From assembly GCF_004342025.1 (NCBI RefSeq), contig NZ_SLWN01000008.1:233569-297568 (forward strand): a DNA stretch of 64,000 bases, given 5' to 3'. A program made the position numbers and the translations under genes. Source of the stretch: Kribbella steppae. GTDB lineage: Bacteria; Actinomycetota; Actinomycetes; Propionibacteriales; Kribbellaceae. Below, one piece after another: positions 1 to 64,000 of the stretch; the first letter of the stretch is position 1; every line of letters starts with the position of its first letter. Under the pieces are notes generated by a model. It did no database searches and had not been told where the DNA came from. It was given only the letters and a program-made list of their open reading frames with translations.

Positions 1-193
1 ATCGGGGTCGGGGTGCCGGACGGCCTGCCCACGCTCCGGACGGCCCGCCGCACGCGCCGGTGCGGTTGGGATCGGGGTCGGGGTGCCGGACGGCCTGCCC
101 ACGCTCCGGACGGCCCGCCGCACGCGCCGGTGCGGTTGGGATCGGGGTCGGGGTGCCGGACGGCCTACCCACGCTCCGGACGGTGCACCCGCC
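1..193. repeat. 70-bp tandem direct repeat, about 2.7 copies
   Basis: Three consecutive units begin at 1, 71 and 141 with the same start (ATCGGGGTCGGGGTGCCGG). The first two are identical over 70 bp. The third has one substitution and diverges after about 190. The period is not a multiple of three, so this is not a protein repeat. The array runs off the left edge, so its true length is unknown. No gene is convincing here; it lies beyond the parB terminator. Confidence 0.9.
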
Positions 194-314
194 ACACTCC
201 GGGCGGCGACGGCTCGACGCCAGACTCCCGGCGGGTGCTGGCTCCGGCCTCCTGCGTCAGGCGCAACTCTCCGCGGCGGCTGTGCTGGGGGCGGCGTGGC
301 TTGGGGTCCATGCA

Positions 315-347
315 AGCGGCCCCGAACCGGGAGGGTTCGGGGCCGCT
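315..347 (-). terminator. Terminator hairpin after parB
   Basis: A perfect 14-bp stem (AGCGGCCCCGAACC and its complement) with a 5-nt loop lies just past the parB stop on the minus strand. The U-tract is weak, as is usual in high-GC actinobacteria. It probably ends the parB transcript. Confidence 0.75.
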
Positions 348-360
348 GGGAAGGGCTGGG

Positions 361-1314
361 TTAGGGGGTGGGCTTGTTCGGGTCCATGAGGGTGACGATT
401 CGTTCCAGGTCGTCCAGGGAGGCGAACTCGACAGTGATCTTGCCCTTGGTCTTGCCGAGGTCGACCTTGACTCGGGTTTCGAAGCGGTCGGACAGACGGT
501 CGGCCAGGTCGACGAGGCGCGGGGCGACCGGCTTGTTGCGGCGGCGCTGGGCGGGGGTCGCGTCGTCGGAGTTCATGTCGCCCAGGGCGACGATCTCTTC
601 GACGGTGCGGACCGAAAGGCCCTCGGCGACGATGCGCTGGGCGAGGCGTTCGATCGCGTCGCCGCTCGGCAGGCCGAGGAGTGCTCGGGCGTGCCCCGCG
701 GACAGCACGCCGGCGGCGACTCGGCGCTGGACCGAGGCCGGAAGCTTCAGCAGCCGGAGCGTGTTGGAGATCTGCGGACGCGACCGGCCGATGCGAGTCG
801 CGAGGACTTCCTGCGTGCAGCCGAAGTCGTCGAGCATCTGCTGGTAGGCGGCCGCCTCTTCGAGCGGGTTCAGCTGGCTGCGGTGCAGGTTCTCCAGCAG
901 CGCGTCCCGGAGCATCACGTCGTCCGAGGTGTCGCGCACGATGGCCGGGATCGTGGCCAGCCCGGCCTGCTGGGTCGCGCGCCAACGACGCTCGCCCATC
1001 ACCAGCTCGTACTTGTCCTGCTCCAGCCGCCGTACGACGATCGGCTGCAGCAGGCCGATCTCCTTCACCGAGTGGACCAGCTCGTCCATCGCGTCCTCGT
1101 CGAAGACGGTGCGCGGCTGCTTCGGGTTCGGGGTGATCTTGTCGACCTCGATCTCCGCGAACGACGCCCCCGGCACGGCGGCCAACTCAGGACCCGCCTT
1201 GATCGGCGGAGCACCGGGAATCGAACTGGACTTGCTTCCGAGTGTCGTCGTGCTACCGGGAGCGGGCGTGCTGGGGATCAGCGCACCAAGTCCGCGTCCG
1301 AGTCGGGTGTTCAT
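361..1314 (-). CDS. parB: Chromosome partitioning protein ParB
   Basis: This is a 317-residue ParB/Spo0J-family CTPase that loads at parS sites, slides on DNA and works with ParA to segregate origins. The start [14 protein letters not shown] is the classic ParB N-terminus; an in-frame upstream extension to 1374 lacks family character. The N-terminal CTP-binding motifs are visible: GERRWR at about 107-112 and ENLHR at 141-145. They are followed by the parS-reading helix-turn-helix (about 167-190). Two parS sites lie directly upstream. A terminator-like hairpin separates parB from parA, so parB may be transcribed at least partly from its own promoter. Confidence 0.97.
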
Positions 1315-1389
1315 CGCGCTCCCTCGAGTTCGACAACCTGCTGAAGTTCTTCCAAGTACTGCTTGTGCCGCCAACCACCGACCCTGCTC

Positions 1390-1403
1390 GTTTCACGTGA
1401 AAC
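1390..1403. promoter_or_regulatory. parS site 1
   Basis: A perfect palindromic core GTTTCACGTGAAAC lies between parB and parA. It is the canonical ParB-binding sequence shared by most bacteria. Confidence 0.95.
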
Positions 1404-1480
1404 GCCGCGCCGACACCTGAACAGCACTAGCTGCCTGAGCAACCGTAACTGGTCACGACCGCCACTTCGACGCACGCCCC

Positions 1481-1494
1481 GTTTCACGTGAAAC
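1481..1494. promoter_or_regulatory. parS site 2
   Basis: A second perfect GTTTCACGTGAAAC core sits in the parA-parB intergenic region, 91 bp from site 1. Confidence 0.95.
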
Positions 1495-1555
1495 GTGGTC
1501 GGCGGAGTTTCAGGTGGACCTACCAGACACAGACGTCCACGAGGCCTACATGCAA

Positions 1556-1586
1556 CGCGCCGGCCGAGAGGTACTCGGCCGGCGCG
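1556..1586 (-). terminator. Hairpin after parA
   Basis: A perfect 13-bp stem (CGCGCCGGCCGAG and its complement) with a 5-nt loop lies 14 bp past the parA stop on the minus strand. It probably terminates or attenuates parA transcription before parB. Confidence 0.7.
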
Positions 1587-1599
1587 CGGTCGGTTCGGG

Positions 1600-3222
1600 T
1601 CAGGCGTTGTTGCGCATGGCAATCTCACGGGAGGCCTCCAAGTAGGAGAGGGCTCCAGCGGATGCCGGGTCGTACGCCAGCACCGTCTGCCCGTGGCTCG
1701 GAGCCTCCGAGATCCGGACCGAGCGCGGTACGGCGGTGCGCAGTACGGCGTCCTGGAAGTGACCACGTACCTCGGCTGCGACCTCACCGGCCAGCTTGGT
1801 GCGGGCGTCGTACATGGTGAGGAGGATCGTGGAGACGTCGAGGCCGGGGTTCAGGTGCGACTTCACCATGTCGATGTGGCGGAGCAACTGGGACAGACCC
1901 TCGAGTGCGTAGTACTCGCTCTGGATCGGGACCAGTACCTCACGGGCCGCGGTCAGCGCGTTCACGGTGAGGAGGCCGAGCGACGGCGGGCAGTCGATGA
2001 AGACGTAGTCGTACTTCTCGCCGGCGGCTTCGGTCTCCTCGAGGTGCGCGTCGAGGGATCGCTTCAGCCGGCTCTCGCGGGCCACGATGCTGACCAGTTC
2101 GATCTCGGCACCGGCCAGGTCGATGGTGGCCGGGACGACCTGGATGCCGGGGTGCTCGGCGCATGGCTGGAGCAGTTTGCCCAGCGACTCCCCCTCGATG
2201 ATCGCCTCGTAGACACCCGGGGTGCCTTCCGAGTGGTCGATCCCCAGCGCGGTCGACGCGTTGCCCTGCGGGTCCAGATCGATCACCAGGATCCGGGCGC
2301 CGTACAGCGCAAGGCCGGCGGCGACGTTCACGGTCGTCGTCGTCTTCCCGACGCCACCTTTCTGGTTGGCGACCACGAAGACTCGGGTTTCGGCGGGCAG
2401 CGGGAACTCCCGGCCCATCGTGCGTCCTTCATTCACCAGCAGGGTCCGTTCGGTGGCGGCGGCGATCGGAGTCTCGAGAAGTCGTCGCTGAAGCTCGTCC
2501 GAGGTGGCCCGCGCGGCGATCTGTGCGGCAGTCATAGCGCCCATTCCGATAGGTGCGGGACTTGGCCCGAAGAGGATGTCAGTGGGGGTCGGGGCGGGTC
2601 TGCCCCCAGCTTCGTCCACAGGCCTCTGTGGACGAATTCCCGTGTGCGAGGGCAGTTTCGGGGGGTCGTCATCCACAGGTCGTGGAGACTCGTCGAAGTC
2701 ATGGTCGGCGTCCACGAGCGACGCCGATTCACCCCGATCACCATCATCTCGCGACTGCTCCGTTTCACGTGAAACGGGTGCCGCGTCGGTGGGTGGGGTG
2801 AGGTCCAAACCGGTCACCGCAGCCGCCCGAAGAGCAGAGCTGTCCACCGCAGGCCGGTCATCAGGGGCCGAGGTCGCAGCGGTCGACACCGCTGGGGCGG
2901 AGGACTCAGAAGCAGAGTGAGCCGACGGCGCGGAGGGCGCGGGGGCCGGTGCGCTGGGTAGGGCGTTGGACGGCGCGGAAGCCGGGGCGCCGGGGGCACG
3001 GGTCGCGTCCGGGACCGGTTCGTGGGTGATGGTCGGCGCAGCAGATGAAGCGGCGGCAGGGGCAGCGGCAGGGGCAGTGGGAGGAGTGTCTGTGGACGGG
3101 TCGGAGGTGATCAGGCGGATGGCTGTCTGAGGGTCTGATGGCCAGCCGATGCCCTGCGCTGTCTTCGGCTCACCGGTGCTCTTTTCTGGCCATCCGAGGG
3201 CACGACTCACCAACCAGCTCAC
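1600..3222 (-). CDS. parA: Chromosome partitioning ATPase ParA, long N-terminal extension
   Basis: This is a ParA/Soj-type ATPase that moves ParB-parS complexes along the nucleoid. The deviant Walker A motif KGGVGKTT is at about 288-295 and FIDCPPSLGLL marks the Walker B region. The conserved core occupies only the last ~260 of 540 residues. Residues about 30-220 are Pro/Ala/Ser-rich and look disordered. The GTG start at 3222 overlaps the rsmG stop by 4 bp (GTGA), which supports the long form. A parS site is embedded in the coding sequence as VSRET (about 150-154). An internal start is possible, since related ParA proteins are often near 300 residues. Confidence 0.93.
   Translation of the reverse strand: MSWLVSRALGWPEKSTGEPKTAQGIGWPSDPQTAIRLITSDPSTDTPPTAPAAAPAAASSAAPTITHEPVPDATRAPGAPASAPSNALPSAPAPAPSAPSAHSASESSAPAVSTAATSAPDDRPAVDSSALRAAAVTGLDLTPPTDAAPVSRETEQSRDDGDRGESASLVDADHDFDESPRPVDDDPPKLPSHTGIRPQRPVDEAGGRPAPTPTDILFGPSPAPIGMGAMTAAQIAARATSDELQRRLLETPIAAATERTLLVNEGRTMGREFPLPAETRVFVVANQKGGVGKTTTTVNVAAGLALYGARILVIDLDPQGNASTALGIDHSEGTPGVYEAIIEGESLGKLLQPCAEHPGIQVVPATIDLAGAEIELVSIVARESRLKRSLDAHLEETEAAGEKYDYVFIDCPPSLGLLTVNALTAAREVLVPIQSEYYALEGLSQLLRHIDMVKSHLNPGLDVSTILLTMYDARTKLAGEVAAEVRGHFQDAVLRTAVPRSVRISEAPSHGQTVLAYDPASAGALSYLEASREIAMRNNA
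2762..2775. promoter_or_regulatory. parS site 3, inside parA
   Basis: A perfect GTTTCACGTGAAAC core lies within the parA coding sequence, where it is translated as part of VSRET. Confidence 0.95.
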
Positions 3223-3890
3223 CTCCCGCGTCTTCCGTGCCGGGATCCCCCTGCAGCACGTCCGGCCACAATACTCACGACAGTCGTCGGCTGGGCCAGT
3301 TCATCCACACCGAGTTGATGAATGTGCCAAACCTCGGCCCCGAGGGACTCCAGTTCGTGCTCGGATGCGTCCAGTTCCTCCTCAGCGGACGAACCCTTCA
3401 TCGCCAGCATCAGTCCCCCTTCGGCACACAACGGCAGGCACCACCCGGCCAGTTTGCCCAACGGAGCAACGGCTCGCGAAGTCACCACGTCGTACGACGC
3501 ACGCGGAAGATCCTCGGCCCGGGAACGGACGACGGTGGCGTTGCCGAGGTCGAGTTGCTCGACCGCCTCCTGGAGGAAGGTGATGCGCCGGAGCAACGGC
3601 TCGACGAGCGACACCTGGAGATCTGGACGGACCAGGGCGAGCACGATCCCGGGCAGGCCGGCGCCGGTACCGATGTCGGCAACCGTCGACTCCTCCGGAA
3701 TCAACCGCTCGAGGACGGCGCAGTTGAGTAGATGCCGATCCCACAGTCGCGGCACCTCGCGCGGGCCGATCAGGCCGCGCACCGTTCCCTCGGTTGCGAG
3801 TAGCTCGGCGTACGCCGCAAGCCGGTCCGCCGCCCGCGGAAAGAGCTTCTCCACGAGCGGCGGCGTTTCACGTGAAACGTGTTCGGTCAC
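3219..3890 (-). CDS. rsmG: 16S rRNA (guanine-N7) methyltransferase RsmG
   Basis: This 223-residue cytosolic SAM-dependent methyltransferase modifies the 530 loop of 16S rRNA (G527 in E. coli numbering). The SAM-binding motif ADIGTGAGLPG is at 71-81, followed by LVEPLLRRITFL. Length is normal for the family. The GTG start at 3890 gives MTEHVSRETPP, in which VSRET is encoded by a parS site, an arrangement familiar in actinobacteria. It lies upstream of parA with a 4-bp overlap, so the two are probably co-transcribed. Loss of this enzyme classically gives low-level streptomycin resistance. Confidence 0.96.
   Translation of the reverse strand: MTEHVSRETPPLVEKLFPRAADRLAAYAELLATEGTVRGLIGPREVPRLWDRHLLNCAVLERLIPEESTVADIGTGAGLPGIVLALVRPDLQVSLVEPLLRRITFLQEAVEQLDLGNATVVRSRAEDLPRASYDVVTSRAVAPLGKLAGWCLPLCAEGGLMLAMKGSSAEEELDASEHELESLGAEVWHIHQLGVDELAQPTTVVSIVAGRAAGGSRHGRRGR
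3865..3878. promoter_or_regulatory. parS site 4, at the start of rsmG
   Basis: A perfect GTTTCACGTGAAAC core lies within codons 4-9 of rsmG. Confidence 0.95.
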
Positions 3891-3969
3891 AAGCCAACCA
3901 CTCCCGAGCCCAAGGCTCTGTCAGCCGTCGAAGGTACGGCGTCCCAGCATGGCCGACGCAAGACAAGAA

Positions 3970-4006
3970 CGGGCCCGGCCCTCCGTGCGGAGGATTGCCG
4001 GACCCG
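3970..4006 (-). terminator. Hairpin between khpB and rsmG
   Basis: On the minus strand a 10-bp stem with one G-T wobble (CGGGTCCGGC with GCCGGGCCCG), a 3-nt bulge and a 6-bp inner stem are followed by TTCTTGTCTTG. It probably terminates or attenuates the rpmH-yidC-khpB transcript ahead of rsmG-parA. Confidence 0.6.
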
Positions 4007-4040
4007 GCCTCGAAGTGGCGTGGCCATACACAGCATGGGT

Positions 4041-4583
4041 TCAGGACGGCTGAACCACGACGCGGCGGCGGGGCTCCTCGCCCTCGGACTCACTCGTCAG
4101 GCCGGCGGCCGCAACGACGTCGTGGACGACCTTCCGCTCGAAGGGCGTCATCGCGTCGAGGCGCACGGGCTCGCCAGTGGCCTTCGCCTCCTCGACGGCC
4201 TTGCGACCGACCTCCTCGAGTTCGGCCTTCCGGTTCGCCCGGTAGTTCGACACGTCCAGCATCAGCCGGGACCGCTCGCCGGTCTCCCGGTACACCGCCA
4301 GCCGGGTCAGCTCCTGCAGCGCCTCCAGCACCTTGCCGTTCTCACCGACGAGGTTGTTCAGCTCCGCGCCGACGATCGAGACCGCCGCCCGGTCGCCGTC
4401 GATGTCCATGTCGATGTCGCCGTCGAGATCGGCGATGTCCAGCAACTCCTCGAGGTAGTCGGCCGCGATGTCGCTCTCCGCCTCGAGTGCCTTCAGACGC
4501 TCGTCCGGGGTGCTCGTCTTGACGTCGGACTGCTCCGCCGCCTCGGTGTTCTGCATGCCGTCGGTCACGGCCAACTCCTTCAC
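4041..4583 (-). CDS. khpB: KH/R3H-domain RNA-binding protein KhpB (Jag)
   Basis: This 180-residue Jag/SpoIIIJ-associated protein carries an acidic N-terminus, a KH domain with the loop VGENGKVLEALQEL, and a C-terminal R3H region around PFERKVVHDVVAAAGL. The family binds RNA and, with KhpA, affects cell elongation and division in Gram-positive bacteria. It sits directly downstream of yidC, its usual neighbour. The start could instead be at an internal Met about 5-10 residues in. Confidence 0.92.
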   Translation of the reverse strand: MKELAVTDGMQNTEAAEQSDVKTSTPDERLKALEAESDIAADYLEELLDIADLDGDIDMDIDGDRAAVSIVGAELNNLVGENGKVLEALQELTRLAVYRETGERSRLMLDVSNYRANRKAELEEVGRKAVEEAKATGEPVRLDAMTPFERKVVHDVVAAAGLTSESEGEEPRRRVVVQPS

Positions 4584-4648
4584 AATCTCGAGATCCGCCC
4601 CACGGGGACCCAGGTGTACAAGCAGGCAGGGTTACCGGCGCAGGCCGG

Positions 4649-5860
4649 TCAGCGGGAACCGCCGGGCTTCTTCTGCGCAGCCTTCTTCTGCGCGGCTGAC
4701 TTCGCCGCGGGCTGGCGCTTCGCCGTCGAACCCTTCTTGCCGGCCGGCTGTTTCTTGGCAGCACCGGCCTGAGTCTTCTTGGCCGCTTCCGGCTTGGCGT
4801 TCGAGGACGCCTGACCGTTGCTCGCGGCGGGCTGGTCGTCGGCCGGACCCGTGGTCGCGGGCTGCGGACCGCCGCCCTTGCGGTTACTGCGGGACTGTCG
4901 CTTCGGCTGCTGCCGCTGCGCCGGACGACGGTCCGTCACGGTGTCCGTGTCACCCTCGGCGCCCGCCAGGCCCTCGTCGGCGGGCCGGCCGGCGCGCAGG
5001 TTGTGCTCGCGCTTGCGGGCCTCCATGGCGTCGTACGCCGGGGTGCCGGGAGCCGGGTTGCGGCGGATCACGTAGAACTGCTGTCCCATCGTCCACACGT
5101 TCGAGACGAACCAGTAGATGAGGACACCGATCGGGAAGTTGAAGCCACCGATGAGGAAGAAGATCGGGAAGACGTAGAGCATGATCTTCTGCATCTGCGC
5201 GGCCTGGCCCTCGAGGGCCTCCTTCGGCATGTTCTTGCGCATCAACTGGAGTTGCGTGATGAACATCGTCGAGGTCATCAGGATGATCAGGACCATCGCG
5301 ACGATCTTGACGTTCAGGGCGCCTTCACCGCTGGCCCGCAGGAAGGTCTGCGAGATCTCGGCGCCGAAGATCTTGGCGTGCCGCAGCGACTCGACGTGCG
5401 GCTCGATGATGCTGCTGTGAGCCTCACCCTTCGAGGCGCCGTCGAGCACCCGGAACAGCGCGAGGAAGACCGGCGACTGGAGCAGCAGCGGAAGGCACGA
5501 GGAGAACGGGTTGGTGCCCGTCTCCTTGTACAGCTTCATCATTTCCTGACCGAGCTTCTCCCGGTCGTGGCCGTACTTCTTCTGCAGCTCCTTCATCTTC
5601 GGCTGCAGCAGCTGCATGTTCCGGCTGGAGCGGATCTGCCGCACGAACAGCGGGATCAGCAGGGTCCGGATGACGATGGTCAGACCGGCGATCGACAACG
5701 CCCAGGCCCAGCCGCCGTTCGGATCCAGCACCAGGCTCAGCAGCCAGTGCCATCCGACGAGCAGGGCCGAGACGGCCCAGTACAGCGGCGTCATGACGGC
5801 GTTGAACAGGTCTACGATCCCGTCCCACAACGCGAGCTGGGGGATGGCCAGAAGAGTCAC
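4649..5860 (-). CDS. yidC: Membrane protein insertase YidC
   Basis: This is a 403-residue YidC/Oxa1 insertase with five predicted membrane segments in the first ~290 residues. The conserved groove arginine is in the IVIRTLLIPLFVRQ stretch near residue 65, and the family motif NPFSSCLPLLLQSPVFLALF is interrupted only by normal spacing. The C-terminal ~110 residues are Lys/Ala/Gln-rich, a positively charged tail that in Gram-positive homologues contacts ribosomes. The GTG start at 5860 abuts the yidD stop, giving tight translational coupling within rpmH-rnpA-yidD-yidC-khpB. Confidence 0.96.
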   Translation of the reverse strand: MTLLAIPQLALWDGIVDLFNAVMTPLYWAVSALLVGWHWLLSLVLDPNGGWAWALSIAGLTIVIRTLLIPLFVRQIRSSRNMQLLQPKMKELQKKYGHDREKLGQEMMKLYKETGTNPFSSCLPLLLQSPVFLALFRVLDGASKGEAHSSIIEPHVESLRHAKIFGAEISQTFLRASGEGALNVKIVAMVLIILMTSTMFITQLQLMRKNMPKEALEGQAAQMQKIMLYVFPIFFLIGGFNFPIGVLIYWFVSNVWTMGQQFYVIRRNPAPGTPAYDAMEARKREHNLRAGRPADEGLAGAEGDTDTVTDRRPAQRQQPKRQSRSNRKGGGPQPATTGPADDQPAASNGQASSNAKPEAAKKTQAGAAKKQPAGKKGSTAKRQPAAKSAAQKKAAQKKPGGSR

Positions 5861-6172
5861 TCAAGCACCTCGCTGCACGGGCCCGGCGTCGGGTGACGGC
5901 CCGGGCTGGTTGGCGGAGATCGAGTCTCCGCTCTGGTTGACATCTTTGGGTGGAACGGGGTCGTAGCCGCCGGGGTTCCACGGGTGGCAGCGGACGAGCC
6001 TTCTCGCCGCCAGCCAGCAACCGCGCACCGCACCGTGGCGTTCGACCGCCTCCAGGGCGTACGCCGAACAACTCGGGTAGAACCTGCACACCTGCCCGTA
6101 CATCGGGCTGACGAAGGTCCGGTAGAGCTTCAGGAAACCGATGATCCCGCTCTTCACGGGATTGATCCTCAT
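5861..6172 (-). CDS. yidD: Membrane insertion efficiency factor YidD
   Basis: This 103-residue small membrane-associated protein has the diagnostic YidD signature [19 protein letters not shown] followed by [14 protein letters not shown]. It assists YidC-dependent insertion. Its ATG overlaps the rnpA stop by 4 bp (ATGA). The C-terminal ~25 residues after DPVPPKD are non-conserved and Ser/Pro/Gly-rich. Confidence 0.95.
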
Positions 6173-6516
6173 CGTGGCCCCAGCAGCCGGCTCAGCGCGC
6201 CGTCCACATCCGCGACCAATTCGTCGTACGACGCCGAAGCGGACGACGGCAGGGCTCGGACGACGGTCAGGCTGCCAGCCGGCAGATCAGGGAGCCGCGT
6301 GGCCATCACGGCACGCAGACGGCGGTGGACCCGGTTCCGCAGAACCGCGTTGCCCACCGCCTTGTTCACCACGAATCCAATACGAGCGGGCTCGGCCATG
6401 GCCTCGTCCCGCCGGAACAGATGGACCACCACCGCGCGCCTGCCTGCCCGCCGTCCGGATCGGACAGCGCGCCGGAAGTCGTCGGACCGGCGCAACCGGT
6501 TCGACGCAGGTAACAC
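6169..6516 (-). CDS. rnpA: Ribonuclease P protein component
   Basis: This basic 115-residue protein partners the RNase P RNA in 5' maturation of pre-tRNA. The RNR signature is visible in [16 protein letters not shown]. The start chosen is GTG at 6516, giving (M)[15 protein letters not shown], the usual RnpA N-terminus. Upstream in-frame sequence to 6762 overlaps rpmH and is not RnpA-like. Codon 2 is TTA, the rarest leucine codon in high-GC actinobacteria. It lies 26 bp downstream of rpmH. Confidence 0.95.
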
Positions 6517-6542
6517 GGGGTGGTCACCGTCGAGGAGGACGC

Positions 6543-6680
6543 TCAGGCCGCGAGGCGCTGGCGACCCTTGCCACGGCGGGCGGCGATGATCGCGCGACCC
6601 GCACGGGTACGCATCCGAAGACGGAAGCCGTGCTTCTTGTGCCGACGACGGTTGTTCGGCTGGAACGTCCGCTTGCTCAC
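6543..6680 (-). CDS. rpmH: 50S ribosomal protein L34
   Basis: The 45-residue product is [19 protein letters not shown] followed by the typical R-rich tail ending RQRLAA, an unmistakable bL34. It uses a GTG start at 6680. It is the first gene of the leftward origin operon; the promoter must lie in the rpmH-dnaA intergenic region. Confidence 0.97.
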
Positions 6681-7287
6681 TGGAATGACTCCGGTTACTC
6701 GAGATCACAATTGTCGACAAATCCACTGATAGATCTGCCGCTGGTGTAGTCCTGCACACCACTCAAGAACCGATTGTGGTCCCGCAGGGAGCGCAGCACG
6801 AAAGGGCCGGCTCAACACCGACTGATCCACGGTACGTGGCCGCCTGTGGACAGGTCAAACCAGTCATCCCCAGGGTTTTCCACAGGCTTGTGGACAGAAT
6901 AGTCGTCCCACGATCGGTCAGGTGGTCGTCACCGTCGGCTCTCTCAACATGACTACGCTCCGGCGTCTACCCGACACGCCGCAGGTTGCCCCCAATTTTG
7001 GGTTCATAGCCTGTGGATGACGGCTTGAAGCAGCGTGGGCGGACTTGTTAGCGTCAGCCCCTCACACCAGAGGTCCCACATCCCGCAAACGGTAACCAAC
7101 CTGCTCCACCCGTCGTTCACAACTGTGGACAACCGTGTGGACAGTACGGCGACCGACTGCGGACAAGTGCAGCCGCGCCGGACAACCGGCCAAGGAAACG
7201 GCCGCACGGTGTCGGGTCTAACGGTCGCGCCGCCCGGGTCACCGGAAACGCGCCGGCCACCGCAGCGATGGAATTCGGGGAGCACGC
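6681..7287. promoter_or_regulatory. rpmH-dnaA intergenic region with DnaA boxes (part of origin region)
   Basis: This 607-bp non-coding stretch holds divergent promoters for rpmH and dnaA and at least seven DnaA-box-like 9-mers. They are TGTGGACAG at 6845, TTTTCCACA at 6876, TGTGGACAG at 6889, TGTGGATGA at 7012, a perfect TGTGGACAA at 7124, TGTGGACAG at 7136 and TGCGGACAA at 7158. It probably mediates dnaA autoregulation and may be part of a bipartite origin. A GGGGAG Shine-Dalgarno lies 5 nt before the dnaA GTG. Confidence 0.75.
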
Positions 7288-9582
7288 GTGGTCGAGGACC
7301 ATTCCGCCAGTGCGGAATTCACAGGAGCTGAGCTCACAGGCGACGGCGCAGCGGAATTCAGGCCGGGGGTCACCCCGGAGCCAGGTCCGGTGCCACGGGC
7401 CGAACCCGTCGCCGATCCAACCCCATCACGTCCGAACCTCCCAGCACAGGAGGACCTCGGCTACCCGGCGCCCCGTCTCGACGGGTACCGCTCTGACGGC
7501 TATCGCTCCGATCTCGAGCGCGCGGCCACGGGTCTCCCTGGCGCGACGCCCGAGCCGGCCGCGGGTACGCCGTACTTCGGTGCCGCACCGGCGGTCGCCG
7601 ACAACCTGAGGTACGCCGACGTACAGAACGACAAGTACTCGGTCGACCTCCCTAGGGCAGAGCGCTTCGGCGCTGCGCCGGACCGTCGTCCCGCGAGCGA
7701 GAGCGCAGCCGGCTTCGGCAGCGACCGGCAACCCACCTTTGGTGGCGAGCAGCACCAGGCACCTCAATACAACGTTGGCGACCACCAGGCCGCCGGGTAC
7801 GGCGGCGACCAGCCGGCGGCTCAGTACAGCGGCGCCCCCCAGCCTCCTCAGCACGGCGGTGAGCGCCAGGCGCCGGGGTTCGCGAGTGGGGAACCGGCCG
7901 GAGCGGTGCGGAATGAGGGTGATGAGCGTGTGGACAACAGGAGCACTACGGACCAACAGGTGGAAGCGGCCGGACCGGTGATGGATCTCGGTGACGCCTG
8001 GACCCGCGTGCTCGCGGGCCTCCCGCCGAACCAACGCGCCTGGCTGACCAACTCGCGGCCGGTCACGCTGCACGAGAGCACCGCCATCGTCGCGGTGCCC
8101 GACGACTTCACCCGCGGTCAGCTCGAGACCCGGCTCCGCCCGGACCTCGAACGGATACTGACCGAGAGCTTCGGCCGTGACATCCGGATCGCAGTGACCG
8201 TCGACCCGTCGCTCGACCCCGAGCTGCGCGAACAGCAGTCCCAGCAGCAAGCACCGCAGCAGCCGCTTCAACAGTCGCAGCCGCAGCCCGTCGTCCGCGA
8301 GCCGCTGCGGACCGACGGCGCGTACCAGCCGACGATCCAGTCCGCGCTGACCGAGCCCGACGCCGGGCAGCAGTACGGTCAGCCCGCCCCGCAGCGCCAG
8401 GAGCCAACCCAACACTTCGACCAGCAGACCGGTCACGCGCCTCAGCTCGGTGCACCTCAGCGGCCGTTCGGCCACCCACTCGGCTCGGTCGCACCGCCGC
8501 CGAACGGATCGGTCCCGACCCAACCGGCTACCGAAGCACAGGGTGAGGCCCGGCTGAATCCGAAGTACACCTTCGAGACCTTCGTCATCGGCAGCTCGAA
8601 CCGCTTCGCCCACGCCGCCGCGGTCGCGGTCGCCGAGGCGCCGGGCAAGGCCTACAACCCGCAGCTGATCTACGGCGACTCCGGTCTGGGCAAGACCCAC
8701 CTGCTGCACGCGATCGGGCACTACGTCCGCAGTCTCTACACCGGGGCCCGGGTTCGGTACGTCTCCAGCGAAGAGTTCACCAACGACTTCATCAACGCGA
8801 TCCGCGACGACAAGGCGTCCCAGTTCCAGCGCCGGTACCGCGATGTCGACGTCCTGCTGATCGACGACATCCAGTTCCTCGAGGGCAAGATCCAGACCCA
8901 GGAGGAGTTCTTCCACACCTTCAACACGCTGCACAACGCGAACAAGCAGATCGTGATCAGCTCCGACCGGGCGCCGAAACGCCTGGAGGCGCTGGAGGAC
9001 CGGCTGCGGAACCGGTTCGAGTGGGGTCTCATCACCGACATCCAGCCGCCCGACCTGGAGACCCGGATCGCGATCCTGCGGAAGAAGGCGGCCACCGAGC
9101 GGCTGACCGCGCCGCCGGAGGTGCTGGAGTTCATTGCCAGCAAGGTGCAGACGAACATCCGTGAGCTCGAGGGCGCACTGATCCGGGTCACCGCGTTCGC
9201 CAGCCTGAACCGGCAGCCGGTCGACCTGAGCCTGGCCGAGATCGTGCTGAAGGACCTGATCCCGGAAGGCAGCAAGCCCGAGGTGACGGCGAGCATGATC
9301 ATGGGCCAGACCGCCTCGTACTTCGGTCTGTCGATCGACGACCTGTGTGGTTCCAGCCGGAGCCGCGTACTGGTGACCGCCCGGCAGATCGCCATGTACC
9401 TGTGCCGCGAGCTGACCGATCTGTCGCTGCCGAAGATCGGCCAGCAGTTCGGCGGCCGCGACCACACCACCGTGATGCACGCCGAGCGGAAGATCCGTCA
9501 GCTCATGTCGGAGCGGCGCAGCGTGTTCAACCAGGTGACCGAACTGACCAACCGGATCAAGCACCAGGCCAAGCAGCAATGA
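7288..9582 (+). CDS. dnaA: Chromosomal replication initiator DnaA with unusual N-terminal extension
   Basis: This is the replication initiator ATPase. Recognisable domain I begins only at about residue 232 ([14 protein letters not shown]) and is followed by a Gln-rich linker (about 320-420). The AAA+ module has Walker [10 protein letters not shown] at 463-471 and Walker [16 protein letters not shown]. The C-terminal DNA-binding signature [11 protein letters not shown] is at 725-735. The total of 764 residues exceeds typical actinobacterial DnaA by the 231-residue Gly/Gln/Pro-rich extension. The GTG at 7288 has GGGGAG at 5-nt spacing, whereas the internal ATG at 7981 has no well-placed ribosome site, so the long form is preferred. 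A DnaA box (TGTGGACAA) occurs inside the extension near 7930. Confidence 0.96.
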
Positions 9583-10099
9583 GCCTCGCGGTCGTGGATC
9601 GCGTCGAAGTGCTTTGTACTCCGAGCGCTACGACGCGGTCACACGAACCACACAGGCTGGGGATACGTCTGTGGATAACTGTGGGTATTGCGGTGGACAC
9701 ATCGGTGTGTGCTGTGGATTCGCTGTGGGGACAGAATCCGTCATCACCAGGCGTCCCAAGCCCAAGCGAGATTCGTCCACACACCGTCCCCAGGCCGAAA
9801 TGGCACCTGACCTGCGAAGTCGTCGCTTTTCCACAGTATCCACCGGTGCTAAGAACCCTATGGAATCTGTAGAGAGTTCCCAGTCCACAAAACGATCGAG
9901 CGGCCCAACCTGGGGAAAACCCCACTCTCGCGCCGGCTGGCAGGACCTGTCAGGCTGTCCTCAGAGCACGAGACGCAGACACCAGGAACGACGCCGACGC
10001 GACCCGCCCGAAGCGCCACGTCACGCCCGGTTGGCGCACATCACACTTGTCCGTGGCAGGATCTGCCTGGCACACAGCCGAATCAGGAGGCACCCAGCG
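9583..10099. other. Probable oriC core: dnaA-dnaN intergenic region
   Basis: This 517-bp non-coding region has clustered DnaA-box-like sequences: a perfect TGTGGATAA at 9670, TGTGGATTC at 9713, TCGTCCACA at 9773, TTTTCCACA at 9827, GTATCCACC at 9836 and CAGTCCACA at 9881. In Streptomyces and many actinobacteria oriC lies between dnaA and dnaN, so this is the leading origin candidate. The rest holds the dnaN promoter and an AGGAGG ribosome site at 10085. Confidence 0.75.
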
Positions 10100-11245
10100 G
10101 TGAAGTTTCGCGTCGAGCGCGACGTACTGGCCGAGTCGGTGGCCTGGGCCGCGCGCAGTTTGCCCAGTCGTCCCAGCGTCCCGATCCTTGCCGGCCTTCT
10201 GGTCGAGGCCGAGGACGGGCAGATCACCCTGTCCGGCTTCGACTACGAGACCTCGGTCCGGGTCACCGTGCCCGCGCAGGTGGCCGACAGCGGTAAGTGC
10301 CTGATCTCTGGCCGGCTCGTCGCCGACATCTCGAAGAGTCTTCCGAACCAGCCCGTGGACATCGCCGTGGACGGCGCGAAGGCGCAACTGACCTGCGGCA
10401 GTTCGCGGTTCACGCTCCAAACGCTTCCCACAGAGGAATATCCGGCTCTGCCGGAGCTTCCGGCCGCGAGCGGGACCGTGAAGGCTGACGTTTTCGCCCA
10501 GGCAGTCGCCCAGGTGGTGACCGCGGCTGGTCGCGAGGACACCCTGCCGGTGCTGACCGGCGTCCGGGTCGAGATCGAGGGATCCACGATCTCGCTGCTC
10601 GCCACCGACCGCTACCGGCTGGCGATCCGTGAACTCGAGTGGAACCCGCAGTCCCCCGACGCGTCCGCGGCGGCTCTGGTGCCGGCCCGGGTGCTGTCCG
10701 AGACCGCGAAGGCGATGACCGGGTCGGACGTGATCGTCTCGCTGGCCGCGCCGGGTACCGGCGACGGCATCGTCGGCTTCGAGGGCGAGGTGTCCGGTGG
10801 CAACCGGCGCGCCACCACCCGGCTGCTGGACGGCGAGTTCCCGAAGGTGCGCGGCATCATCCCGACCGACTCGGCGATCGCGACAAGGGTGCGGATCGAC
10901 ACCGCGACGCTGGTCGAGGCGGTGAAGCGGGTCGCCCTGGTCGCGGAGCGGAACGCGCCGGTGCGGTTGACCTTCAGCGAGGACGGCGTGACCCTCGACG
11001 CCGGCAGCGGTGACGAGGCGCAAGCATCCGAGTCGATCGAGGCCCGGGTCTTGGGTGATCCGGTTACTGTCGGCTTCAACCCGACGTACCTGCTCGACGG
11101 GCTGAACGCGATCGGTACGCCGGTCGCGCACCTGGCCTTCACGCAGGCGACGAAGCCGGCCGAGCTGACCGGTGTGCGGGACTTCGACGGCGACCCGATC
11201 AGCGAGTTCCGGTACGTGCTGATGCCGGTCCGCCTGAACAGCTGA
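10100..11245 (+). CDS. dnaN: DNA polymerase III sliding clamp, beta subunit
   Basis: The 381-residue clamp forms the dimeric ring that tethers DNA polymerase III. The start at GTG 10100 gives (M)KFRVERDVLAESVAWAAR and is preceded by AGGAGG at 9-nt spacing. Open sequence further upstream is only the origin region. The three clamp domains are visible, ending in the characteristic EFRYVLMPVRLNS. Family length is normal. Confidence 0.97.
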   Translation: MKFRVERDVLAESVAWAARSLPSRPSVPILAGLLVEAEDGQITLSGFDYETSVRVTVPAQVADSGKCLISGRLVADISKSLPNQPVDIAVDGAKAQLTCGSSRFTLQTLPTEEYPALPELPAASGTVKADVFAQAVAQVVTAAGREDTLPVLTGVRVEIEGSTISLLATDRYRLAIRELEWNPQSPDASAAALVPARVLSETAKAMTGSDVIVSLAAPGTGDGIVGFEGEVSGGNRRATTRLLDGEFPKVRGIIPTDSAIATRVRIDTATLVEAVKRVALVAERNAPVRLTFSEDGVTLDAGSGDEAQASESIEARVLGDPVTVGFNPTYLLDGLNAIGTPVAHLAFTQATKPAELTGVRDFDGDPISEFRYVLMPVRLNS

Positions 11246-11272
11246 AAGCCAACAGAACAAGGGGATTTCACG

Positions 11273-12190
11273 ATGGAGCTCGGCCTTGTCGGTCTCGGCA
11301 AGATGGGCGGCAACATGCGCCAGCGGATCCGCAACGCCGGCCATACCGTGGTCGGGTTCGATCACAACCCGGACATCTCCGACGCCAAGGACCTGGCCGA
11401 CATGGTCGGCAAGCTCACCGCCTCCGACCAGCCGAAGGTCGTCTGGGTGATGGTGCCGGTGCAGGCCATCGATCCGGTCATCACCGAGCTGGCCGAGTTG
11501 CTCTCCCCCGGCGACATCGTGATCGACGGCGGCAACAGCCGCTGGACCGATGACACCCGTCGCGGTGCACAGCTCGCCGAGAAGGACATCAAGTTCGTCG
11601 ACTGCGGTGTCTCCGGCGGTGTCTGGGGTCTCGAGAACGGCTACGCGCTGATGTGCGGCGGCGACAACGACACGATCGCGACGCTGATGCCGATCTTCAC
11701 CGCGCTCAAGCCCGAGGGTGACTTCGGGTTCGTGCACGCCGGCAAGGTCGGCGCCGGGCACTTCAGCAAGATGGTTCACAACGGCATCGAGTACGCGATC
11801 ATGCAGGCGTACGCCGAGGGTTTCGAGCTGCTCGAGGCCGCGGACATCGTGGACAACGTGCCGGAGACGTTCGAGTCCTGGCGCGAGGGCACCGTGATCC
11901 GGTCCTGGCTGCTGGACCTGATGGTGAACGCCCTCCAGGAAGACACCCACCTGGACAAGATCCGCGGGTACGCCGAGGACTCCGGCGAGGGCCGGTGGAC
12001 CGTCGAGGCCGCGATCGACCACGCCGTACCGGTGCCGGCCATCGCCGCGTCGCTGTTCGCCCGGTTCGCGTCCCGGCAGGAGGACTCGCCGGCGATGAAG
12101 GCGATCGCCGCGATGCGCAACCAGTTCGGCGGGCACGCGGTGAAGGGTGCCGAGGACCCGTCGTACGCCACACCGCCGATCAAGCACTGA
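11273..12190 (+). CDS. gnd: 6-phosphogluconate dehydrogenase, decarboxylating (short form)
   Basis: This 305-residue enzyme oxidatively decarboxylates 6-phosphogluconate to ribulose 5-phosphate in the pentose phosphate pathway. The Rossmann motif [12 protein letters not shown] is at the N-terminus. [10 protein letters not shown] and the catalytic-lysine region [14 protein letters not shown] are present. The short form, roughly 300 rather than 470 residues, is the type commonly annotated as NAD-dependent. It lies between dnaN and recF, as in streptomycetes and relatives, and ends one base before the recF start. Confidence 0.94.
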
Positions 12191-12191
12191 G

Positions 12192-13331
12192 GTGTATGTC
12201 ACCGCCCTGGGTCTGGTCGACTTCCGGTCCTACCCACAGGCGGAGGTCCAGCTCACCCCGGGCGTGACGGCCTTCGTCGGACCGAACGGCCACGGCAAGA
12301 CCAACCTGGTCGAGGCGATCCACTACACCGCGACCCTCGGTTCGCACCGGGTGGCGAACGACGCACCGCTGGTGCGAGCCGGTGCCAGCAGAGCGATCGT
12401 GCGCACGGAGATCCGTAGCCAGTACGACCGGGACGTGGTCGTCGAGCTGGAAATCAATCCTGGGAAGGCAAATCGGGCCCGGGTGAACCGATCGCCGGTG
12501 CCGCGGCCGCGGGAAGTGCTCGGACTGCTCCGCACGGTGCTGTTCGCCCCCGAGGACCTCGCCCTGGTGAAGGGCGATCCGTCCGAACGGCGCCGGTTCC
12601 TGGACGAGTTGCTCACCCTCCGGTCGCCGCGGATGGCCGGCGTACGGCAGGACTACGACCGGGTGCTCAAGCAGCGGAACTCGTTGCTGCGCAGCGCGTC
12701 GATGGCCCGTCGGCAGAACCGTTCGAGCGCGGCCGAGGGCCAACTGCGCACGTTGGAGGTGTGGAACTCGCACCTCGCCCGGGCCGGGTCCGAACTCCTC
12801 GCGACCAGGCTCGAGTTGCTGGAATCCCTTCGCCCGTTGGTTTCCAGCTCGTACGACGCTGTTGCCCGAGGCAAGGGTGATGCGCGGCTGGAGTACAAGT
12901 CGTCGATCGCCCTCGAGCCCGGCGTGGTGTCGAGGGACCAGCTGTCCGAGGTGATCCTGAACGCGGTGCAGGAGAAGCGGCAGGACGAGCTGGAGCGCGG
13001 GGTGTCGCTGGTCGGTCCGCACCGCGACGACGTCGTACTCGGGCTCGGGGACTTGCCTGCGAAGGGGTATGCGAGTCACGGTGAGTCGTGGTCGTTCGCG
13101 CTCGCGCTGCGGCTGGCGTCGTACGAACTGCTCAGAGCGGATGGGGGTGAGCCGGTGCTGATCCTGGACGACGTGTTCGCGGAGCTGGACTCCCAGCGCC
13201 GCAACCGGCTGGCCGAGCTGGTCGCTCCGGCCGAGCAGGTGCTGGTGACCGCGGCGGTGGGCGCTGACGTGCCCGCTGAACTCAGTGGAGCGCGCTTCGA
13301 CGTCGGCGATGGGGCCGTCACCCGTGCCTGA
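12192..13331 (+). CDS. recF: DNA replication and repair protein RecF
   Basis: This 379-residue SMC-like ATPase loads RecA at gaps together with RecO and RecR. The start at GTG 12192 gives (M)[15 protein letters not shown], the standard RecF opening. Walker A GPNGHGKT is at 30-37, and the signature and Walker B ([13 protein letters not shown]) lie near the C-terminus. It begins one base after the gnd stop, and its 3' end overlaps the dciA-like gene. Confidence 0.95.
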
Positions 13332-13890
13332 ACCCCGGAATTCCTCTGAGAGCGGCTTCGAGAGCGAGGCGGCTCCGGATCGTCCGGGTGAACCTGAGCA
13401 CGACAAGCAAGGGCTGGACCTGGCGAAATCCCTCGCCGGACGGCTGAAGGGCATGAGCCCGGTCAAGCCGGTCAAGCGACGCAAGCGGCCGCGGATCGAC
13501 GGCGCGCAGATCAGCAGCGCCCGCCCGGACGACCGGGATCCGCAGAAGCTGACCAACACCCTCGGCCGGCTGATGCGCGACCAGGGCTGGGAGGTCGACG
13601 TCGCCGTACACGGCGTGATGGCCCGCTGGCCGTCGATCGTCGGCCCGGAGATGGCCGAGCACTGCAAGCCGGAGAGCTACCAGGACACCGAGCTCACTGT
13701 CCGCACCGACTCCACCGCCTGGGCCACGCAGCTCAAGATGCTCGCCCCGGACCTGGTCCGACGCCTCAACGCGGAACTCGGCGACGGCACCGTCACCCGG
13801 GTCAACGTGCAAGGCCCGCACGCCCCCAGTTGGCGCAAGGGCCCGCGCACGGTCCGCGGCGGCCGTGGCCCCCGCGACACCTACGGCTGA
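13309..13890 (+). CDS. DUF721 (DciA-like) protein
   Basis: This is a 193-residue protein of the DUF721 family, whose DciA members recruit the replicative helicase. The N-terminal ~60 residues are polar. The conserved domain runs from about [20 protein letters not shown] to [27 protein letters not shown]. The gene overlaps the recF 3' end. The start is uncertain: ATG at 13309 was chosen, with GTG at 13285 and 13324 as alternatives. Its place between recF and gyrB is standard in actinobacteria. Confidence 0.88.
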
Positions 13891-13956
13891 CCAACTCGGC
13901 CACGTGGTGAGAGCGAATTGCGAGAGCGACCCGACGCTCCCCTAGGATCGGGCGCG

Positions 13957-15285
13957 ATGCGCACGATCGTCGATGGCTTCCGTGAGATGGTCCACCTGAT
14001 CGGAGACTCCTTCCGGCTCTGGTGGCGCAACCTGCTGCCCATGACGACCTGGTTCCTGGCCGGGTACGTCGGCTTCAAACTGAGCATGAGCAGCGCGATC
14101 TGGCTGGCCGAGCACTCGCACTCCAGCATCGGCGTCGGCGTGTTCGCCACCGGCGTACTGATGCAGATCGCCGCGTACGTCGGGATGATCCGGGCCTGTG
14201 CGACGTCGCTGTACCGCTGGCGGGACGCGGCGAGCAACAAGGCGGAGGAGACCTCGGACCCGACCCAGCAGGGCCTGATGGAACTGCTGGCCGTCACCCT
14301 GCTGCCGCTGGTCGCGGTGTGGTCGGCCTGGGGGTACCTCGAAGGTCAGGTGTCGCAGCTCACCGTCAGCAACCTGGTGCAGCGCGGCCTGCAGCCAGGC
14401 TCCGGGTTCTTCGACCTCGGCGGCGGCGCCTGGCACAAGTACCTGCCGGCGATCGTCATCCTGCTGGTGCTGCGCCGGGTGATCGAGGCGATCGACGACC
14501 GCTGGCCGAGCCGGCCGGCCAAGTTCGCCCAGGTCTGGGCCGAGGCGTTCTTCCTGCTGATCACCGTCGTCGTCACGCCGTTCGCGATCGACGACGCCAA
14601 GGACTGGTTCCAGGAGCGCAGCTTCTGGTACTGGTCGGTCGACTGGTGGAGCGGCCTGAAGGACTTCTTCGCCGGTATCCACATCCCGATCCCGGCCGGT
14701 CTCGAGTTCCTCTGGGGCTTCTTCTGGGAGACCCTCTGGCCGCTGTTCAAGCTCGGCGTCGCCGAGCCGCTGACCTGGCTGGCGATCACCACCGTGGTGT
14801 TCGGCCACCGGGTGCTGTCCGGCGGCGGCGTCGTCCGGGGCACCCGGCTGGAGCGCCGGTTCGGCGGTCAGGTCGAGATCGAGGCGCCGAAGAACCGGAT
14901 CGCCGCGCTCACCAACCAGGCGCCGAACCTGGTGCTCGGCGGGCTGCGGGAGAAGTTCTACCCGACGCTGAACGCGTTCCGGCTGCTGGTGCGGGTCGGG
15001 CCGGTGTTCCTGGGCGTGGTGTGCATGGTCTACACGTTCTGGCTGCTCGGGTCCGACTGGGCGTTCGTCGGGATCCAGCGGCTGATCGGCATCCACGGCG
15101 AACGCTGGGGGCTGATGAACCACGAGATCGCGGCGCTGATCCGGGACGTGATCTTCGAGTCGCTGCGGATCGCGATCCTGGCGGCCGCCTTCGACCTCTG
15201 CATCTCCGTCAGCAGCGAGCGCAGGGCCGAGGCCGCCGCGGCCGAAGCCGAGGCCAAGAAGGCGGAAGCAACAACTCCCGCCTGA
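13957..15285 (+). CDS. Polytopic membrane protein of unknown function
   Basis: I do not recognise the family. The 442-residue product has about seven hydrophobic segments, for example MTTWFLAGYVGFKLSMS, FATGVLMQIAAYVGMI, LLPLVAVWSAWGYL and FLGVVCMVYTFWLLG. It also has an amphipathic Trp-rich stretch (SFWYWSVDWWSG) and an Ala/Glu/Lys-rich C-terminal tail. The ATG at 13957 was preferred over an upstream in-frame start because the extension reads as non-coding. It lies between dciA and gyrB on the plus strand and converges on the three-gene operon at 15304-17107. Confidence 0.85.
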   Translation: MRTIVDGFREMVHLIGDSFRLWWRNLLPMTTWFLAGYVGFKLSMSSAIWLAEHSHSSIGVGVFATGVLMQIAAYVGMIRACATSLYRWRDAASNKAEETSDPTQQGLMELLAVTLLPLVAVWSAWGYLEGQVSQLTVSNLVQRGLQPGSGFFDLGGGAWHKYLPAIVILLVLRRVIEAIDDRWPSRPAKFAQVWAEAFFLLITVVVTPFAIDDAKDWFQERSFWYWSVDWWSGLKDFFAGIHIPIPAGLEFLWGFFWETLWPLFKLGVAEPLTWLAITTVVFGHRVLSGGGVVRGTRLERRFGGQVEIEAPKNRIAALTNQAPNLVLGGLREKFYPTLNAFRLLVRVGPVFLGVVCMVYTFWLLGSDWAFVGIQRLIGIHGERWGLMNHEIAALIRDVIFESLRIAILAAAFDLCISVSSERRAEAAAAEAEAKKAEATTPA

Positions 15286-15303
15286 GTTTCAGCGGCGGGC
15301 GGA

Positions 15304-15873
15304 TCAGGGAGTGATCAGGACCCGGCGGAAGCCCTCGCGGGTCTCGATGCTGACACCGATGACGTGCGGTACGGCTGAGACCGGGACGACGTAGATCTGT
15401 GCGACCTGGGCAGGCTTGTCGATCTCGAACTTGACCTTCTCGTCACTGAAACAGCTGGTCGGCAGTTCCCAGTCGGAGGTGCTGGTCGCCGGTGCCCAGA
15501 CGTTTCCGCGGTCGTCTCGCAGGTTCGCGCTGCAGCTGAAGCCGCCGTCCTTGAGGTAGAGGCCCGGCCGCGGGGTCGCCGTCAGCTTGGCGATCATCAG
15601 GATGCTGCCGGCCGGCGCGTTCATCCCGCCGATCTCCTCCTGCTCGTCGTCGACGATCCGCGTGTACGGCTGCAGCGAGTCCAGCTTCCACTCGACGTCG
15701 CCGATCGTCACCGGGCCGCCGTTGTCGACCCTCTCGTTGACATTGCCCTGGTTCCAGACCTGCTCCTCGTCGCCGAGGTAGACGCTGGTCAGCAGGTACG
15801 CGCTGGTGGCGATCAGTGCCAGCAGCAACGAGATCTGGGCGGCCAGCCGGGCCGCGCGGTTCAGGCCCCTCAT
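15304..15873 (-). CDS. Single-pass membrane protein, third gene of a conserved-looking trio
   Basis: This 189-residue protein has one N-terminal membrane segment (about 8-32, ISLLLALIATSAYLLTSVYL) and an extracytoplasmic domain. That domain contains PVTIGDVEWKLDSLQPY and two Cys (FSCSAN, TSCFSD) that could form a disulfide. Its ATG overlaps the stop of the preceding gene by 4 bp. No family is recognised with confidence; the fold looks like a small beta-sandwich of the DUF4352/telomeric-repeat-factor-like type, which is inference. Confidence 0.8.
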   Translation of the reverse strand: MRGLNRAARLAAQISLLLALIATSAYLLTSVYLGDEEQVWNQGNVNERVDNGGPVTIGDVEWKLDSLQPYTRIVDDEQEEIGGMNAPAGSILMIAKLTATPRPGLYLKDGGFSCSANLRDDRGNVWAPATSTSDWELPTSCFSDEKVKFEIDKPAQVAQIYVVPVSAVPHVIGVSIETREGFRRVLITP

Positions 15874-16472
15874 GACGACGCCACCCGAACCACCGGGTTC
15901 TGCAGCACGTACTGCGCCTCGGCGCCGTCGACGAGCTGCTGTGCGATGTCTTCGCTCGGGATGCCGAGGTCGACTTCGACGTACGAGTTCAGCACGTTGT
16001 AGAACATGCTCGGCCGGAGTTGCAGTGTGAGCCCCTTCAGGTCGGTCGGGTTCACCTCGAAGACGACGGCGCCGGTCTTGGCGAAGCCCGCCTCGGGGAA
16101 GTCGATACCGGAGTCGGTCAGTCCGCCGATCGGCTCGTACACGGTGCCGCCGTCGGCGACCAGTTTGGCGCCGGTGTTGCTCGGCTTCTGGATGCCTCGG
16201 ACGGTGTCCCATTCGAGGGCGACGTACACGCCGTTGGTCTCGATCGGCTTGTCGTCGTCGCTGCCGGACTCCTCGAGCACGCCCTTGGCGAACTTCATCC
16301 GGGTGATGGTCACCGTCGAGTCGCCGTACTTGAGCGCCTCGCCGATGGTGCCGTGCACGACCTCCAGGTTCTGTTCCTCGAACACCTGCTCCGGTGTGGC
16401 GAGCCGGGTCAGGCCGCCGAGCAGGACGAAGAGGACGCCGACGAGGATCGTCGCAGGACGATAGAGCTTCAC
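15870..16472 (-). CDS. Single-pass membrane protein, second gene of the trio
   Basis: This 200-residue protein has an N-terminal membrane segment (ATILVGVLFVLLGGLTRLA) and an extracytoplasmic region predicted to be beta-rich (GDSTVTITRMKFAKG, NGVYVALEWDTVRG, GAVVFEVNPTDLKGLTLQL). It contains no Cys. It overlaps both flanking genes by 4 bp (ATGA), indicating obligate co-translation. Function is unknown. Confidence 0.8.
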   Translation of the reverse strand: MKLYRPATILVGVLFVLLGGLTRLATPEQVFEEQNLEVVHGTIGEALKYGDSTVTITRMKFAKGVLEESGSDDDKPIETNGVYVALEWDTVRGIQKPSNTGAKLVADGGTVYEPIGGLTDSGIDFPEAGFAKTGAVVFEVNPTDLKGLTLQLRPSMFYNVLNSYVEVDLGIPSEDIAQQLVDGAEAQYVLQNPVVRVASS

Positions 16473-17107
16473 TTGTCGTCCTCCTCCGTGACGTCGACGA
16501 CCGCGGGCTTCAGCTGTACGACGGCATCCGGGCGCTCGTTGTGCCAGTACGGATCCTCGTCCGCACCGAGCAGGCCGTTGTCGGACTCGTAGCGCTCACC
16601 TTGGACGCCGATCTCGACCAGGTCGGAGGTGAAGTCGGCCGGCACCTTGAACGTGGTGTAACAGTTCTCCGGCGGAAGCCCGTAGACGATGACCCAGTTC
16701 AGCTCCCCGCGGCAGTTGGCGCCGTTGGAGTCGACGTAGTCCTGGCCGCCGCCCGGTACGAAGACCAGCAGTTTGCCTTGCAGGGAGTCGCTGGTCTGCT
16801 CTTCGCTGTCGATGTTCTTGAGATCGAAGTAGACCCGCAGTTCGGCCTCGGCCTCGCGGTACTCCGACTTCTTCCGGACCCTGATCTCGGCCTTGGTGAA
16901 GTTGTACTCCCACTTGCCGGACTCGACGGTCGCGGGCGCGGTCAGCGTCGGAACCGACCGGCCGACCTTCTCCTTCCAGCCGCCGGTGGCCAGGATCACC
17001 AGGGCGAGCACGACGACGAGGGCGATCGCGATCAGCCATTTGCGCCGGTGCCGGTGAATCACCCGGTCGGCGATCATGGCGTCGATGACGTCGTCGAGAC
17101 TTTCCAC
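16469..17107 (-). CDS. Single-pass membrane protein, first gene of the trio
   Basis: This 212-residue protein has an N-terminal cytoplasmic helix (ESLDDVIDAMIADRVIHRHRRK), a membrane segment (WLIAIALVVVLALVILATGGW) and a beta-rich extracytoplasmic domain with two Cys (NCRGEL, ENCYTTF). The GTG start at 17107 was chosen; an in-frame start at 17146 is possible. It leads an operon with the next two genes, each linked by a 4-bp overlap. All three share the same architecture, suggesting a heteromeric envelope complex. Function is unknown. Confidence 0.8.
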   Translation of the reverse strand: MESLDDVIDAMIADRVIHRHRRKWLIAIALVVVLALVILATGGWKEKVGRSVPTLTAPATVESGKWEYNFTKAEIRVRKKSEYREAEAELRVYFDLKNIDSEEQTSDSLQGKLLVFVPGGGQDYVDSNGANCRGELNWVIVYGLPPENCYTTFKVPADFTSDLVEIGVQGERYESDNGLLGADEDPYWHNERPDAVVQLKPAVVDVTEEDDK

Positions 17108-17460
17108 GGCAGCGATCCTAAGGGTCCGTGGGTGCGCGACGGCCACCTGTCGGCCCGCATCGTGAGTGGTCTGGACCGGTCGGCCGGGTCTCGGTGCTCA
17201 GACCGTCGGTCGCGAGATCCTCGGAGGCCGCTGAGCGCCCGTGAGCGCTTTCTGGCCCCCCACCCGCGAGAGGGGACATGGCGACGAGGGAGAAAAGACG
17301 CCCTGTCCACAGTTTCAGCCGCCTGGTGGCCGGTTCTACTTCAGTCGACAGGTAAGATGGACGGTGTAGGACGAGCCGCACCTCTATCAATACTGTAGGG
17401 GGCGGCTTCCACTGTGCCGCGATGCCTCGTTAACGCGAGGTCCGAGGAGGACAACAGCCG
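17108..17460. promoter_or_regulatory. Divergent intergenic region upstream of gyrB
   Basis: About 350 bp separate the membrane-protein trio (minus) from gyrB (plus). The region must hold promoters for both. No strong -35/-10 pair stands out. An AGGAGGACA ribosome site precedes the gyrB GTG. No other gene is seen. Confidence 0.5.
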
Positions 17461-19497
17461 GTGACCGACGAGCCGACCGAGATCGACGCCAACCAGTCCG
17501 CCGACCCCATCGGCACCGTCGCAGAAGACGTTGAGATGCCCTCCAACACCGTGGAGCGGGAGTACGACGCGAGCGCGATCCAGGTCCTCGAGGGCCTCGA
17601 CGCGGTCCGGAAACGGCCGGGTATGTACATCGGGTCGACCGGTGAGCGTGGCCTGCACCACCTGGTCACCGAGGTGGTCGACAACGCGGTGGACGAGGCG
17701 ATGGCCGGGGTGTGTGACCGGATCGTCGTCACCATGATGCAGGACGGCGGCATCCGGGTCGAAGACAACGGCCGCGGTATCCCGGTCGGCATCGTCGAGT
17801 CCGAGGGCAAGCCGGCCGTCACCGTCGTACTGACCGTGCTGCACGCCGGCGGCAAGTTCGGCGGCGGTGGGTACAAGGTGTCCGGCGGTCTGCACGGTGT
17901 CGGTGTGTCCGTGGTGAACGCGCTGTCCACCCGGCTGAAGGTCGACGTCAAGCAGAACGGCAAGGAGTACACCCAGTCCTTCAGCATGGGTGTCCCGGAC
18001 GAGGAGCTGGCCGAGGTCGGCCCGTCCGACGAGCACGGTACGACGATCACCTTCTGGGCGAACCCGGACATCTTCGAGACCACGACGTACTCGTACGAGA
18101 CGCTGTCCACCCGGTTCCGCGAGATGGCGTTCCTGAACAAGGGCCTGGAGATCGTCATCCGGGACGAGCGGCCGGACCACACCGAGGACGGCAACCCGGT
18201 CGAGCAGTCGTTCAAGTACGACAACGGCCTGGTCGACTACGTGAAGTACCTGACCGGCATCCGCGAGACCGTGCACCGCGACGTGATCTCGTTCGAGGCG
18301 GCGCAGGGCGAGAACCCGATGAGCCTCGAGGTCGCGCTGCAGTGGAGCGGCTCGTTCCAGGAGTCGGTGCACACCTTCGCGAACGCGATCAACACCCACG
18401 AGGGTGGCACCCACGAGGAAGGCTTCCGGGCCGCACTCACCTCGCTGGTCAACTCCTTCGGCGAGGACCAGGGCATGATCAAGAAGAAGGAGGACAGGCT
18501 CACCGGTGACGACATCCGGGAGGGCCTGACCGCGATCATCTCGGTCAAGCTGGCCGAGCCGCAGTTCGAGGGCCAGACCAAGACCAAGCTCGGCAACACC
18601 GAGGTCAAGGGATTCGTCCAGCGCCTGGTGAACGACAGGTTGGGCGCCTGGTTCGAGCAGAACCCGGCCGAGGGCCGCGAGATCATCCGCAAGGCGACCG
18701 CCGCGGCGAGCGCCCGGATCGCGGCCCGCAAGGCCCGCGACCTGGCCCGAAACCGCAAGGGCCTGCTGGGTGGCGGCGGCCTGCCGGGCAAGTTGTCCGA
18801 CTGCCAGTCGACCAACCCGGAGGAGTGCGAGGTCTACATCGTCGAGGGTGACTCGGCGGGTGGCTCCGCGAAGGGCGGCCGGGACCCGAAGTTCCAGGCC
18901 ATCCTGCCGATCCGCGGCAAGATCCTGAACGTCGAGAAGGCCCGGATCGACAAGGTCCTGCAGAACAACGAGGTCCAGGCGATCATCTCCGCCCTCGGCA
19001 CCGGGATCCACGAGGACTTCGACGAGGAGAAGCTCCGGTACCACAAGATCGTGCTGATGGCAGACGCCGACGTCGACGGCCAGCACATCCGGACCCTGCT
19101 GCTCACGCTGCTGTTCCGGTTCATGCGGCCGCTGATCGAGCGCGGGCATGTGTACGCGGCCCAACCGCCGCTGTACAAGATCCGCTGGAGCAACGCGACG
19201 CACGAGCTCGCCTACACCGAGCGGGAGAAGGACGGTCTGGTCGGGGCCGGCGCCGAGGCCGGCAAGAAGTTGCCGAAGGAGAACGCGATCCAGCGGTACA
19301 AGGGTCTGGGTGAGATGAACGCCCAGGAGCTGTGGGAGACGACGATGGACCCGGCCAACCGGGTCCTGCTGCAGATCACCCTGGACGATGCGGTCCGCGC
19401 CGACGAGACGTTCCAGACCCTGATGGGCGACGACATCGAGGCCCGCCGGAACTTCATCCAGCGCAACGCCAAGGACGTCCGTTTCCTCGATATCTGA
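17461..19497 (+). CDS. gyrB: DNA gyrase subunit B
   Basis: This is the 678-residue ATPase subunit of DNA gyrase. The ATP-binding GHKL motifs ([36 protein letters not shown]) and the TOPRIM motifs (EGDSAGG at about 462-468, DADVDG at about 537) are intact. Translation begins at GTG 17461 behind AGGAGGACA. Length is typical for actinobacteria, and gyrA follows 80 bp downstream. Confidence 0.98.
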
Positions 19498-19577
19498 CGG
19501 ATCCGCGGCCCGCTCCCGGGCCGTGCTCCGCCCGCCTCACTTGACCGACGTACTGATTTGAACGGGACGAGCTTTTC

Positions 19578-22235
19578 ATGACCGAGACCCCCACAACGCC
19601 GGGCCACGACCGGATCGAGCCCCTCGATCTGCAGACCGAGATGCAGCAGTCGTACCTCGACTATGCGATGGCTGTCATCGTCGGCCGGGCGCTGCCCGAG
19701 GTCCGCGACGGCCTGAAGCCGGTGCACCGCCGCATCCTCTATGCGATGTACGACGGCGGTTACCGGCCGGACCGTGGTTTCTCGAAGTGTTCCCGCATCG
19801 TCGGTGACGTGATGGGTCAGTACCACCCGCACGGCGACTCGGCGATCTACGACACCTTGGTGCGACTGGCGCAGCCGTGGGTGATGCGGGCGCCGATGAT
19901 CCAGGGCCAGGGCAACTTCGGGTCGCCGGGTAACGACCCGGCGGCCGCGATGCGGTACACCGAGTGCCGGCTGGCTCCGCTGGCGATGGAGATGGTGCGC
20001 GACATCGACCAGGAGACGGTCGACTTCCGCCCCAACTACGACGGTCGCTCGCAGGAGCCGGTGATCCTGCCCGCCCGGTTCCCGAACCTGCTGGTGAACG
20101 GCTCCGCCGGTATCGCCGTCGGCATGGCCACCCAGATCCCGCCGCACAACCTGCGCGAGGTCGCCGCGGCCGCGAACTGGTGCCTGGAGAACCCGGAAGC
20201 CACCCAGGAGGAGGTCCTGGCCAAGTGCATGGAGCACATCAAGGGCCCGGACTTCCCGAACGGCGCGCTGATCGTCGGCTACAAGGGCATCGATGACGCC
20301 TACCGCACCGGGCGTGGCTCGGTCACGATGCGCGCGGTGGTCGACATCGAGGAAGACGCCAAGGGCCGGACCAGCCTGGTCGTCAGCGAACTGCCGTACA
20401 TGGTCAACCCGGACAACCTGGCCCAGAAGATCGCCGAGCTGGTGAACACCGGCAAGATGACCGGCATCGCCGACATCCGCGACGACACCTCGTCCCGGAC
20501 CGGCCAGCGCCTGGTGATCGTGCTGAAGCGTGACGCGCAGCCGCGCGTCGTACTGAACAACCTCTACAAGCACACGCAGCTGCAGGACACCTTCGGCTGC
20601 AACATGCTGGCCCTGGTCGACGGCGTACCGCGCACGCTCAGCGTGGACCTGTTCATCACGCACTGGATCGACCACCAGATCGAGGTCATCCAGCGCCGGA
20701 CCCGCTACCGCCTCCGCGAGGCCGAGAAGCAGGCCCACATCTACCGCGGCTACGTGAAGGCGCTGGACGCGCTGGACGAGGTCATCGCGCTGATCCGCCG
20801 CAGCCCCGACGTGGACGACGCGCGCCAGGGCCTGATCAGCCTGCTGGACATCGACGAGGTGCAGGCCCAGGCGATCCTGGACATGCAGCTGCGCCGGCTG
20901 GCCGCCCTGGAACGCCAGAAGATCATCGACCGGCTGAACGAGCTCGAGGCCGTCATCGCCGACCTCGAGGACATCCTGGCCAGCCCGGAGCGGCAGCGCA
21001 CCATCGTCAAGGACGAGCTGGCCGAGATCGTCGAGAAGTACGGCGACGACCGCCGTACGACGATCATCGCGGCCGACGGCGACCTGTCCGTCCAGGACCT
21101 GGTGCCGGACGAGGACGTCGTCGTCACCATCACCCGCGGCGGCTACGCCAAGCGGACCAAGACCGACCTGTACCGGACGCAGAACCGCGGCGGCAAGGGT
21201 GTCCGCGGTGCCCAGCTGCGGGCCGAGGACGAGATCAGCCACTTCTTCGCCACCACGAACCACCACTGGATGCTGTTCTTCACCACCAAGGGCCGGGTCT
21301 ACCGCGCCAAGGTGTGGCAGCTGCCCGAGTCCGCCCGGGACGCGAAGGGCTCGCACGTGGCCGGCCTGCTCTCGTTCCAGCCGGACGAGGACATCGCCCA
21401 GGTTCTGACGCTGCGCGACTACGAGCAGGCCGACTACCTGGTGCTGGCGACCAAGCGAGGCCTGGTCAAGAAGACGGCGCTGACCGACTACGACTCGGCC
21501 CGGCAGAGCGGCATCATCGCGGTCAACTTCCGCGAGGACGACGACGAGCTGATCGGCGCCGACCTGGCCACCGCCGAGGACGACCTGCTGCTGGTGTCCC
21601 GGAAGGGCCAGTCGATCCGCTTCACTGCGAACGACGAGCAGCTCCGCCCGATGGGCCGGGCCACCTCCGGCGTCACCGGGATGAAGTTCCGCCCCGGCGA
21701 CGAACTGCTGTCGATGTCGGTGATCCGGGCCGGTTCGGAGGAGGACACCCAGTTCGTCTTCACCGTGACCGACGCCGGGTACGCCAAGCGCAGCCGGGTG
21801 TCGGAGTACCGGCAGCAGGGCCGTGGCGGTCTCGGCATCAAGGCGGTCAAGCTGAACGACGAGCGCGGTTCGCTGGTCGGCGCGCTGATCGTGGTCGACG
21901 GGGACCAGGTGCTGGCGATCAAGGCCAGCGGCCAGGTCGTCCGCAGCCGGGTGGACTCCGTGCCGGTGAAGGGTCGCGACACGATGGGCGTCCGGTTCGC
22001 CGGTGTCGGCGAGTCCGACGCGGTCGTCGCGATCGCCCGGAACACCGATCTGAGCCTGAACGGCAACGGCGACGAATCCAACGGCGACGAAGCGGGTACC
22101 TCCGAGAATGCCCAGGATGTGGACGGATCGACAACCGAATCCACCCCTGCGAGCGTCCAGACTGATGACCAGCGTTCGACGGACGTCGACGGCGCGGCTA
22201 CCGTCGAAGACGACGAAGCCGGCCAGGAGGGGTAA
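19578..22235 (+). CDS. gyrA: DNA gyrase subunit A
   Basis: This 885-residue DNA breakage-reunion subunit has its catalytic Tyr at about 127 in [11 protein letters not shown]. The quinolone-determining region reads [14 protein letters not shown], with Ser and Asp at the usual resistance positions, so it looks wild type. Six C-terminal beta-pinwheel blades follow, including the GyrA-box-like stretch [13 protein letters not shown]. An acidic Asp/Glu/Ser/Thr-rich tail of about 60 residues closes the protein. The DUF3566 gene begins 3 bp downstream. Confidence 0.98.
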
Positions 22236-22238
22236 CTG

Positions 22239-23231
22239 ATGACCAACCGCGCGAGGCCGACATGGCCCGATGGTGCGGCGGACAATCCCAAGACCCAGCG
22301 GCCATCGCCGGGCGGGAACAAGCAGTCCACTCCACCGGCCACCCCGGCCTCCAACGGTCGTTCCAGCGGCAACGGCCAGCAGCGATCAGGCGACTACCGC
22401 CCGCAACCGCGGCCTGCTGGAGGCGCTCAGCCCGCTGGGGGTGCGCAGCCTTCGGGCGGTGCGCAGCCTTCGCCGAGGCCGGGTCAGTCCGGTGCGTCGC
22501 AGTCCGGGCCGGTGCGGCCGCCTCAGCAGCCGCCGGTTCGGCCGCCTGCTCAGCCGAGCTCGCGCCCGGCCAGTCCTGCTCCGCTCACTCCGAGTACGCC
22601 GGGACGCCCTGAGCCGTGGTCGCCGGGTGCTCCGTCCGCTGGTACGGCGGCCGCCGCAGGTGCCTCGTCGTACGGGCTGACCGGGAAGAACTCGGCGAAG
22701 TCGACCACCGAGAGCATCGGCGACCGAGTCAGCGCGGCCCGGCAGGCGGTGCTGGACAAGGCCGCCACGGTCAAGACGACGAAGCCGGACAAGCACGAGA
22801 AGGCGGAGCACAAGGCAGTCTCCAAGGCCGAGAAGGCGCCGAAGACCTCGAGCCGGCCGCAGACCCGCAAGGCACGGCTGCGGATGTCGCGGATCGACCC
22901 GTGGTCGGTGATGAAGACGTCGTTCCTGCTCTCGATCGCGTTCGGCATCGTCACCTGGGTCGCGGTGTTCATCGTCTGGTCCGCGATCGGTGCGGCCGGT
23001 GTGTTCGACAACATCAACAACACCGTCACCGAGGTGCTGGGTACGCCGGCGGCCGAGCCGTTCCGGATCGAGAACTACATCAACACCGGCAAGGTGATGG
23101 GTTTCACCACGCTGCTGGCCTGCGCGGACGTGCTCATCATCACCGCACTGGCAACACTCGGATCGTTCCTCTACAACATCGCCGCCACGCTGCTCGGCGG
23201 CCTGGAAGTCACACTGGCATCGGAGGACTGA
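22239..23231 (+). CDS. DUF3566 transmembrane protein
   Basis: This 330-residue protein has a long Pro/Gln/Gly/Ala-rich disordered cytoplasmic region (1-210), a Lys-rich segment, and then the DUF3566 domain. That domain starts at MSRIDPWSVMKTSFLLSIAFG and has two membrane helices (SIAFGIVTWVAVFIVWSAIG and LLACADVLIITALATLGSF). DUF3566 genes directly follow gyrA across actinobacteria, but the function is not established. It is probably co-transcribed with gyrA. Confidence 0.93.
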   Translation: MTNRARPTWPDGAADNPKTQRPSPGGNKQSTPPATPASNGRSSGNGQQRSGDYRPQPRPAGGAQPAGGAQPSGGAQPSPRPGQSGASQSGPVRPPQQPPVRPPAQPSSRPASPAPLTPSTPGRPEPWSPGAPSAGTAAAAGASSYGLTGKNSAKSTTESIGDRVSAARQAVLDKAATVKTTKPDKHEKAEHKAVSKAEKAPKTSSRPQTRKARLRMSRIDPWSVMKTSFLLSIAFGIVTWVAVFIVWSAIGAAGVFDNINNTVTEVLGTPAAEPFRIENYINTGKVMGFTTLLACADVLIITALATLGSFLYNIAATLLGGLEVTLASED

Positions 23232-23336
23232 CAGCTTGTCCGGTCTCCGGTCGGGCCCGGTGAGGGCCTGGCCGGAACCGGTTTGGGAGTAGGGCACCGA
23301 GTGCGGTAATCTCTCCCGGGTTCGACCCCGCATTGC

Positions 23337-23413
23337 GGGCCTATAGCTCAGACGGTTAGAGCGCTGCCCTGATAAGGCAGAGGTCACTGGTTCAAGTCCA
23401 GTTAGGCCCACCA
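23337..23413 (+). tRNA. tRNA-Ile (GAT anticodon)
   Basis: A cloverleaf is readable. The acceptor GGGCCTA pairs with TAGGCCC, the anticodon stem-loop is CTGCCCTGATAAGGCAG with anticodon GAT, and the T-arm has GGTTCAAGTCC. The 3' CCA is encoded (23411-23413). Confidence 0.97.
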
Positions 23414-23446
23414 TCACGATCGCGAACCCCGATCCGAGGAGTCCCG

Positions 23447-23578
23447 GTGCTGAAGAAGATCCTGCTGGTGCTGGTAGCCAGCATCGGTGGATACTTCGCG
23501 TACAAGAAGACCCAGCAGTCCCGCGCCGAGAAGGACCTCTGGGCCGAGGCCGTCGACCCGGTCACCCCGGGCCGCTGA
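23447..23578 (+). CDS. DLW-39 family mini-protein
   Basis: This 43-residue protein starts at GTG 23447 (MLKKILLVLVASIGGYFAYKK) and has one N-terminal membrane helix and the family-defining DLW motif in AEKDLWAEA. A GAGGAG ribosome site precedes it. DLW-39 proteins are known as tiny actinobacterial proteins near gyrA and the Ile/Ala tRNA genes. No function is assigned. Confidence 0.9.
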   Translation: MLKKILLVLVASIGGYFAYKKTQQSRAEKDLWAEAVDPVTPGR

Positions 23579-23591
23579 CCAAATCCCCCAC

Positions 23592-23667
23592 GGGGGCGTA
23601 GCTCAACTGGCAGAGCACTGCCTTTGCAAGGCAGGGGTTAGGGGTTCAAGTCCCCTCGTCTCCACCA
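23592..23667 (+). tRNA. tRNA-Ala (TGC anticodon)
   Basis: The acceptor GGGGGCG pairs with CGTCTCC (two G-T wobbles). The anticodon arm CTGCCTTTGCAAGGCAG has anticodon TGC, and the T-arm has GGTTCAAGTCC. CCA is encoded at 23665-23667. Confidence 0.97.
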
Positions 23668-23669
23668 AC

Positions 23670-23701
23670 AAAGGCCGGTCCCCCCAGGGCGACCGGCCTT
23701 T
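23670..23701 (+). terminator. Terminator after tRNA-Ala
   Basis: A perfect 11-bp stem (AAAGGCCGGTC and its complement) with a 10-nt loop lies immediately after the tRNA. It marks the end of the conserved origin-arm block. Confidence 0.9.
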
Positions 23702-23898
23702 CGCGTGCACATGTGGTCGACCCACGCGTCCGCTACGCCCGCTCCTCCGGCCGGCCGCTCCCACCCACCCACCCTGCTGCGCGCCAGGGCACTGATTGCG
23801 TGCTCCTTCGTCGCCCGAGCTCGACGACCCCGTGCCGTCGCCTGCACCTGACCCGTGAGAAACCGTGGTCAGGGACGGCCCGCCGGCGGCCTCCTGCC

Positions 23899-24144
23899 AT
23901 CCGAGTGCACTCGAAGCCGAGCCCTCACCTGATCGAGAAGGCCGCCGAGACCCTCCCGGTGGAGCCTGACGCCTGCACCCTGATCGGCGACCAGACCAAC
24001 GACATGCAGGAAGCCCGCGCGATCGGAGCTGCAAGCATCGGCTACGCCAACAAGCCCGGCAAGGCCGACGACCTGTCCGCCACCAGTGCCGATGCCGTCA
24101 TCGCCCACATCCACGAACTCACCGAGGCGATCCGCGCCAACTAG
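23899..24144 (+). pseudogene. C-terminal remnant of a HAD-superfamily hydrolase
   Basis: The last ~80 codons of an open frame read SKPSPHLIEKAAETLP, then TLIGDQTNDMQEARAIGAAS and IGYANKPGKADDL. This is the motif III/IV end of a HAD phosphatase (GDxxxD type). The N-terminal nucleophile DxD half is absent; sequence from 23702 to 23895 does not resemble a protein in any frame. I call it a truncated, probably inactive relic after the tRNA-Ala terminator. Confidence 0.65.
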
Positions 24145-24310
24145 GGCGGTCGGCACCAGCTCCGCGGGCCGTGATCCGCCAATAGATCCGCGACATATGT
24201 CCGCCAGCTGATTTGCGACAGGCTAGAAGCCCTGGCGACCAGCTGGGACGCCGGCCAACGCACGCACATGCCGGTGACAGGACGTCTTGCCTCTATGAAA
24301 AGGTGAGGAT

Positions 24311-24835
24311 ATGGCTTCCCCGCTGATCCGTTCGGCAAGACAGTCGGAGCTCGATGACTTGGCCCTGCTCGAGGTCCAGGCTGGCGAGCGCTTCCACTCG
24401 GTTGGCATGTCAGATGTGGCCGACCATGTCCCCGATCAGCAGGCCCTGAGTCGGAGTCAGCGGCAAGGGCTGATATGGGTTGCCGAGGAAGACGGGAAGA
24501 TCGCCGGCTACATCGTGGCACGAGTGCTGGACGGTAATGCCCATATAGAGCAGGTATCGGTAGCTCCCACTCACGCTCGGCGGGGCATCGGCCGCCGGCT
24601 CATATCGCACCTCGAGATGTGGGGCAGGCACAACGATCGGCCGGCGACGACCCTGACGACGTTTCGCGATGTGCCGTGGAACGGCCCCTACTACCGGAAA
24701 CTTGGGTACCGAGAGCTACACGGCGCGGAGATCGGACGCGAGCTGGCAGCCGCGATGCAACACGAAGCGTCGCTGCCCGGAATAGATGCTTCTCGTCGCT
24801 GCGCGATGATCAAGTACAACGGCGACGTTTCTTGA
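24311..24835 (+). CDS. GNAT family N-acetyltransferase
   Basis: This 174-residue acetyl-CoA-dependent acyltransferase has the acetyl-CoA loop motif IEQVSVAPTHARRGIGRRL and the GPYYRKLGYRE strand-helix typical of the fold. The substrate is unknown. The ATG at 24311 follows AGGTGAGG. Base composition is slightly less GC-extreme than in the origin arm. It stands alone on its strand and converges on a degraded GNAT fragment. Confidence 0.85.
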   Translation: MASPLIRSARQSELDDLALLEVQAGERFHSVGMSDVADHVPDQQALSRSQRQGLIWVAEEDGKIAGYIVARVLDGNAHIEQVSVAPTHARRGIGRRLISHLEMWGRHNDRPATTLTTFRDVPWNGPYYRKLGYRELHGAEIGRELAAAMQHEASLPGIDASRRCAMIKYNGDVS

Positions 24836-25016
24836 CGTTCGTCGTCAGGTGCCGCCGATGGTCGCTATCCCCACGTGCATCCTCAACTGCCGCAATCCGT
24901 GCTTTGACCGTCGCGACGTCGTCGTAGTAGTTCGTGTCAAGAAAGGCGAGAACGCGGCAACGCAACCAGCGTGTCTCATCCGCCGAGGCGTAGTCGCGCA
25001 CGATCCACTCCGTCAT
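24810..25016 (-). pseudogene. N-terminal fragment of a second GNAT acetyltransferase
   Basis: On the minus strand a start at 25016 (MTEWIVRDYASADETRWLRC) sits behind GGAGAGG. For about 41 codons it reads like the first strand and helix of a GNAT protein (RVLAFLDTNYYDDV). The frame then loses similarity and stops at 24810, overlapping the neighbouring GNAT gene. It has no acetyl-CoA motif and is probably a truncated relic. Confidence 0.55.
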
Positions 25017-25185
25017 GCCGACCATCCTCTCCAGGTCCTTCAGGTATAGCTCACCGTTGCTCAGTTGGGCTTGGTTCTCCACGACTGTGACGAACCCTGT
25101 GGATACATCGACGTACGTCGGGCCGGCGCGGCCAGCTCGCCGACCTCGTCCGCTCAGCCGATGTGCGTGCCCTACGGGAAGGAGT

Positions 25186-25650
25186 TCAGATTGCGAAGAA
25201 CGCCGACAGTTCGCGAGCAAGGGCTGACATCTCGGCACCAGGCTCGACCTCGACGACAACCGAGGCCCTCCACTTGTCGTAGATGCTGGGCGTGAGCCAC
25301 CAGAGGAGGTCGACGTGTCCGCGTGTGGTCCACGTGGCCTCAACGCAGAGGTCATGATCCACGTTCTCCCAGGTGCGGGTGCCGTCCCAGCCGCGGAAGT
25401 CCTCGGCCAGATACTCAATGAACGCAGGCAATCCGCTACCAGCGGTGTCGAGACTCAGTACCAACGCCTCTGCTGTCAGCCCGTTGCCCGACAGACGGAC
25501 TGTGTACTCGACGATGTCATCCGCTGCCACGTAGGGATCCGAGGGGTCGCGATAGCGGAACCGTTGGGATGCGAACTCGATCCGCGCCTCTCGATCCCCG
25601 TCGCTCCATCGCAGAGTGACCGTCGAGCCGTCCTCAGACACGTAGAGCAT
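25186..25650 (-). CDS. DUF6228-like protein
   Basis: This 154-residue soluble protein has an alternating beta pattern and the stretches LPAFIEYLAEDFRGWDGTRT, LCVEATWTTRGHVDL and a C-terminal SALARELSAFF helix. This resembles the actinobacterial DUF6228 family, which often occurs as small orphan or immunity-like proteins. The family assignment is from memory of the pattern; the function is unknown. Confidence 0.65.
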   Translation of the reverse strand: MLYVSEDGSTVTLRWSDGDREARIEFASQRFRYRDPSDPYVAADDIVEYTVRLSGNGLTAEALVLSLDTAGSGLPAFIEYLAEDFRGWDGTRTWENVDHDLCVEATWTTRGHVDLLWWLTPSIYDKWRASVVVEVEPGAEMSALARELSAFFAI

Positions 25651-26038
25651 GGCGCGATGATCGCACGGGTCTCAGATCAAACGCGCGCTCATGCCGCGGT
25701 CCGCGCGGTCATGCCGATGACAACCATCAGCTGACACACGACTGTCAAGCATCACCCGGCACAGGACACCAGCTCCGCGGGCTCTCTGCCGAGTTTGGCT
25801 TTATGGATCAAGGCGCGCCCTCGGAGCGCGGACCGGACTGCGGGCGGCGCGCTGGGGCGCCGTCCGCGCCGGTCCAACGAACGGAACCGCTTCCTGTGAC
25901 TATGCGATCCCGGGGGGCAGGAGTGGCGGCGCGGTGTCACGACACGAGCTCGTCGATCACGATGCCTTCGCGCGCGAGGGTTTCCCGCATCCAGCGCCGT
26001 ATCAGCTCGTTCGCGTCAACCTAGGCAGTGAGCCCGGG
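25651..26038. other. 388-bp gap with a short C-terminal protein relic
   Basis: No complete gene is seen. On the minus strand 25937-26017 encodes a 27-residue tail ending RRWMRETLAREGIVIDELVS with a stop. It has no start and is cut off upstream by a stop, so it is likely the end of a deleted gene of unknown family. A 16-bp sequence, CACCAGCTCCGCGGGC, near 25770 also occurs near 24156 in the same orientation. Confidence 0.4.
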
Positions 26039-26051
26039 TCAACCTAGGCAG
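26015..26051. repeat. Short direct repeat at the 3' end of a VOC gene
   Basis: GTCAACCTAGGCAG occurs at 26015-26028 and again at 26038-26051. The second copy encodes the last residues and stop of the VOC gene. It looks like a small duplication beside the deletion relic upstream. Confidence 0.85.
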
Positions 26052-26452
26052 AGGCAGAAGGGGTGGCCTTCCGGGTCGATCATGACGCGGTGTTCGGTGG
26101 GCCGTGGTTGGACGGCGGCGAGGGTGGCGCCGCATTCGATCGCCCAGGCGACCGCGGCGTCCAGGTCGTCGACGCCGACGTCGAGGTGCATGGTCGAGGT
26201 CTGCTCGCCTTCGACGGCCGGCCATTGTGGTCGGCGGTAGTTAGTCTCGTAGTCGAAGTTCAACGCTGGTTCGGCGACACCCTCTGGTGGGCAGACCAGC
26301 GCATAGCCGGCCTCGGGTGGCTCTCCCGGCCGTGGTTCCTCCTCCCGGATGTAGGGCCAGTTGAGCAGCTTGGAGTAGAACCTGCCCAGCTCTCGGGGCC
26401 GGGCGGCCATGATCGTGAGCGCCCCGACCCGGATCCGCGGTGGACTGTCCAT
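26039..26452 (-). CDS. VOC (glyoxalase/bleomycin-resistance-like) protein
   Basis: This 137-residue single-module VOC protein contains ALTIMAARPRELGRFYSKLL, TMHLDVGVDDLDAAVAWAIE and the C-terminal DPEGHPFCLCLG. The metal-ligand-type His in MHLDV and the terminal strand are present. The start is ATG 26452 (MDSPPRIRVGAL). The neighbouring upstream gene, 10 bp away, is another VOC protein, so the two are probably one operon. The substrate is unknown. Confidence 0.85.
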   Translation of the reverse strand: MDSPPRIRVGALTIMAARPRELGRFYSKLLNWPYIREEEPRPGEPPEAGYALVCPPEGVAEPALNFDYETNYRRPQWPAVEGEQTSTMHLDVGVDDLDAAVAWAIECGATLAAVQPRPTEHRVMIDPEGHPFCLCLG

Positions 26453-26462
26453 CAGAGCTCCA

Positions 26463-27239
26463 TCACAGGCAGAAGGGATGGCCGGCCGGGTCGGCGTAGC
26501 ACTGGGACGTGACCTCGTTGGGTGGCATGTGAATGGCTCCAAGTCGTTCGGCTCGGTGGATCGCGGCCTGGGCGCCGTCCGGGAAGCGGTAGTCGATGTG
26601 CAGTTGCGCCGGGTACGCCGGGTCGGGGAATCGCGTGGCCCGGAACTGGGCGTGCTGGAACGCGAGGTTCGGCAGATCGTCGTCATCGTCCAGGTCGAGT
26701 TCGACCCAGGCGGGTGAGTCCTCGAGCCGCTTCTGCACACCGAGGAAGCCTTCGTAGAAGCCGGCCAGCGAGCGCGGGCTGTAGCAGTCGAACACCACCC
26801 GCTGCAGCTCCGGCCTGTCCACCGTGCCGGGGTACAGACAAAACGGGTGCCCGACGGGATCGGCGTACGTCCGGAAGTCGCCCTGATCCCGCAGCAGTGT
26901 TGCACCTCTGCTCAGCACGAGCTCGCCGGCCGCTTCGGCATCCGGTACGACGATGTCGAAGTGCAGCTGCTGTGGATACTCCGGATCGGGCCAGCGTGGC
27001 GGACGGTCGTCCGACCAGCCGTCCAACCCGATGCCGAGCCGGAGCTTGCTGCCGCCGTCGGTCGACTTTCCCGCGATGTAGTCGGCGTCCGGGGGCCGCC
27101 GTTGCAGGCAGAGGTTTCCGTACGGCTCGTACAGCTGCAGCTCGAGCAGGTCCCGATAGAACTCGGCCATCGCCCGAGACCGATCCTCTGGACATCCGAT
27201 GTAGATCGTCATCGCGTCGCTGTCCCGAAGCAGATGCAC
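26463..27239 (-). CDS. Two-module VOC family protein
   Basis: This 258-residue protein contains two VOC modules in tandem. Each has a helix such as AMAEFYRDLLELQLYEP or SLAGFYEGFLGVQKRLE, a QLHFDIVV or QLHIDYRF strand and a terminal DPVGHPFCLYPG or DPAGHPFCL. The start at GTG 27239 is favoured by GGAGG about 8 nt upstream. The second module ends abruptly at FCL. Probable roles are glyoxalase-like or small-molecule binding. Confidence 0.8.
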   Translation of the reverse strand: MHLLRDSDAMTIYIGCPEDRSRAMAEFYRDLLELQLYEPYGNLCLQRRPPDADYIAGKSTDGGSKLRLGIGLDGWSDDRPPRWPDPEYPQQLHFDIVVPDAEAAGELVLSRGATLLRDQGDFRTYADPVGHPFCLYPGTVDRPELQRVVFDCYSPRSLAGFYEGFLGVQKRLEDSPAWVELDLDDDDDLPNLAFQHAQFRATRFPDPAYPAQLHIDYRFPDGAQAAIHRAERLGAIHMPPNEVTSQCYADPAGHPFCL

Positions 27240-27317
27240 CACTGCAGCCTCCAGCCTTAAAGGCACCAGGGCGATCTATCGTTCACCTCAGGTATCGAGG
27301 CTGTCTAGGACGTATGT

Positions 27318-27734
27318 ATGCGCCGTGAGCCGTTCCCGCTGCTGAGCGAGCTGCCGCCAGAGCTGAAGAACGTCATTCTCGATTTCCACTGGGACGTGGC
27401 GTTGCTGCACAGGCTGGAGCTTCCGGTCGTTGAGTTGCGGGTCGCGGAGTTGGCCTGGCAGTTGCGGTTGCCGTTCTGGGCGTGGGACGGGCGGCCGTTC
27501 CAGGTCACTCCGCTGGAGGTGGCCGCCGAACCCGAGGTCTACGCGGAGCAGTACGCCCGGACGATGGCGGCGGACCTGCGCTATCCGCTGGACGTCGTAC
27601 GACGACCCGACGGCCGCATCACCATCCTCGACGGGGTCCATCGCCTCCTCCGGGCACACCTCGACAGGCTGGAGTCTGTTCGCGCGCGCGTTCTCGAATG
27701 GGAGGAACTCGACGCGATTGCTGTGCGCCGTTGA
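27318..27734 (+). CDS. Small protein with a ParB/sulfiredoxin-like nuclease fold
   Basis: This 138-residue protein has a C-terminal half reading YPLDVVRRPDGRITILDG then VHRLLRAHLDRL. It resembles the ParB-N/sulfiredoxin-type pattern DGxHRL..A found in stand-alone ParB-like nucleases. The N-terminal half (WDVALLHRLELPVVEL) would supply the first strands. No DNA-binding helix-turn-helix is seen. The function is unknown and the family call is tentative. Confidence 0.65.
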   Translation: MRREPFPLLSELPPELKNVILDFHWDVALLHRLELPVVELRVAELAWQLRLPFWAWDGRPFQVTPLEVAAEPEVYAEQYARTMAADLRYPLDVVRRPDGRITILDGVHRLLRAHLDRLESVRARVLEWEELDAIAVRR

Positions 27735-27816
27735 CGGGTGGGTGAAGGCCAGCAGCCGGCCAGAATCGGTCGTCTGCAGAGGAACAACTCGTCCGGCAGT
27801 CGTGTTGGGGCTGGGT

Positions 27817-28614
27817 ATGACGGTTGAGATCGGGGTGATTCTTCCGACGTCGACGCCTGATCCGGGGCAGCCGATCTTGGGAGATGTCCGCGACAGTGCA
27901 CGGTTCGCCGAGGAGGTCGGGCTGGATTCGGTCTGGTCGACCGATCATCTGATCGCGAGTGCGCCGATGCTGGAGAGCTCGGTGGTGCTGGCGACCGCGG
28001 CGGCGGTGACGGAGCGGATCACGGTCGGGTTCAACGTGATGCTGCTGGCGTTGCGGCCGGTCGCGTGGGCGGCGAAGCAGGTGAACACGCTGCAGTTCGT
28101 GTCCGGCAACCGGCTCGTGCTCGGTGTCGGCACCGGCAACCCTGCCCACGGCGACATCGGCTGGCGTGCCGCCGGTGTGTCGTTCGCGGACCGCGGTCGG
28201 TTGACCGACGAGGCGCTCGCCGTCCTTCCGGATCTGATCGCCGGCAAGCCGACGATCCTCGACGACGGTGTGGAGGCGACGCTCTCCCCGGGCTCCGAAG
28301 TTCCCCCGATCGTTGTCGCAGGCAACGGGAAGGCGGCCTTCCGGCGGGCGGCCAGGTACGGCGACGGCTGGGCGACGATCGCGATGTCGCCCAACGAGGT
28401 CAAGGCGAGCCTCGAGCAGATCAACCAGCAGCACGACCGGCCGGCGCTCAAGGCAACGGTCGTCGCGCCGCAACTGGACACTGATCCGCAGCGCGCCGCC
28501 GAGCAACTGACGGCCTACGAAGAGGCGGGCACGGCCCGTGTGATCCTGCCGCCCTCCGGCGACTGGCGCCGCGACTACGAAAACGCAGCCAGACTCCGCG
28601 CCACCCAGTCCTAG
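27817..28614 (+). CDS. LLM-class (F420-dependent type) oxidoreductase
   Basis: This 265-residue luciferase-like monooxygenase-fold enzyme starts MTVEIGVILPTSTPDPGQP. It carries the TIM-barrel signatures DSVWSTDHLI, ITVGFNVMLLALR and FVSGNRLVLGVGTGN, and the C-terminal ARYGDGWATIAM. In actinobacteria such proteins usually use cofactor F420. The substrate is unknown. The ATG at 27817 was chosen because upstream in-frame sequence overlaps the preceding gene. Confidence 0.88.
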   Translation: MTVEIGVILPTSTPDPGQPILGDVRDSARFAEEVGLDSVWSTDHLIASAPMLESSVVLATAAAVTERITVGFNVMLLALRPVAWAAKQVNTLQFVSGNRLVLGVGTGNPAHGDIGWRAAGVSFADRGRLTDEALAVLPDLIAGKPTILDDGVEATLSPGSEVPPIVVAGNGKAAFRRAARYGDGWATIAMSPNEVKASLEQINQQHDRPALKATVVAPQLDTDPQRAAEQLTAYEEAGTARVILPPSGDWRRDYENAARLRATQS

Positions 28615-28640
28615 CCACTCAATGCCCCCCCGCAGGTGAC

Positions 28641-28672
28641 TTGACTCTGACATTGGTGTGAGGCTTTACGGT
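28641..28672 (+). promoter_or_regulatory. MerR-type promoter/operator before an SDR gene
   Basis: A -35-like TTGACT (28641-28646) and a -10-like TACGGT (28667-28672) are separated by an unusually long 20-bp spacer. The spacer contains the imperfect inverted repeat CTGACA TTGG TGTGAG. Long spacers with a dyad between the boxes are the hallmark of MerR-family-activated promoters. The predicted transcript starts about at the ATG (28679), so the mRNA would be leaderless. Confidence 0.5.
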
Positions 28673-28678
28673 CTGGGC

Positions 28679-29314
28679 ATGTCAGGAGCTGTGATTGTCG
28701 GGGCCGGGCCGGGGATTGGCGCGGCCGTGGCCAGGAGGTTTGCGCGGGCCGGGCTGGGTGTCGGGCTGATCGCGCGGTCGGAGTCGACGGTGAAGGCGGT
28801 GGCGGACGGGATCACCGGTGACGTCCTCGCGCTGACTGCGGACAGTACGGACGAGGTCGGTCTGCGGGCCGAGCTCGACCGGGTGGTCGAGGAGTACGGC
28901 GTACCGGATGTGGTGGTCTACAACGCGGCGATCATCCAGCCGGATGCGGTCGGGGACCTGACCGCTCAGCAGCACCTGGACGCGTGGGCGGTGAACGTCG
29001 TCGGTGCGATCACCACTGCGGCGCACGTCGTACCCGCGATGGCTGAGCGTGGCAGTGGATCGTTCATCGTCACCGGTGGGATGCCCGAGCCGAAGCCCGA
29101 CTACGCCAGTCTGTCGCTGGGCAAGGCCGGCGTACGGACGCTGGTGACCCTGCTGGACCAGCAGTACAGCGCTTCGGGCGTCCACGCGGCCAGTGTCACC
29201 GTCGGCGGTGCGGTCGCTCCCGGTACGGCGTACGACCCTGACGACATCGCCGAGCACTACTGGCGACTCCACGCCCAGCCGCGCGACCAGTGGGAGCACG
29301 AGCGCAGCTTCTGA
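28679..29314 (+). CDS. Short-chain dehydrogenase/reductase
   Basis: This 211-residue SDR starts at ATG 28679 (MSGAVIVGAGPGIGAAVARR), with the Gly-rich NAD(P) motif GAGPGIG. VVYNAAII matches the NNAG-type strand. The canonical YxxxK site is altered: the motif region reads DYASLSLGKAGVRT, with Tyr and Lys more widely spaced than in classical SDRs. It may be an atypical member. The substrate is unknown. Confidence 0.82.
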   Translation: MSGAVIVGAGPGIGAAVARRFARAGLGVGLIARSESTVKAVADGITGDVLALTADSTDEVGLRAELDRVVEEYGVPDVVVYNAAIIQPDAVGDLTAQQHLDAWAVNVVGAITTAAHVVPAMAERGSGSFIVTGGMPEPKPDYASLSLGKAGVRTLVTLLDQQYSASGVHAASVTVGGAVAPGTAYDPDDIAEHYWRLHAQPRDQWEHERSF

Positions 29315-29406
29315 GTGGACTGACGAAGCCTGTGTGGATTGGACCTGTCGGGCGAGGGTGCATCCGGGCGAGACTTGTTGCTGTTCGCAACTGACGAGGA
29401 TCGCCG

Positions 29407-30021
29407 ATGTATGTTCCCGCGCACTTCGCCGCCGATGACGAGGCGGTCCACGAACTGCTGGCCCACCACGGGGCCGCCGACCTGGTGACGATGACGCCCG
29501 ACGGGCTGGTGGCGACCCTGCTGCCGTTCGTCTACGACCGTTCGAGGAACGTCCTGCTCGGGCACTTCGCCCGCAACAACGAGCACTGGCGGCAGACCGT
29601 CATCGGGGACGCGCTGGTGATCATGCGCGGTCCGGACTCGTACATCTCGCCGGCCTGGTACGCATCCAAACGCGAGCACGGCCGGGTCGTGCCGACGTGG
29701 AACTACCTGACCGCGCACGTCCACGGGACGATGACCGTGCACGACGACCCGGCCTGGGTCGGGGACGTCGTACGGCGCCTGTCGGATCACCACGAAGCCG
29801 GTCGGGCGGAGCCGTGGTCGGTGGACGACGCGCCGGAGAAGTTCGTGGCCGGGCAGTTGCGCGCGATCGTCGGGGTGGAGATCGCGATCACGCGGGTCGA
29901 GGCGAAGTTCAAACTCAGCCAGAACCGACCGGACGCCGACATCGACGGGGTGATCGACGGCCTCCGCGCGTACGGCGACGATCGGAGCGCGGACGCGGTC
30001 GCCCAGCACCGGCGCCAGTGA
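29407..30021 (+). CDS. FMN-binding negative transcriptional regulator family (PaiB-like)
   Basis: This 204-residue protein opens MYVPAHFAADDEAVHELLA and contains YISPAWYASKREHGRVVPTWNY. This is the clear signature of PaiB-type split-barrel flavin proteins, followed by FVAGQLRAIVGVEIAITRVEAKFKLSQNR. The family was named for repression of protease and sporulation genes in Bacillus; the biochemical role here is unknown. Confidence 0.9.
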   Translation: MYVPAHFAADDEAVHELLAHHGAADLVTMTPDGLVATLLPFVYDRSRNVLLGHFARNNEHWRQTVIGDALVIMRGPDSYISPAWYASKREHGRVVPTWNYLTAHVHGTMTVHDDPAWVGDVVRRLSDHHEAGRAEPWSVDDAPEKFVAGQLRAIVGVEIAITRVEAKFKLSQNRPDADIDGVIDGLRAYGDDRSADAVAQHRRQ

Positions 30022-30248
30022 TCCCAAGGGCCGCGGACCGGGGCACCCGATGCAAATGATCGTTGCCCTGAGCACTCGTCTTCAGTGACAGTTTGTGCAC
30101 GGAATGTCACGGAGAGTTTGCGGGTGCGTGCAGATGTCCGGACAAGCCTGGCGAGCGCGGGACCGGTCAGCAGATCGTCGTTGTCAGGAAGCGACATCGA
30201 CGACGAAGACATCGAGTCAGCCGGTCGACCACGGGAGGCTCCGGACGC

Positions 30249-31022
30249 GTGCTCGAGACCTATCGCGGCATCCCACATCTGCTGGACACCTGGCTCGTCC
30301 TGAGCGGAATGGCCCTACCGATCGCCATCTCGTCGCTACGGCAGCCGGGTGACCTGGTCCCCCGACTGGCGGCGTTCTGCCTGCCCGGCGCGTTCGCGCT
30401 GGTGCTGGCGGCCACGCTCAGCCCCACCGCGCTCCAGATCGGCCAGATCGGCCAGTGCGGCACCTACCTGACCACCACCGGCGGGCTGAACTCGATCCAG
30501 GGTCTGCTCAACGTCCTGCTGTTCGTCCCGGCCGCCGGAATGCTCACGCTGGCCAGCGGCCGCCCGGTCGACGGGATCGCCGCCGGAGTCGGGATGTCCT
30601 CGGCGGTCGAGGCGATCCAGGCGCTGATCCCGCAGCTCGGGCGGTCCTGCCAGCTGCACGACCTGATCGCGAACACCCTCGGCGCCTTCGCCGGCGTCGG
30701 GTTGGCCGCCGGTCTGCAGCTGCTGACCCGCGGGCGTCGCCTGGTGGTGACCGGCCCGTACGTCGTCGAGCACGGGGCGATGCTCGTCGTACGCGGTCGG
30801 TCCCCGGCCCGCCACCGCCGCGGCGAGCTGGTCGCGCGGCCGCTACCGGTCACGAAACCGGCGAACGGACTCCGTCAGATCGCCCCGGGCACGGTGAGAT
30901 TCTCACGGAGCGGAAACGAAGTTATCCGGATAGTTATCCACAGGTTGTGGATGAAACGGGGGATGCCGACACGACTACTCGGAGATATCCACAGGTCAGG
31001 GCCTGACATCCAGGCCCAGTGA
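30249..31022 (+). CDS. VanZ-like membrane protein
   Basis: This 257-residue protein has about four to five membrane helices and VanZ-family features: NSIQGLLNVLLFVPAAGML, SSAVEAIQALIP, and CQLHDLIANTLGAFAGVGLA. VanZ-like proteins are linked to glycopeptide (teicoplanin) tolerance or envelope functions, but most are uncharacterised. GTG 30249 was chosen. The C-terminal ~60 residues are basic and non-conserved, and they contain a cluster of DnaA-box-like sequences. The 3' end overlaps the convergent pentapeptide gene by 27 bp. Confidence 0.82.
   Translation: MLETYRGIPHLLDTWLVLSGMALPIAISSLRQPGDLVPRLAAFCLPGAFALVLAATLSPTALQIGQIGQCGTYLTTTGGLNSIQGLLNVLLFVPAAGMLTLASGRPVDGIAAGVGMSSAVEAIQALIPQLGRSCQLHDLIANTLGAFAGVGLAAGLQLLTRGRRLVVTGPYVVEHGAMLVVRGRSPARHRRGELVARPLPVTKPANGLRQIAPGTVRFSRSGNEVIRIVIHRLWMKRGMPTRLLGDIHRSGPDIQAQ
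30922..30993. promoter_or_regulatory. Cluster of DnaA-box-like sites away from oriC
   Basis: Four 9-mers lie in 72 bp: TTATCCGGA at 30922, a perfect TTATCCACA at 30934, TGTGGATGA (inverted) at 30946 and ATATCCACA at 30985. The first three are exactly 12 bp apart. The cluster sits at the convergent 3' ends of the VanZ-like and pentapeptide genes, about 21 kb from oriC. It could titrate DnaA or be a regulatory site. Confidence 0.6.
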
Positions 31023-31601
31023 CGTGGCGATGACCATCGCCTGGGTGACGTCGACCCGGGCGTCCTTCAGTTCGACCGTGAGTGGATCGAGGGTGGAGAG
31101 GTCGGAGCCACGGAGGTCGGCGGCGGTGAAGTCGGCGCGTTGGAGGGACGCGCCGGACAGATCGAGATCGCGCAGCACCGCCTTGGCCGCCCGGACGCCG
31201 GTGAGGTCCGCCTCGCGGAGCTTCAGACCGGTCAGCTCGGTGCCTCGCAGGTCCGCGCCCGCGAGGCCGGTGAACGACCAGTCGCCGCCGGACACCTTCA
31301 TCAGGTTGTAAGTGCAGTCGTCGAAGAAACTGCCGACCAGCTTGCACCGGGTGAACGTGGTGTCGAAGAAGGAGCACCGGACGAAGGTGCAGTTCACGAA
31401 CGCGGCGTCGGTGTGCGTGGAGGCGTTGAACCGGACGCCGCGGAAGGTGCACTCCTCGAAGACCCCGCCGCGGTTCTCCACCTCGGTCAGGTCGGAGTCG
31501 ATGAACAGCACCTTGCTGTAGGTCTCGCCCGACGGGTCCGCGTCGTCCCAGTCGCGGATCGTCGACTCGGTCGGCGTCGCCGGTCGCCCCTGTGCTGCCA
31601 T
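30996..31601 (-). CDS. Pentapeptide-repeat protein
   Basis: This 201-residue protein is dominated by A(D/N)LXX-type repeats, for example FEECTFRGVRF, FVNCTFVRCSFFDTTF, LAGADLRGTELTGLKLREADL and LQRADFTAADLRGSDL. They predict a right-handed quadrilateral beta-helix. Some family members (Qnr, MfpA, McbG) mimic DNA and protect gyrase; whether this one does is unknown. It is monocistronic as seen. Confidence 0.9.
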   Translation of the reverse strand: MAAQGRPATPTESTIRDWDDADPSGETYSKVLFIDSDLTEVENRGGVFEECTFRGVRFNASTHTDAAFVNCTFVRCSFFDTTFTRCKLVGSFFDDCTYNLMKVSGGDWSFTGLAGADLRGTELTGLKLREADLTGVRAAKAVLRDLDLSGASLQRADFTAADLRGSDLSTLDPLTVELKDARVDVTQAMVIATSLGLDVRP

Positions 31602-31749
31602 CGGTCTCCCCTGTCGCTCAGGTGTCCTGAGCTGCCCACCCTGTCACGCCGTACCGACACGGTGCCGTAGGGCGCAGGTTGGTGCATTTGTGATCGTGAC
31701 GACGGACAACCTTCGGCGGACCGACAACTACGGGCCGCACGATGGAGGA

Positions 31750-32640
31750 GTGACCGGAACTGAGCGGGTGATGGTGTTCGGCGCGGGAGGCTTCCTCGGC
31801 GCCAGGATCTGCGCACTGCTCGCCGACCGCGGGGTGGAGTACCGCGGTCTGAGCCGGAGCCGGGGTGAGCCGTACCGGTTGTGCGACCTGGCCGCCATGC
31901 ATCCGTACGCGCTGGACACCCAGATCGGCATGTACAAACAGACCGTCATCATCAACGCGGCCGGCGCCACGCTGGGCGACGCGGCCACATTGGTCCGGGC
32001 CAACGTGATCGCCGTCGAGGCCCTGCTGGCCTCGACCCACGACAACGCCAGCCACGCGCGCTTCGTCCAACTCGGTTCGGCAGCCGAGTACGGCGGTGCG
32101 CCGCAGGGAACCAGCCAGGACGAACAGACCGAACCCTTCCCGGCCGGACCGTACGGCATCACCAAGCTGGCCGGCTCGGAACTGGTCCTCCGCGCCCAGC
32201 GCAACGGCGCCGACGCGGTCGTCCTGCGCGTCTTCGACGTGATCGGCCCCGACGCACCCGAGAGCACGCTGACCGGCCGGGTCATCCGTGACCTCCGGTC
32301 GAGGCACACGGTCGAGGCCGGTTCGCTCGACGTCTGGCGGGACTTCGTCGACGTACGGGATGTCGCCGAGGCGGTCCTGGCGGTGGCGCTCGCCGACACC
32401 AAGCTGCCTGCGGTTCTGAACGTCGGGACCGGGCGGGCGAGTCTGGCCAGGGACGTCGCCGGTCAGCTGTTCGAGCTGAGCGGTCAGCCGGCCAGGATCG
32501 TCGAAGAGGCTCAACCGGACACCGTGCCCGGCGCGACCTGGCAGCAGGCCGACACAGCGCTGATCGGCAAGACGCTCGGCTGGTCCCCGAAGATCTCCCT
32601 CGAACAGTCCCTCGCCGACAGTTGGGCCGCCCGCGGGTAG
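31750..32640 (+). CDS. NAD-dependent epimerase/dehydratase family protein
   Basis: This extended SDR of about 296 residues contains GAGGFLGARICALLADRG (nucleotide-binding loop), QLGSAAEYGGAP, the active-site pair in PYGITKLAGSEL (YxxxK) and VWRDFVDVRDVAEAV. The C-terminal region resembles nucleotide-sugar epimerases ([27 protein letters not shown]). The start is uncertain: GTG 31750, ATG 31771 or GTG 31690. The PP2C-like gene follows 12 bp downstream, so they are probably one operon. Confidence 0.85.
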   Translation: MTGTERVMVFGAGGFLGARICALLADRGVEYRGLSRSRGEPYRLCDLAAMHPYALDTQIGMYKQTVIINAAGATLGDAATLVRANVIAVEALLASTHDNASHARFVQLGSAAEYGGAPQGTSQDEQTEPFPAGPYGITKLAGSELVLRAQRNGADAVVLRVFDVIGPDAPESTLTGRVIRDLRSRHTVEAGSLDVWRDFVDVRDVAEAVLAVALADTKLPAVLNVGTGRASLARDVAGQLFELSGQPARIVEEAQPDTVPGATWQQADTALIGKTLGWSPKISLEQSLADSWAARG

Positions 32641-32652
32641 GAGACTGGGTGC

Positions 32653-33411
32653 GTGGAGATCCGCTCGATCAGTCAGCCCGCGCCCGACCGGCGACCGCCC
32701 GCAGTGAACGAGGACCTCGTGCTCAGCGGGCCCGACTTCGTCTTCGTCCTCGACGGAGCCACTGCTGGGAAGGGCCTCGACTCCGGTTGCCGGCACACGG
32801 TCGCCTGGCTGGTCCAGCGGCTCGGCCGCGAGCTCGCACTGCCGCTCCTGACCGGCTCGACCGCTCCACTCGCGGATCTGCTGGCCGACGCGATCGCCGC
32901 AGTCGGCACCGAGCACGCCGACACGTGTGACCTCACCAACCCGGACAGCCCGTCCTCCACCGTCGCGATGATCCGGGTGGGATCGGACAGCGTCGAGCAC
33001 CTCGTCCTCGCCGACTCGCCGATCGTGATGAGATCACCGGCAGGTGCGGTGTCGGTGCACAGCGACGATCGGATCGACCTGCTGCCCGAGTACACCTTCG
33101 AGGCGGTCCGCCGGCTGCGCAACCAGCCAGGCGGATTCTGGGTGGCGAGCACCGAACCCAAGGCGGCGTACGAGGCGGTCAGGGGTACGACGGATCGCGC
33201 GGAGGTCGAGTTGGTCGCCCTACTGTCCGATGGCGCCGCGCGGTATGTCGAGCACTACGGACACAGCTGGGACGAACTGCTCGACGTGCTCACCGCGGAC
33301 GGCCCGCGCGAACTCGTCGACCGGGTCTGGGCGTACGACGAGGCCGCGCACCCCGACAGCTTCCTCGGGAAGCGGTACGACGACGCCACCGCCGTACTCG
33401 CCTATCTCTGA
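32653..33411 (+). CDS. PP2C-like phosphatase-domain protein
   Basis: This 252-residue protein has the pattern of PP2C-family folds: VNEDLVLSGPDFVFVLDGATA near the N-terminus, SSTVAMIRVG, LVALLSDGAARYVEHYG and the terminal KRYDDATAVLAYL. The usual metal-binding DG and DD residues appear present. Substrate phosphoprotein is unknown. AGGAGA precedes the GTG start. Its 3' end overlaps the convergent DUF4328 gene by 10 bp. Confidence 0.78.
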   Translation: MEIRSISQPAPDRRPPAVNEDLVLSGPDFVFVLDGATAGKGLDSGCRHTVAWLVQRLGRELALPLLTGSTAPLADLLADAIAAVGTEHADTCDLTNPDSPSSTVAMIRVGSDSVEHLVLADSPIVMRSPAGAVSVHSDDRIDLLPEYTFEAVRRLRNQPGGFWVASTEPKAAYEAVRGTTDRAEVELVALLSDGAARYVEHYGHSWDELLDVLTADGPRELVDRVWAYDEAAHPDSFLGKRYDDATAVLAYL

Positions 33412-34382
33412 TCCGGACCGTACGACGGGAACGTCGGGCCCGGGTTGTTGTACCGGGGTGCGTACTGCGGTGGCTCGGGTGGTGGTGCCACGGCAGCGGC
33501 CGGCGGTGTCGTCGCCTGGTCGTGTTGCCACCGGGTGACTCGGAGAAGCAGCAGGGAGGCGGTGACGCCGGCCGCGATCAGCAGCAGGGTCGCCACGGTG
33601 AAGCCGATGTTGACCGCCAGCGCGACCCGGACCATGAAGTCCTGCAGGTCGTAGATGTCGACGTAGTCGCCGGTCGCGTCCGCGGTGTCGGCCGCGTCGA
33701 CCAGGCGGACGATCCAGACGATGAAGGCGAGGAACGCGAGCACGCCGCCGCCGACCAGGATCACCCAGAACCCGGTCCACGTCGCCCACCAGCCGTACAG
33801 CAGCGTCCGGACCGGACCGTGTCTGGCCGCACCCGGTTGCTCCGGCGGCTCGCTCGCGGCCGTCACGTCTTGCACGATCTGCAGCGGGTACCAGAACTGC
33901 AGGATCGGAACGAACCACGATCCGACGATCCAGCCGGTTCCATGCCGATGCGGCTGCCCGTCCTGAACGATCGGCCGGGGTGCCAGCGGCGACCTGAGGA
34001 ACTCGGTGTTCTCCCGCGCCTGCCACAGCCAGATCAGGAACGCGATCGCCGTCCCCATCAGCAGGTAGCTGACCAGGTTGAGCAGCGGTCCGGTGCCCGC
34101 GATCGACCCGACGGCCCGGTCGACCTCCTCCTCGGAGAGCAGCCCGTACACGAACCGCTTGACCTCGTCGTACGAGCTCCACATCAGCGCGGACTGGACC
34201 ACCGCGGCGACCGCGGTCAGCCCCATCAGCACGATGCTGACCAGCGCGATCTTCCGCAACGGCCGGTACCGCGGCGGCACCGGCTGGTAAGGCACCGGCT
34301 GATACGGACCCGGCCGATGCGGCACCGGATACGGCTGCCGGAACGGCTGTGGGCCACCAGGTCCCGGGTACGGCTGCGTCAC
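33402..34382 (-). CDS. DUF4328 membrane protein
   Basis: This 326-residue protein has a Pro/Tyr-rich N-terminal tail (about 1-40), four or more membrane helices and the DUF4328 core GWIVGSWFVPILQFWYPLQIVQD. A short Pro-rich C-terminus follows. GTG 34382 was chosen because GGGGGTG lies at good spacing upstream. Two paralogues occur at 46138 and 47060. The family function is unknown. Confidence 0.88.
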   Translation of the reverse strand: MTQPYPGPGGPQPFRQPYPVPHRPGPYQPVPYQPVPPRYRPLRKIALVSIVLMGLTAVAAVVQSALMWSSYDEVKRFVYGLLSEEEVDRAVGSIAGTGPLLNLVSYLLMGTAIAFLIWLWQARENTEFLRSPLAPRPIVQDGQPHRHGTGWIVGSWFVPILQFWYPLQIVQDVTAASEPPEQPGAARHGPVRTLLYGWWATWTGFWVILVGGGVLAFLAFIVWIVRLVDAADTADATGDYVDIYDLQDFMVRVALAVNIGFTVATLLLIAAGVTASLLLLRVTRWQHDQATTPPAAAVAPPPEPPQYAPRYNNPGPTFPSYGPDQR

Positions 34383-34435
34383 CTCTTTCACCCCCTAGCA
34401 GCCAAGTTATCCCAGCCCTGGGAGCGTTCAACCTG

Positions 34436-34444
34436 TTATCCACA
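34436..34444 (+). promoter_or_regulatory. Single perfect DnaA box
   Basis: A perfect TTATCCACA lies in the 79-bp gap between the glpD 3' end and the DUF4328 start, with a degenerate TTATCCCAG at 34407. A single box may be fortuitous. Confidence 0.4.
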
Positions 34445-34461
34445 GGTGAAAGCTGCAACCC

Positions 34462-36003
34462 TCACACGCCGGCGAAGGCTTCACGGACCGCGGGCAGCGC
34501 CAGCGAACGATCCGCCGCCGACAACCCGATCCGCGTCCGCCGGTCCAGTACGTCGTCCTCCGTCAGCGCCCCTTCGTGCCGGACGGCGAACCGCAGCTCG
34601 GCGTACGTCGTCCGCAACCCCGGCGCGATCGGCTCCAGCAACGACGGCGGCCCCGCGATCACGTCCGGCGCCTCCACGCCGTACCGCTGCACGAACCGCG
34701 ACGGCGCCCGCACAGCCGCCAACTGCCCCCGATCCGCCGCCCCGACGAGCGGGATCCGGTGCGTCAGGCATGGTCGGCGTACCTCCAGAGCGGACTGCTG
34801 CAGCGCCGTGTCGAGCGCATCCTGCGCCATCCGCCGGTACGTCGTCAGCTTCCCGCCCACGATCGTCACCAGCCCGTCCGGGCTCGTGATCACCGCGTGC
34901 CGCCGGGAGATGTCGGTGGTCTTGTGCTCACCCTTGCGATGGCCGGTGTCGAGCAGCGGCCGCAGACCGGCGTACGTCCCGAGCAGATCGGACCGGGTCA
35001 ACGGCACCTGAACGGCCGTGCTGATGGTCGAGAGCAGGTAGTCGATCTCGGCATCGGTCGCATGCGGTACGTCGCTCACCGGACCAGGCGCCTCTTCGTC
35101 GGTCAGCCCGACGTACACCCGGTCGTCCGGTGCGGGGATCGCCATCACCACGCGCCGCAGCTCCCCCGGCACCGGCACGGTCAGTACGGCGGACAATCCG
35201 CCGAAGGCCGACTGCGGCAGCACCAGATGCGTCCCGCGGCTCGGCCGGAGTTTGATTCCCGAGGCCACCTGATCAGCCCAGATCCCGGCCGCGTTGATCA
35301 CCACCGAAGCGTCGACCTGCAGCCGCTGCCCGGTCAGTTGGTCGACCAGTACGGCGCCTCGCCCGGTGACCTCGGTGGCTGCGACGCGGGTCAGCACACG
35401 AGCGCCGTACAGCGCCGCGGTCCGCGCGATCGCGACCACCAACCGGGCGTCGTCGTACAGCTGCCCGTCCCAGGTCAGGAAGCCGCCGCGCATCCCCTCC
35501 GGACGCAGCGTCGGCGCGTACCGGAGGATCTCGGCCGAGCTGACCCGGCGGGAGTGTGGCAGGTAGTCGTCGCTGGTCCGCGCGAACGTGCGCAGGACGT
35601 CGCCGCCGAGGAACGCGCCCCGCAGCAACGCGGCCTGCGCGTAGCGTGCCTGCGGCAACCACGGAGCGATCTGCGGCACCGGATGGACCAGGTGTGGCGC
35701 CGTCGTCTTCATCAGGATGCCGCGTTCGACCGCACTCTCGTACGCGATGCCGACGTGACCGGAGATGAGGTAGCGCAGCCCGCCGTGCACCAGCTTGGAG
35801 CTCCACCGGCTGGTGCCGAAGGCCAGGTCGTGCTTCTCCACCAGGGCAACGGTCAGGCCCCGGGCGGCCGCGTCCAGGGCAACGCCGGCGCCGGTGACCC
35901 CGCCGCCGATGACCAGGACGTCGATCTTGCCGACCGTGTCCAGCCACTCCAGCTCGCGGGTCCGGCGGGCCGCGTTCAGGCTGGCGTTGCCCACGCTGAT
36001 CAT
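34462..36003 (-). CDS. glpD: FAD-dependent glycerol-3-phosphate dehydrogenase
   Basis: This 513-residue flavoenzyme oxidises glycerol 3-phosphate to dihydroxyacetone phosphate and feeds electrons to quinone. The FAD dinucleotide motif VIGGGVTGAGVALDAAARG is near residue 30. It is followed by the GlpD signature TSRWSSKLVHGGLRYL, the substrate-domain VNAAG-type stretch SVVINAAGIWADQ, and TIVGGKLTTYRRMA. It overlaps the TetR gene by 4 bp, implying that the regulator and enzyme are made together. Confidence 0.95.
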   Translation of the reverse strand: MISVGNASLNAARRTRELEWLDTVGKIDVLVIGGGVTGAGVALDAAARGLTVALVEKHDLAFGTSRWSSKLVHGGLRYLISGHVGIAYESAVERGILMKTTAPHLVHPVPQIAPWLPQARYAQAALLRGAFLGGDVLRTFARTSDDYLPHSRRVSSAEILRYAPTLRPEGMRGGFLTWDGQLYDDARLVVAIARTAALYGARVLTRVAATEVTGRGAVLVDQLTGQRLQVDASVVINAAGIWADQVASGIKLRPSRGTHLVLPQSAFGGLSAVLTVPVPGELRRVVMAIPAPDDRVYVGLTDEEAPGPVSDVPHATDAEIDYLLSTISTAVQVPLTRSDLLGTYAGLRPLLDTGHRKGEHKTTDISRRHAVITSPDGLVTIVGGKLTTYRRMAQDALDTALQQSALEVRRPCLTHRIPLVGAADRGQLAAVRAPSRFVQRYGVEAPDVIAGPPSLLEPIAPGLRTTYAELRFAVRHEGALTEDDVLDRRTRIGLSAADRSLALPAVREAFAGV

Positions 36004-36632
36004 GGCGTCAGGTATCTGGTGAGCATCACCCGCAGCTCCTCGTCGAGCTTCGGATACTCGGCAGGCGTTCCCATCACCGGGCCGGACACCGCCGAGGCCA
36101 GTGAGACGAGGATGATCTGCCGGGCCAGCCAGACCGGGTCACCGTCCCGGATCGAACCGTCGCCCTGACCCGCCTTGATGCCCTCCTCGACCAGCGCGAG
36201 ATGCGCGACCGTGCTGCTGCCGCGGCGCTCGAGCAGGTACGGCGTGAGGAACTCCGGATCGAGCTCGATGATCTTCCGCATCAACGGGTGCACCCGGGTC
36301 GTCGCGACCACCTCGACCACGCCCTCGACCAGCCGGGAGCGCCCGTCCACCGCGTCCGGCTGGAACGCGGACATCAACGCCGTGGTCCACTCCCGGGTCA
36401 TCAGTGCGGCGACCACCGCCTGCACGTTCGGCCAGCGCCGGTAGAGGGTCGCGCGGGACACCTCCGCGTGCCGGGCGATATCGGCCATCGTCATCCGGCG
36501 CATCCCGATCGCGAGCAGCAACTCATAGGCCGCGTCCAGGATCCGCTCCTCGCCGATGGCGTTCGCGGGCGTGGGACGCGTGCTGGTCTCGGGCCCTGTT
36601 TCCTGCGCGGACTCGCTGCTACGCTGAGACAT
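36000..36632 (-). CDS. TetR family regulator upstream of glpD
   Basis: This 210-residue regulator has an N-terminal helix-turn-helix (ERILDAAYELLLAIGMRRM, TMADIARHAEVSRATLYRRW). The C-terminal ligand domain is unassigned. ATG 36632 is used; a GTG three bases earlier is possible. The upstream intergenic region contains TCACAC GTCAGA GTGTAT, a plausible operator controlling both this operon and the divergent AGPS-like gene. Confidence 0.9.
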   Translation of the reverse strand: MSQRSSESAQETGPETSTRPTPANAIGEERILDAAYELLLAIGMRRMTMADIARHAEVSRATLYRRWPNVQAVVAALMTREWTTALMSAFQPDAVDGRSRLVEGVVEVVATTRVHPLMRKIIELDPEFLTPYLLERRGSSTVAHLALVEEGIKAGQGDGSIRDGDPVWLARQIILVSLASAVSGPVMGTPAEYPKLDEELRVMLTRYLTP

Positions 36633-36750
36633 CACACGTCAGAGTGTATCAGCGACTTTGGCGTCCGGGAACTGTCCGCGGGAGGTGAGAGCCAGGGGGT
36701 CTCACCTCCCACGGACGCTACCTCTCCAGACCAGCGATCGGGAGCCCAGA

Positions 36751-38316
36751 ATGACCGAGTCGGACCTGTCGGTGGTGCATCTCACGCCGGGCCGCTGGGG
36801 CGATCCCGCGCACCCGGTCGAGCTACCCGCCGCGGCTGTCGGCGCGCTGCAGCATCTCGGCGTACGACGACCTGCCACAGGTCCGGTGGACCCGGTGGAT
36901 CGGCCCGGGCTGACCGACGAGCAGCTCGGCTTCCTGACCGAGGTGGTCGGCGCCGACCACGTGAAGACCGACCTCGAGACGCGGTGGGGACACACCCGCG
37001 GCTACTCGACTCCAGACCTGCTCAGGCATCGGGCAGGTGACACGACCGACATGCCTGACGCTGTGGTCTACCCCGGTTCGCACGCCGAGGTGCAGGCCTT
37101 GCTGGCCGCCTGCTCGTCGCATCACCTGGCCGTGGTCCCCTACTCGGGAGGTACGTCGGTCGTCGGCGGCCTCGCCGCGGAACGGCGCTTCATCACGGTC
37201 GACGTGCAACGGCTCGATCAGTTGGTGGCGATCGACGAGGTCTCGCGGACGGCGACGTTGCAGGCCGGCGTACGCGGTCCGGCGGCCGAGGCGTTGCTGG
37301 CGGAGCGCGGGTACACGCTCGGGCATTTTCCCCAGTCTTATGAGGGTGCCTCGATCGGTGGGTACGCCGCCGCGCGGTCGAGCGGGCAGTCGTCGGCCGG
37401 CTATGGGCGGTTCGATCAGATGGTGGTCGGGCTGACGCTGGCGACGCCGCGCGGGACGATCGAGACGGGACGCGCGCCGATGTCCGCGGCCGGCCCGGAT
37501 CTGCGGCAGTTGGTGCTCGGGTCCGAAGGCGCGTTCGGGATCATCACGTCGGTCGTCGTCCGGATCCGGCCGCGGCCGGCCGAGCGGCACTTCGAGGGCT
37601 GGCGGTTCGAGGACTTCTCGTCCGGGCTGACCGCGATCCGGCGGCTGGCCCAGAACGGTCCGCTGCCGACGGTGCTGCGGTTGTCCGACGAGGCCGAGAC
37701 CGCGGTGAACCTGGCCGACCCGGACGTGTTGGGTGGCGGATCGGGCGGCGTACTGGCGATCGTCGGTTTCGACGGGCCGTACAACGCGAAGACGGCTGAC
37801 GTGCTGACCGCGACGGGTGGACAGAACCTGGGTGAAGGTCCCGGAGAGCTGTGGCGGGTCGGGCGGTATCGAGCGCCGTACCTGCGGGATCCCTTGCTCG
37901 ACGAGGGTGCGTTGGTCGAGACGCTGGAGACGGCCGGCTTCTGGTCGAAACTGCCGCAGTTGAAGGCTGCGGTGACAGAGGCTGTGGTGAAGTCACTCAC
38001 CGACCAGGGCACGCCACCTCTTGTTCTCTGCCACGTCTCGCACGTCTACGAGACCGGCGCATCCCTGTACTTCACCGCGATCTGCGCCCAGACGGACGAT
38101 CCGGTCGCCCAGTGGCGTATGGCGAAAGCCGCGGCCAGTGCAGCGATCGCGGCGGCGGGCGGGACGATCAGCCACCATCACGGTGTCGGCACCGACCACC
38201 GGGATGCCTACGCGGCGGAGATCGGTCCACTCGCTGTCGAGGCCTTGCAGGCGGTCAAGAAGGCACTCGACCCCGACGGCGTGATGAATCCAGGGATCCT
38301 CTTGACCTCAAGTTAA
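36751..38316 (+). CDS. FAD-binding oxidase, alkyldihydroxyacetonephosphate synthase-like
   Basis: This 521-residue VAO-type flavoprotein has the PP-loop VVPYSGGTSVVGG, AGVRGPAAEALLAERG, GGYAAARSSGQSSAGYG and the His-rich active-site stretch SHHHGVGTDHRD seen in AGPS-like enzymes. It ends LDPDGVMNPGILL. Bacterial homologues are common in actinomycetes next to glpD and TetR genes, but true ether-lipid synthesis is unproven. It starts at ATG 36751 and is divergent from the TetR-glpD operon. Confidence 0.88.
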   Translation: MTESDLSVVHLTPGRWGDPAHPVELPAAAVGALQHLGVRRPATGPVDPVDRPGLTDEQLGFLTEVVGADHVKTDLETRWGHTRGYSTPDLLRHRAGDTTDMPDAVVYPGSHAEVQALLAACSSHHLAVVPYSGGTSVVGGLAAERRFITVDVQRLDQLVAIDEVSRTATLQAGVRGPAAEALLAERGYTLGHFPQSYEGASIGGYAAARSSGQSSAGYGRFDQMVVGLTLATPRGTIETGRAPMSAAGPDLRQLVLGSEGAFGIITSVVVRIRPRPAERHFEGWRFEDFSSGLTAIRRLAQNGPLPTVLRLSDEAETAVNLADPDVLGGGSGGVLAIVGFDGPYNAKTADVLTATGGQNLGEGPGELWRVGRYRAPYLRDPLLDEGALVETLETAGFWSKLPQLKAAVTEAVVKSLTDQGTPPLVLCHVSHVYETGASLYFTAICAQTDDPVAQWRMAKAAASAAIAAAGGTISHHHGVGTDHRDAYAAEIGPLAVEALQAVKKALDPDGVMNPGILLTSS

Positions 38317-38332
38317 CTTGAAGTTGGACAGT
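38303..38332 (+). promoter_or_regulatory. SoxR-like operator/promoter before an SDR gene
   Basis: TTGACC at 38303 runs into the perfect 14-bp palindrome TCAAGTTAACTTGA (38308-38321). The combined CCTCAAGTTAACTTGA closely matches the SoxR box of enterobacteria and Streptomyces. A GACAGT -10-like hexamer lies 18 bp downstream. The predicted start is at or near the ATG at 38340. The palindrome also includes the stop codon of the preceding gene. Confidence 0.6.
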
Positions 38333-38339
38333 GACGGGC

Positions 38340-39059
38340 ATGACTCCTGAATCCTCCAACCGTCCTGTCGCTCTCATCACCGGTGCGTCCGCCGGGCTCG
38401 GGCTGGCGCTCGCCCACGGGTTGGCCGATCGCGGCTGGACGCTGGTGATCGACGCCCGCGGCGCCGACGCACTCAAGGACGCGGCCGACGCACTCGCCGG
38501 CCGCACCGATGTGGTCCCGCTCGCCGGCGACGTCACCGACCCCGAGCACCGCGCGGACCTGCTGGACGCCGTGACTGAGCTCGGCCGCCTCGACCTCCTG
38601 GTGAACAACGCGAGCTACCTCGGCCCGAGTCCGCTGCAGCCGCTGGGCGTGGCCGACCTGGACGAGCTGCGACGCGTCTACGAAGTCGATGTGGTCGCAC
38701 CGATCGCTCTCACCCAGGCACTGCTCCCAGAACTCACCACAGCATCCGGTGTGGTCCTCAATATCAGCTCCGACGCCGCAGTCGAGGCGTACGAAGGCTG
38801 GGGTGGCTACGGCTCCGCCAAGGCTGCTCTGGATCACGCAACCGCAGTACTGGCCGCCGAACACCCGTCGCTCGCCGTCTACGCCGTCGACCCCGGTGAC
38901 CTTCGTACGGCGATGCACCAGGCGGCGTTCCCCGGTGAGGACATCTCGGACCGGCCGGAGCCGTCGACCGTCGTACCGGCGTTCCTGCAACTGCTGGACA
39001 GCCGCCCCAAGAGCGGTCGGTACCGTGCGGCGGAGTTCGCGCCGGCGGTGACGTCGTGA
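38340..39059 (+). CDS. Short-chain dehydrogenase/reductase
   Basis: This 239-residue classical SDR has TGASAGLGLALAHGLADRG (NADP loop), LVNNASYLG (NNAS), a Ser in LNISSDAAV and the catalytic YGSAKAALDHA (YxxxK). It starts at ATG 38340, apparently leaderless behind the SoxR-like site. Its stop overlaps the QueA-like start by 4 bp. The substrate is unknown; redox-cycling compounds are suggested by the operator. Confidence 0.9.
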   Translation: MTPESSNRPVALITGASAGLGLALAHGLADRGWTLVIDARGADALKDAADALAGRTDVVPLAGDVTDPEHRADLLDAVTELGRLDLLVNNASYLGPSPLQPLGVADLDELRRVYEVDVVAPIALTQALLPELTTASGVVLNISSDAAVEAYEGWGGYGSAKAALDHATAVLAAEHPSLAVYAVDPGDLRTAMHQAAFPGEDISDRPEPSTVVPAFLQLLDSRPKSGRYRAAEFAPAVTS

Positions 39060-40087
39060 GGGTGCACCCCCACACGAGGTTCGTCCTGCCCGACTCGCTG
39101 AACGCCACCGAACCACCTGAGGCTAGAGGGCTGTCGCGCGATCAGGTGAAGCTGCTGGTCGCGGAGGGGTCGACCACCACGCACACCCGCTTCGACCGGA
39201 TCGGTGAGCACCTGCGACCTGGAGACCTGCTGCTGGTGAACACGTCCGGCACCATGCCCGCTGCAGTAGACGGCTCGTGGATCACCGGCTCCGGTGTGGC
39301 ACCTGTCGTCGTCCACTTCTCCACCGCACTCGACGACGGCACCTGGGTCGTCGAACTGCGCAATGGTGGTTCACCGATGTTCGGCGGTACGACGGGCGAC
39401 CAAGTGGAGCTGCCTGAAGGCGTGCTGACGCTGCTGGCGCCGTACCAGTCGGACTCGAACCGACTGTGGCGAGCCAAGCCGCCAGTGTCTGACGTGCTGG
39501 GCTATCTGCAGCGTCACGGTCGGCCGATCACCTACAAGTACGTCGGCCGGCGTTGGCCGCTCGCGTCGTACCAGACCGTCTTCGCACGCGAGCCGGGTAG
39601 CGCGGAGATGCCCAGTGCGGCGCGACCGTTCAGCTTCGAGCTGGTGAGTCATCTCGCGTCGCAGGGCGTTCTGATCGCGCCGATCATGCTGCACTGCGGT
39701 GTGTCCTCACTGGAGAGCCACGAACCACCCTTGCCCGAGCGGTACGACGTACCGGCGCACACGGCTCGGTTGGTGAACTGGGTGAAGGCCAACGGCGGTC
39801 GGGTGATCGCAGTGGGCACGACCGCTGTGCGAGCCGTCGAGTCAGCTGTCGCGGCGGACGGCTCAGTCACTGCGTCTCACGGCTGGACCGACCTTGTCCT
39901 CGGCCCGGACCGCCCGGTCCGCGTCGTCGACGGCCTCATCACCGGCATGCACGCCCCGGAGGCCTCCCACCTGCTGCTGCTCGAGTCCGTCGTCGGTGGT
40001 GACACTGTCCAACGTGCCTACGACGCCGCTCTGCACGAGGGCTACCTCTGGCACGAGTTCGGCGACAGCTGCCTGCTGCTGCGATAG
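39056..40087 (+). CDS. QueA-like S-adenosylmethionine:tRNA ribosyltransferase-isomerase family protein
   Basis: This 343-residue protein follows the QueA plan: NTSGTMPAAVDG, VVELRNGGSPMFGG, YVGRRWPLASYQTVFARE, the SAARPFSFE region (compare SAAAPTAGLHF in QueA), VIAVGTTAVRAVES and LLESVVGGD. It is translationally coupled to the SDR (GTGA overlap). No tgt, queG or other queuosine gene is in view, and the SAARPF motif deviates, so a canonical queuosine role is doubtful. Confidence 0.8.
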   Translation: MRVHPHTRFVLPDSLNATEPPEARGLSRDQVKLLVAEGSTTTHTRFDRIGEHLRPGDLLLVNTSGTMPAAVDGSWITGSGVAPVVVHFSTALDDGTWVVELRNGGSPMFGGTTGDQVELPEGVLTLLAPYQSDSNRLWRAKPPVSDVLGYLQRHGRPITYKYVGRRWPLASYQTVFAREPGSAEMPSAARPFSFELVSHLASQGVLIAPIMLHCGVSSLESHEPPLPERYDVPAHTARLVNWVKANGGRVIAVGTTAVRAVESAVAADGSVTASHGWTDLVLGPDRPVRVVDGLITGMHAPEASHLLLLESVVGGDTVQRAYDAALHEGYLWHEFGDSCLLLR

Positions 40088-40542
40088 GTTCCCGATGTCA
40101 AAAGTGGCACTCGGTGCGACTCAGTGCTCTCTGTGACAGTCAATACACTCAGTGCATGACGACCGAAGGTCTTCGGGCCCGCGCCCGGGGCGCCGGCGCT
40201 AGGAAGACACCGGCCACCGCTGCGGTGGATCAGCCCTGGTCCGCGGGCTCGAGGTGGTCAGACGGCTTCGGATCGCTCGCCGGCTCCGCGGTCGCCTCTG
40301 CAAGTGCGGTGAGGTCACCTGGCGGGACGGTTGTCCGGTGGTCTTCGTTTCCGGGGCGGGCCCGTTTGTCGATCGCGCGCGGGCTCACCGCGTCCACCCC
40401 ACAGGCACACAGAAGATCATCCTGAATGTCCTTACATCTCCAGGTCCCCCGTCGGGACGTCACTCGATTAGACGAGCGGCCGGTACCCGATGTCATGCGT
40501 TGACTCAAACCGATCGGAAATTGTGGCCTAGGCCGATTAGTT
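40088..40542. other. 455-bp gap with a possible TetR-gene relic
   Basis: No convincing complete gene is seen. At 40156 a start (MTTEGLRARARGAGARKTP) resembles the first residues of a TetR regulator. It is preceded by an imperfect dyad around CACTCAGTG and then becomes unrecognisable. A short minus-strand open tail (DLTALAEATAEPASDPKPSD) near 40240-40330 could be another fragment. Confidence 0.35.
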
Positions 40543-41484
40543 TCAGATTGAACGGCCCTCGATCCGGTCCGGGTCGAGCAGATCCGGCGTGATGAAGTCG
40601 TGCGGGAAGCCGAGGGTGAATCCGGTCGCCGCGTCGAGCCGACGTACGGCGTCGTCCGGCAGAGCGAGCTCGATCGCGGCGAGGTTGTCCGCCAGTTGCT
40701 CCGGCGAACTCGCACCGGCCAGCGGATGGACCGCCCGCGAATGCACCCGCGTCCACGCCAGCGCCACCTGGGCCGGCGTGGCATCGAGCTCGGTGGCGAC
40801 CTCGTGTACGACGGTCAGCACGGCGCGCTCGTGGTCGTTGCCGGCCGTCTCCACCGGTTTCGTGAGCTTGCCGTGGGCAAGAGGTGCCCAGGCGGCCACG
40901 GTCATGCCGAACGCCTCGGCCATCGGCAGCAGCTCCCGCTCGATATCGCGCTGGAGCAGGCTGTACGGCACCTGCAGGCCGGCGAATCCGGACCAGTCCC
41001 GCCACTCGGCCAGGGTGTTGCCGCGAGCAACGAGCCAGGCCGGCGCGTCGGAGATCCCGGCGTACAGGATCTTCCCTGCCCGGACCGCGTCGTCGAGGGC
41101 GCGCAACGTCTCCTCGATCGGGGTGTGCCGCTCCCAGTAGTGCACCCAGTAGATGTCGAGGTAGTCGGTCCCCAGCCGGCGCAGGCTGGACTCGAGCGCG
41201 AGCCGGAGGTTCTTCCGGTGGTTGCCGGTGGCATTGATGTCGGTCTTGTCCCGGGGCAGCGTGTACTTCGACGCGAGGACGAACCGGTCCCGCCGGCCGG
41301 ACAGTATCTCCCCGAGGATGTCCTCGCTCGCGCCGTACGCGTCGGCGGTGTCGATCATGTTTCCGCCCGCCTCGGCGTATCGGTCGACGATCGGCCGGGC
41401 CTGCTGGACGGACCGGAACCGCATCGCGCCGAGGAAGAGTTCGGAGACGCGCAGGCCGGTGGGGCCGAACAGTCGATAGCGCAT
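40543..41484 (-). CDS. Aldo/keto reductase
   Basis: This 313-residue NADPH-dependent AKR has the complete catalytic tetrad: Asp and Tyr in MIDTADAYGASE, Lys in VLASKYTL and His in IYWVHYWERHTP. AAWAPLAHGKL and LAGASSPEQLADN form the cofactor site. It starts at ATG 41484, which overlaps the TetR stop by one base (TGATG). The substrate is unknown; expression is probably governed by the co-transcribed TetR. Confidence 0.92.
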   Translation of the reverse strand: MRYRLFGPTGLRVSELFLGAMRFRSVQQARPIVDRYAEAGGNMIDTADAYGASEDILGEILSGRRDRFVLASKYTLPRDKTDINATGNHRKNLRLALESSLRRLGTDYLDIYWVHYWERHTPIEETLRALDDAVRAGKILYAGISDAPAWLVARGNTLAEWRDWSGFAGLQVPYSLLQRDIERELLPMAEAFGMTVAAWAPLAHGKLTKPVETAGNDHERAVLTVVHEVATELDATPAQVALAWTRVHSRAVHPLAGASSPEQLADNLAAIELALPDDAVRRLDAATGFTLGFPHDFITPDLLDPDRIEGRSI

Positions 41485-42086
41485 CAGCCGGCGTACCCGT
41501 GCAGGAAGGCGTGGACGCCGGTGGTGATGGCGTCCTTGATCTCGTCGGGGGTCATGGATCCTCCTCGGTAGGACGGGTTGGCTCCGGAGATGAGCAGGGA
41601 GAAGTGCAGGGCGGCGCGCATCGGGTCGTCGATCCGCAGCAGCCCGTCCGCGGCGAACGCGGCCAGCCGGTCGGCGAGAGCCCGCCGTACGGCGATCGGC
41701 CCGGCCTCCTGCCAGGCGTCGATCGCCTCCTGTGGGATGTGGCCGGCCTCGGCGTTCACCTGGCGCACCAGCGCGGAGTGCTCGGCGTAGTCCGGCATCG
41801 GCGTACGCCAGGCGATCCCGAACGCGACCAAGTCGGCCTCGAGGTCGGTGACCTCGGTCAGCTGTGCCTCGATGATCGCGAGTTGCGCGGCCGCGACCTT
41901 CGTCGTGCTCTCCTGGATCACCGCGCGGAACAGTCCGGCCTTGTCGCCGAAGTGGTTGTACAGCGTCCGGGTGGAGACCCCGGCCGCCGCGGCGATCACG
42001 TCGATACTCGCCCGCGCGTAACCGTCCCGGGCGAACACGGTCAGCGCGCCGGCCAGCACCTCCTGCCGTTTTCCTGCCCGTGGCAC
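41484..42086 (-). CDS. TetR family regulator
   Basis: This 200-residue regulator has an N-terminal helix-turn-helix (QEVLAGALTVFARDGYARAS, VIAAAAGVSTRTLYNHFGDK). It is co-transcribed with the aldo/keto reductase. A perfect 16-bp palindrome lies 18 bp upstream and is the likely autoregulatory operator, also covering the promoter of the divergent PPOX remnant. Confidence 0.92.
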   Translation of the reverse strand: MPRAGKRQEVLAGALTVFARDGYARASIDVIAAAAGVSTRTLYNHFGDKAGLFRAVIQESTTKVAAAQLAIIEAQLTEVTDLEADLVAFGIAWRTPMPDYAEHSALVRQVNAEAGHIPQEAIDAWQEAGPIAVRRALADRLAAFAADGLLRIDDPMRAALHFSLLISGANPSYRGGSMTPDEIKDAITTGVHAFLHGYAG

Positions 42087-42104
42087 CGGACCTCCTGGCG
42101 TAGT

Positions 42105-42120
42105 TACAACGATCGTTGTA
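42105..42120. promoter_or_regulatory. Probable TetR operator
   Basis: TACAACGATCGTTGTA is a perfect 16-bp palindrome centred in the 45-bp gap between the TetR gene and the divergent PPOX gene. Confidence 0.75.
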
Positions 42121-42131
42121 CTTTAGCGTAC

Positions 42132-42405
42132 ATGGCATTCACCGATGAAGAGCTCGGCTATCTGAAATCACAACCGCTGGCCCGGCTGGCAACGGTCGGC
42201 CCGGACGGGCAACCGGACGTCGTCCCGGTTGGCTTCGAGTACGACGGCACGTACTTCTACGTCGGCGGGGTCGACCCCGCCAACACCCGCAAGGTCCGCA
42301 ACGTCCGCGCCGGCCACGACCAGTTGGAGTTGGCACCTGGACGGCCGCCCCGCCACCCACGACGAGGACAGCTTCGCCCCGACCCGGACTGTGCACGCCG
42401 GCTGA
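42132..42405 (+). pseudogene. Internally deleted PPOX-class F420-dependent enzyme
   Basis: The first ~62 codons (MAFTDEELGYLKSQPLARLA ... NTRKVRNVRAGH) match the N-terminus of a split-barrel PPOX-class F420 protein. After about 42320 the frame changes. The other frame then reads SWSWHLDGRPATHDEDSF and ends APTRTVHAG at 42405, which is the family C-terminus. Roughly 45-50 central residues are missing together with the frame. A start and operator region are preserved, so the gene was probably lost recently. Confidence 0.8.
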
Positions 42406-42406
42406 C

Positions 42407-43150
42407 TCAGGTGCGGGCTGCCTTCTTGCGGCGGCGCTTGGTGTCTTGGACGAAGACCCAGGCGACGGCCGCGCCGGTGACGAAACCGCCGAGGTGGCCC
42501 TGCCAGGAGATGTTCGGGATCAGGAACGAGATGACGGCGGTGGCCGCGACGTAGCCGAGGATCCAGGTGACGTCCATGCCGCGGGCCCGGCTGATCACCA
42601 GCAGCCCGCCGACCAGGCCGAGGACGGCACCGGAGGCACCGAGGGTCGCCGACACCGGCGACGACAAGAACCAGACCGCGACGCTGCCGCCGAGTGCGGA
42701 CAGCAGGTAGAGGGTCAGGAACCTGAGCCGGCCGAGCATCTGCTCCAGCGGCGGACCGAGCTGGTAGAGCATGAACAGGTTCGCGAGGATGTGGAAGATC
42801 TGCAGGTGGGTGAAGGCCGAGGTGAACAACCGCCACGGCTCGGAGTCCACCAGCACCGGGACCAGCACCAGGTCGTTCACGAGCCGGCTGCTGCCTGTGC
42901 GCACCGCGATGAACACCAGCACGTTGATCGCCAGCAGAACCATCGTGACGACCTGCGGGTTGCCGCGCTGGATTCCGCCGAAAGACGTCCGGGTCCGCGG
43001 CACCGACTTCACGCCCTCGTTGAAGCAGCTCGGGCACTGGAAGCCGACCGAGGCACTCTTCATGCAGGACGGGCAGATCGGCCGGTCGCAGCGCTGACAG
43101 CGCACCCCGGCGGGCCGATCCGGGTGCCGGTAGCAGACGGTCTCGGTCAC
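42407..43150 (-). CDS. Rhomboid family intramembrane serine protease
   Basis: This 247-residue protein has an N-terminal Cys-rich zinc-binding (B-box-like) segment (CYRHPDRPAGVRCQRCDRP, CPSC, CPSC). Six membrane helices follow. The rhomboid dyad is present as GASGAV (Ser) and WQGHLGGF (His). HILANLFMLYQLG matches the HxxxN helix. GTG 43150 is used. Substrates are unknown. It lies upstream of the PPOX relic in opposite orientation. Confidence 0.92.
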   Translation of the reverse strand: MTETVCYRHPDRPAGVRCQRCDRPICPSCMKSASVGFQCPSCFNEGVKSVPRTRTSFGGIQRGNPQVVTMVLLAINVLVFIAVRTGSSRLVNDLVLVPVLVDSEPWRLFTSAFTHLQIFHILANLFMLYQLGPPLEQMLGRLRFLTLYLLSALGGSVAVWFLSSPVSATLGASGAVLGLVGGLLVISRARGMDVTWILGYVAATAVISFLIPNISWQGHLGGFVTGAAVAWVFVQDTKRRRKKAART

Positions 43151-43217
43151 GGAGGGCGGGTCCTTCCCCGATGAGAGAGAACGCGGGCCGGGCACCTGCC
43201 CGGCCCGCGACGAAGAA

Positions 43218-43760
43218 TCAGGCGTTCTTGCGCTCGATGACGACGTTGTTGATCACGATCGCGTCGATCGGCCGGTCGCCCGGAGCGGTCTTGGCGGTCG
43301 CGATCGCGTCCACGACCTTCTTCGACTCGTCGTCGGCGACCTCACCGAAGATGGTGTGCTTGCGGTTCAGGTGCGGGGTCGGCACCACGGTGACGAAGAA
43401 CTGCGAGCCGTTGGTGCCGCGGCCGAACTGGATGCCGGCGTTCGCCATCGCCAGCAGGTACGGGCGGTCGAACGTCAGCTCGGGGTGGATCTCGTCGTCG
43501 AAGGCGTAGCCCGGCGAACCGGTGCCGGTGCCGAGCGGGCAGCCGCCCTGGATCATGAAGCCGTCGATCACCCGGTGGAAGGTCAGACCGTCGTAGAACT
43601 TGGCGGTGCTGGGCTGACCGGTCTGCGGGTCGGTCCACTCCTTGGTGCCCTCGGCCAGTCCGACGAAGTTGCTCACCGTCTTCGGCGCGTGGTTGGGGAA
43701 CAGCCTGATGACGACGTCACCCTTCGTCGTCTGCAGGGTCGCGTACAGCTCTTCGGCCAC
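43218..43760 (-). CDS. ppiB: Cyclophilin-type peptidyl-prolyl cis-trans isomerase
   Basis: This 180-residue cytosolic cyclophilin has the catalytic stretch FHRVIDGFMIQGG, FDDE, LLAMANAG, GSQFFVTVVPTPHLNRKHTIFG and the terminal VIERKNA. It has no signal peptide. GTG start at 43760. It is a common neighbour of rhomboid genes near the actinobacterial origin and helps proline-limited protein folding. Confidence 0.95.
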   Translation of the reverse strand: MAEELYATLQTTKGDVVIRLFPNHAPKTVSNFVGLAEGTKEWTDPQTGQPSTAKFYDGLTFHRVIDGFMIQGGCPLGTGTGSPGYAFDDEIHPELTFDRPYLLAMANAGIQFGRGTNGSQFFVTVVPTPHLNRKHTIFGEVADDESKKVVDAIATAKTAPGDRPIDAIVINNVVIERKNA

Positions 43761-44056
43761 GGGTGTTCACTCCTCATCGATTACGGCTTACTCGCTTCGA
43801 TCCTGTCACGCCGGGCCAAGTCGTCCAGCATCGACCGGCCGGGATGGTTGCGCGGGAGCGGTGCTGGGCACTGGGCGGGGAGGCGATGGATCGATACAAG
43901 CGCGCCAGTCGGGAGCCGGGACACGGGTTTGTCGGCTGGGTACGTCGTACGATGCAAACGAGGCCGGATTTGTCCAGAAAGTCGTACCAGTAGCGTCCAT
44001 ACCGCCGATGGGCCAGATGGCTGCCCACCGAGGCGGGCGGCACCGAGGAGGGAACC

Positions 44057-44863
44057 GTGGGTTTGTCGAAGTCCAAGGGCCGGGTCGAGACCACGAAAGG
44101 CCGGGTCCGGCCACTGGCCGAGTCCGCGTCGGAGAAGATCGGGCCGGCTGTGGGCACCGCACGGGAGAAGGTGTCGCCGTACGCCGAGAAGGCCGTCGAG
44201 CGCGGCGCCCACTATGCCAATGTGGCGGTCGAGAAGGCCGGTCCGGTGATCGACGACGCGCTGGCCAAGGTCGGCCCGGCCACTGAGCAGGCCGCCGAGA
44301 AGGCGCGCGAGCGGTTCAACGACGACGTGCTGCCGAAGGTGACCGCCGCACTGGCGTCGCTGGCGGCCGCCGCCGAGCCGGTCGTCGAGGAGACCTCACG
44401 CCGGGGCAAGGCCACCAAGGCCGCGCTCAAGGGTGAGATCGACGTGCCGAAGAAGAAGAGCCACAAGCTCCGCAAGGTCGTCCTGTTCCTGGGCTTCGGT
44501 GCCCTGGCCGCGGCGGCCGTGAAGAAGTTGCTGACCCCGCCGGAGCCGGCCTGGCAGTCGACCCCGACCAGCGGCCGCGACTACAGCTCCGCCCCGGCCG
44601 GTACGACGTCCCGCCCGGCGGCGACCGAGACCAAGCCCGACACCAAGCCCGATACGAAGCCGGACACGAAGCCGGAGCCGGCGTCGTCGAACGGTAAGAC
44701 CGACGCCCCGAAGGCGGAGTCGGCGAAGACCGATGCGGAGTCGGCGAAGGCCGATGCCAAGCAGGACGGCGCCGACACCGAGGTGAACGCGACGGCCTAC
44801 GGCACCGCGAAGAAGAGTACGACCGCCAGGAAGTCGAGCAGCCCGAAGCCGTCCGACTCCTGA
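44057..44863 (+). CDS. DUF5324-like single-pass membrane protein
   Basis: This 268-residue protein has an N-terminal Ala/Glu/Lys-rich helical region with repeated amphipathic segments (REKVSPYAEKAVERGAHYAN, AEKARERF). One membrane helix (KVVLFLGFGALAAAAVKKLL) follows at about 145-165. The low-complexity C-terminus contains four tandem KPDT-like repeats and AESAKAD repeats. This architecture matches DUF5324 proteins of streptomycetes. The function is unknown. GTG 44057 follows GAGGAGGGA. Confidence 0.78.
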   Translation: MGLSKSKGRVETTKGRVRPLAESASEKIGPAVGTAREKVSPYAEKAVERGAHYANVAVEKAGPVIDDALAKVGPATEQAAEKARERFNDDVLPKVTAALASLAAAAEPVVEETSRRGKATKAALKGEIDVPKKKSHKLRKVVLFLGFGALAAAAVKKLLTPPEPAWQSTPTSGRDYSSAPAGTTSRPAATETKPDTKPDTKPDTKPEPASSNGKTDAPKAESAKTDAESAKADAKQDGADTEVNATAYGTAKKSTTARKSSSPKPSDS

Positions 44864-44880
44864 CCTGACCACCGCAACGG

Positions 44881-44919
44881 CGAAGGCCGCGATCCCTGGA
44901 CTGGGGTTCGCGGCCTTCG
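44881..44919 (+). terminator. Terminator after the DUF5324-like gene
   Basis: A perfect 12-bp stem (CGAAGGCCGCGA and its complement) with a 15-nt loop is followed by TTTG. It lies 18 bp past the stop codon. Confidence 0.85.
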
Positions 44920-45000
44920 TTTGTGCTGCGTTCTTTAGGTGATGGCGTCGCCTTGCGCGTACGGCGCCTGACCGGGGCGGCGGGGTGGGGCCGTAGCGCT

Positions 45001-45345
45001 TCAGTTCGGGTTCGGCTCGGGGATCTCACCGTCGTGGTCGTCGTCACCGTCGTGGTGCGGCTTGGCGATGGTGTAGCGGCCGGCCGACAACAGTTGAGTG
45101 GCGTAGCGGTGCGTGATGCAGGGGTAGGTGCCGCCGCAGTGCTGGCAGACGGCATCGTTGCGGTGCAGCCAGGGGAGGATGCCGAACCGCTTGACCCAGG
45201 TCAGCGGCTCGCGGTCGGGGGCGTGCAGTTTCAGGGCCGAGCGGGCGGCACTCTGGATCTCGGGTGCGGACCAGTCCTCGGCGCTCTTGTCCATCAGTGC
45301 GCTCAGGTCGGGGTGGAGGTGTGCGGTCGAGCGGGCTTTATTCAT
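45001..45345 (-). CDS. Small hypothetical protein with a Cys cluster
   Basis: I do not recognise this 114-residue soluble protein. It has VCQHCGGTYPCITHRYATQ, a CxxC...C...H cluster that could bind zinc, and an acidic His/Asp-rich C-terminus (HHDGDDDHDGE). It starts MNKARSTAHLHPDLSAL. The composition and codon use fit a real gene. The Cys-rich segment resembles a short WhiB-like or treble-clef ligand set, but the family is not assigned. Confidence 0.65.
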   Translation of the reverse strand: MNKARSTAHLHPDLSALMDKSAEDWSAPEIQSAARSALKLHAPDREPLTWVKRFGILPWLHRNDAVCQHCGGTYPCITHRYATQLLSAGRYTIAKPHHDGDDDHDGEIPEPNPN

Positions 45346-45537
45346 CTATGTGTCTTCCGGGGCAGGGTGGGGGTGCGGGCCGATCGTCCTGACTGAAGCG
45401 TCCGCTTCAAACGTGACGATCCGATCGCTGTTAGCGACCTTAGTCGCCCAGTAGCCCACGCCGCGCTTTCGCACGCGTCGCCCGGTGTCAGATCTTCGTC
45501 AGGTTTCACAGCGTGCTGACGGGGACACCTTTTCGCT

Positions 45538-46011
45538 TCAGGTCCACAGCGTCTCGAGCGTGATCCGGGCCTCGAGTTCGAGGAGGTGGCGTTTGAGCGG
45601 GATGCCGCCACCGAAGCCGACCATCTTGCCGCCTGCGCCGACGACCCGGTGACAGGGCACCACGACGGCGATCGGGTTCCGGTTGCAGGCGACACCGACA
45701 GCCCGGGCGGCGCCCGCGTCCCCGACGATCTTGGCGACCTCGCCGTACGTCTGCATCTCGCCGTACGGGATCCGGCTCAGCTGGGCCCAGACCGCACGCT
45801 CGAACTCGGAGCCGCCGCGGACCGACAGTGGGACGGTGAACTCCTTCAGTTCGCCGGCGAAGTAGGCCTTCAACTGCTCCTGCGTCTCGGTCAGCAGCGG
45901 GTCCTGCTCCAGGTGCTGGTCGACCCGGCCGAAGTTCAGCCGGCACAGTCCGGCGTCGTCCACAGCCAGGGACAAGTCACCGATGGGTGAGTCGATCACG
46001 GACCAGCGCAT
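45538..46011 (-). CDS. ogt: Methylated-DNA-[protein]-cysteine S-methyltransferase
   Basis: This 157-residue suicide repair enzyme transfers alkyl groups from O6-alkylguanine to its own cysteine. The active-site VVPCHRVVGAGG is present, with the recognition helix and the YGEVAKIVGDAGAARAVG wing. The start at ATG 46011 (MRWSVIDSPIGDLSLA) matches the family. It is divergent from the DUF4328 gene at 46138. Confidence 0.95.
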   Translation of the reverse strand: MRWSVIDSPIGDLSLAVDDAGLCRLNFGRVDQHLEQDPLLTETQEQLKAYFAGELKEFTVPLSVRGGSEFERAVWAQLSRIPYGEMQTYGEVAKIVGDAGAARAVGVACNRNPIAVVVPCHRVVGAGGKMVGFGGGIPLKRHLLELEARITLETLWT

Positions 46012-46137
46012 ACCCCTATCCTCGCGCCCGCCATGGACAGTTTCTCGCGGTTTCGCGACACCAACCGAGGCCGACACCAACTGCCCCACCACCTGTTGTC
46101 CTCGCCTGGTCACGCGGTGTTGTGCTATTTCTGACAC

Positions 46138-46854
46138 ATGCCGACCCAGCCGCCGCTGGACCGCTGGTTCAGCTCCGAGCGAGGAATGGGCCTGACCGCA
46201 TCGATCCTGGTCGGGGTCGTCACCGTGACCACCTGGGCGACCGCCTGGTCCGATTGGTACTCGTACCAGACCGTCAAGAAGTACGCCGACGACCAGGACC
46301 ACTTGGCCGAGGCCGACCTGATCTCCGGCTCACTCGGCATCGGCGCCGCGCTGGCGTTGCTCGCGGCCGCGGTGGTGTTCATCGTCTGGTTGTGGCGGGT
46401 CCGGTGGAACGCGGAGATGTTCTGCCGCGGCGAGCACCGGTTCACCCGCGGCTGGGTGCTCGGCAGCTGGATCTGCCCGGTGGTGAACCTCTGGTACCCC
46501 AAGCAGGTCGTCGACGACATCGTCGCCGCCAGCGATCCGCGGACACCGCCGCAGACGCCGACCCTGCGCGACATCCCGGGCACCCGGCTGGTCTGGGCCT
46601 GGTGGCTGACCTGGGTCGCCGGCCTGGTGTCGGGCAACGTGGTGCAACGCGGCATCCTGGTCGCCGCGACCGAGCCGGGTCAGCTGCGGACGAACGTCGT
46701 ACTGTCCACGATCTCCGCGCTGTTCACCACCGCGGCCGCCGTCCTGGCGGTGATCCTGATCGAGCGGATCGACGAGCTGCAGACGAAGCGGGCCTGGGTG
46801 CCGTGGTGGGACGTGGATCAGTCGCAGCCCGGATTCCAACCTCCTGCGAGGTAA
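46138..46854 (+). CDS. DUF4328 membrane protein
   Basis: This 238-residue protein has four membrane helices and the family core RGWVLGSWICPVVNLWYPKQ followed by VVDDIVAASDP. Compared with its neighbour at 47060 it lacks the long tail, so it represents the bare DUF4328 module. It is the first of two adjacent paralogues, probably from duplication. Confidence 0.88.
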   Translation: MPTQPPLDRWFSSERGMGLTASILVGVVTVTTWATAWSDWYSYQTVKKYADDQDHLAEADLISGSLGIGAALALLAAAVVFIVWLWRVRWNAEMFCRGEHRFTRGWVLGSWICPVVNLWYPKQVVDDIVAASDPRTPPQTPTLRDIPGTRLVWAWWLTWVAGLVSGNVVQRGILVAATEPGQLRTNVVLSTISALFTTAAAVLAVILIERIDELQTKRAWVPWWDVDQSQPGFQPPAR

Positions 46855-47059
46855 ACCAATCCGTCACGGACTGTCTCATCGGTCGTTACAAGAGGTGATG
46901 GGCGTACGAAAAGAACACGTTAAGTCGACACCCTCCGTGCTGGACCCGACTCCACACGGGTACTTACTTCGTGGTATCAATGTGGCTCGGTCATGCGGGG
47001 GCAGGATTTGGCCGAAACGCCGAACAGACGGAGTTCCAGCAACGCGAGGGACGCGAGAC

Positions 47060-49465
47060 GTGAGCCACCCGCAGCCAGCAGTGTTGACTGCTGTCCAAGA
47101 CCATGAAGAAGAGTGGCAACCACACGCAGCTGAGGAGTTCCAGCAGGTCGGGACGGTCGGAAAGATCGCCATCGGACTGCTCGGAGCGTCGACGCTCACC
47201 CATCTGCTCTCCACCTGGTCCGACTGGAACACCTATTCGGTCGTCAACAGCTACCTCGGCGGGATGCCGAACGTCGATGACGCGGACCTGAACCGCGCCG
47301 ACGCCATCGCCAAGGTCACCGCCGTCCCGAACGTCGTCATCTCGGTCGCCGCCGCTGTGGTCTTCGTCATCTGGCTCTGGCGGGCCCGGGTCAACTCCGA
47401 GGTCTTCTGCCAGGCCGACCATCGCCGCAGCCATGGCTGGGTGCTGGCCAGTTGGTTCTGCCCCGGCCCCAACCTCTGGTACCCGAAGCAGATTGTCGAC
47501 GACGTCTGGCTGGCCAGCGATCCGAAGACCCCGGTGTACGCCGACGACCTGCGCCGATTCAGGACTCCCGCCCTCACCTCCGTGTGGTGGGTGGCCTGGG
47601 TCGGCGCTCTCGCGTTCGACGTCGTGGTCCGCCGGTTCCTGATGTGGATGGACGCGACCGTCGGGTCGCTGCGCGGTATCGCCCTCGCCGGTTCGGCGTC
47701 CCTGGTGCTGACCGCCGCCTCGGCGGTCGCCGCGACACTCGTGATCCGCAAGATCAACGCGATGCAGACCAGCCGCGAGTGGATTCCGTGGTGGGACCAG
47801 AGCGGGCCGAAGCTCACCGCCGTTCCGTCGTACGAGGTCCACCAGGTTCCGTCGTACGCCAACGACGACACCGACGAGCAGGCCGCGATCAGCGAGCCGA
47901 TCGCCGCGCCCGTACGGCAGTTGGAGCGTCAGCCGGAGCTGCAGATGGCCGGTGGCGGTCCGGCTCCGAGCCCGTTCGCTTCGGCACCGGCCGCCGGTGC
48001 CGGCTTCCCGGGTGACGGCGCAGCCGCCGGCGGGTTCCCCGGCGGTGGCAGCCCGTTCGGCGCCGGCCAGGCGCCCGTGGCGTTCGGCGGAGCACCCGCC
48101 GGCTTCGGTGGCGCACCCGCCGCCTTCGGTGGTGACAGCCCCGTCGAGGAGCCGCCGAAGTGGAGCCCGTTCGCACCGGTCGTGGAGAGCTGGCAGGACG
48201 ACAAGGACAACGGCCCCTCGACCGAGCAGTTCGACGCCGTCGCCGCATGGCAGGAAGAGAAGCAGCCGGTCGAGGAGGGCACCAGCTACGAGAAGACGAG
48301 CTGGAGCGACTACCTCGGCTCCGGGAACGACGACCTGCTGTCGACCCAGGCCCCGTCGTCGAGCAACTGGCTGGACGAGACGCCGCCGCTGACCGTCGTC
48401 GAGCCAGAGCCGTACTCCTACCAGCCGTCCCAGCCGGCCGCCCCGTACCAGCCGTCCCAGCCGGCCGCCCCGTACCAGCCGTCCCAGCCGGCCGCCCCGT
48501 ACCAGCCGTCGCAGCCGGCCGCCTCCTATCAGCCGACCCAGCCGGCCGCCTCGTACCAACCGTCCCAGCCCGCCGCCGAGGCGCCGTCCTGGGCGAGCAG
48601 CTACTCCGAGTCCTACTCCTACGAGACCCCCGACTACCTGACCTCGGCGCCCACCCCCGCGGAGGTCGAACCCGCACCCGAGCCTGAGCCCGCGCCCGTT
48701 GCGCGCGCTGGCCGCCGGGCCGCTCGGGTCGCGGTGGACAGCCCTTCGGCGATCCAGCCGGTGGTCTCCTCGCAGGCGGCGTCGGAGCACACGGCGTCGG
48801 AGCACACGGTGTACGCACCGTCGGAGCACACCGTGTATGCGCCGACCGAGCACACGACGCCGTCGTCGCCGGTGTCGGCGTCGTCCGGCTACTACGAGCC
48901 GGCTCCGGTCATCCCGCAGCAGGACGACTTCCTGACGCCGTCGAAGCCGCTGCCGACGGTCCCGTCGTACGGCCCGGAGCCGTCGTACACCGACAACAGC
49001 TACTCGTCGGAGCCGACGTACAGCTCGTACGAAGACTCGTCCTCGAGCTACCAGCCGTCGTACGACTCCAGCCCGGAGTACACGTCGTACGGGCAGTCGG
49101 ACCACTCGAGCACCGCGAACTACGAGTCCACGGACTACAGCTACGGCAGCTCGACCTCCTCCTCCTCGGAGTACAACTACGACTCGACGTCGTACGACTC
49201 CTACAGCCCGACCTCCTACAGCGGGTCGGAGTACAACAGCGTCGAGCCGACGTACGAGAGCTACAGCCCGAACTACGCGACCGAGTCCTACAGCCCCTCC
49301 GCCGACTACAGCAGCAACAACAGCTACTACTCGCCGGAAGAGCCGCAGCAGCAGCCGGAGTACCAGCAGCAGGCGCCGTACAGCTACGAGCAGCAGCAGG
49401 CTCCGGAGCAGGGTGACCAGACCAACACCACACCGCGCACTCACCCGCGTCGGCGCTGGGTCTGA
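47060..49465 (+). CDS. DUF4328 membrane protein with a very long Tyr/Ser/Pro-rich tail
   Basis: This 801-residue protein has an N-terminal DUF4328 module (about 1-270, four membrane helices; core HGWVLASWFCPGPNLWYPKQ). An Ala/Gly/Pro-rich region follows, then six 9-residue repeats of YQPSQPAAP type (about 454-507). The Tyr/Ser-rich low-complexity tail starts near residue 610. It includes stretches such as YSSEPTYSSYEDSSSSYQ and YNYDSTSYDSYSPTSYSG, and ends Gln-rich. The tail resembles eukaryotic prion-like/FUS-type sequence. GTG 47060 follows GAGGGA. The function is unknown. Confidence 0.85.
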   Translation: MSHPQPAVLTAVQDHEEEWQPHAAEEFQQVGTVGKIAIGLLGASTLTHLLSTWSDWNTYSVVNSYLGGMPNVDDADLNRADAIAKVTAVPNVVISVAAAVVFVIWLWRARVNSEVFCQADHRRSHGWVLASWFCPGPNLWYPKQIVDDVWLASDPKTPVYADDLRRFRTPALTSVWWVAWVGALAFDVVVRRFLMWMDATVGSLRGIALAGSASLVLTAASAVAATLVIRKINAMQTSREWIPWWDQSGPKLTAVPSYEVHQVPSYANDDTDEQAAISEPIAAPVRQLERQPELQMAGGGPAPSPFASAPAAGAGFPGDGAAAGGFPGGGSPFGAGQAPVAFGGAPAGFGGAPAAFGGDSPVEEPPKWSPFAPVVESWQDDKDNGPSTEQFDAVAAWQEEKQPVEEGTSYEKTSWSDYLGSGNDDLLSTQAPSSSNWLDETPPLTVVEPEPYSYQPSQPAAPYQPSQPAAPYQPSQPAAPYQPSQPAASYQPTQPAASYQPSQPAAEAPSWASSYSESYSYETPDYLTSAPTPAEVEPAPEPEPAPVARAGRRAARVAVDSPSAIQPVVSSQAASEHTASEHTVYAPSEHTVYAPTEHTTPSSPVSASSGYYEPAPVIPQQDDFLTPSKPLPTVPSYGPEPSYTDNSYSSEPTYSSYEDSSSSYQPSYDSSPEYTSYGQSDHSSTANYESTDYSYGSSTSSSSEYNYDSTSYDSYSPTSYSGSEYNSVEPTYESYSPNYATESYSPSADYSSNNSYYSPEEPQQQPEYQQQAPYSYEQQQAPEQGDQTNTTPRTHPRRRWV
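48419..48580 (+). repeat. 27-bp tandem repeat, six units, coding
   Basis: Six in-frame units of 27 bp starting at 48419, 48446, 48473, 48500, 48527 and 48554 encode YQPSQPAA(P/S) in the DUF4328 protein. The first three are nearly identical in DNA, which suggests recent slippage expansion. Confidence 0.92.
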
Positions 49466-49478
49466 TCGAATAGGACCT

Positions 49479-50294
49479 ATGAGCCTCGCCTTTTCCACGC
49501 TCGGCTGCCCCGGAGCGTCCCTCGACCATGTCCTGGAACTTGCCAAAGGCAACGATATCTCCGGCCTGGAACTGCGGGCCGCGGACGACGAGTTCACCAA
49601 CACCGGCCTGACCGCGGCACAGCGGCGTGAGCTGCGAACCCGGATCGAGGACGCCGGTCTGGAGGTCCTTGCCGTCAGCAGCTACGTCAAGCTCTGCGCC
49701 GTCGAGGAGCAACCGCTCGAGGCCCACCTCGAGCTCGCCGCCGACCTCGGCGCCCGCGGCGTCCGCGTCTTCCCCGGCGACCCTGACCCGGACACGGGCA
49801 TGGGCGCCGGCACCGGTACCGGCACAGCCACGGACCCGGGTACGACGGAGGGGCCTAGCGCCGGTGAGATCCGGGCTCTCGACCGGGTCACGACCGCCCC
49901 CAGGGATGTCCACATCCTGTTGGAAACCCATGACTCGCACTCGGCCGGCCGGAAGATGGCCGCGCTCTGCACCCTGCTCGACACCGACGTCCCCGGCCAC
50001 AACGCCAAGGTCGTCTGGGACAGCGCGCACACCTGGAGCCACGGCGAGACCCCGGCGGAGGCCTTCGAGCTGCTGAAGCCCTGGATCGAGTTCGTCCAGA
50101 TCAAGGAGACGGACTCCCGGCAGAAGTACCGCCCGGTCGCCATCGGCACTGGCGACTACCCGATCCAGGACCTGCTCGAGACGCTCAAGGGCACCGACTA
50201 CCCGCTCTCCCTCGAGTGGGAGCTCAAGTGGCACCCGCACCTCCCGCCGCTGGAGGAGACGCTGCCGGCCGCTCGTGCCTGGGCTACGGCCTGA
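49479..50294 (+). CDS. Xylose-isomerase-like TIM-barrel protein (sugar phosphate isomerase/epimerase)
   Basis: This 271-residue protein starts MSLAFSTLGCPGASLDHVLE. It has the AP-endonuclease-2-type barrel signatures GLELRAADDEF, HILLETHDSHSAGRKMA, KVVWDSAHTWSHGETPAEA and YPLSLEWELKWHPHL, with metal-ligand-type Glu, Asp and His. A Gly/Thr-rich insertion (GMGAGTGTGTATDPGTTEG) is unusual. The substrate is unknown. Confidence 0.88.
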   Translation: MSLAFSTLGCPGASLDHVLELAKGNDISGLELRAADDEFTNTGLTAAQRRELRTRIEDAGLEVLAVSSYVKLCAVEEQPLEAHLELAADLGARGVRVFPGDPDPDTGMGAGTGTGTATDPGTTEGPSAGEIRALDRVTTAPRDVHILLETHDSHSAGRKMAALCTLLDTDVPGHNAKVVWDSAHTWSHGETPAEAFELLKPWIEFVQIKETDSRQKYRPVAIGTGDYPIQDLLETLKGTDYPLSLEWELKWHPHLPPLEETLPAARAWATA

Positions 50295-50297
50295 GCT

Positions 50298-50849
50298 TCA
50301 GGGCAGCGGCGCGGTGAGATACCGGGTCAGGGTCGGGCCGAGCCAGGCGACGACGTCGTCATGCGAGAGCGTCGCGACAGGTCCGATCTCGAGGATGTAG
50401 CGGCACAGCGCCAGCCCGAGCGCCTGACTGGCGACCAAGCCGGCCCGGACGGCCGGCGCGTCGACCGCGAGTTCCCGCAGCGTCGGTCCGAGCTGTGCGG
50501 CGAACAGTTGCCGCATCCGCTCGGCCGCAGTCTCGTTGGTGACCGCTGCCCGCAGGAGCGCCCGCAGCGTGTCGTCCCCCTCCCACCGGGTCAGGAAGTG
50601 CCGGATCAGCGCCTCCCCCAACTGCTCCCGAGGTACGCCGCTGAGGTCGGGCAACCGCAGATCGAACTCGGCCGCCGCGGCGAACAACTTCTCCTTGTTG
50701 CCGTAGTACCGCATCACCATCGCCGGGTCGATCGCCGCGTCCGCCGCGATTGCCCGGATCGTGGCCCGCTCGTACCCGTCCGCGCCGAACCGCTCCCGGG
50801 CTGCCGCGAGGATCGCCGCCCGGGTCCGATCGGACTTCCGTTCTGCCAT
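50298..50849 (-). CDS. TetR family regulator of the adjacent monooxygenase
   Basis: This 183-residue regulator starts at ATG 50849 (MAERKSDRTRAAILAAARER). Its helix-turn-helix is ATIRAIAADAAIDPAMVMRYYGNK. The C-terminal domain resembles the PaaR2/TetR_C-type fold. It is divergent from the FAD-monooxygenase gene; two dyads in the gap are candidate operators. Confidence 0.92.
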   Translation of the reverse strand: MAERKSDRTRAAILAAARERFGADGYERATIRAIAADAAIDPAMVMRYYGNKEKLFAAAAEFDLRLPDLSGVPREQLGEALIRHFLTRWEGDDTLRALLRAAVTNETAAERMRQLFAAQLGPTLRELAVDAPAVRAGLVASQALGLALCRYILEIGPVATLSHDDVVAWLGPTLTRYLTAPLP

Positions 50850-50864
50850 GCCCAGAGCATATGC

Positions 50865-50921
50865 CAACACTTGTTGACTTTTCATCCTGGCCTGCCTACA
50901 GTAAAAGTCAACAACCGTTGA
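50865..50921. promoter_or_regulatory. Paired TetR-type operators
   Basis: CAACA CT TGTTG (50865-50876) and TCAAC AACC GTTGA (50908-50921) lie in the divergent gap. TTGTTGACTTTT (50871-50882) is repeated inverted as AAAAGTCAACAA (50903-50914), so the two sites form a larger symmetric pair. Confidence 0.65.
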
Positions 50922-50942
50922 TAAATCTGAGAAGGGGGAGCG

Positions 50943-52088
50943 ATGATGACTCCGAAGCAGGCAGATGTCGTGGTGGTGGGTGCGGGTCCGGTCGGGCTCG
51001 CGGTGGCGGTCGGGCTACGGCTGCACGGACACTCCGTGGCGGTGGTCGACAAGCAGGCCGAGGGGTCGAACACCTCGCGGGCTTCCGTCATCCACGCCCG
51101 GACGCTGGAGATGCTCGATCGGATCGGCGTCACCAAGCGCCTGGTCGAGCTCGGCCTGGAGTTGCAGGACTTCGCGATCCGCGACGGCGACCGCCGGCTC
51201 GTCCCGGTCAGCTTCCGCGACCTGCCCACCGACTACCCGTTCACGCTGATGATTCCGCAGTGGCAGACCGAGCAGATCCTGCTCGAGCGGCTCGAGGAGC
51301 TCGGCGGGACAGTGCTGCGCCCGTACGCCGCTACCGGCCTGACCCAGTCCGCGGACGGCGCCGAGGTGACGCTGGACAGCGGTGACGTGATCAAGGCGCA
51401 GTACGTCGTGGCCGCCGACGGTATGAACAGCACGATCCGGGAGCTCGCCGGGCTGAAGATGCCGGGCAACACCTTGCAGCTGTCGTTCAGCCTGGTGGAC
51501 GTCCGGGCCGAAGGGTTGCCGGCGGAGGAGGTCTCACTGTCGTTCGCGACCGCAGGGCTGCTGGTGATCGCGCCGCTGCCGGACGGATCGTTCCGGTTGG
51601 TCGCGTCGGTGGACAAGGCGCCCGAGGATCCGGATGTCGCGTACGCCCAGCGGTTGCTCACGGCGCGCGGGCCGAAGAAGAACTCGCCGAAGGTGACCGA
51701 GGTGATCTGGGGGTCGCGGTTCCGGATCCACGAGCGGGTCGCGGACACCTATCGCGACGGTCGTGTGCTGTTGGCCGGCGACGCCGCGCACACCCACAGC
51801 CCGGCCGGCGGCCAGGGCATGAACCTGGGTCTGCGTGACGCGATCACTCTGGCCGACGCGCTGTCCACAGCGCTGAACCAGGGCAACGAGTCGGAGCTCG
51901 ACACCTACGCGACCAACAGTCGCGCCGAGGCCATCCGCGTGGTTGGGCTCGCTCACCGGCTGACCCGCCTCGCGAATGTGCCGCGACCGGTCCGCCCGCT
52001 GCGCAACGCCGTACTCGGACTCGCCGGCAAGCTGCGGAAGACACAGGGCGGGCTGGCCAAGCAACTGGCCGCCATCCCGGAGCGCTAA
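50943..52088 (+). CDS. FAD-dependent aromatic-type monooxygenase
   Basis: This 381-residue flavoprotein monooxygenase (PHBH/PheA fold) has the Rossmann motif VVVVGAGPVGLAVAVGLRLHG, the SRASVIHARTLEMLDRIG stretch, VVAADGMNSTIRELAG and the second FAD motif RVLLAGDAAHTHSPAGGQGM. It lacks the C-terminal thioredoxin-like domain of long phenol hydroxylases. It is probably induced through release of the divergent TetR. The substrate is unknown. Confidence 0.92.
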   Translation: MMTPKQADVVVVGAGPVGLAVAVGLRLHGHSVAVVDKQAEGSNTSRASVIHARTLEMLDRIGVTKRLVELGLELQDFAIRDGDRRLVPVSFRDLPTDYPFTLMIPQWQTEQILLERLEELGGTVLRPYAATGLTQSADGAEVTLDSGDVIKAQYVVAADGMNSTIRELAGLKMPGNTLQLSFSLVDVRAEGLPAEEVSLSFATAGLLVIAPLPDGSFRLVASVDKAPEDPDVAYAQRLLTARGPKKNSPKVTEVIWGSRFRIHERVADTYRDGRVLLAGDAAHTHSPAGGQGMNLGLRDAITLADALSTALNQGNESELDTYATNSRAEAIRVVGLAHRLTRLANVPRPVRPLRNAVLGLAGKLRKTQGGLAKQLAAIPER

Positions 52089-52097
52089 GTCCGGGCC

Positions 52098-52527
52098 GGG
52101 TTACACCGACCTGGTTGCCTACGGCAACAGCGACCTCCGGCTGCTACGGCTGGCCGGGGTTCAGCTGGTCGGTGATCGAGGACGACCTGGCCGGCGCCGA
52201 CCGTGAGCGGGAGAAGGCCGACGCCGAGTACGCCTGAGCCGTCGCCTCGAAGAAGGTCGCCGCCACCTTGCCCAGTGGGCGTACGGCGTACCGGCAGCTG
52301 CCGACTACAACAACGACCTGGCCAGTCTCGCGCAGCAGTATCCGACCAAGGCGAAGCTGTTCACGCTGAAGGAGACCTCGCTGGAGAACCGGACGATCCG
52401 CGGCCTCGAGATCAGCCGAGACGTCAACACCAGCGACGGCAAGCCGGTGTTCCTGATGGTCGGACTGCACCATGCAAGGGAGTGGCCGTCGGGTGAACTG
52501 ACCATCGGTTGCAAGGCCGCGTTCTAA
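52098..52527 (+). pseudogene. Decayed M14 zinc carboxypeptidase
   Basis: Fragments in different frames read WPGFSWSVIEDDLAGADRER and, after a stop and frame change, DYNNDLASLAQQYPTKAKLF, TLKETSLENRTIRGLEIS and MVGLHHAREWPSGE. The last contains the HxxE zinc ligands of M14 peptidases. The frame then ends at 52527, leaving out most of the catalytic domain. It is a multiply broken remnant between the monooxygenase and lacI-like genes. Confidence 0.8.
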
Positions 52528-53525
52528 CCGGCCGTCGACTCCCGGATCTCCAACGTGTACGGGACGCTGAGGTCGCGACGAGCGGCCTCAGCGTTCCCGG
52601 AGATGCGCTCGAGCAACAGGTCGACCGCGTTCTCGGCCAGCCACTCCTTGTCCGGTGAGATCGTGGTCAGCGAGGGCGAGTGGAAGCGGCCGTCCTCGAT
52701 GTCGTCGAAGCCCACCACTGCGACGTCGTCCGGCACCGACAACCCGGCATCGGCCAGCGTCCGCAATGCACCCAAGGCGAGCAGATCGTTGAAGCAGAAC
52801 ACGGCATCCGGCGGCTCGGGCAACGCCAGCAACTCCCGCATCGAGGCCGCGCCGTCCGGTCGGTGGTATCCCGTCCCGGCCAGCTCCAGCGCAGGATCAT
52901 GCGGCAGACCGGCCGCTTTCAGAGCCTTCCGATAGCCCTTCCGTCGTACGGCGCCAGTGCCCGCGCCACCGCCGACACCGATGGCGGCGATCCGGCGTCT
53001 GCCGATCGAGATGAGGTGCGTCGTCGCGTCGAAGGACGCTTTGACCGAGTCGACCGCGACGTGGTCGAAGGTGCCGGCGGCGGGCCGTTCGCCCAGTAGG
53101 AGCAGGGGTTTCGCCGTACCGGCTGAGTCGATCTTCGTCGGTGCGGTGGTGATCGGCGAGAAGATGATGCCGTCGATCAGTTGCCCGCGCATCCCATCCA
53201 GGACCAGCTTCTCGGCCGCGGACTCGCCCTCGGTCTGGTCGATCAGCACGGTGATGCCACGCTTCTTCGCGGCCCGGCTGATCGCGGCGCCGAGCTCGGC
53301 GAAGTACGGCGAGGCCATCTCCGGGATGGCGAGTGCGATGAAGTCCGACCGGCCCTTGCGTAGCGAACGGGCGCTCACGTTCGGCCGGTAGTCCAGCGCC
53401 GCGATCGCCGCCTCGACCTTCGCCCGGGTCTGCGAGGTGATGTGTGGATAGTCGTTGATGACGTTCGACACCGTCTTCACCGACACACCGGCGCGCGCCG
53501 CCACATCACTCAGCCTGGTCGTCAT
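52524..53525 (-). CDS. LacI family transcriptional regulator
   Basis: This 333-residue repressor starts at ATG 53525 (MTTRLSDVAARAGVSVKTVS), with the LacI helix-turn-helix and hinge (ARAGVSVKTVSNVINDYPHI, RPNVSARSLRKGRS). A periplasmic-binding-like sugar domain follows (ALGALRTLADAGLSVPDDVA, VVGFDDI). It is the likely regulator of the arabinoside operon at 54100-61941, but it is separated from it by a VOC gene and an inverted repeat. Confidence 0.92.
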   Translation of the reverse strand: MTTRLSDVAARAGVSVKTVSNVINDYPHITSQTRAKVEAAIAALDYRPNVSARSLRKGRSDFIALAIPEMASPYFAELGAAISRAAKKRGITVLIDQTEGESAAEKLVLDGMRGQLIDGIIFSPITTAPTKIDSAGTAKPLLLLGERPAAGTFDHVAVDSVKASFDATTHLISIGRRRIAAIGVGGGAGTGAVRRKGYRKALKAAGLPHDPALELAGTGYHRPDGAASMRELLALPEPPDAVFCFNDLLALGALRTLADAGLSVPDDVAVVGFDDIEDGRFHSPSLTTISPDKEWLAENAVDLLLERISGNAEAARRDLSVPYTLEIRESTAG

Positions 53526-53544
53526 CCGTACCTCCGTCTCACCT

Positions 53545-53637
53545 AGTGTCCCGTAAGCGATGTGGCTTGACGCTATCGGCGCCCAGGCACGCACCTGGAC
53601 ACCGCTATCGTTCAAGCCACATCGCTTACGGGACACT
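53545..53637. mobile_element. 93-bp long perfect inverted repeat, MITE-like
   Basis: The arms are perfect 26-bp inverted repeats at 53545-53570 and 53612-53637, each beginning AGTGTCCCGTAAGCGATG from its outer end. A 41-bp loop holds CGCTATCG twice. Some insertion sequences also have TGTCCCG-type ends. The right arm supplies the final codons and stop of the VOC gene. No clear target-site duplication is seen. It may act as a terminator; its origin is uncertain. Confidence 0.6.
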
Positions 53638-54012
53638 CGCGTTTCCTGAGTGTGCCACGGCCGGCACGAAACAGAACTCGTTGCCTTCCGGATCGGACAG
53701 CACGGTCCAGTGCGGCAGCTCCCGGACGACGGACGCGCCGGCCTTGAGCAGCGACCTGAGGGCGCCGTCCTCGCCGGTGACGTCGAGGTGAATCCGGCCT
53801 ACCGGCTTGAGCTCGGCGGCCGGCGTGATCCAGACGTGGAACCCGTCGCGAGCCCCGAGCAGGACGGACTCGTCCTCGTCCAGGGAGTGCGAGGCCAGCG
53901 CCTTGACGTCGTCCGGGTGCACGGGCAGGCCGGTGGCCAGGCTCCAGAACGGCGCGAGCAGGTAGGGGTCGTGACAGTGGATCACGACGGACTGGATTCT
54001 CGGCATGTCCAC
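53626..54012 (-). CDS. VOC family protein
   Basis: This 128-residue single VOC module contains VVIHCHDPYLLAPFWSLATG, RIHLDVTGEDGALRSLL and LSDPEGNEFCFVPA. The last codons (ASVP and stop) come from the adjacent inverted repeat, so the original C-terminus may have been altered. The start could be 54012 or the Met two codons later. The substrate is unknown. Confidence 0.85.
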   Translation of the reverse strand: MDMPRIQSVVIHCHDPYLLAPFWSLATGLPVHPDDVKALASHSLDEDESVLLGARDGFHVWITPAAELKPVGRIHLDVTGEDGALRSLLKAGASVVRELPHWTVLSDPEGNEFCFVPAVAHSGNASVP

Positions 54013-54065
54013 CAGTGTGCGGGCGGCGAGCCCTTTACAGGTGATGTCAATCGTTGTAGAACTTC

Positions 54066-54076
54066 ACGTTAAACGT
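54066..54076. promoter_or_regulatory. Candidate LacI-type operator before the arabinoside operon
   Basis: ACGTT A AACGT (54066-54076) is a perfect odd-centred dyad 24 bp before the GH51 start, as expected for LacI/GalR proteins. CCTTTACA (54032) and TGTAAAGG (54078) flank it as an inverted pair. Confidence 0.5.
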
Positions 54077-54099
54077 TGTAAAGGCCGCCGGGAGGCTTC

Positions 54100-55605
54100 G
54101 TGGCACGGCTTGTGGTGGACCCTGCGTTCGTCGTCGGGGCGCTCGACCGGCGGTTGTTCGGCTCGTTCGTCGAGCACATGGGACGCTGCGTCTACACCGG
54201 CATCTACGAACCCGGGCACGCGACGGCCGATCCGGACGGCTTCCGTCAGGACGTACTGGAGCTGGTCCGCGAGCTCGGGGTCACCACGATCCGCTACCCC
54301 GGCGGCAACTTCGTCTCCAACTACGACTGGGAGGACGGCGTCGGGCCGAAGGAGCAGCGGCCGCGCCGCCTGGACCTGGCCTGGCGGGCGATCGAGCCGA
54401 ACCAGTTCGGCACCGACGAGTTCGTCGCCTGGTCGCGCAAGGCGGAGGTCGAGCCGATCTGGGCGGTGAACCTCGGCACCCGCGGCATCAAGGAAGCCGT
54501 CGAGCTGCTCGAGTACTGCAACCTCCCGGCCGGCATGGAGCTGCCCGACCGCCGGGTGGCCAACGGGACCGCGGAGCCGCACGACATCAGGGTGTGGTGC
54601 CTTGGCAACGAAATGGACGGCCCTTGGCAGATCGGCCACAAAACGGCTGAGGAGTACGCCCGGCTGGCCGAGGAGACAGCGAACGCTATGCGCCGGGTCG
54701 ACCCCGGTCTCGAGCTGGTCGCCTGCGGTTCGAGCAACGCCGGGATGGCGACCTTCGGCGAGTGGGAGCGGGTCGTCCTCGAGCGCACCTACGACCTGGT
54801 CGACCACATCAGCCTGCACGCGTACTACGAACCGAAGAACGGCGACCAGGCGAGCTTCCTGGCCGCGTCCGAGGAGATGGACCGGTTCATCAGCTCCGTC
54901 GTCGCGACCGCCGACCACGTGAAGGCGCTCAAGCGCAGCGACAAGGAGATGAGCTTGTCGTTCGACGAGTGGAACGTCTGGTACCAGCAGCACTTCCCCG
55001 GTGAGCTCGGTCTCGACATCCGCGAGGTCGGCCCACTGATCGAGGACACCTACACCGTCGACGACGCGGTGGTGGTCGGCAGCCTGCTGATCACCCTGCT
55101 CCGGCACGCCGACCGGGTCAAGATCGCTTGCCTCGCGCAACTGGTCAACGTGATCGGCCCGATCCGGACCGAACCGGACGGCCGGGCCTGGCGGCAGACC
55201 ATCTTCCATCCGTTCGCCCTGACCGCGAAGTACGCCGGACCGACCGTCCTGCGGACCGCGGTGACCGGCGGTCCGGACGTGGACACCGCCGCGTTCGGCC
55301 GCATCCCCGCGCTGTGGAGCACAGCGACGTACGACGAAAGCACCGGCGAACTGTCCGTGTTCGTCGTGAATCGGAGCGAGACGGACAAGGTCGATCTCGA
55401 GGTTCCGTTGGCGCCTGGGTACCGGGTGGTCGAACACCTGGCTCTCCACGACGACGACCGGGCCGCGGTGAACACCGTCGACAACCCGGACCGGGTGGTG
55501 CCCCGGCCCGTCGACGACACCGGAATCGTCAACGGCAGCTGCACCGCCACGTTGCCCCCGGCCTCGTGGCACCTGATTCGCCTCTCCCCTGGAGGAACAC
55601 CATGA
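54100..55605 (+). CDS. abfA: GH51 alpha-L-arabinofuranosidase
   Basis: This 501-residue intracellular glycosidase removes terminal arabinofuranose from arabinan or arabinoxylan oligosaccharides. The GH51 signatures are FGSFVEHMGRCVYTGIYEPG, TTIRYPGGNFVSNYDWEDG, the acid/base Glu in VWCLGNEMDGPWQ and the nucleophile Glu in LSFDEWNVWY. There is no signal peptide, so it acts on imported oligomers. GTG 54100 follows GGGAGG. Its stop overlaps the binding-protein gene (ATGA). Confidence 0.95.
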   Translation: MARLVVDPAFVVGALDRRLFGSFVEHMGRCVYTGIYEPGHATADPDGFRQDVLELVRELGVTTIRYPGGNFVSNYDWEDGVGPKEQRPRRLDLAWRAIEPNQFGTDEFVAWSRKAEVEPIWAVNLGTRGIKEAVELLEYCNLPAGMELPDRRVANGTAEPHDIRVWCLGNEMDGPWQIGHKTAEEYARLAEETANAMRRVDPGLELVACGSSNAGMATFGEWERVVLERTYDLVDHISLHAYYEPKNGDQASFLAASEEMDRFISSVVATADHVKALKRSDKEMSLSFDEWNVWYQQHFPGELGLDIREVGPLIEDTYTVDDAVVVGSLLITLLRHADRVKIACLAQLVNVIGPIRTEPDGRAWRQTIFHPFALTAKYAGPTVLRTAVTGGPDVDTAAFGRIPALWSTATYDESTGELSVFVVNRSETDKVDLEVPLAPGYRVVEHLALHDDDRAAVNTVDNPDRVVPRPVDDTGIVNGSCTATLPPASWHLIRLSPGGTP

Positions 55606-56930
55606 ACACCATCAGCCGACGCCTTGTTCTGGGCGGTATCGGTGCGGCCGGTGCGGCCGGCATCCTGGCCGGTTGCGGCGAAGGCTCGGCCGGTAAGCCC
55701 GGCGCCGCGCCCGCGACCGGCGACGGCGGCGCGAAGGGGTACGACGGCCCGAACGTCGAACTCGACTTCTGGAACGGCTTCACCGGCGGTGACGGCCCGT
55801 ACATGCGGAAACTGGTCGACCAGTTCAACTCCGAGAACGCCAACATCAAGGTCAAGATGACCGTGATGCAGTGGGCCGACTACTACACCAAGCTGCCCAC
55901 CGCGGTCGGCAGCGGGCGTGGTCCCGCGGTCGCGATCATGCACGTCGACTCGCTCGCCACGAACGCCGCCCGGAACGTGATCGAGCCGCTCGACGACGTC
56001 GCCAAAGCGCTCGAGCTCAAGCAGGAGGACTTCTCCGAGGTGGTGTGGAAGGCCGGGGAGTTCAACGGCAAGCGCTACGGCATTCCGCTGGACGTGCACC
56101 CCTTGGGCTTCTTCTACAACAAGACCGTGATGAGCCAGGCCGGCCTCGACCCGGCCAAGCCGCCGACCAACGCCGACGAGTACGCCGCGGCCCTCGACGC
56201 GCTGAAGGGCAAGGGGATCCAGGGTCACTGGGCCACCCCGTTCCCGTTCACCGGCGTGCTCACCGTGCAGGCGCTGCTCTGGCAGTTCGGCGGCGACCTG
56301 TTCAACGACGACTCCTCGAAGGCGACCTGGCACGAGGAGGGCGGCGTGAAGGCGCTGACCTGGTTCTCCGACCTGGTGAAGAACGGGCACAGCCCGAAGA
56401 ACGTCGCCCAGGACGCGGACAACATCGCGGTGATGAACGGCAAGAACGCCTTCGTCTGGAACGGCATCTGGAACATCAACACGTTCAAGGAGAAGAAGGG
56501 CCTGGAGTGGGGCGTCGCTCCGCTGCCGAACATCGGCGGGACCAAGGCCGCCTGGGCCGGCTCCCACCAGTTCGTCCTGCCGAAGCTGAAGACGGCGGAC
56601 CAGAACAAGTCGACCGCCGCCCGGGTGTTCGTCAACTACATCAGCCAGAAGTCGCTGGAGTGGGCCAAAGGCGGTCAGGTCCCGGCCCGCAAGCAGGTTC
56701 GCGAGTCGGCCGAATTCAAGGCACTGCCGGAGCAGGCGGCGCTGGCCACCCAGATCGACGACCTGCACTTCCCGCCGTCGGTGCCCGGCATCGGTGACGC
56801 GCTGAACGAGCTGAACAAGGCCGTCAACGAGGCGGTGCTGCTGAAGACCGAGCCGGCCAAGGCGCTCGGCGACGCGGCGGCGCGAGCTGACAAGATCCTG
56901 GAGGCGAACCGCAAGAAGTACGGCGCGTAG
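55602..56930 (+). CDS. ABC transporter sugar-binding lipoprotein
   Basis: This 442-residue extracellular solute-binding protein of family 1 type starts MNTISRRLVLGGIGAAGAAG. The Tat-like RR-containing signal and lipobox LAGC place the lipidated Cys at about 25. The binding fold is typical (ELDFWNGFTGGDGPYMRKLV, NGKRYGIPLDVHPLGFFYN). From operon context it probably binds arabino-oligosaccharides. It overlaps abfA by 4 bp. Confidence 0.93.
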   Translation: MNTISRRLVLGGIGAAGAAGILAGCGEGSAGKPGAAPATGDGGAKGYDGPNVELDFWNGFTGGDGPYMRKLVDQFNSENANIKVKMTVMQWADYYTKLPTAVGSGRGPAVAIMHVDSLATNAARNVIEPLDDVAKALELKQEDFSEVVWKAGEFNGKRYGIPLDVHPLGFFYNKTVMSQAGLDPAKPPTNADEYAAALDALKGKGIQGHWATPFPFTGVLTVQALLWQFGGDLFNDDSSKATWHEEGGVKALTWFSDLVKNGHSPKNVAQDADNIAVMNGKNAFVWNGIWNINTFKEKKGLEWGVAPLPNIGGTKAAWAGSHQFVLPKLKTADQNKSTAARVFVNYISQKSLEWAKGGQVPARKQVRESAEFKALPEQAALATQIDDLHFPPSVPGIGDALNELNKAVNEAVLLKTEPAKALGDAAARADKILEANRKKYGA

Positions 56931-56932
56931 CG

Positions 56933-57874
56933 ATGGCCGTGCAGGCAAACGCGGGTGCGATCCGCAGGCGTCGCACCCGCGCCTCGACCGCGGTCCGGGG
57001 GCACGGCCGCGCGACGCCGTACCTGTTCCTCGCGCCCTATCTCCTGCTGTTCCTGCTGTTCGTGGTCGGGCCGGCCCTGTTCGGGTTCTGGATGAGTCTG
57101 CACGACTGGGACTTCCAGCTTCCGCGCAAGCCGTTCGTCGGCCTGCAGAACTACAAGGACCTGTTCGACCCGCTGTCGGCCACGGCCGAGCCGTTCTGGC
57201 ACAGCATGCGGGCGACCGGGATCTTCACGGTCGCCTCGGTGCCGTTCCTGGTGGCGGTCCCGCTCGGCCTGGCCGTGCTGCTGAACCGGAAGTTCCCCGG
57301 CCGGACCTTCTTCCGGGCCGTGTACTTCGCGCCCTTCGTCCTCGGCGTCGCGGTCATCGGCCTGATGTTCCGCTACATCCTGGACACCAACTTCGGCATC
57401 CTGAACGCGTTCCTCGAACTGTTCGGCCTGCCCGAGATCGGCTGGACGAACGACCAGCCATGGGCGTGGATATCGCTCGTCGCCGTTACCGTGTGGTGGA
57501 CAGCCGGCTTCAACTCGATCATCTATCTGGCCGGGTTGCAGGACATCCCGGCCGAGCAGTACGAGGCGGCCGAGCTGGACGGCGCCAGTACCTGGCAGCA
57601 GTTCCGCAACGTGACACTGCCCGGACTGCGGCCGGTCACCGTCTTCATCGTCACGATCACCCTGCTGGCCAGCGCGAACATGTTCGGCCAGTCCTTGCTG
57701 ATCACTCAGGGCGGTCCCGGTGACTCGACCACCACCGCGCTGATGGTGATCACCGACACCGGCTTCGGCCAGTTCCGGATGGGTCAGGCGACCGCGATGA
57801 GCTACCTGCTGACCGCCGCGCTCGCGATCGTCTCGCTGGTCGTCCTCGCCTTGATCAGGGAGCGCAAATCATGA
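56933..57874 (+). CDS. ABC sugar permease (MalF-like)
   Basis: This 313-residue inner-membrane permease has six predicted membrane helices. The EAA loop that docks the ATPase is AEQYEAAELDGASTWQQFRN followed by VTLPGLRP. It begins 3 bp after the binding-protein stop and overlaps the next permease by 4 bp. Confidence 0.93.
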   Translation: MAVQANAGAIRRRRTRASTAVRGHGRATPYLFLAPYLLLFLLFVVGPALFGFWMSLHDWDFQLPRKPFVGLQNYKDLFDPLSATAEPFWHSMRATGIFTVASVPFLVAVPLGLAVLLNRKFPGRTFFRAVYFAPFVLGVAVIGLMFRYILDTNFGILNAFLELFGLPEIGWTNDQPWAWISLVAVTVWWTAGFNSIIYLAGLQDIPAEQYEAAELDGASTWQQFRNVTLPGLRPVTVFIVTITLLASANMFGQSLLITQGGPGDSTTTALMVITDTGFGQFRMGQATAMSYLLTAALAIVSLVVLALIRERKS

Positions 57875-58698
57875 GACGCCGACCGTCGGCCGCGTTCTGG
57901 ATCCTGGTCATCCTGCTGACCCTGCTGGTGATCCTTCCGCTGCTGTGGATGGTGATCACCTCCTTCAAGACCATCGGGGAGTCGCAAACCGATCCGCCGA
58001 CGCTGGTCCCGCAGGATCCGACCGCCCGGGCGTACGGCGAGGTCCTCACCACCGGCGGGCAGAACCCCGTGCTGCGGTGGGCGATGAACAGCTTCGCCGC
58101 GGCCGCTCTGCACGCGCTGCTGGTGGTCGCGGTCGCCTCGATGGCCGGCTACGCGCTGGCCCGGATGAACTTCCGGTTCAAGAACGCGATCTTCAGCGTG
58201 ATCCTGCTGACGCTGTTCGTGCCGGGGTTCGTTTTCCTGATGCCCAACTACCTGCTGATGGATCAGTTCGCGTGGCTGGACACGCTGTGGGCGCTGATCG
58301 TGCCCGGTGCCGCCGGGGCCTTCGGCGTCTTCTTCATGCGGCAGTTCTTCCTGGCGATCCCGAAGGAGCTCGAGGAGACCGCGCTGATCGACGGCGCGAA
58401 CGCCTGGACCATCTTCACCCGGATCATCCTGCCGAACGCCAAACCGGCCCTGGCCACCCTCACCGTGCTGTCGTTCCTGACGAACTGGAACGACTTCATC
58501 TGGCCGCTGTTCGTGCTGTTCAGCCCCGAGCGGCTCACCCTGCCCGCCGGTCTGTCCCTGCTGCAGGGGGCCTATACGACCGACTATCCGGTGATCATGG
58601 CCGGCGCGACGGTCGCCGCCGTACCGGTGCTGATCCTCTACGTCTTCGTCCAGCGGTACGTGATCGAAGGTGTCGCGCGCAGCGGCATCAAAGGTTGA
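57871..58698 (+). CDS. ABC sugar permease (MalG-like)
   Basis: This 275-residue second permease has six helices and the EAA loop PKELEETALIDGANAWTIFT. It ends ARSGIKG, as carbohydrate permeases of the MalG type commonly do. No ATPase gene follows, so an MsiK-type shared ATPase elsewhere is expected. Confidence 0.93.
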   Translation: MRRRPSAAFWILVILLTLLVILPLLWMVITSFKTIGESQTDPPTLVPQDPTARAYGEVLTTGGQNPVLRWAMNSFAAAALHALLVVAVASMAGYALARMNFRFKNAIFSVILLTLFVPGFVFLMPNYLLMDQFAWLDTLWALIVPGAAGAFGVFFMRQFFLAIPKELEETALIDGANAWTIFTRIILPNAKPALATLTVLSFLTNWNDFIWPLFVLFSPERLTLPAGLSLLQGAYTTDYPVIMAGATVAAVPVLILYVFVQRYVIEGVARSGIKG

Positions 58699-58724
58699 CA
58701 TCTGTTCTGAGAGGGGACCCGCCT

Positions 58725-60941
58725 GTGCCTTCCAAGAGACGACTACTGGCCGCAGCGCTTGCTGTGGCCGCAGTGGCTGCCGGTACGTCGGCAGCCACCG
58801 CCGCACCACCTGGCACGACCACCAACGCCATCTCGTCGAGCTTCGCCGACACGTTCGCCGATCCGTCGATCATCCAGGGCCGGGACGGCTACTGGTATGC
58901 GTACGCCACCTCCGACCCGCTGGTCGCGAACGGCCCGTTCGGCCTGATGCACATGGCCCGGACCAAGGACTTCAGCTCCTGGGAGTACCTCGGCACCGTC
59001 TTCAACGACCAGACCAAGCCCGCCTGGGCGGCGCCCGGCTCCTTCTTCTGGGCGCCCGACATCCGCTACTTCGACGGCAAGTACGTCATGTACTTCACCG
59101 TCACCGACACCGCGGCCAACCCCGGTGGCGATCCTGCGATCGGCGTGGCCACCGCCCCGACCCCGGCGGGACCGTGGACCGCCACCGACGGCCCGGTCGT
59201 CACCCCCAAGCCGGACGGGAACGGCGGCTACTTCGGCACCATCGACCCGGCCCTGCTCACCGCCGCCGACGGCAAGCGGTACCTGTACTACGGCGGCTTC
59301 TACGGCGGCATCTCCGTCACCGAAGTGACCGAGGACGGCCTGCACGCGGTCGGAGAGCCCACCCAGGTGACGATCGGCGACCGCTACGAAGGTGCGTACG
59401 CCGTCTACCGCGACGGCTGGTACTACCTGATGGGCTCGTCGATGAACTGCTGCGCCGGCCCGACCACCGGCTACTCGGTCTTCGCCGGCCGCTCGAAGTC
59501 GCCGCGCGGGCCGTTCCTCGACGCCGACGGCGCTTCGCTGAACGAGTCGCGCGTCGGCGGTACGACGGTCATCACGCAGAACGGCAACAAGTGGATCGGG
59601 CCCGGCCACCACGCGTTCATGACCGACGCGGCTGGGCAGGACCACATCGTCTACCACGCGATCGCCCGCGGTACGCCGTGGCTGACCGACCCGTTCGGGA
59701 TCAACCGGCGCCCGATGCTGATCGACCGGATCGACTGGATCGACGGCTGGCCGCGGACCCGGGCCGGCCTCGGCCCATCCGAGGGTCCGGTACCGGCACC
59801 GACGACCGGATCGGGGATGGGCATCTCCTCGACCGATCCGGCCGGCGGACTGCTTGGTGCGTCGCGGCAGCCTGGTGATGCGCTTGGTGGTCCGAGTGCT
59901 TCGATCTCCGGTGCGGCGCGGACGCGACAGTCGGCTCCTGGTGGGTCGCTGCGGGTCGAGGCCGACGTACGGCTGGGGAAGAACTTCACCACGGTGCTTG
60001 GCGGTGGCGCGGTCGTCGCGTCGGTGTCGGGCTCGAAGGTGACTGTCGTGGCTGGTCGTCGTACCGCATCTGCTACCTTGCCGGCCGACTTCGATCGGTC
60101 TGCGTGGAACAAGCTCATCGTCCAGGTGTCCGGCTCGACGGTGACAGCGCGGCTCAACGACGCCGGTCTGGGTGACGTGTACGCCGAGGCGCAGCTCGTC
60201 GTACCCGGATTGGTGGTCAAGTCGGCGCCGGTGGCGTGGCTCGGGTCGGCCGAGGTGGACAACCTGACGGTGCGGCCGGTCGCTGCTCCGGTACGACGGT
60301 TGGCCGACGTACCGCAGACGGGGAACTTGCTGGCGGGCGACGACTTTGATGGTGACCTGGGCCCGGCGTGGTCGTGGGTGCGGCCGGACGACAAGGCGGT
60401 TGTTGCTGACGGCAAGTTGTCGTGGCCGCTGGAGAACGCTGATCTGGTCGGTGGCGGGAACACTGCCGGATTGCTCTTCCACACCACGCCTTCGACGGAC
60501 AGTTGGATCGCGGAGACCAAGCTGAACCTCGACCTCGGTGAGGGCGACATCCGCAACTACCAGCAGGCCGGGATGATCGCGTACCTGAACGACAGCGACT
60601 TCGCGCGGCTCGGGAACGTCGCGATCTGGCGGACCCGGCAGACCGAGTTCGGGCGTGAACTGGTGGTACGGCCGTCGGACGGTGCGACCAACTACGGTGC
60701 GGCCGCGATCGGGCGATCGGCGCCGACGTTGTGGATGCGGCTCGCGTACAGCAAGAACGCCGCGGGTGAGCACGTCTACCGCGCCGCGACCTCGGTCGAT
60801 GGGAAGAACTGGACCTGGGGCGCGTCGTGGGTGCTGCCCGCTCCGGCGAAGCTCGGGTTGTATGCGCATGGTGAGTTCACCGGTACTGCGGTTCCGCCGG
60901 TAGCCACGTTCGAGTACCTGCGGTTCTACGAGAGCAAGTGA
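58725..60941 (+). CDS. Secreted GH43-family glycosidase with C-terminal accessory domain
   Basis: This 738-residue protein has an N-terminal signal peptide (KRRLLAAALAVAAVAAGTSAATA). The GH43 five-bladed propeller shows catalytic residues in FADPSIIQGRDGYWYA (Asp), GTIDPALL (Asp) and DRYEGAYAVY (Glu). From about residue 390 two beta-sandwich-like modules follow, the last resembling a DUF1349/laminin-G-like module (WIAETKLNLDLGEGD, AGMIAYLNDSDFARLG). It likely releases arabinose-containing oligomers outside the cell. GTG 58725. Confidence 0.9.
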   Translation: MPSKRRLLAAALAVAAVAAGTSAATAAPPGTTTNAISSSFADTFADPSIIQGRDGYWYAYATSDPLVANGPFGLMHMARTKDFSSWEYLGTVFNDQTKPAWAAPGSFFWAPDIRYFDGKYVMYFTVTDTAANPGGDPAIGVATAPTPAGPWTATDGPVVTPKPDGNGGYFGTIDPALLTAADGKRYLYYGGFYGGISVTEVTEDGLHAVGEPTQVTIGDRYEGAYAVYRDGWYYLMGSSMNCCAGPTTGYSVFAGRSKSPRGPFLDADGASLNESRVGGTTVITQNGNKWIGPGHHAFMTDAAGQDHIVYHAIARGTPWLTDPFGINRRPMLIDRIDWIDGWPRTRAGLGPSEGPVPAPTTGSGMGISSTDPAGGLLGASRQPGDALGGPSASISGAARTRQSAPGGSLRVEADVRLGKNFTTVLGGGAVVASVSGSKVTVVAGRRTASATLPADFDRSAWNKLIVQVSGSTVTARLNDAGLGDVYAEAQLVVPGLVVKSAPVAWLGSAEVDNLTVRPVAAPVRRLADVPQTGNLLAGDDFDGDLGPAWSWVRPDDKAVVADGKLSWPLENADLVGGGNTAGLLFHTTPSTDSWIAETKLNLDLGEGDIRNYQQAGMIAYLNDSDFARLGNVAIWRTRQTEFGRELVVRPSDGATNYGAAAIGRSAPTLWMRLAYSKNAAGEHVYRAATSVDGKNWTWGASWVLPAPAKLGLYAHGEFTGTAVPPVATFEYLRFYESK

Positions 60942-60942
60942 G

Positions 60943-61941
60943 ATGAGACGTCGGCTGGGGTTGTTGCTGCTGCTGTTCGCATTGGGTGGCTGCAGCGACC
61001 CCAGCCGTGCGTCGGAGTCGGAGTCGGAGGAGACGACGATGGGCTTTACCAATCCGGTCTACGACACCAACTTCGCCGATCCACAGGTGATTGCCGTGGA
61101 CAACGGTTACGTCGCGTTCGCGACGAACGGTCCGCTCGGCAACGTGCAGACGCTGAAGTCGGGCGACCTGGTGTCGTGGGAACAGGTCGGTGACGCGTTG
61201 CCGTCGCTGCCCACGTGGACGACACCGGGCAAGGTGTGGGCGCCGGAGGTCGCCGTACATGCTGCTGATCGGTACGTCATGTACTACACGACGTCCGATG
61301 ACGCGTCCGGGCGTCAGTGCATCGGTGTCGCGGTGGCGTCTGCGGCCACGGGTCCATATGTCGACAAATCGTCCAAGCCCTTGGTCTGTCAGGAAGCCGA
61401 GGGTGGTTCGATCGACGCGTCGCCGTTCCAGGACTCGTCCGGGAAGCGCTGGCTCTACTGGAAGAACGACGGTAACGCGATCGGCGTCGACACCTGGATC
61501 TACGTCTCCGAACTCTCCCCCGACGGCCTCACGCTGGTCGGTCCCACCCACCGAATGATCAAGCAGGATCTCGAGTGGGAAGGCAACCTGGTCGAGGCGC
61601 CGTACATGGTGGAACGCAACGGCAAGTTCCATCTCTTCTACTCCGCCAACGCCTACGACAAGGAAACGTACGCCGTCGGCCACGCCCTCTGCACCACCCC
61701 CACCGGCCCCTGCGCCAAGTCCGGTGACCCCATCCTCACCAGCACAGATGATGCCGCCGGCCCAGGCCACAACATGGTCCTGCTCAAGGACAACCGCTAC
61801 TGGTTCATCTACCACGCCTGGGACCCCGCCGCCGTAGGACTAGACCCACCCGGCCGCACCATGTGGCTCTCCGAACTCACCTGGTCCGCCGACACCCCCG
61901 CCGTACAACCACCCCAAAAAGACAACCCCAACCACCCCTAG
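60943..61941 (+). CDS. GH43-family lipoprotein
   Basis: This 332-residue lipoprotein has signal MRRRLGLLLLLFALGGC with the lipobox Cys at 17. The GH43 residues are in DTNFADPQVIAV (Asp), GGSIDASPFQD (Asp) and LVEAPYMVERNG (Glu). It starts two bases after the preceding GH43 stop. It would act at the cell surface on arabinosides before uptake, completing the operon. Confidence 0.92.
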   Translation: MRRRLGLLLLLFALGGCSDPSRASESESEETTMGFTNPVYDTNFADPQVIAVDNGYVAFATNGPLGNVQTLKSGDLVSWEQVGDALPSLPTWTTPGKVWAPEVAVHAADRYVMYYTTSDDASGRQCIGVAVASAATGPYVDKSSKPLVCQEAEGGSIDASPFQDSSGKRWLYWKNDGNAIGVDTWIYVSELSPDGLTLVGPTHRMIKQDLEWEGNLVEAPYMVERNGKFHLFYSANAYDKETYAVGHALCTTPTGPCAKSGDPILTSTDDAAGPGHNMVLLKDNRYWFIYHAWDPAAVGLDPPGRTMWLSELTWSADTPAVQPPQKDNPNHP

Positions 61942-62084
61942 ACCCCCAGGTCGACGCGCGCGCAATCGCCCGGCGATCCACCCGCCGAAGCTTTGAAGAT
62001 AACGGTTCTCGCATACTCGTTGCCTGCCCATACACCAGTGGATATGATTTTGAAGTCATATGTCCTGGGTGTCATAGTTGATCG

Positions 62085-62488
62085 GTGCAGATCGACTGGC
62101 CGGCTGACTTCAGTGCTTGGCTCGATGACCTCGAGGCGCGAGTCGAGAAGGGAGAGGCGCATGCGAAGCAGTCCTCATCCTGGTTACGGCGGCGCTCAAA
62201 CACCTGCAGGAGCTCAAAGAACCACCCACGCGTGACACCGAGACCGCGACGCTCCGGTGGATCCGCCAGTCGAAGCGCCATCAGCTCTGGCGGGTCTCAC
62301 ATCCGTATCGACCTGGCGTGGCCGTGCGGCTCATCTGCTGGTTTCCGCCGGAGTCCGACACCGTGGTCGTCGCACTGTTCGCGGGCGACAAGGCGCGGAT
62401 CGGCGACGTGTTCTACAACTCCGTCGGCGCTCGCGCTGACGGTCTCATCGACCAGTGGAAACGAGAAGCGTTGAGAGGACGGTCATGA
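62085..62488 (+). pseudogene. Frameshifted RelE/HigB-like toxin
   Basis: From GTG 62085 the frame reads MQIDWPADFSAWLDDLEARV then EKGEAHAKQ. After about 62170 the next frame continues the same protein: VLILVTAALKHLQELKEPPT, LWRVSHPYRPGVAVRLICWF and VVALFAGDKARIGDVFYN, ending at 62488. A missing single base near 62167-62172 explains the shift. The stop overlaps the antitoxin ATG by 4 bp. TATGA/TCATA arms (62043-62060) upstream may be an operator. As read, the toxin is inactive unless programmed frameshifting occurs. Confidence 0.8.
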
Positions 62489-62859
62489 GCAGGAAGAAGT
62501 CCGAGCGAACGACCTTCGTTCGCGGCAACGCGCGACTCGACCAGTTGCTGGCCCGCCCCGACATCGCGGCCGGGGTCGCCGAGGTCGAAGCCGAGGCTCG
62601 GGAGATGGACCGGGTCTATGCCGAGAACCTCGCCATGATCCGTCGTGCCGGGGACCTGACTCAGGTAGAAGTCGCAGAAAGACTTGGTGTCGGCCAAGCG
62701 GTTGTCTCCCGGCTCGAGCGTCGGAGCGACATGCTGCTGTCGACCCTCGCGGACTATCTGCATGCGACGGGAGCGGAACATCCCCGCATCGTGGCAATCC
62801 TCAACGGCATGGAGGTCGAACTCGACCTCGACCAGTTCCGCGAGCCTCGCTCGGCCTAG
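62485..62859 (+). CDS. XRE-family antitoxin (HigA-like)
   Basis: This 124-residue protein starts at ATG 62485 (MSRKKSERTTFVRGNARLDQ). Its C-terminal helix-turn-helix is DLTQVEVAERLGVGQAVVSR. The partner toxin precedes it with a 4-bp overlap, the HigBA order. It probably neutralised the toxin and autoregulates the promoter. It is intact even though the toxin frame is broken. Confidence 0.88.
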   Translation: MSRKKSERTTFVRGNARLDQLLARPDIAAGVAEVEAEAREMDRVYAENLAMIRRAGDLTQVEVAERLGVGQAVVSRLERRSDMLLSTLADYLHATGAEHPRIVAILNGMEVELDLDQFREPRSA

Positions 62860-62991
62860 AACCACCCGGTCCTGATCTTTCCTTCGCCGTGCTTGGGGTG
62901 TGGCATGGGCTCGACGGCGAGTGACGTAACTTTTCGGGTCCGGTGCGCATCGAGCTCTTTGGAAGTCTCAGACCTCACACCGGGAACGACC

Positions 62992-63882
62992 ATGAGACGA
63001 AGCATCAGCATTGCTGCGGCGGCCGTGCTGGCTGCTGCGGGGTTCGGCGGGCCCGCGCACGCGGCTGTGGAGGGATCGGCCGCGACCTGTCGGGTGTACG
63101 CCGGATCCGTCACGGCCGACGGTGCGCACACCGGTGGGCCGACCCCGAACACGCCCGGCGGGACCACCCCCGGCGTCTTCGCACCGGGCACGGTGCGGAT
63201 CAGCACCACCTTCACCACCAACCCGAACGTCGTGGGCGCCGACATCGCGGGCTGGGTGCTGCAGGGCGACTCGCTGTACCAGCGGAAGTACTCGATCACC
63301 ACCGAGGGCTCGATCGACCCGGGCTGGCCGAACGACCTGCAGCGGATCGGCGGGGGCTGGACGAACTTCACCGCCCTGGAGGTCTCGCAGTACGAGGCAG
63401 CCGGATCGCCCGCGCGCACGACGGCGTACGGCCTGCGGAACGACGGCATGCTGTTCAGGTGGAACGTCCGCCAGGGAACGTGGAGTCGCACCGGCTCCAC
63501 CCCCGGGTTCGCCTCGGTCAAGTCGATGGCGCTGATCAGTAAGACCCGCACATACGACACGTTCCTGGCCAGCACGCGCGGTGGTGCGCTCTACACCATC
63601 CACGTCCCGACCACCTCGCCGATGAAGCCGGTGGTCAAGGTGGTGCGCAGCAGGACCTGGCAGGGCTTCGAGAAGCTGATCGCCAGCAAGTGCGGCCAGT
63701 ACGGCACGTGGCTCCTCGGCATCGACAAGGACACGAAGGCGGGCTACCTGTACGCCGTCGGGCACGCGAACGGACTGTCCACGGTGATCCAAGGCCTCGG
63801 CAAGGTCCAGGGCACGTACCCCGACCCGGTCTACTTCCGTTGGGCCGGCGTCGCCTCCGTCGACCCCCTCAACGGCGAGTGA
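62992..63882 (+). CDS. Secreted protein with a tachylectin-like beta-propeller
   Basis: This 296-residue protein has an N-terminal signal peptide ([20 protein letters not shown] then PAHA). The rest contains repeated W/Y-G motifs such as YGLRNDGMLFRWNVRQGTWS, FLASTRGGALYTIHVP and LLGIDKDTKAGYLYAVGHAN. These resemble blades of tachylectin-2-type or similar lectin propellers. A carbohydrate-binding role is inferred. ATG 62992 was chosen over an earlier in-frame start that adds a non-signal extension. Confidence 0.75.
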   Translation: MRRSISIAAAAVLAAAGFGGPAHAAVEGSAATCRVYAGSVTADGAHTGGPTPNTPGGTTPGVFAPGTVRISTTFTTNPNVVGADIAGWVLQGDSLYQRKYSITTEGSIDPGWPNDLQRIGGGWTNFTALEVSQYEAAGSPARTTAYGLRNDGMLFRWNVRQGTWSRTGSTPGFASVKSMALISKTRTYDTFLASTRGGALYTIHVPTTSPMKPVVKVVRSRTWQGFEKLIASKCGQYGTWLLGIDKDTKAGYLYAVGHANGLSTVIQGLGKVQGTYPDPVYFRWAGVASVDPLNGE

Positions 63883-64000
63883 CGGTCGAGGACCTCGGTC
63901 AGTAGGCCGAGTGCTGTGTGCAGGTCCTCGGTCGATGGGGTCGCGTAGCCGATGACGAGGCCGGGTGGGCCGGGGGTTGAGCGGCGGTACTCCGACAGCG
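63831..64000 (-). CDS. MocR-like (GntR/aminotransferase) regulator, 3' end only
   Basis: The minus-strand frame entering from the right edge reads LSEYRRSTPGPPGLVIGYAT then PSTEDLHTALGLLTEVLD, stopping at 63831. The GLVIGYATP pattern is the usual end of the aminotransferase-like domain of MocR/PdxR regulators. Only about 56 codons are inside the window. It overlaps the convergent secreted-protein gene by 52 bp. Confidence 0.55.
   Translation of the reverse strand, partial: LSEYRRSTPGPPGLVIGYATPSTEDLHTALGLLTEVLDRHSPLRGSTEATPAQRK

Follow-up and report, generated by a model that had tools for sequence, protein, structure and literature searches.

A long DUF4328 membrane protein of Kribbella steppae carries a conserved, tyrosine-rich tail whose motif islands suggest a cytoplasmic scaffold

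We analysed a stretch of 64,000 nucleotides (the window) from the soil bacterium Kribbella steppae. Its open frame at 47060-49465 on the forward strand is a genuine gene that spans 801 codons, begins with GTG and has a normal GC3 of 0.89. The gene, a related shorter gene and the sequence between them were annotated as follows:

46138-46854, + strand: short DUF4328 paralogue, 238 aa, always directly upstream of the long gene (Pfam, synteny)
46895-47059, + strand: ultraconserved, most likely non-coding leader of 165 bp, which may be a 5' regulatory RNA or a cluster of promoter and operator sites (68% of columns invariant across 37 species)
47060-49465, + strand: gene for the long DUF4328 protein of 801 aa, starting with GTG (orthologue present in 36/36 other Kribbella genomes)
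47126-47800, + strand: four-helix membrane module, residues 23-247, with Pfam DUF4328 at 71-234 (Pfam, AlphaFold, dN/dS 0.22)

Conservation was assessed in 37 Kribbella genomes, namely the window species and the 36 others of a set of relatives, with orthologues gathered by a Pfam-guided survey. The short DUF4328 gene was followed by the long one about 980 bp later in 36/36 of the other genomes, and the gene order was largely constant: small upstream genes, a methylguanine methyltransferase, the short and the long DUF4328 genes and usually a TIM-barrel protein. Elsewhere in the window, a third DUF4328 gene (33402-34391, - strand) and a PP2C-type phosphatase gene (32653-33411, + strand) converge and overlap.

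A Pfam search with the 801-aa protein matched DUF4328 (PF14219) over residues 71-234 (E 1e-39; 136 bits against a curated cut-off of 27.2), and the match covers profile positions 4-166 of 166, as in a full member of the family. The same search found no other domain, and specifically no Pkinase, FHA, ABC ATPase or wall-binding domain. The AlphaFold model of the first 257 residues (mean pLDDT 76) contained four long helices, 23-66, 74-114, 171-196 and 201-238, with two short helices between helices 2 and 3. The Pfam match and these helices bear out the four-helix membrane module that had been proposed from the sequence alone (hereafter, the sequence-only reading). Foldseek returned no PDB match for the module at E 0.001 or better, no PDB entry was related in sequence, and the best VIA-align Z of 11.8, to designed helical bundles, is within the range expected of any helical bundle; none of these comparisons gave a convincing known fold for DUF4328. 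The family is uncharacterised, and no mention of it was found in the literature searched.

In the full-length AlphaFold model, which is of low confidence because its alignment held 3 sequences only, helix or strand of note was absent past residue 243, so that the remaining ~555 residues are probably disordered. Charge-hydropathy analysis placed the tail as a whole on the disordered side, the Tyr/Ser segment described below most strongly; residues 246-360 taken alone fell outside it. The earlier estimate of more than 500 apparently disordered residues thus agrees with the ~555 residues lacking predicted structure and, for the tail overall, with charge-hydropathy. The tail is strongly acidic, with 72 Asp or Glu residues against 19 Lys or Arg (residues 230-801), and a search of the K. 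steppae genome found no other protein with a Tyr tail of this kind.

Nine Lys or Arg residues lie in the loop that joins helices 2 and 3, and few in the other two loops; this distribution, together with the even number of helices, would put both ends of the protein on the cytoplasmic side. Fusions of DUF4328 to Ser/Thr kinases in other actinobacteria (see below) point in the same direction, since their kinase domain, necessarily cytoplasmic, precedes the module, which would enter the membrane from inside. By the positive-inside rule and these fusions, the tail is most likely cytoplasmic. Extracellular structural proteins typically have Tyr/Ser/Pro-rich repeats; this likeness and the acidic N-terminus of the protein would suit a tail that lies outside the cytoplasm and serves the cell wall or the surface of the hyphae, perhaps through adhesion or dityrosine cross-links. 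Such a location is very improbable, as the positive-inside rule, the even helix count and the N-terminal kinases of the fusions all place both ends inside and Pfam found no wall-binding domain.

The following features were mapped along the tail:

47780-47905, + strand: conserved juxtamembrane segment W.PWWDQ..PKL.AVP.Y.nDDTdEQ..i.EPIA, residues 241-282 (alignment)
48155-48181, + strand: island PKWSPFAPV, residues 366-374 (WSPFA in 37/37)
48419-48577, + strand: six tandem 27-bp units, YQP[ST]QPAA (absent from all 36 orthologues)
48677-48748, + strand: basic island PEPEPAPVARAGRRAARVAVDSPS, residues 540-563 (GRRAA[RA]VAVDSPS in 37/37; dN/dS 0.14)
48923-48982, + strand: island DDFLTPSKPLPTVPSYGPEP, residues 622-641 (TPS[KQ]PLP in 37/37; dN/dS 0.30)
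48956-49426, + strand: Tyr/Ser segment with evenly spaced tyrosines, residues 633-789 (spacing against shuffles; dN/dS 0.92)
49433-49462, + strand: basic C-terminal tip PRTHPRRRWV, residues 792-801 (37/37; dN/dS 0.17)

Long proteins of 645-801 aa were encoded in the 37 species, and the tail was present with the same composition in 37/37. The motifs WSPFA, GRRAA[RA]VAVDSPS, TPS[KQ]PLP and C-terminal PRTxPRR(G)RW each occurred in every species. The sequence-only reading had named an absent or randomised tail in orthologues as the observation that would tell against it; the comparison has now been run and found the tail and all four motifs throughout. Every long protein terminates in PRTxPRR(G)RW followed by a single residue, or in a close form (PRPHPRRRWT, PRVHPRRRWA), and the coding pattern for RTHPRRRW occurs once in the K. 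steppae genome. When coding sequences were compared at the nucleotide level, the membrane module had a dN/dS of 0.22, and among the islands values were lowest in GRRAAR (0.14), followed by the tip (0.17) and TPSKPLP (0.30). Constraint was looser over the whole WSPFAP stretch (0.41), most other tail stretches gave 0.57-0.80, and the Tyr/Ser segment, at 0.92, is nearly neutral. Synonymous sites of the GRRAAR, TPSKPLP and tip islands vary (pS 0.24-0.48), and the low dN/dS of these islands (0.14-0.30) argues that they are under purifying selection at the protein level. The strongest conservation within the tail thus falls in short motif islands that the sequence-only reading had missed, a pattern which suggests that they bind specific partners.

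Six YQPSQPAA repeats had also been described in the tail. The array at 48419-48577 does consist of six 9-residue units, five of which read YQPSQPAA and one YQPTQPAA, and it was found in the window species only (0/36 of the other Kribbella orthologues). Because they are species-specific, the repeats are, on this comparison, dispensable and cannot be central. The restriction of the array to one species, together with repeat units that differ between clades, is what would be expected if the whole tail were a functionless, neutral low-complexity expansion maintained by replication slippage. However, four motifs kept in 37/37 species, island dN/dS values of 0.14-0.30 and a frame that is open to the same tip everywhere leave this explanation scarcely credible, and it appears already contradicted by the conservation data.

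The Tyr/Ser segment comprises 157 aa in the window species and 80-195 residues across the 37 species, in which its mean composition was S 22%, Y 17%, P 13%, T 11%, E 11%, A 6%, Q 6% and D 5%. Asp+Glu amounted to 16%, Ser+Thr to 33%, Gly to 3.8%, Gln to 5.8% and Lys+Arg to 0.4%; Leu, Ile, Met, Trp and Cys were essentially missing and Phe almost absent. The ~180 residues dominated by Tyr, Ser, Pro and Gln in the sequence-only reading are therefore recognizable as a Tyr/Ser/Pro-rich segment of 157 aa, but in the 37-species averages Thr and Glu outweigh Gln. In aligned pairs of moderately related species, identity was 92% at Tyr, 84% at Pro, 68% at Ser, 54% at Thr and 52% at Ala, and replacement of Tyr by Phe was very rare (13 cells in the aligned pairs). 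Tyr was spaced more evenly than in shuffled sequences in 36/37 species (mean z -2.6), Ser was evenly spaced in merely 2/37 and Pro was clustered in 15/37, all counts from related species of shared ancestry and not independent tests. The sequence between the tyrosines turns over across species. The constant composition in 37/37 species and the even Tyr spacing in 36/37 put the tail well above chance, and the segment carries what reads as a signature of selection for bulk properties. Published work has shown conservation of this kind in disordered regions (PMC6634968) and has identified aromatic residues as the stickers of phase-separating domains (PMC9748015, PMC12677899). A retained number and even spacing of Tyr in a drifting sequence corresponds to the sticker-and-spacer pattern of such domains, although part of the even spacing could be due to slippage of short units that contain Tyr, for instance YxPEP. 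The variable length of the segment (80-195 residues), its dN/dS of 0.92 and the almost invariant tip would also be compatible with a simple tether, in which the disordered part is only a flexible line that lets the islands and the tip reach partners, as in SSB proteins, and the Tyr/Ser composition has no role. We think this improbable, as a mere linker would not need to retain and evenly space its tyrosines or to exclude other hydrophobic residues, above all Phe.

In a class-wide sample, DUF4328 was detected in 129/395 genomes. Twenty long-frame loci outside Kribbella were fetched; the 18 that were parsed had at most 73 residues after the DUF4328 module, one further locus (L097) had 64 aa after a weakly aligned match, and one (L096) is the unparsed locus of the 20. 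A survey of DUF4328 proteins for similar tails had been suggested as a check, and none of the 18 parsed loci has one, so that, with 18/20 long-frame outside loci parsed, no genus other than Kribbella is so far known to have the motif-bearing tail. All 10 long DUF4328 proteins of other actinobacteria that were scanned (L079-L084, L086-L088 and L092) were Hanks-type Ser/Thr kinases with DUF4328 at the C-terminus. They share the four-helix membrane module with the long Kribbella protein, but in the kinases a Pro-rich linker precedes the module, which forms the end of the protein, whereas the Kribbella protein lacks the kinase domain and extends C-terminally from the module with the motifs and the Tyr/Ser segment.

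These fusions lend weight to the main rival of a scaffold, in which the tail would chiefly be a multi-site substrate of Hanks-type Ser/Thr kinases whose phosphorylated motifs recruit FHA-domain proteins, with Tyr self-association secondary or absent. Consistent with such a role, the third DUF4328 gene has a PP2C-type phosphatase gene as its convergent neighbour, and the two are adjacent in all 8 Kribbella genomes checked, Ser and Thr make up a third of the Tyr/Ser segment, and DDxLTPSKP has a conserved Thr in an acidic context. On the other hand, no DUF4328 gene of the K. steppae genome itself is fused to a kinase, and Ser and Thr positions are poorly kept (68% and 54%) relative to Tyr (92%), the opposite of what fixed phosphorylation sites would predict; this poor positional conservation makes phosphorylation less likely as the main role of the segment. 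We therefore consider a phosphorylation platform a possible but rather unlikely primary function, and one that could be combined with the scaffold.

The leader upstream of the long gene (46895-47059) had a mean top-base frequency of 0.918 and 68% invariant columns in the 37 species, matching the membrane-domain coding sequence in conservation; non-coding controls upstream of the short gene and after the long gene, cut at approximate positions, had 1-2%. Its frame is open in 36/37 genomes, the exception being the most divergent one (L070). Nevertheless, a coding N-terminal extension was rejected: codon positions 1, 2 and 3 are equally variable, and L070 is out of frame with a stop. Given the flat codon-position pattern and L070, the leader is most likely non-coding. 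A search of Rfam with 46000-50000 gave no match up to E 1; the RNA fold had a z-score of -1.2, and only 1/44 consensus pairs changed on both sides among very similar sequences, so a structured RNA is neither supported nor excluded. No sigma-70-like promoter, terminator or second genomic copy of the leader was found. Exact matches to its core motif within the order were confined to Kribbella, with one- and two-mismatch matches occurring elsewhere. The conservation of the leader suggests tight and old control over expression of the long protein. Just upstream, a TTAC-N5-GTGA dyad (46886-46898) is kept in all but the most divergent genome; we take its half-sites to resemble those of the BldD box.

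We propose, at about even chances, that the long DUF4328 protein is a membrane-anchored, multivalent cytoplasmic scaffold or adaptor hub, possibly regulated by phosphorylation. The sequence-only reading had suggested a membrane-anchored condensate scaffold or a heavily Tyr/Ser-phosphorylated platform, and it is partly supported, with condensation still a hypothesis. The four-helix module would anchor the protein in the membrane and leave its two ends in the cytoplasm, and the short paralogue encoded just upstream may be its membrane partner. Separate docking motifs on the disordered tail (PKWSPFAP, the basic GRRAARVAVDSPS, LTPSKPLPxVP and the tip PRTHPRRRW) would each bind a putative partner, and the Tyr/Ser segment, placed between LTPSKPLPxVP and the tip, may supply numerous weak contacts that depend on Tyr and could gather the protein, along with its partners, into clusters at the membrane. 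A plausible switch would be phosphorylation of the abundant Ser/Thr residues, and possibly of Tyr. The sequence itself shows the anchor, the conservation of the motifs and the retention and spacing of Tyr, and disorder is predicted; the high negative net charge of the tail would work against self-association. A bolder version has perhaps one chance in a few: the number and spacing of Tyr would be under long-term selection, a membrane condensate would gather partners through the invariant motifs, and the ultraconserved 165-nt leader would control production.

The tail had been called FUS-like. It shares with the prion-like domains of FUS/FET proteins a high content of Tyr and Ser, evenly spaced Tyr and few aliphatic residues. 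However, those domains are nearly uncharged and dominated by Gly, Ser and Gln, while the Kribbella tail is acidic, rich in Pro, Thr and Glu, anchored to a membrane and without an RNA-binding domain. Since it is acidic and poor in Gly and Gln, the likeness to FUS holds solely for Tyr/Ser content and Tyr spacing. Two bacterial proteins offer parallels to how the protein would work. Rv1747 of Mycobacterium tuberculosis, an FHA-domain ABC transporter with a disordered linker, forms nanoclusters, and its phase separation is promoted by PknF; PopZ of Caulobacter is an acidic disordered condensate scaffold (PMC9312465). Like Rv1747, the long DUF4328 protein is an actinobacterial membrane protein with a disordered region that is probably cytoplasmic, but it lacks FHA and ABC domains and any sequence relation, and its contacts would be Tyr- rather than FHA-based. 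Like PopZ, it would be an acidic, Pro-rich disordered hub with conserved short segments, but PopZ lacks a membrane domain and is helical in its conserved N- and C-terminal domains, whereas the Kribbella tail is membrane-tethered and Tyr-rich. Both are working analogues, and the long DUF4328 protein is a member of neither group. The observation is stronger than the sequence-only reading could know, because evolution supports the tail: its bulk pattern (Tyr number, Tyr spacing and hydrophobic exclusion) is kept while its sequence drifts. To our knowledge, few bacterial cases of a conserved bulk pattern in a drifting disordered region exist. With 37 natural tail variants on a fixed membrane anchor, the sticker-and-spacer idea becomes directly testable in bacteria, and the DUF4328 family gains functional leads in a signalling link through the kinase fusions and in motif-bearing tails.

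Two further features of the window were recorded. The gene at 44057-44863, which is syntenic with the DUF4328 pair genus-wide, encodes a 268-aa protein with weak, below-cut-off apolipoprotein-like and DUF5324-like matches and a Lys/Pro/Thr-rich low-complexity C-terminus. A near-perfect 70-bp tandem repeat of 2.6 copies with 99% matches occupies positions 1-183, right at the window's edge.
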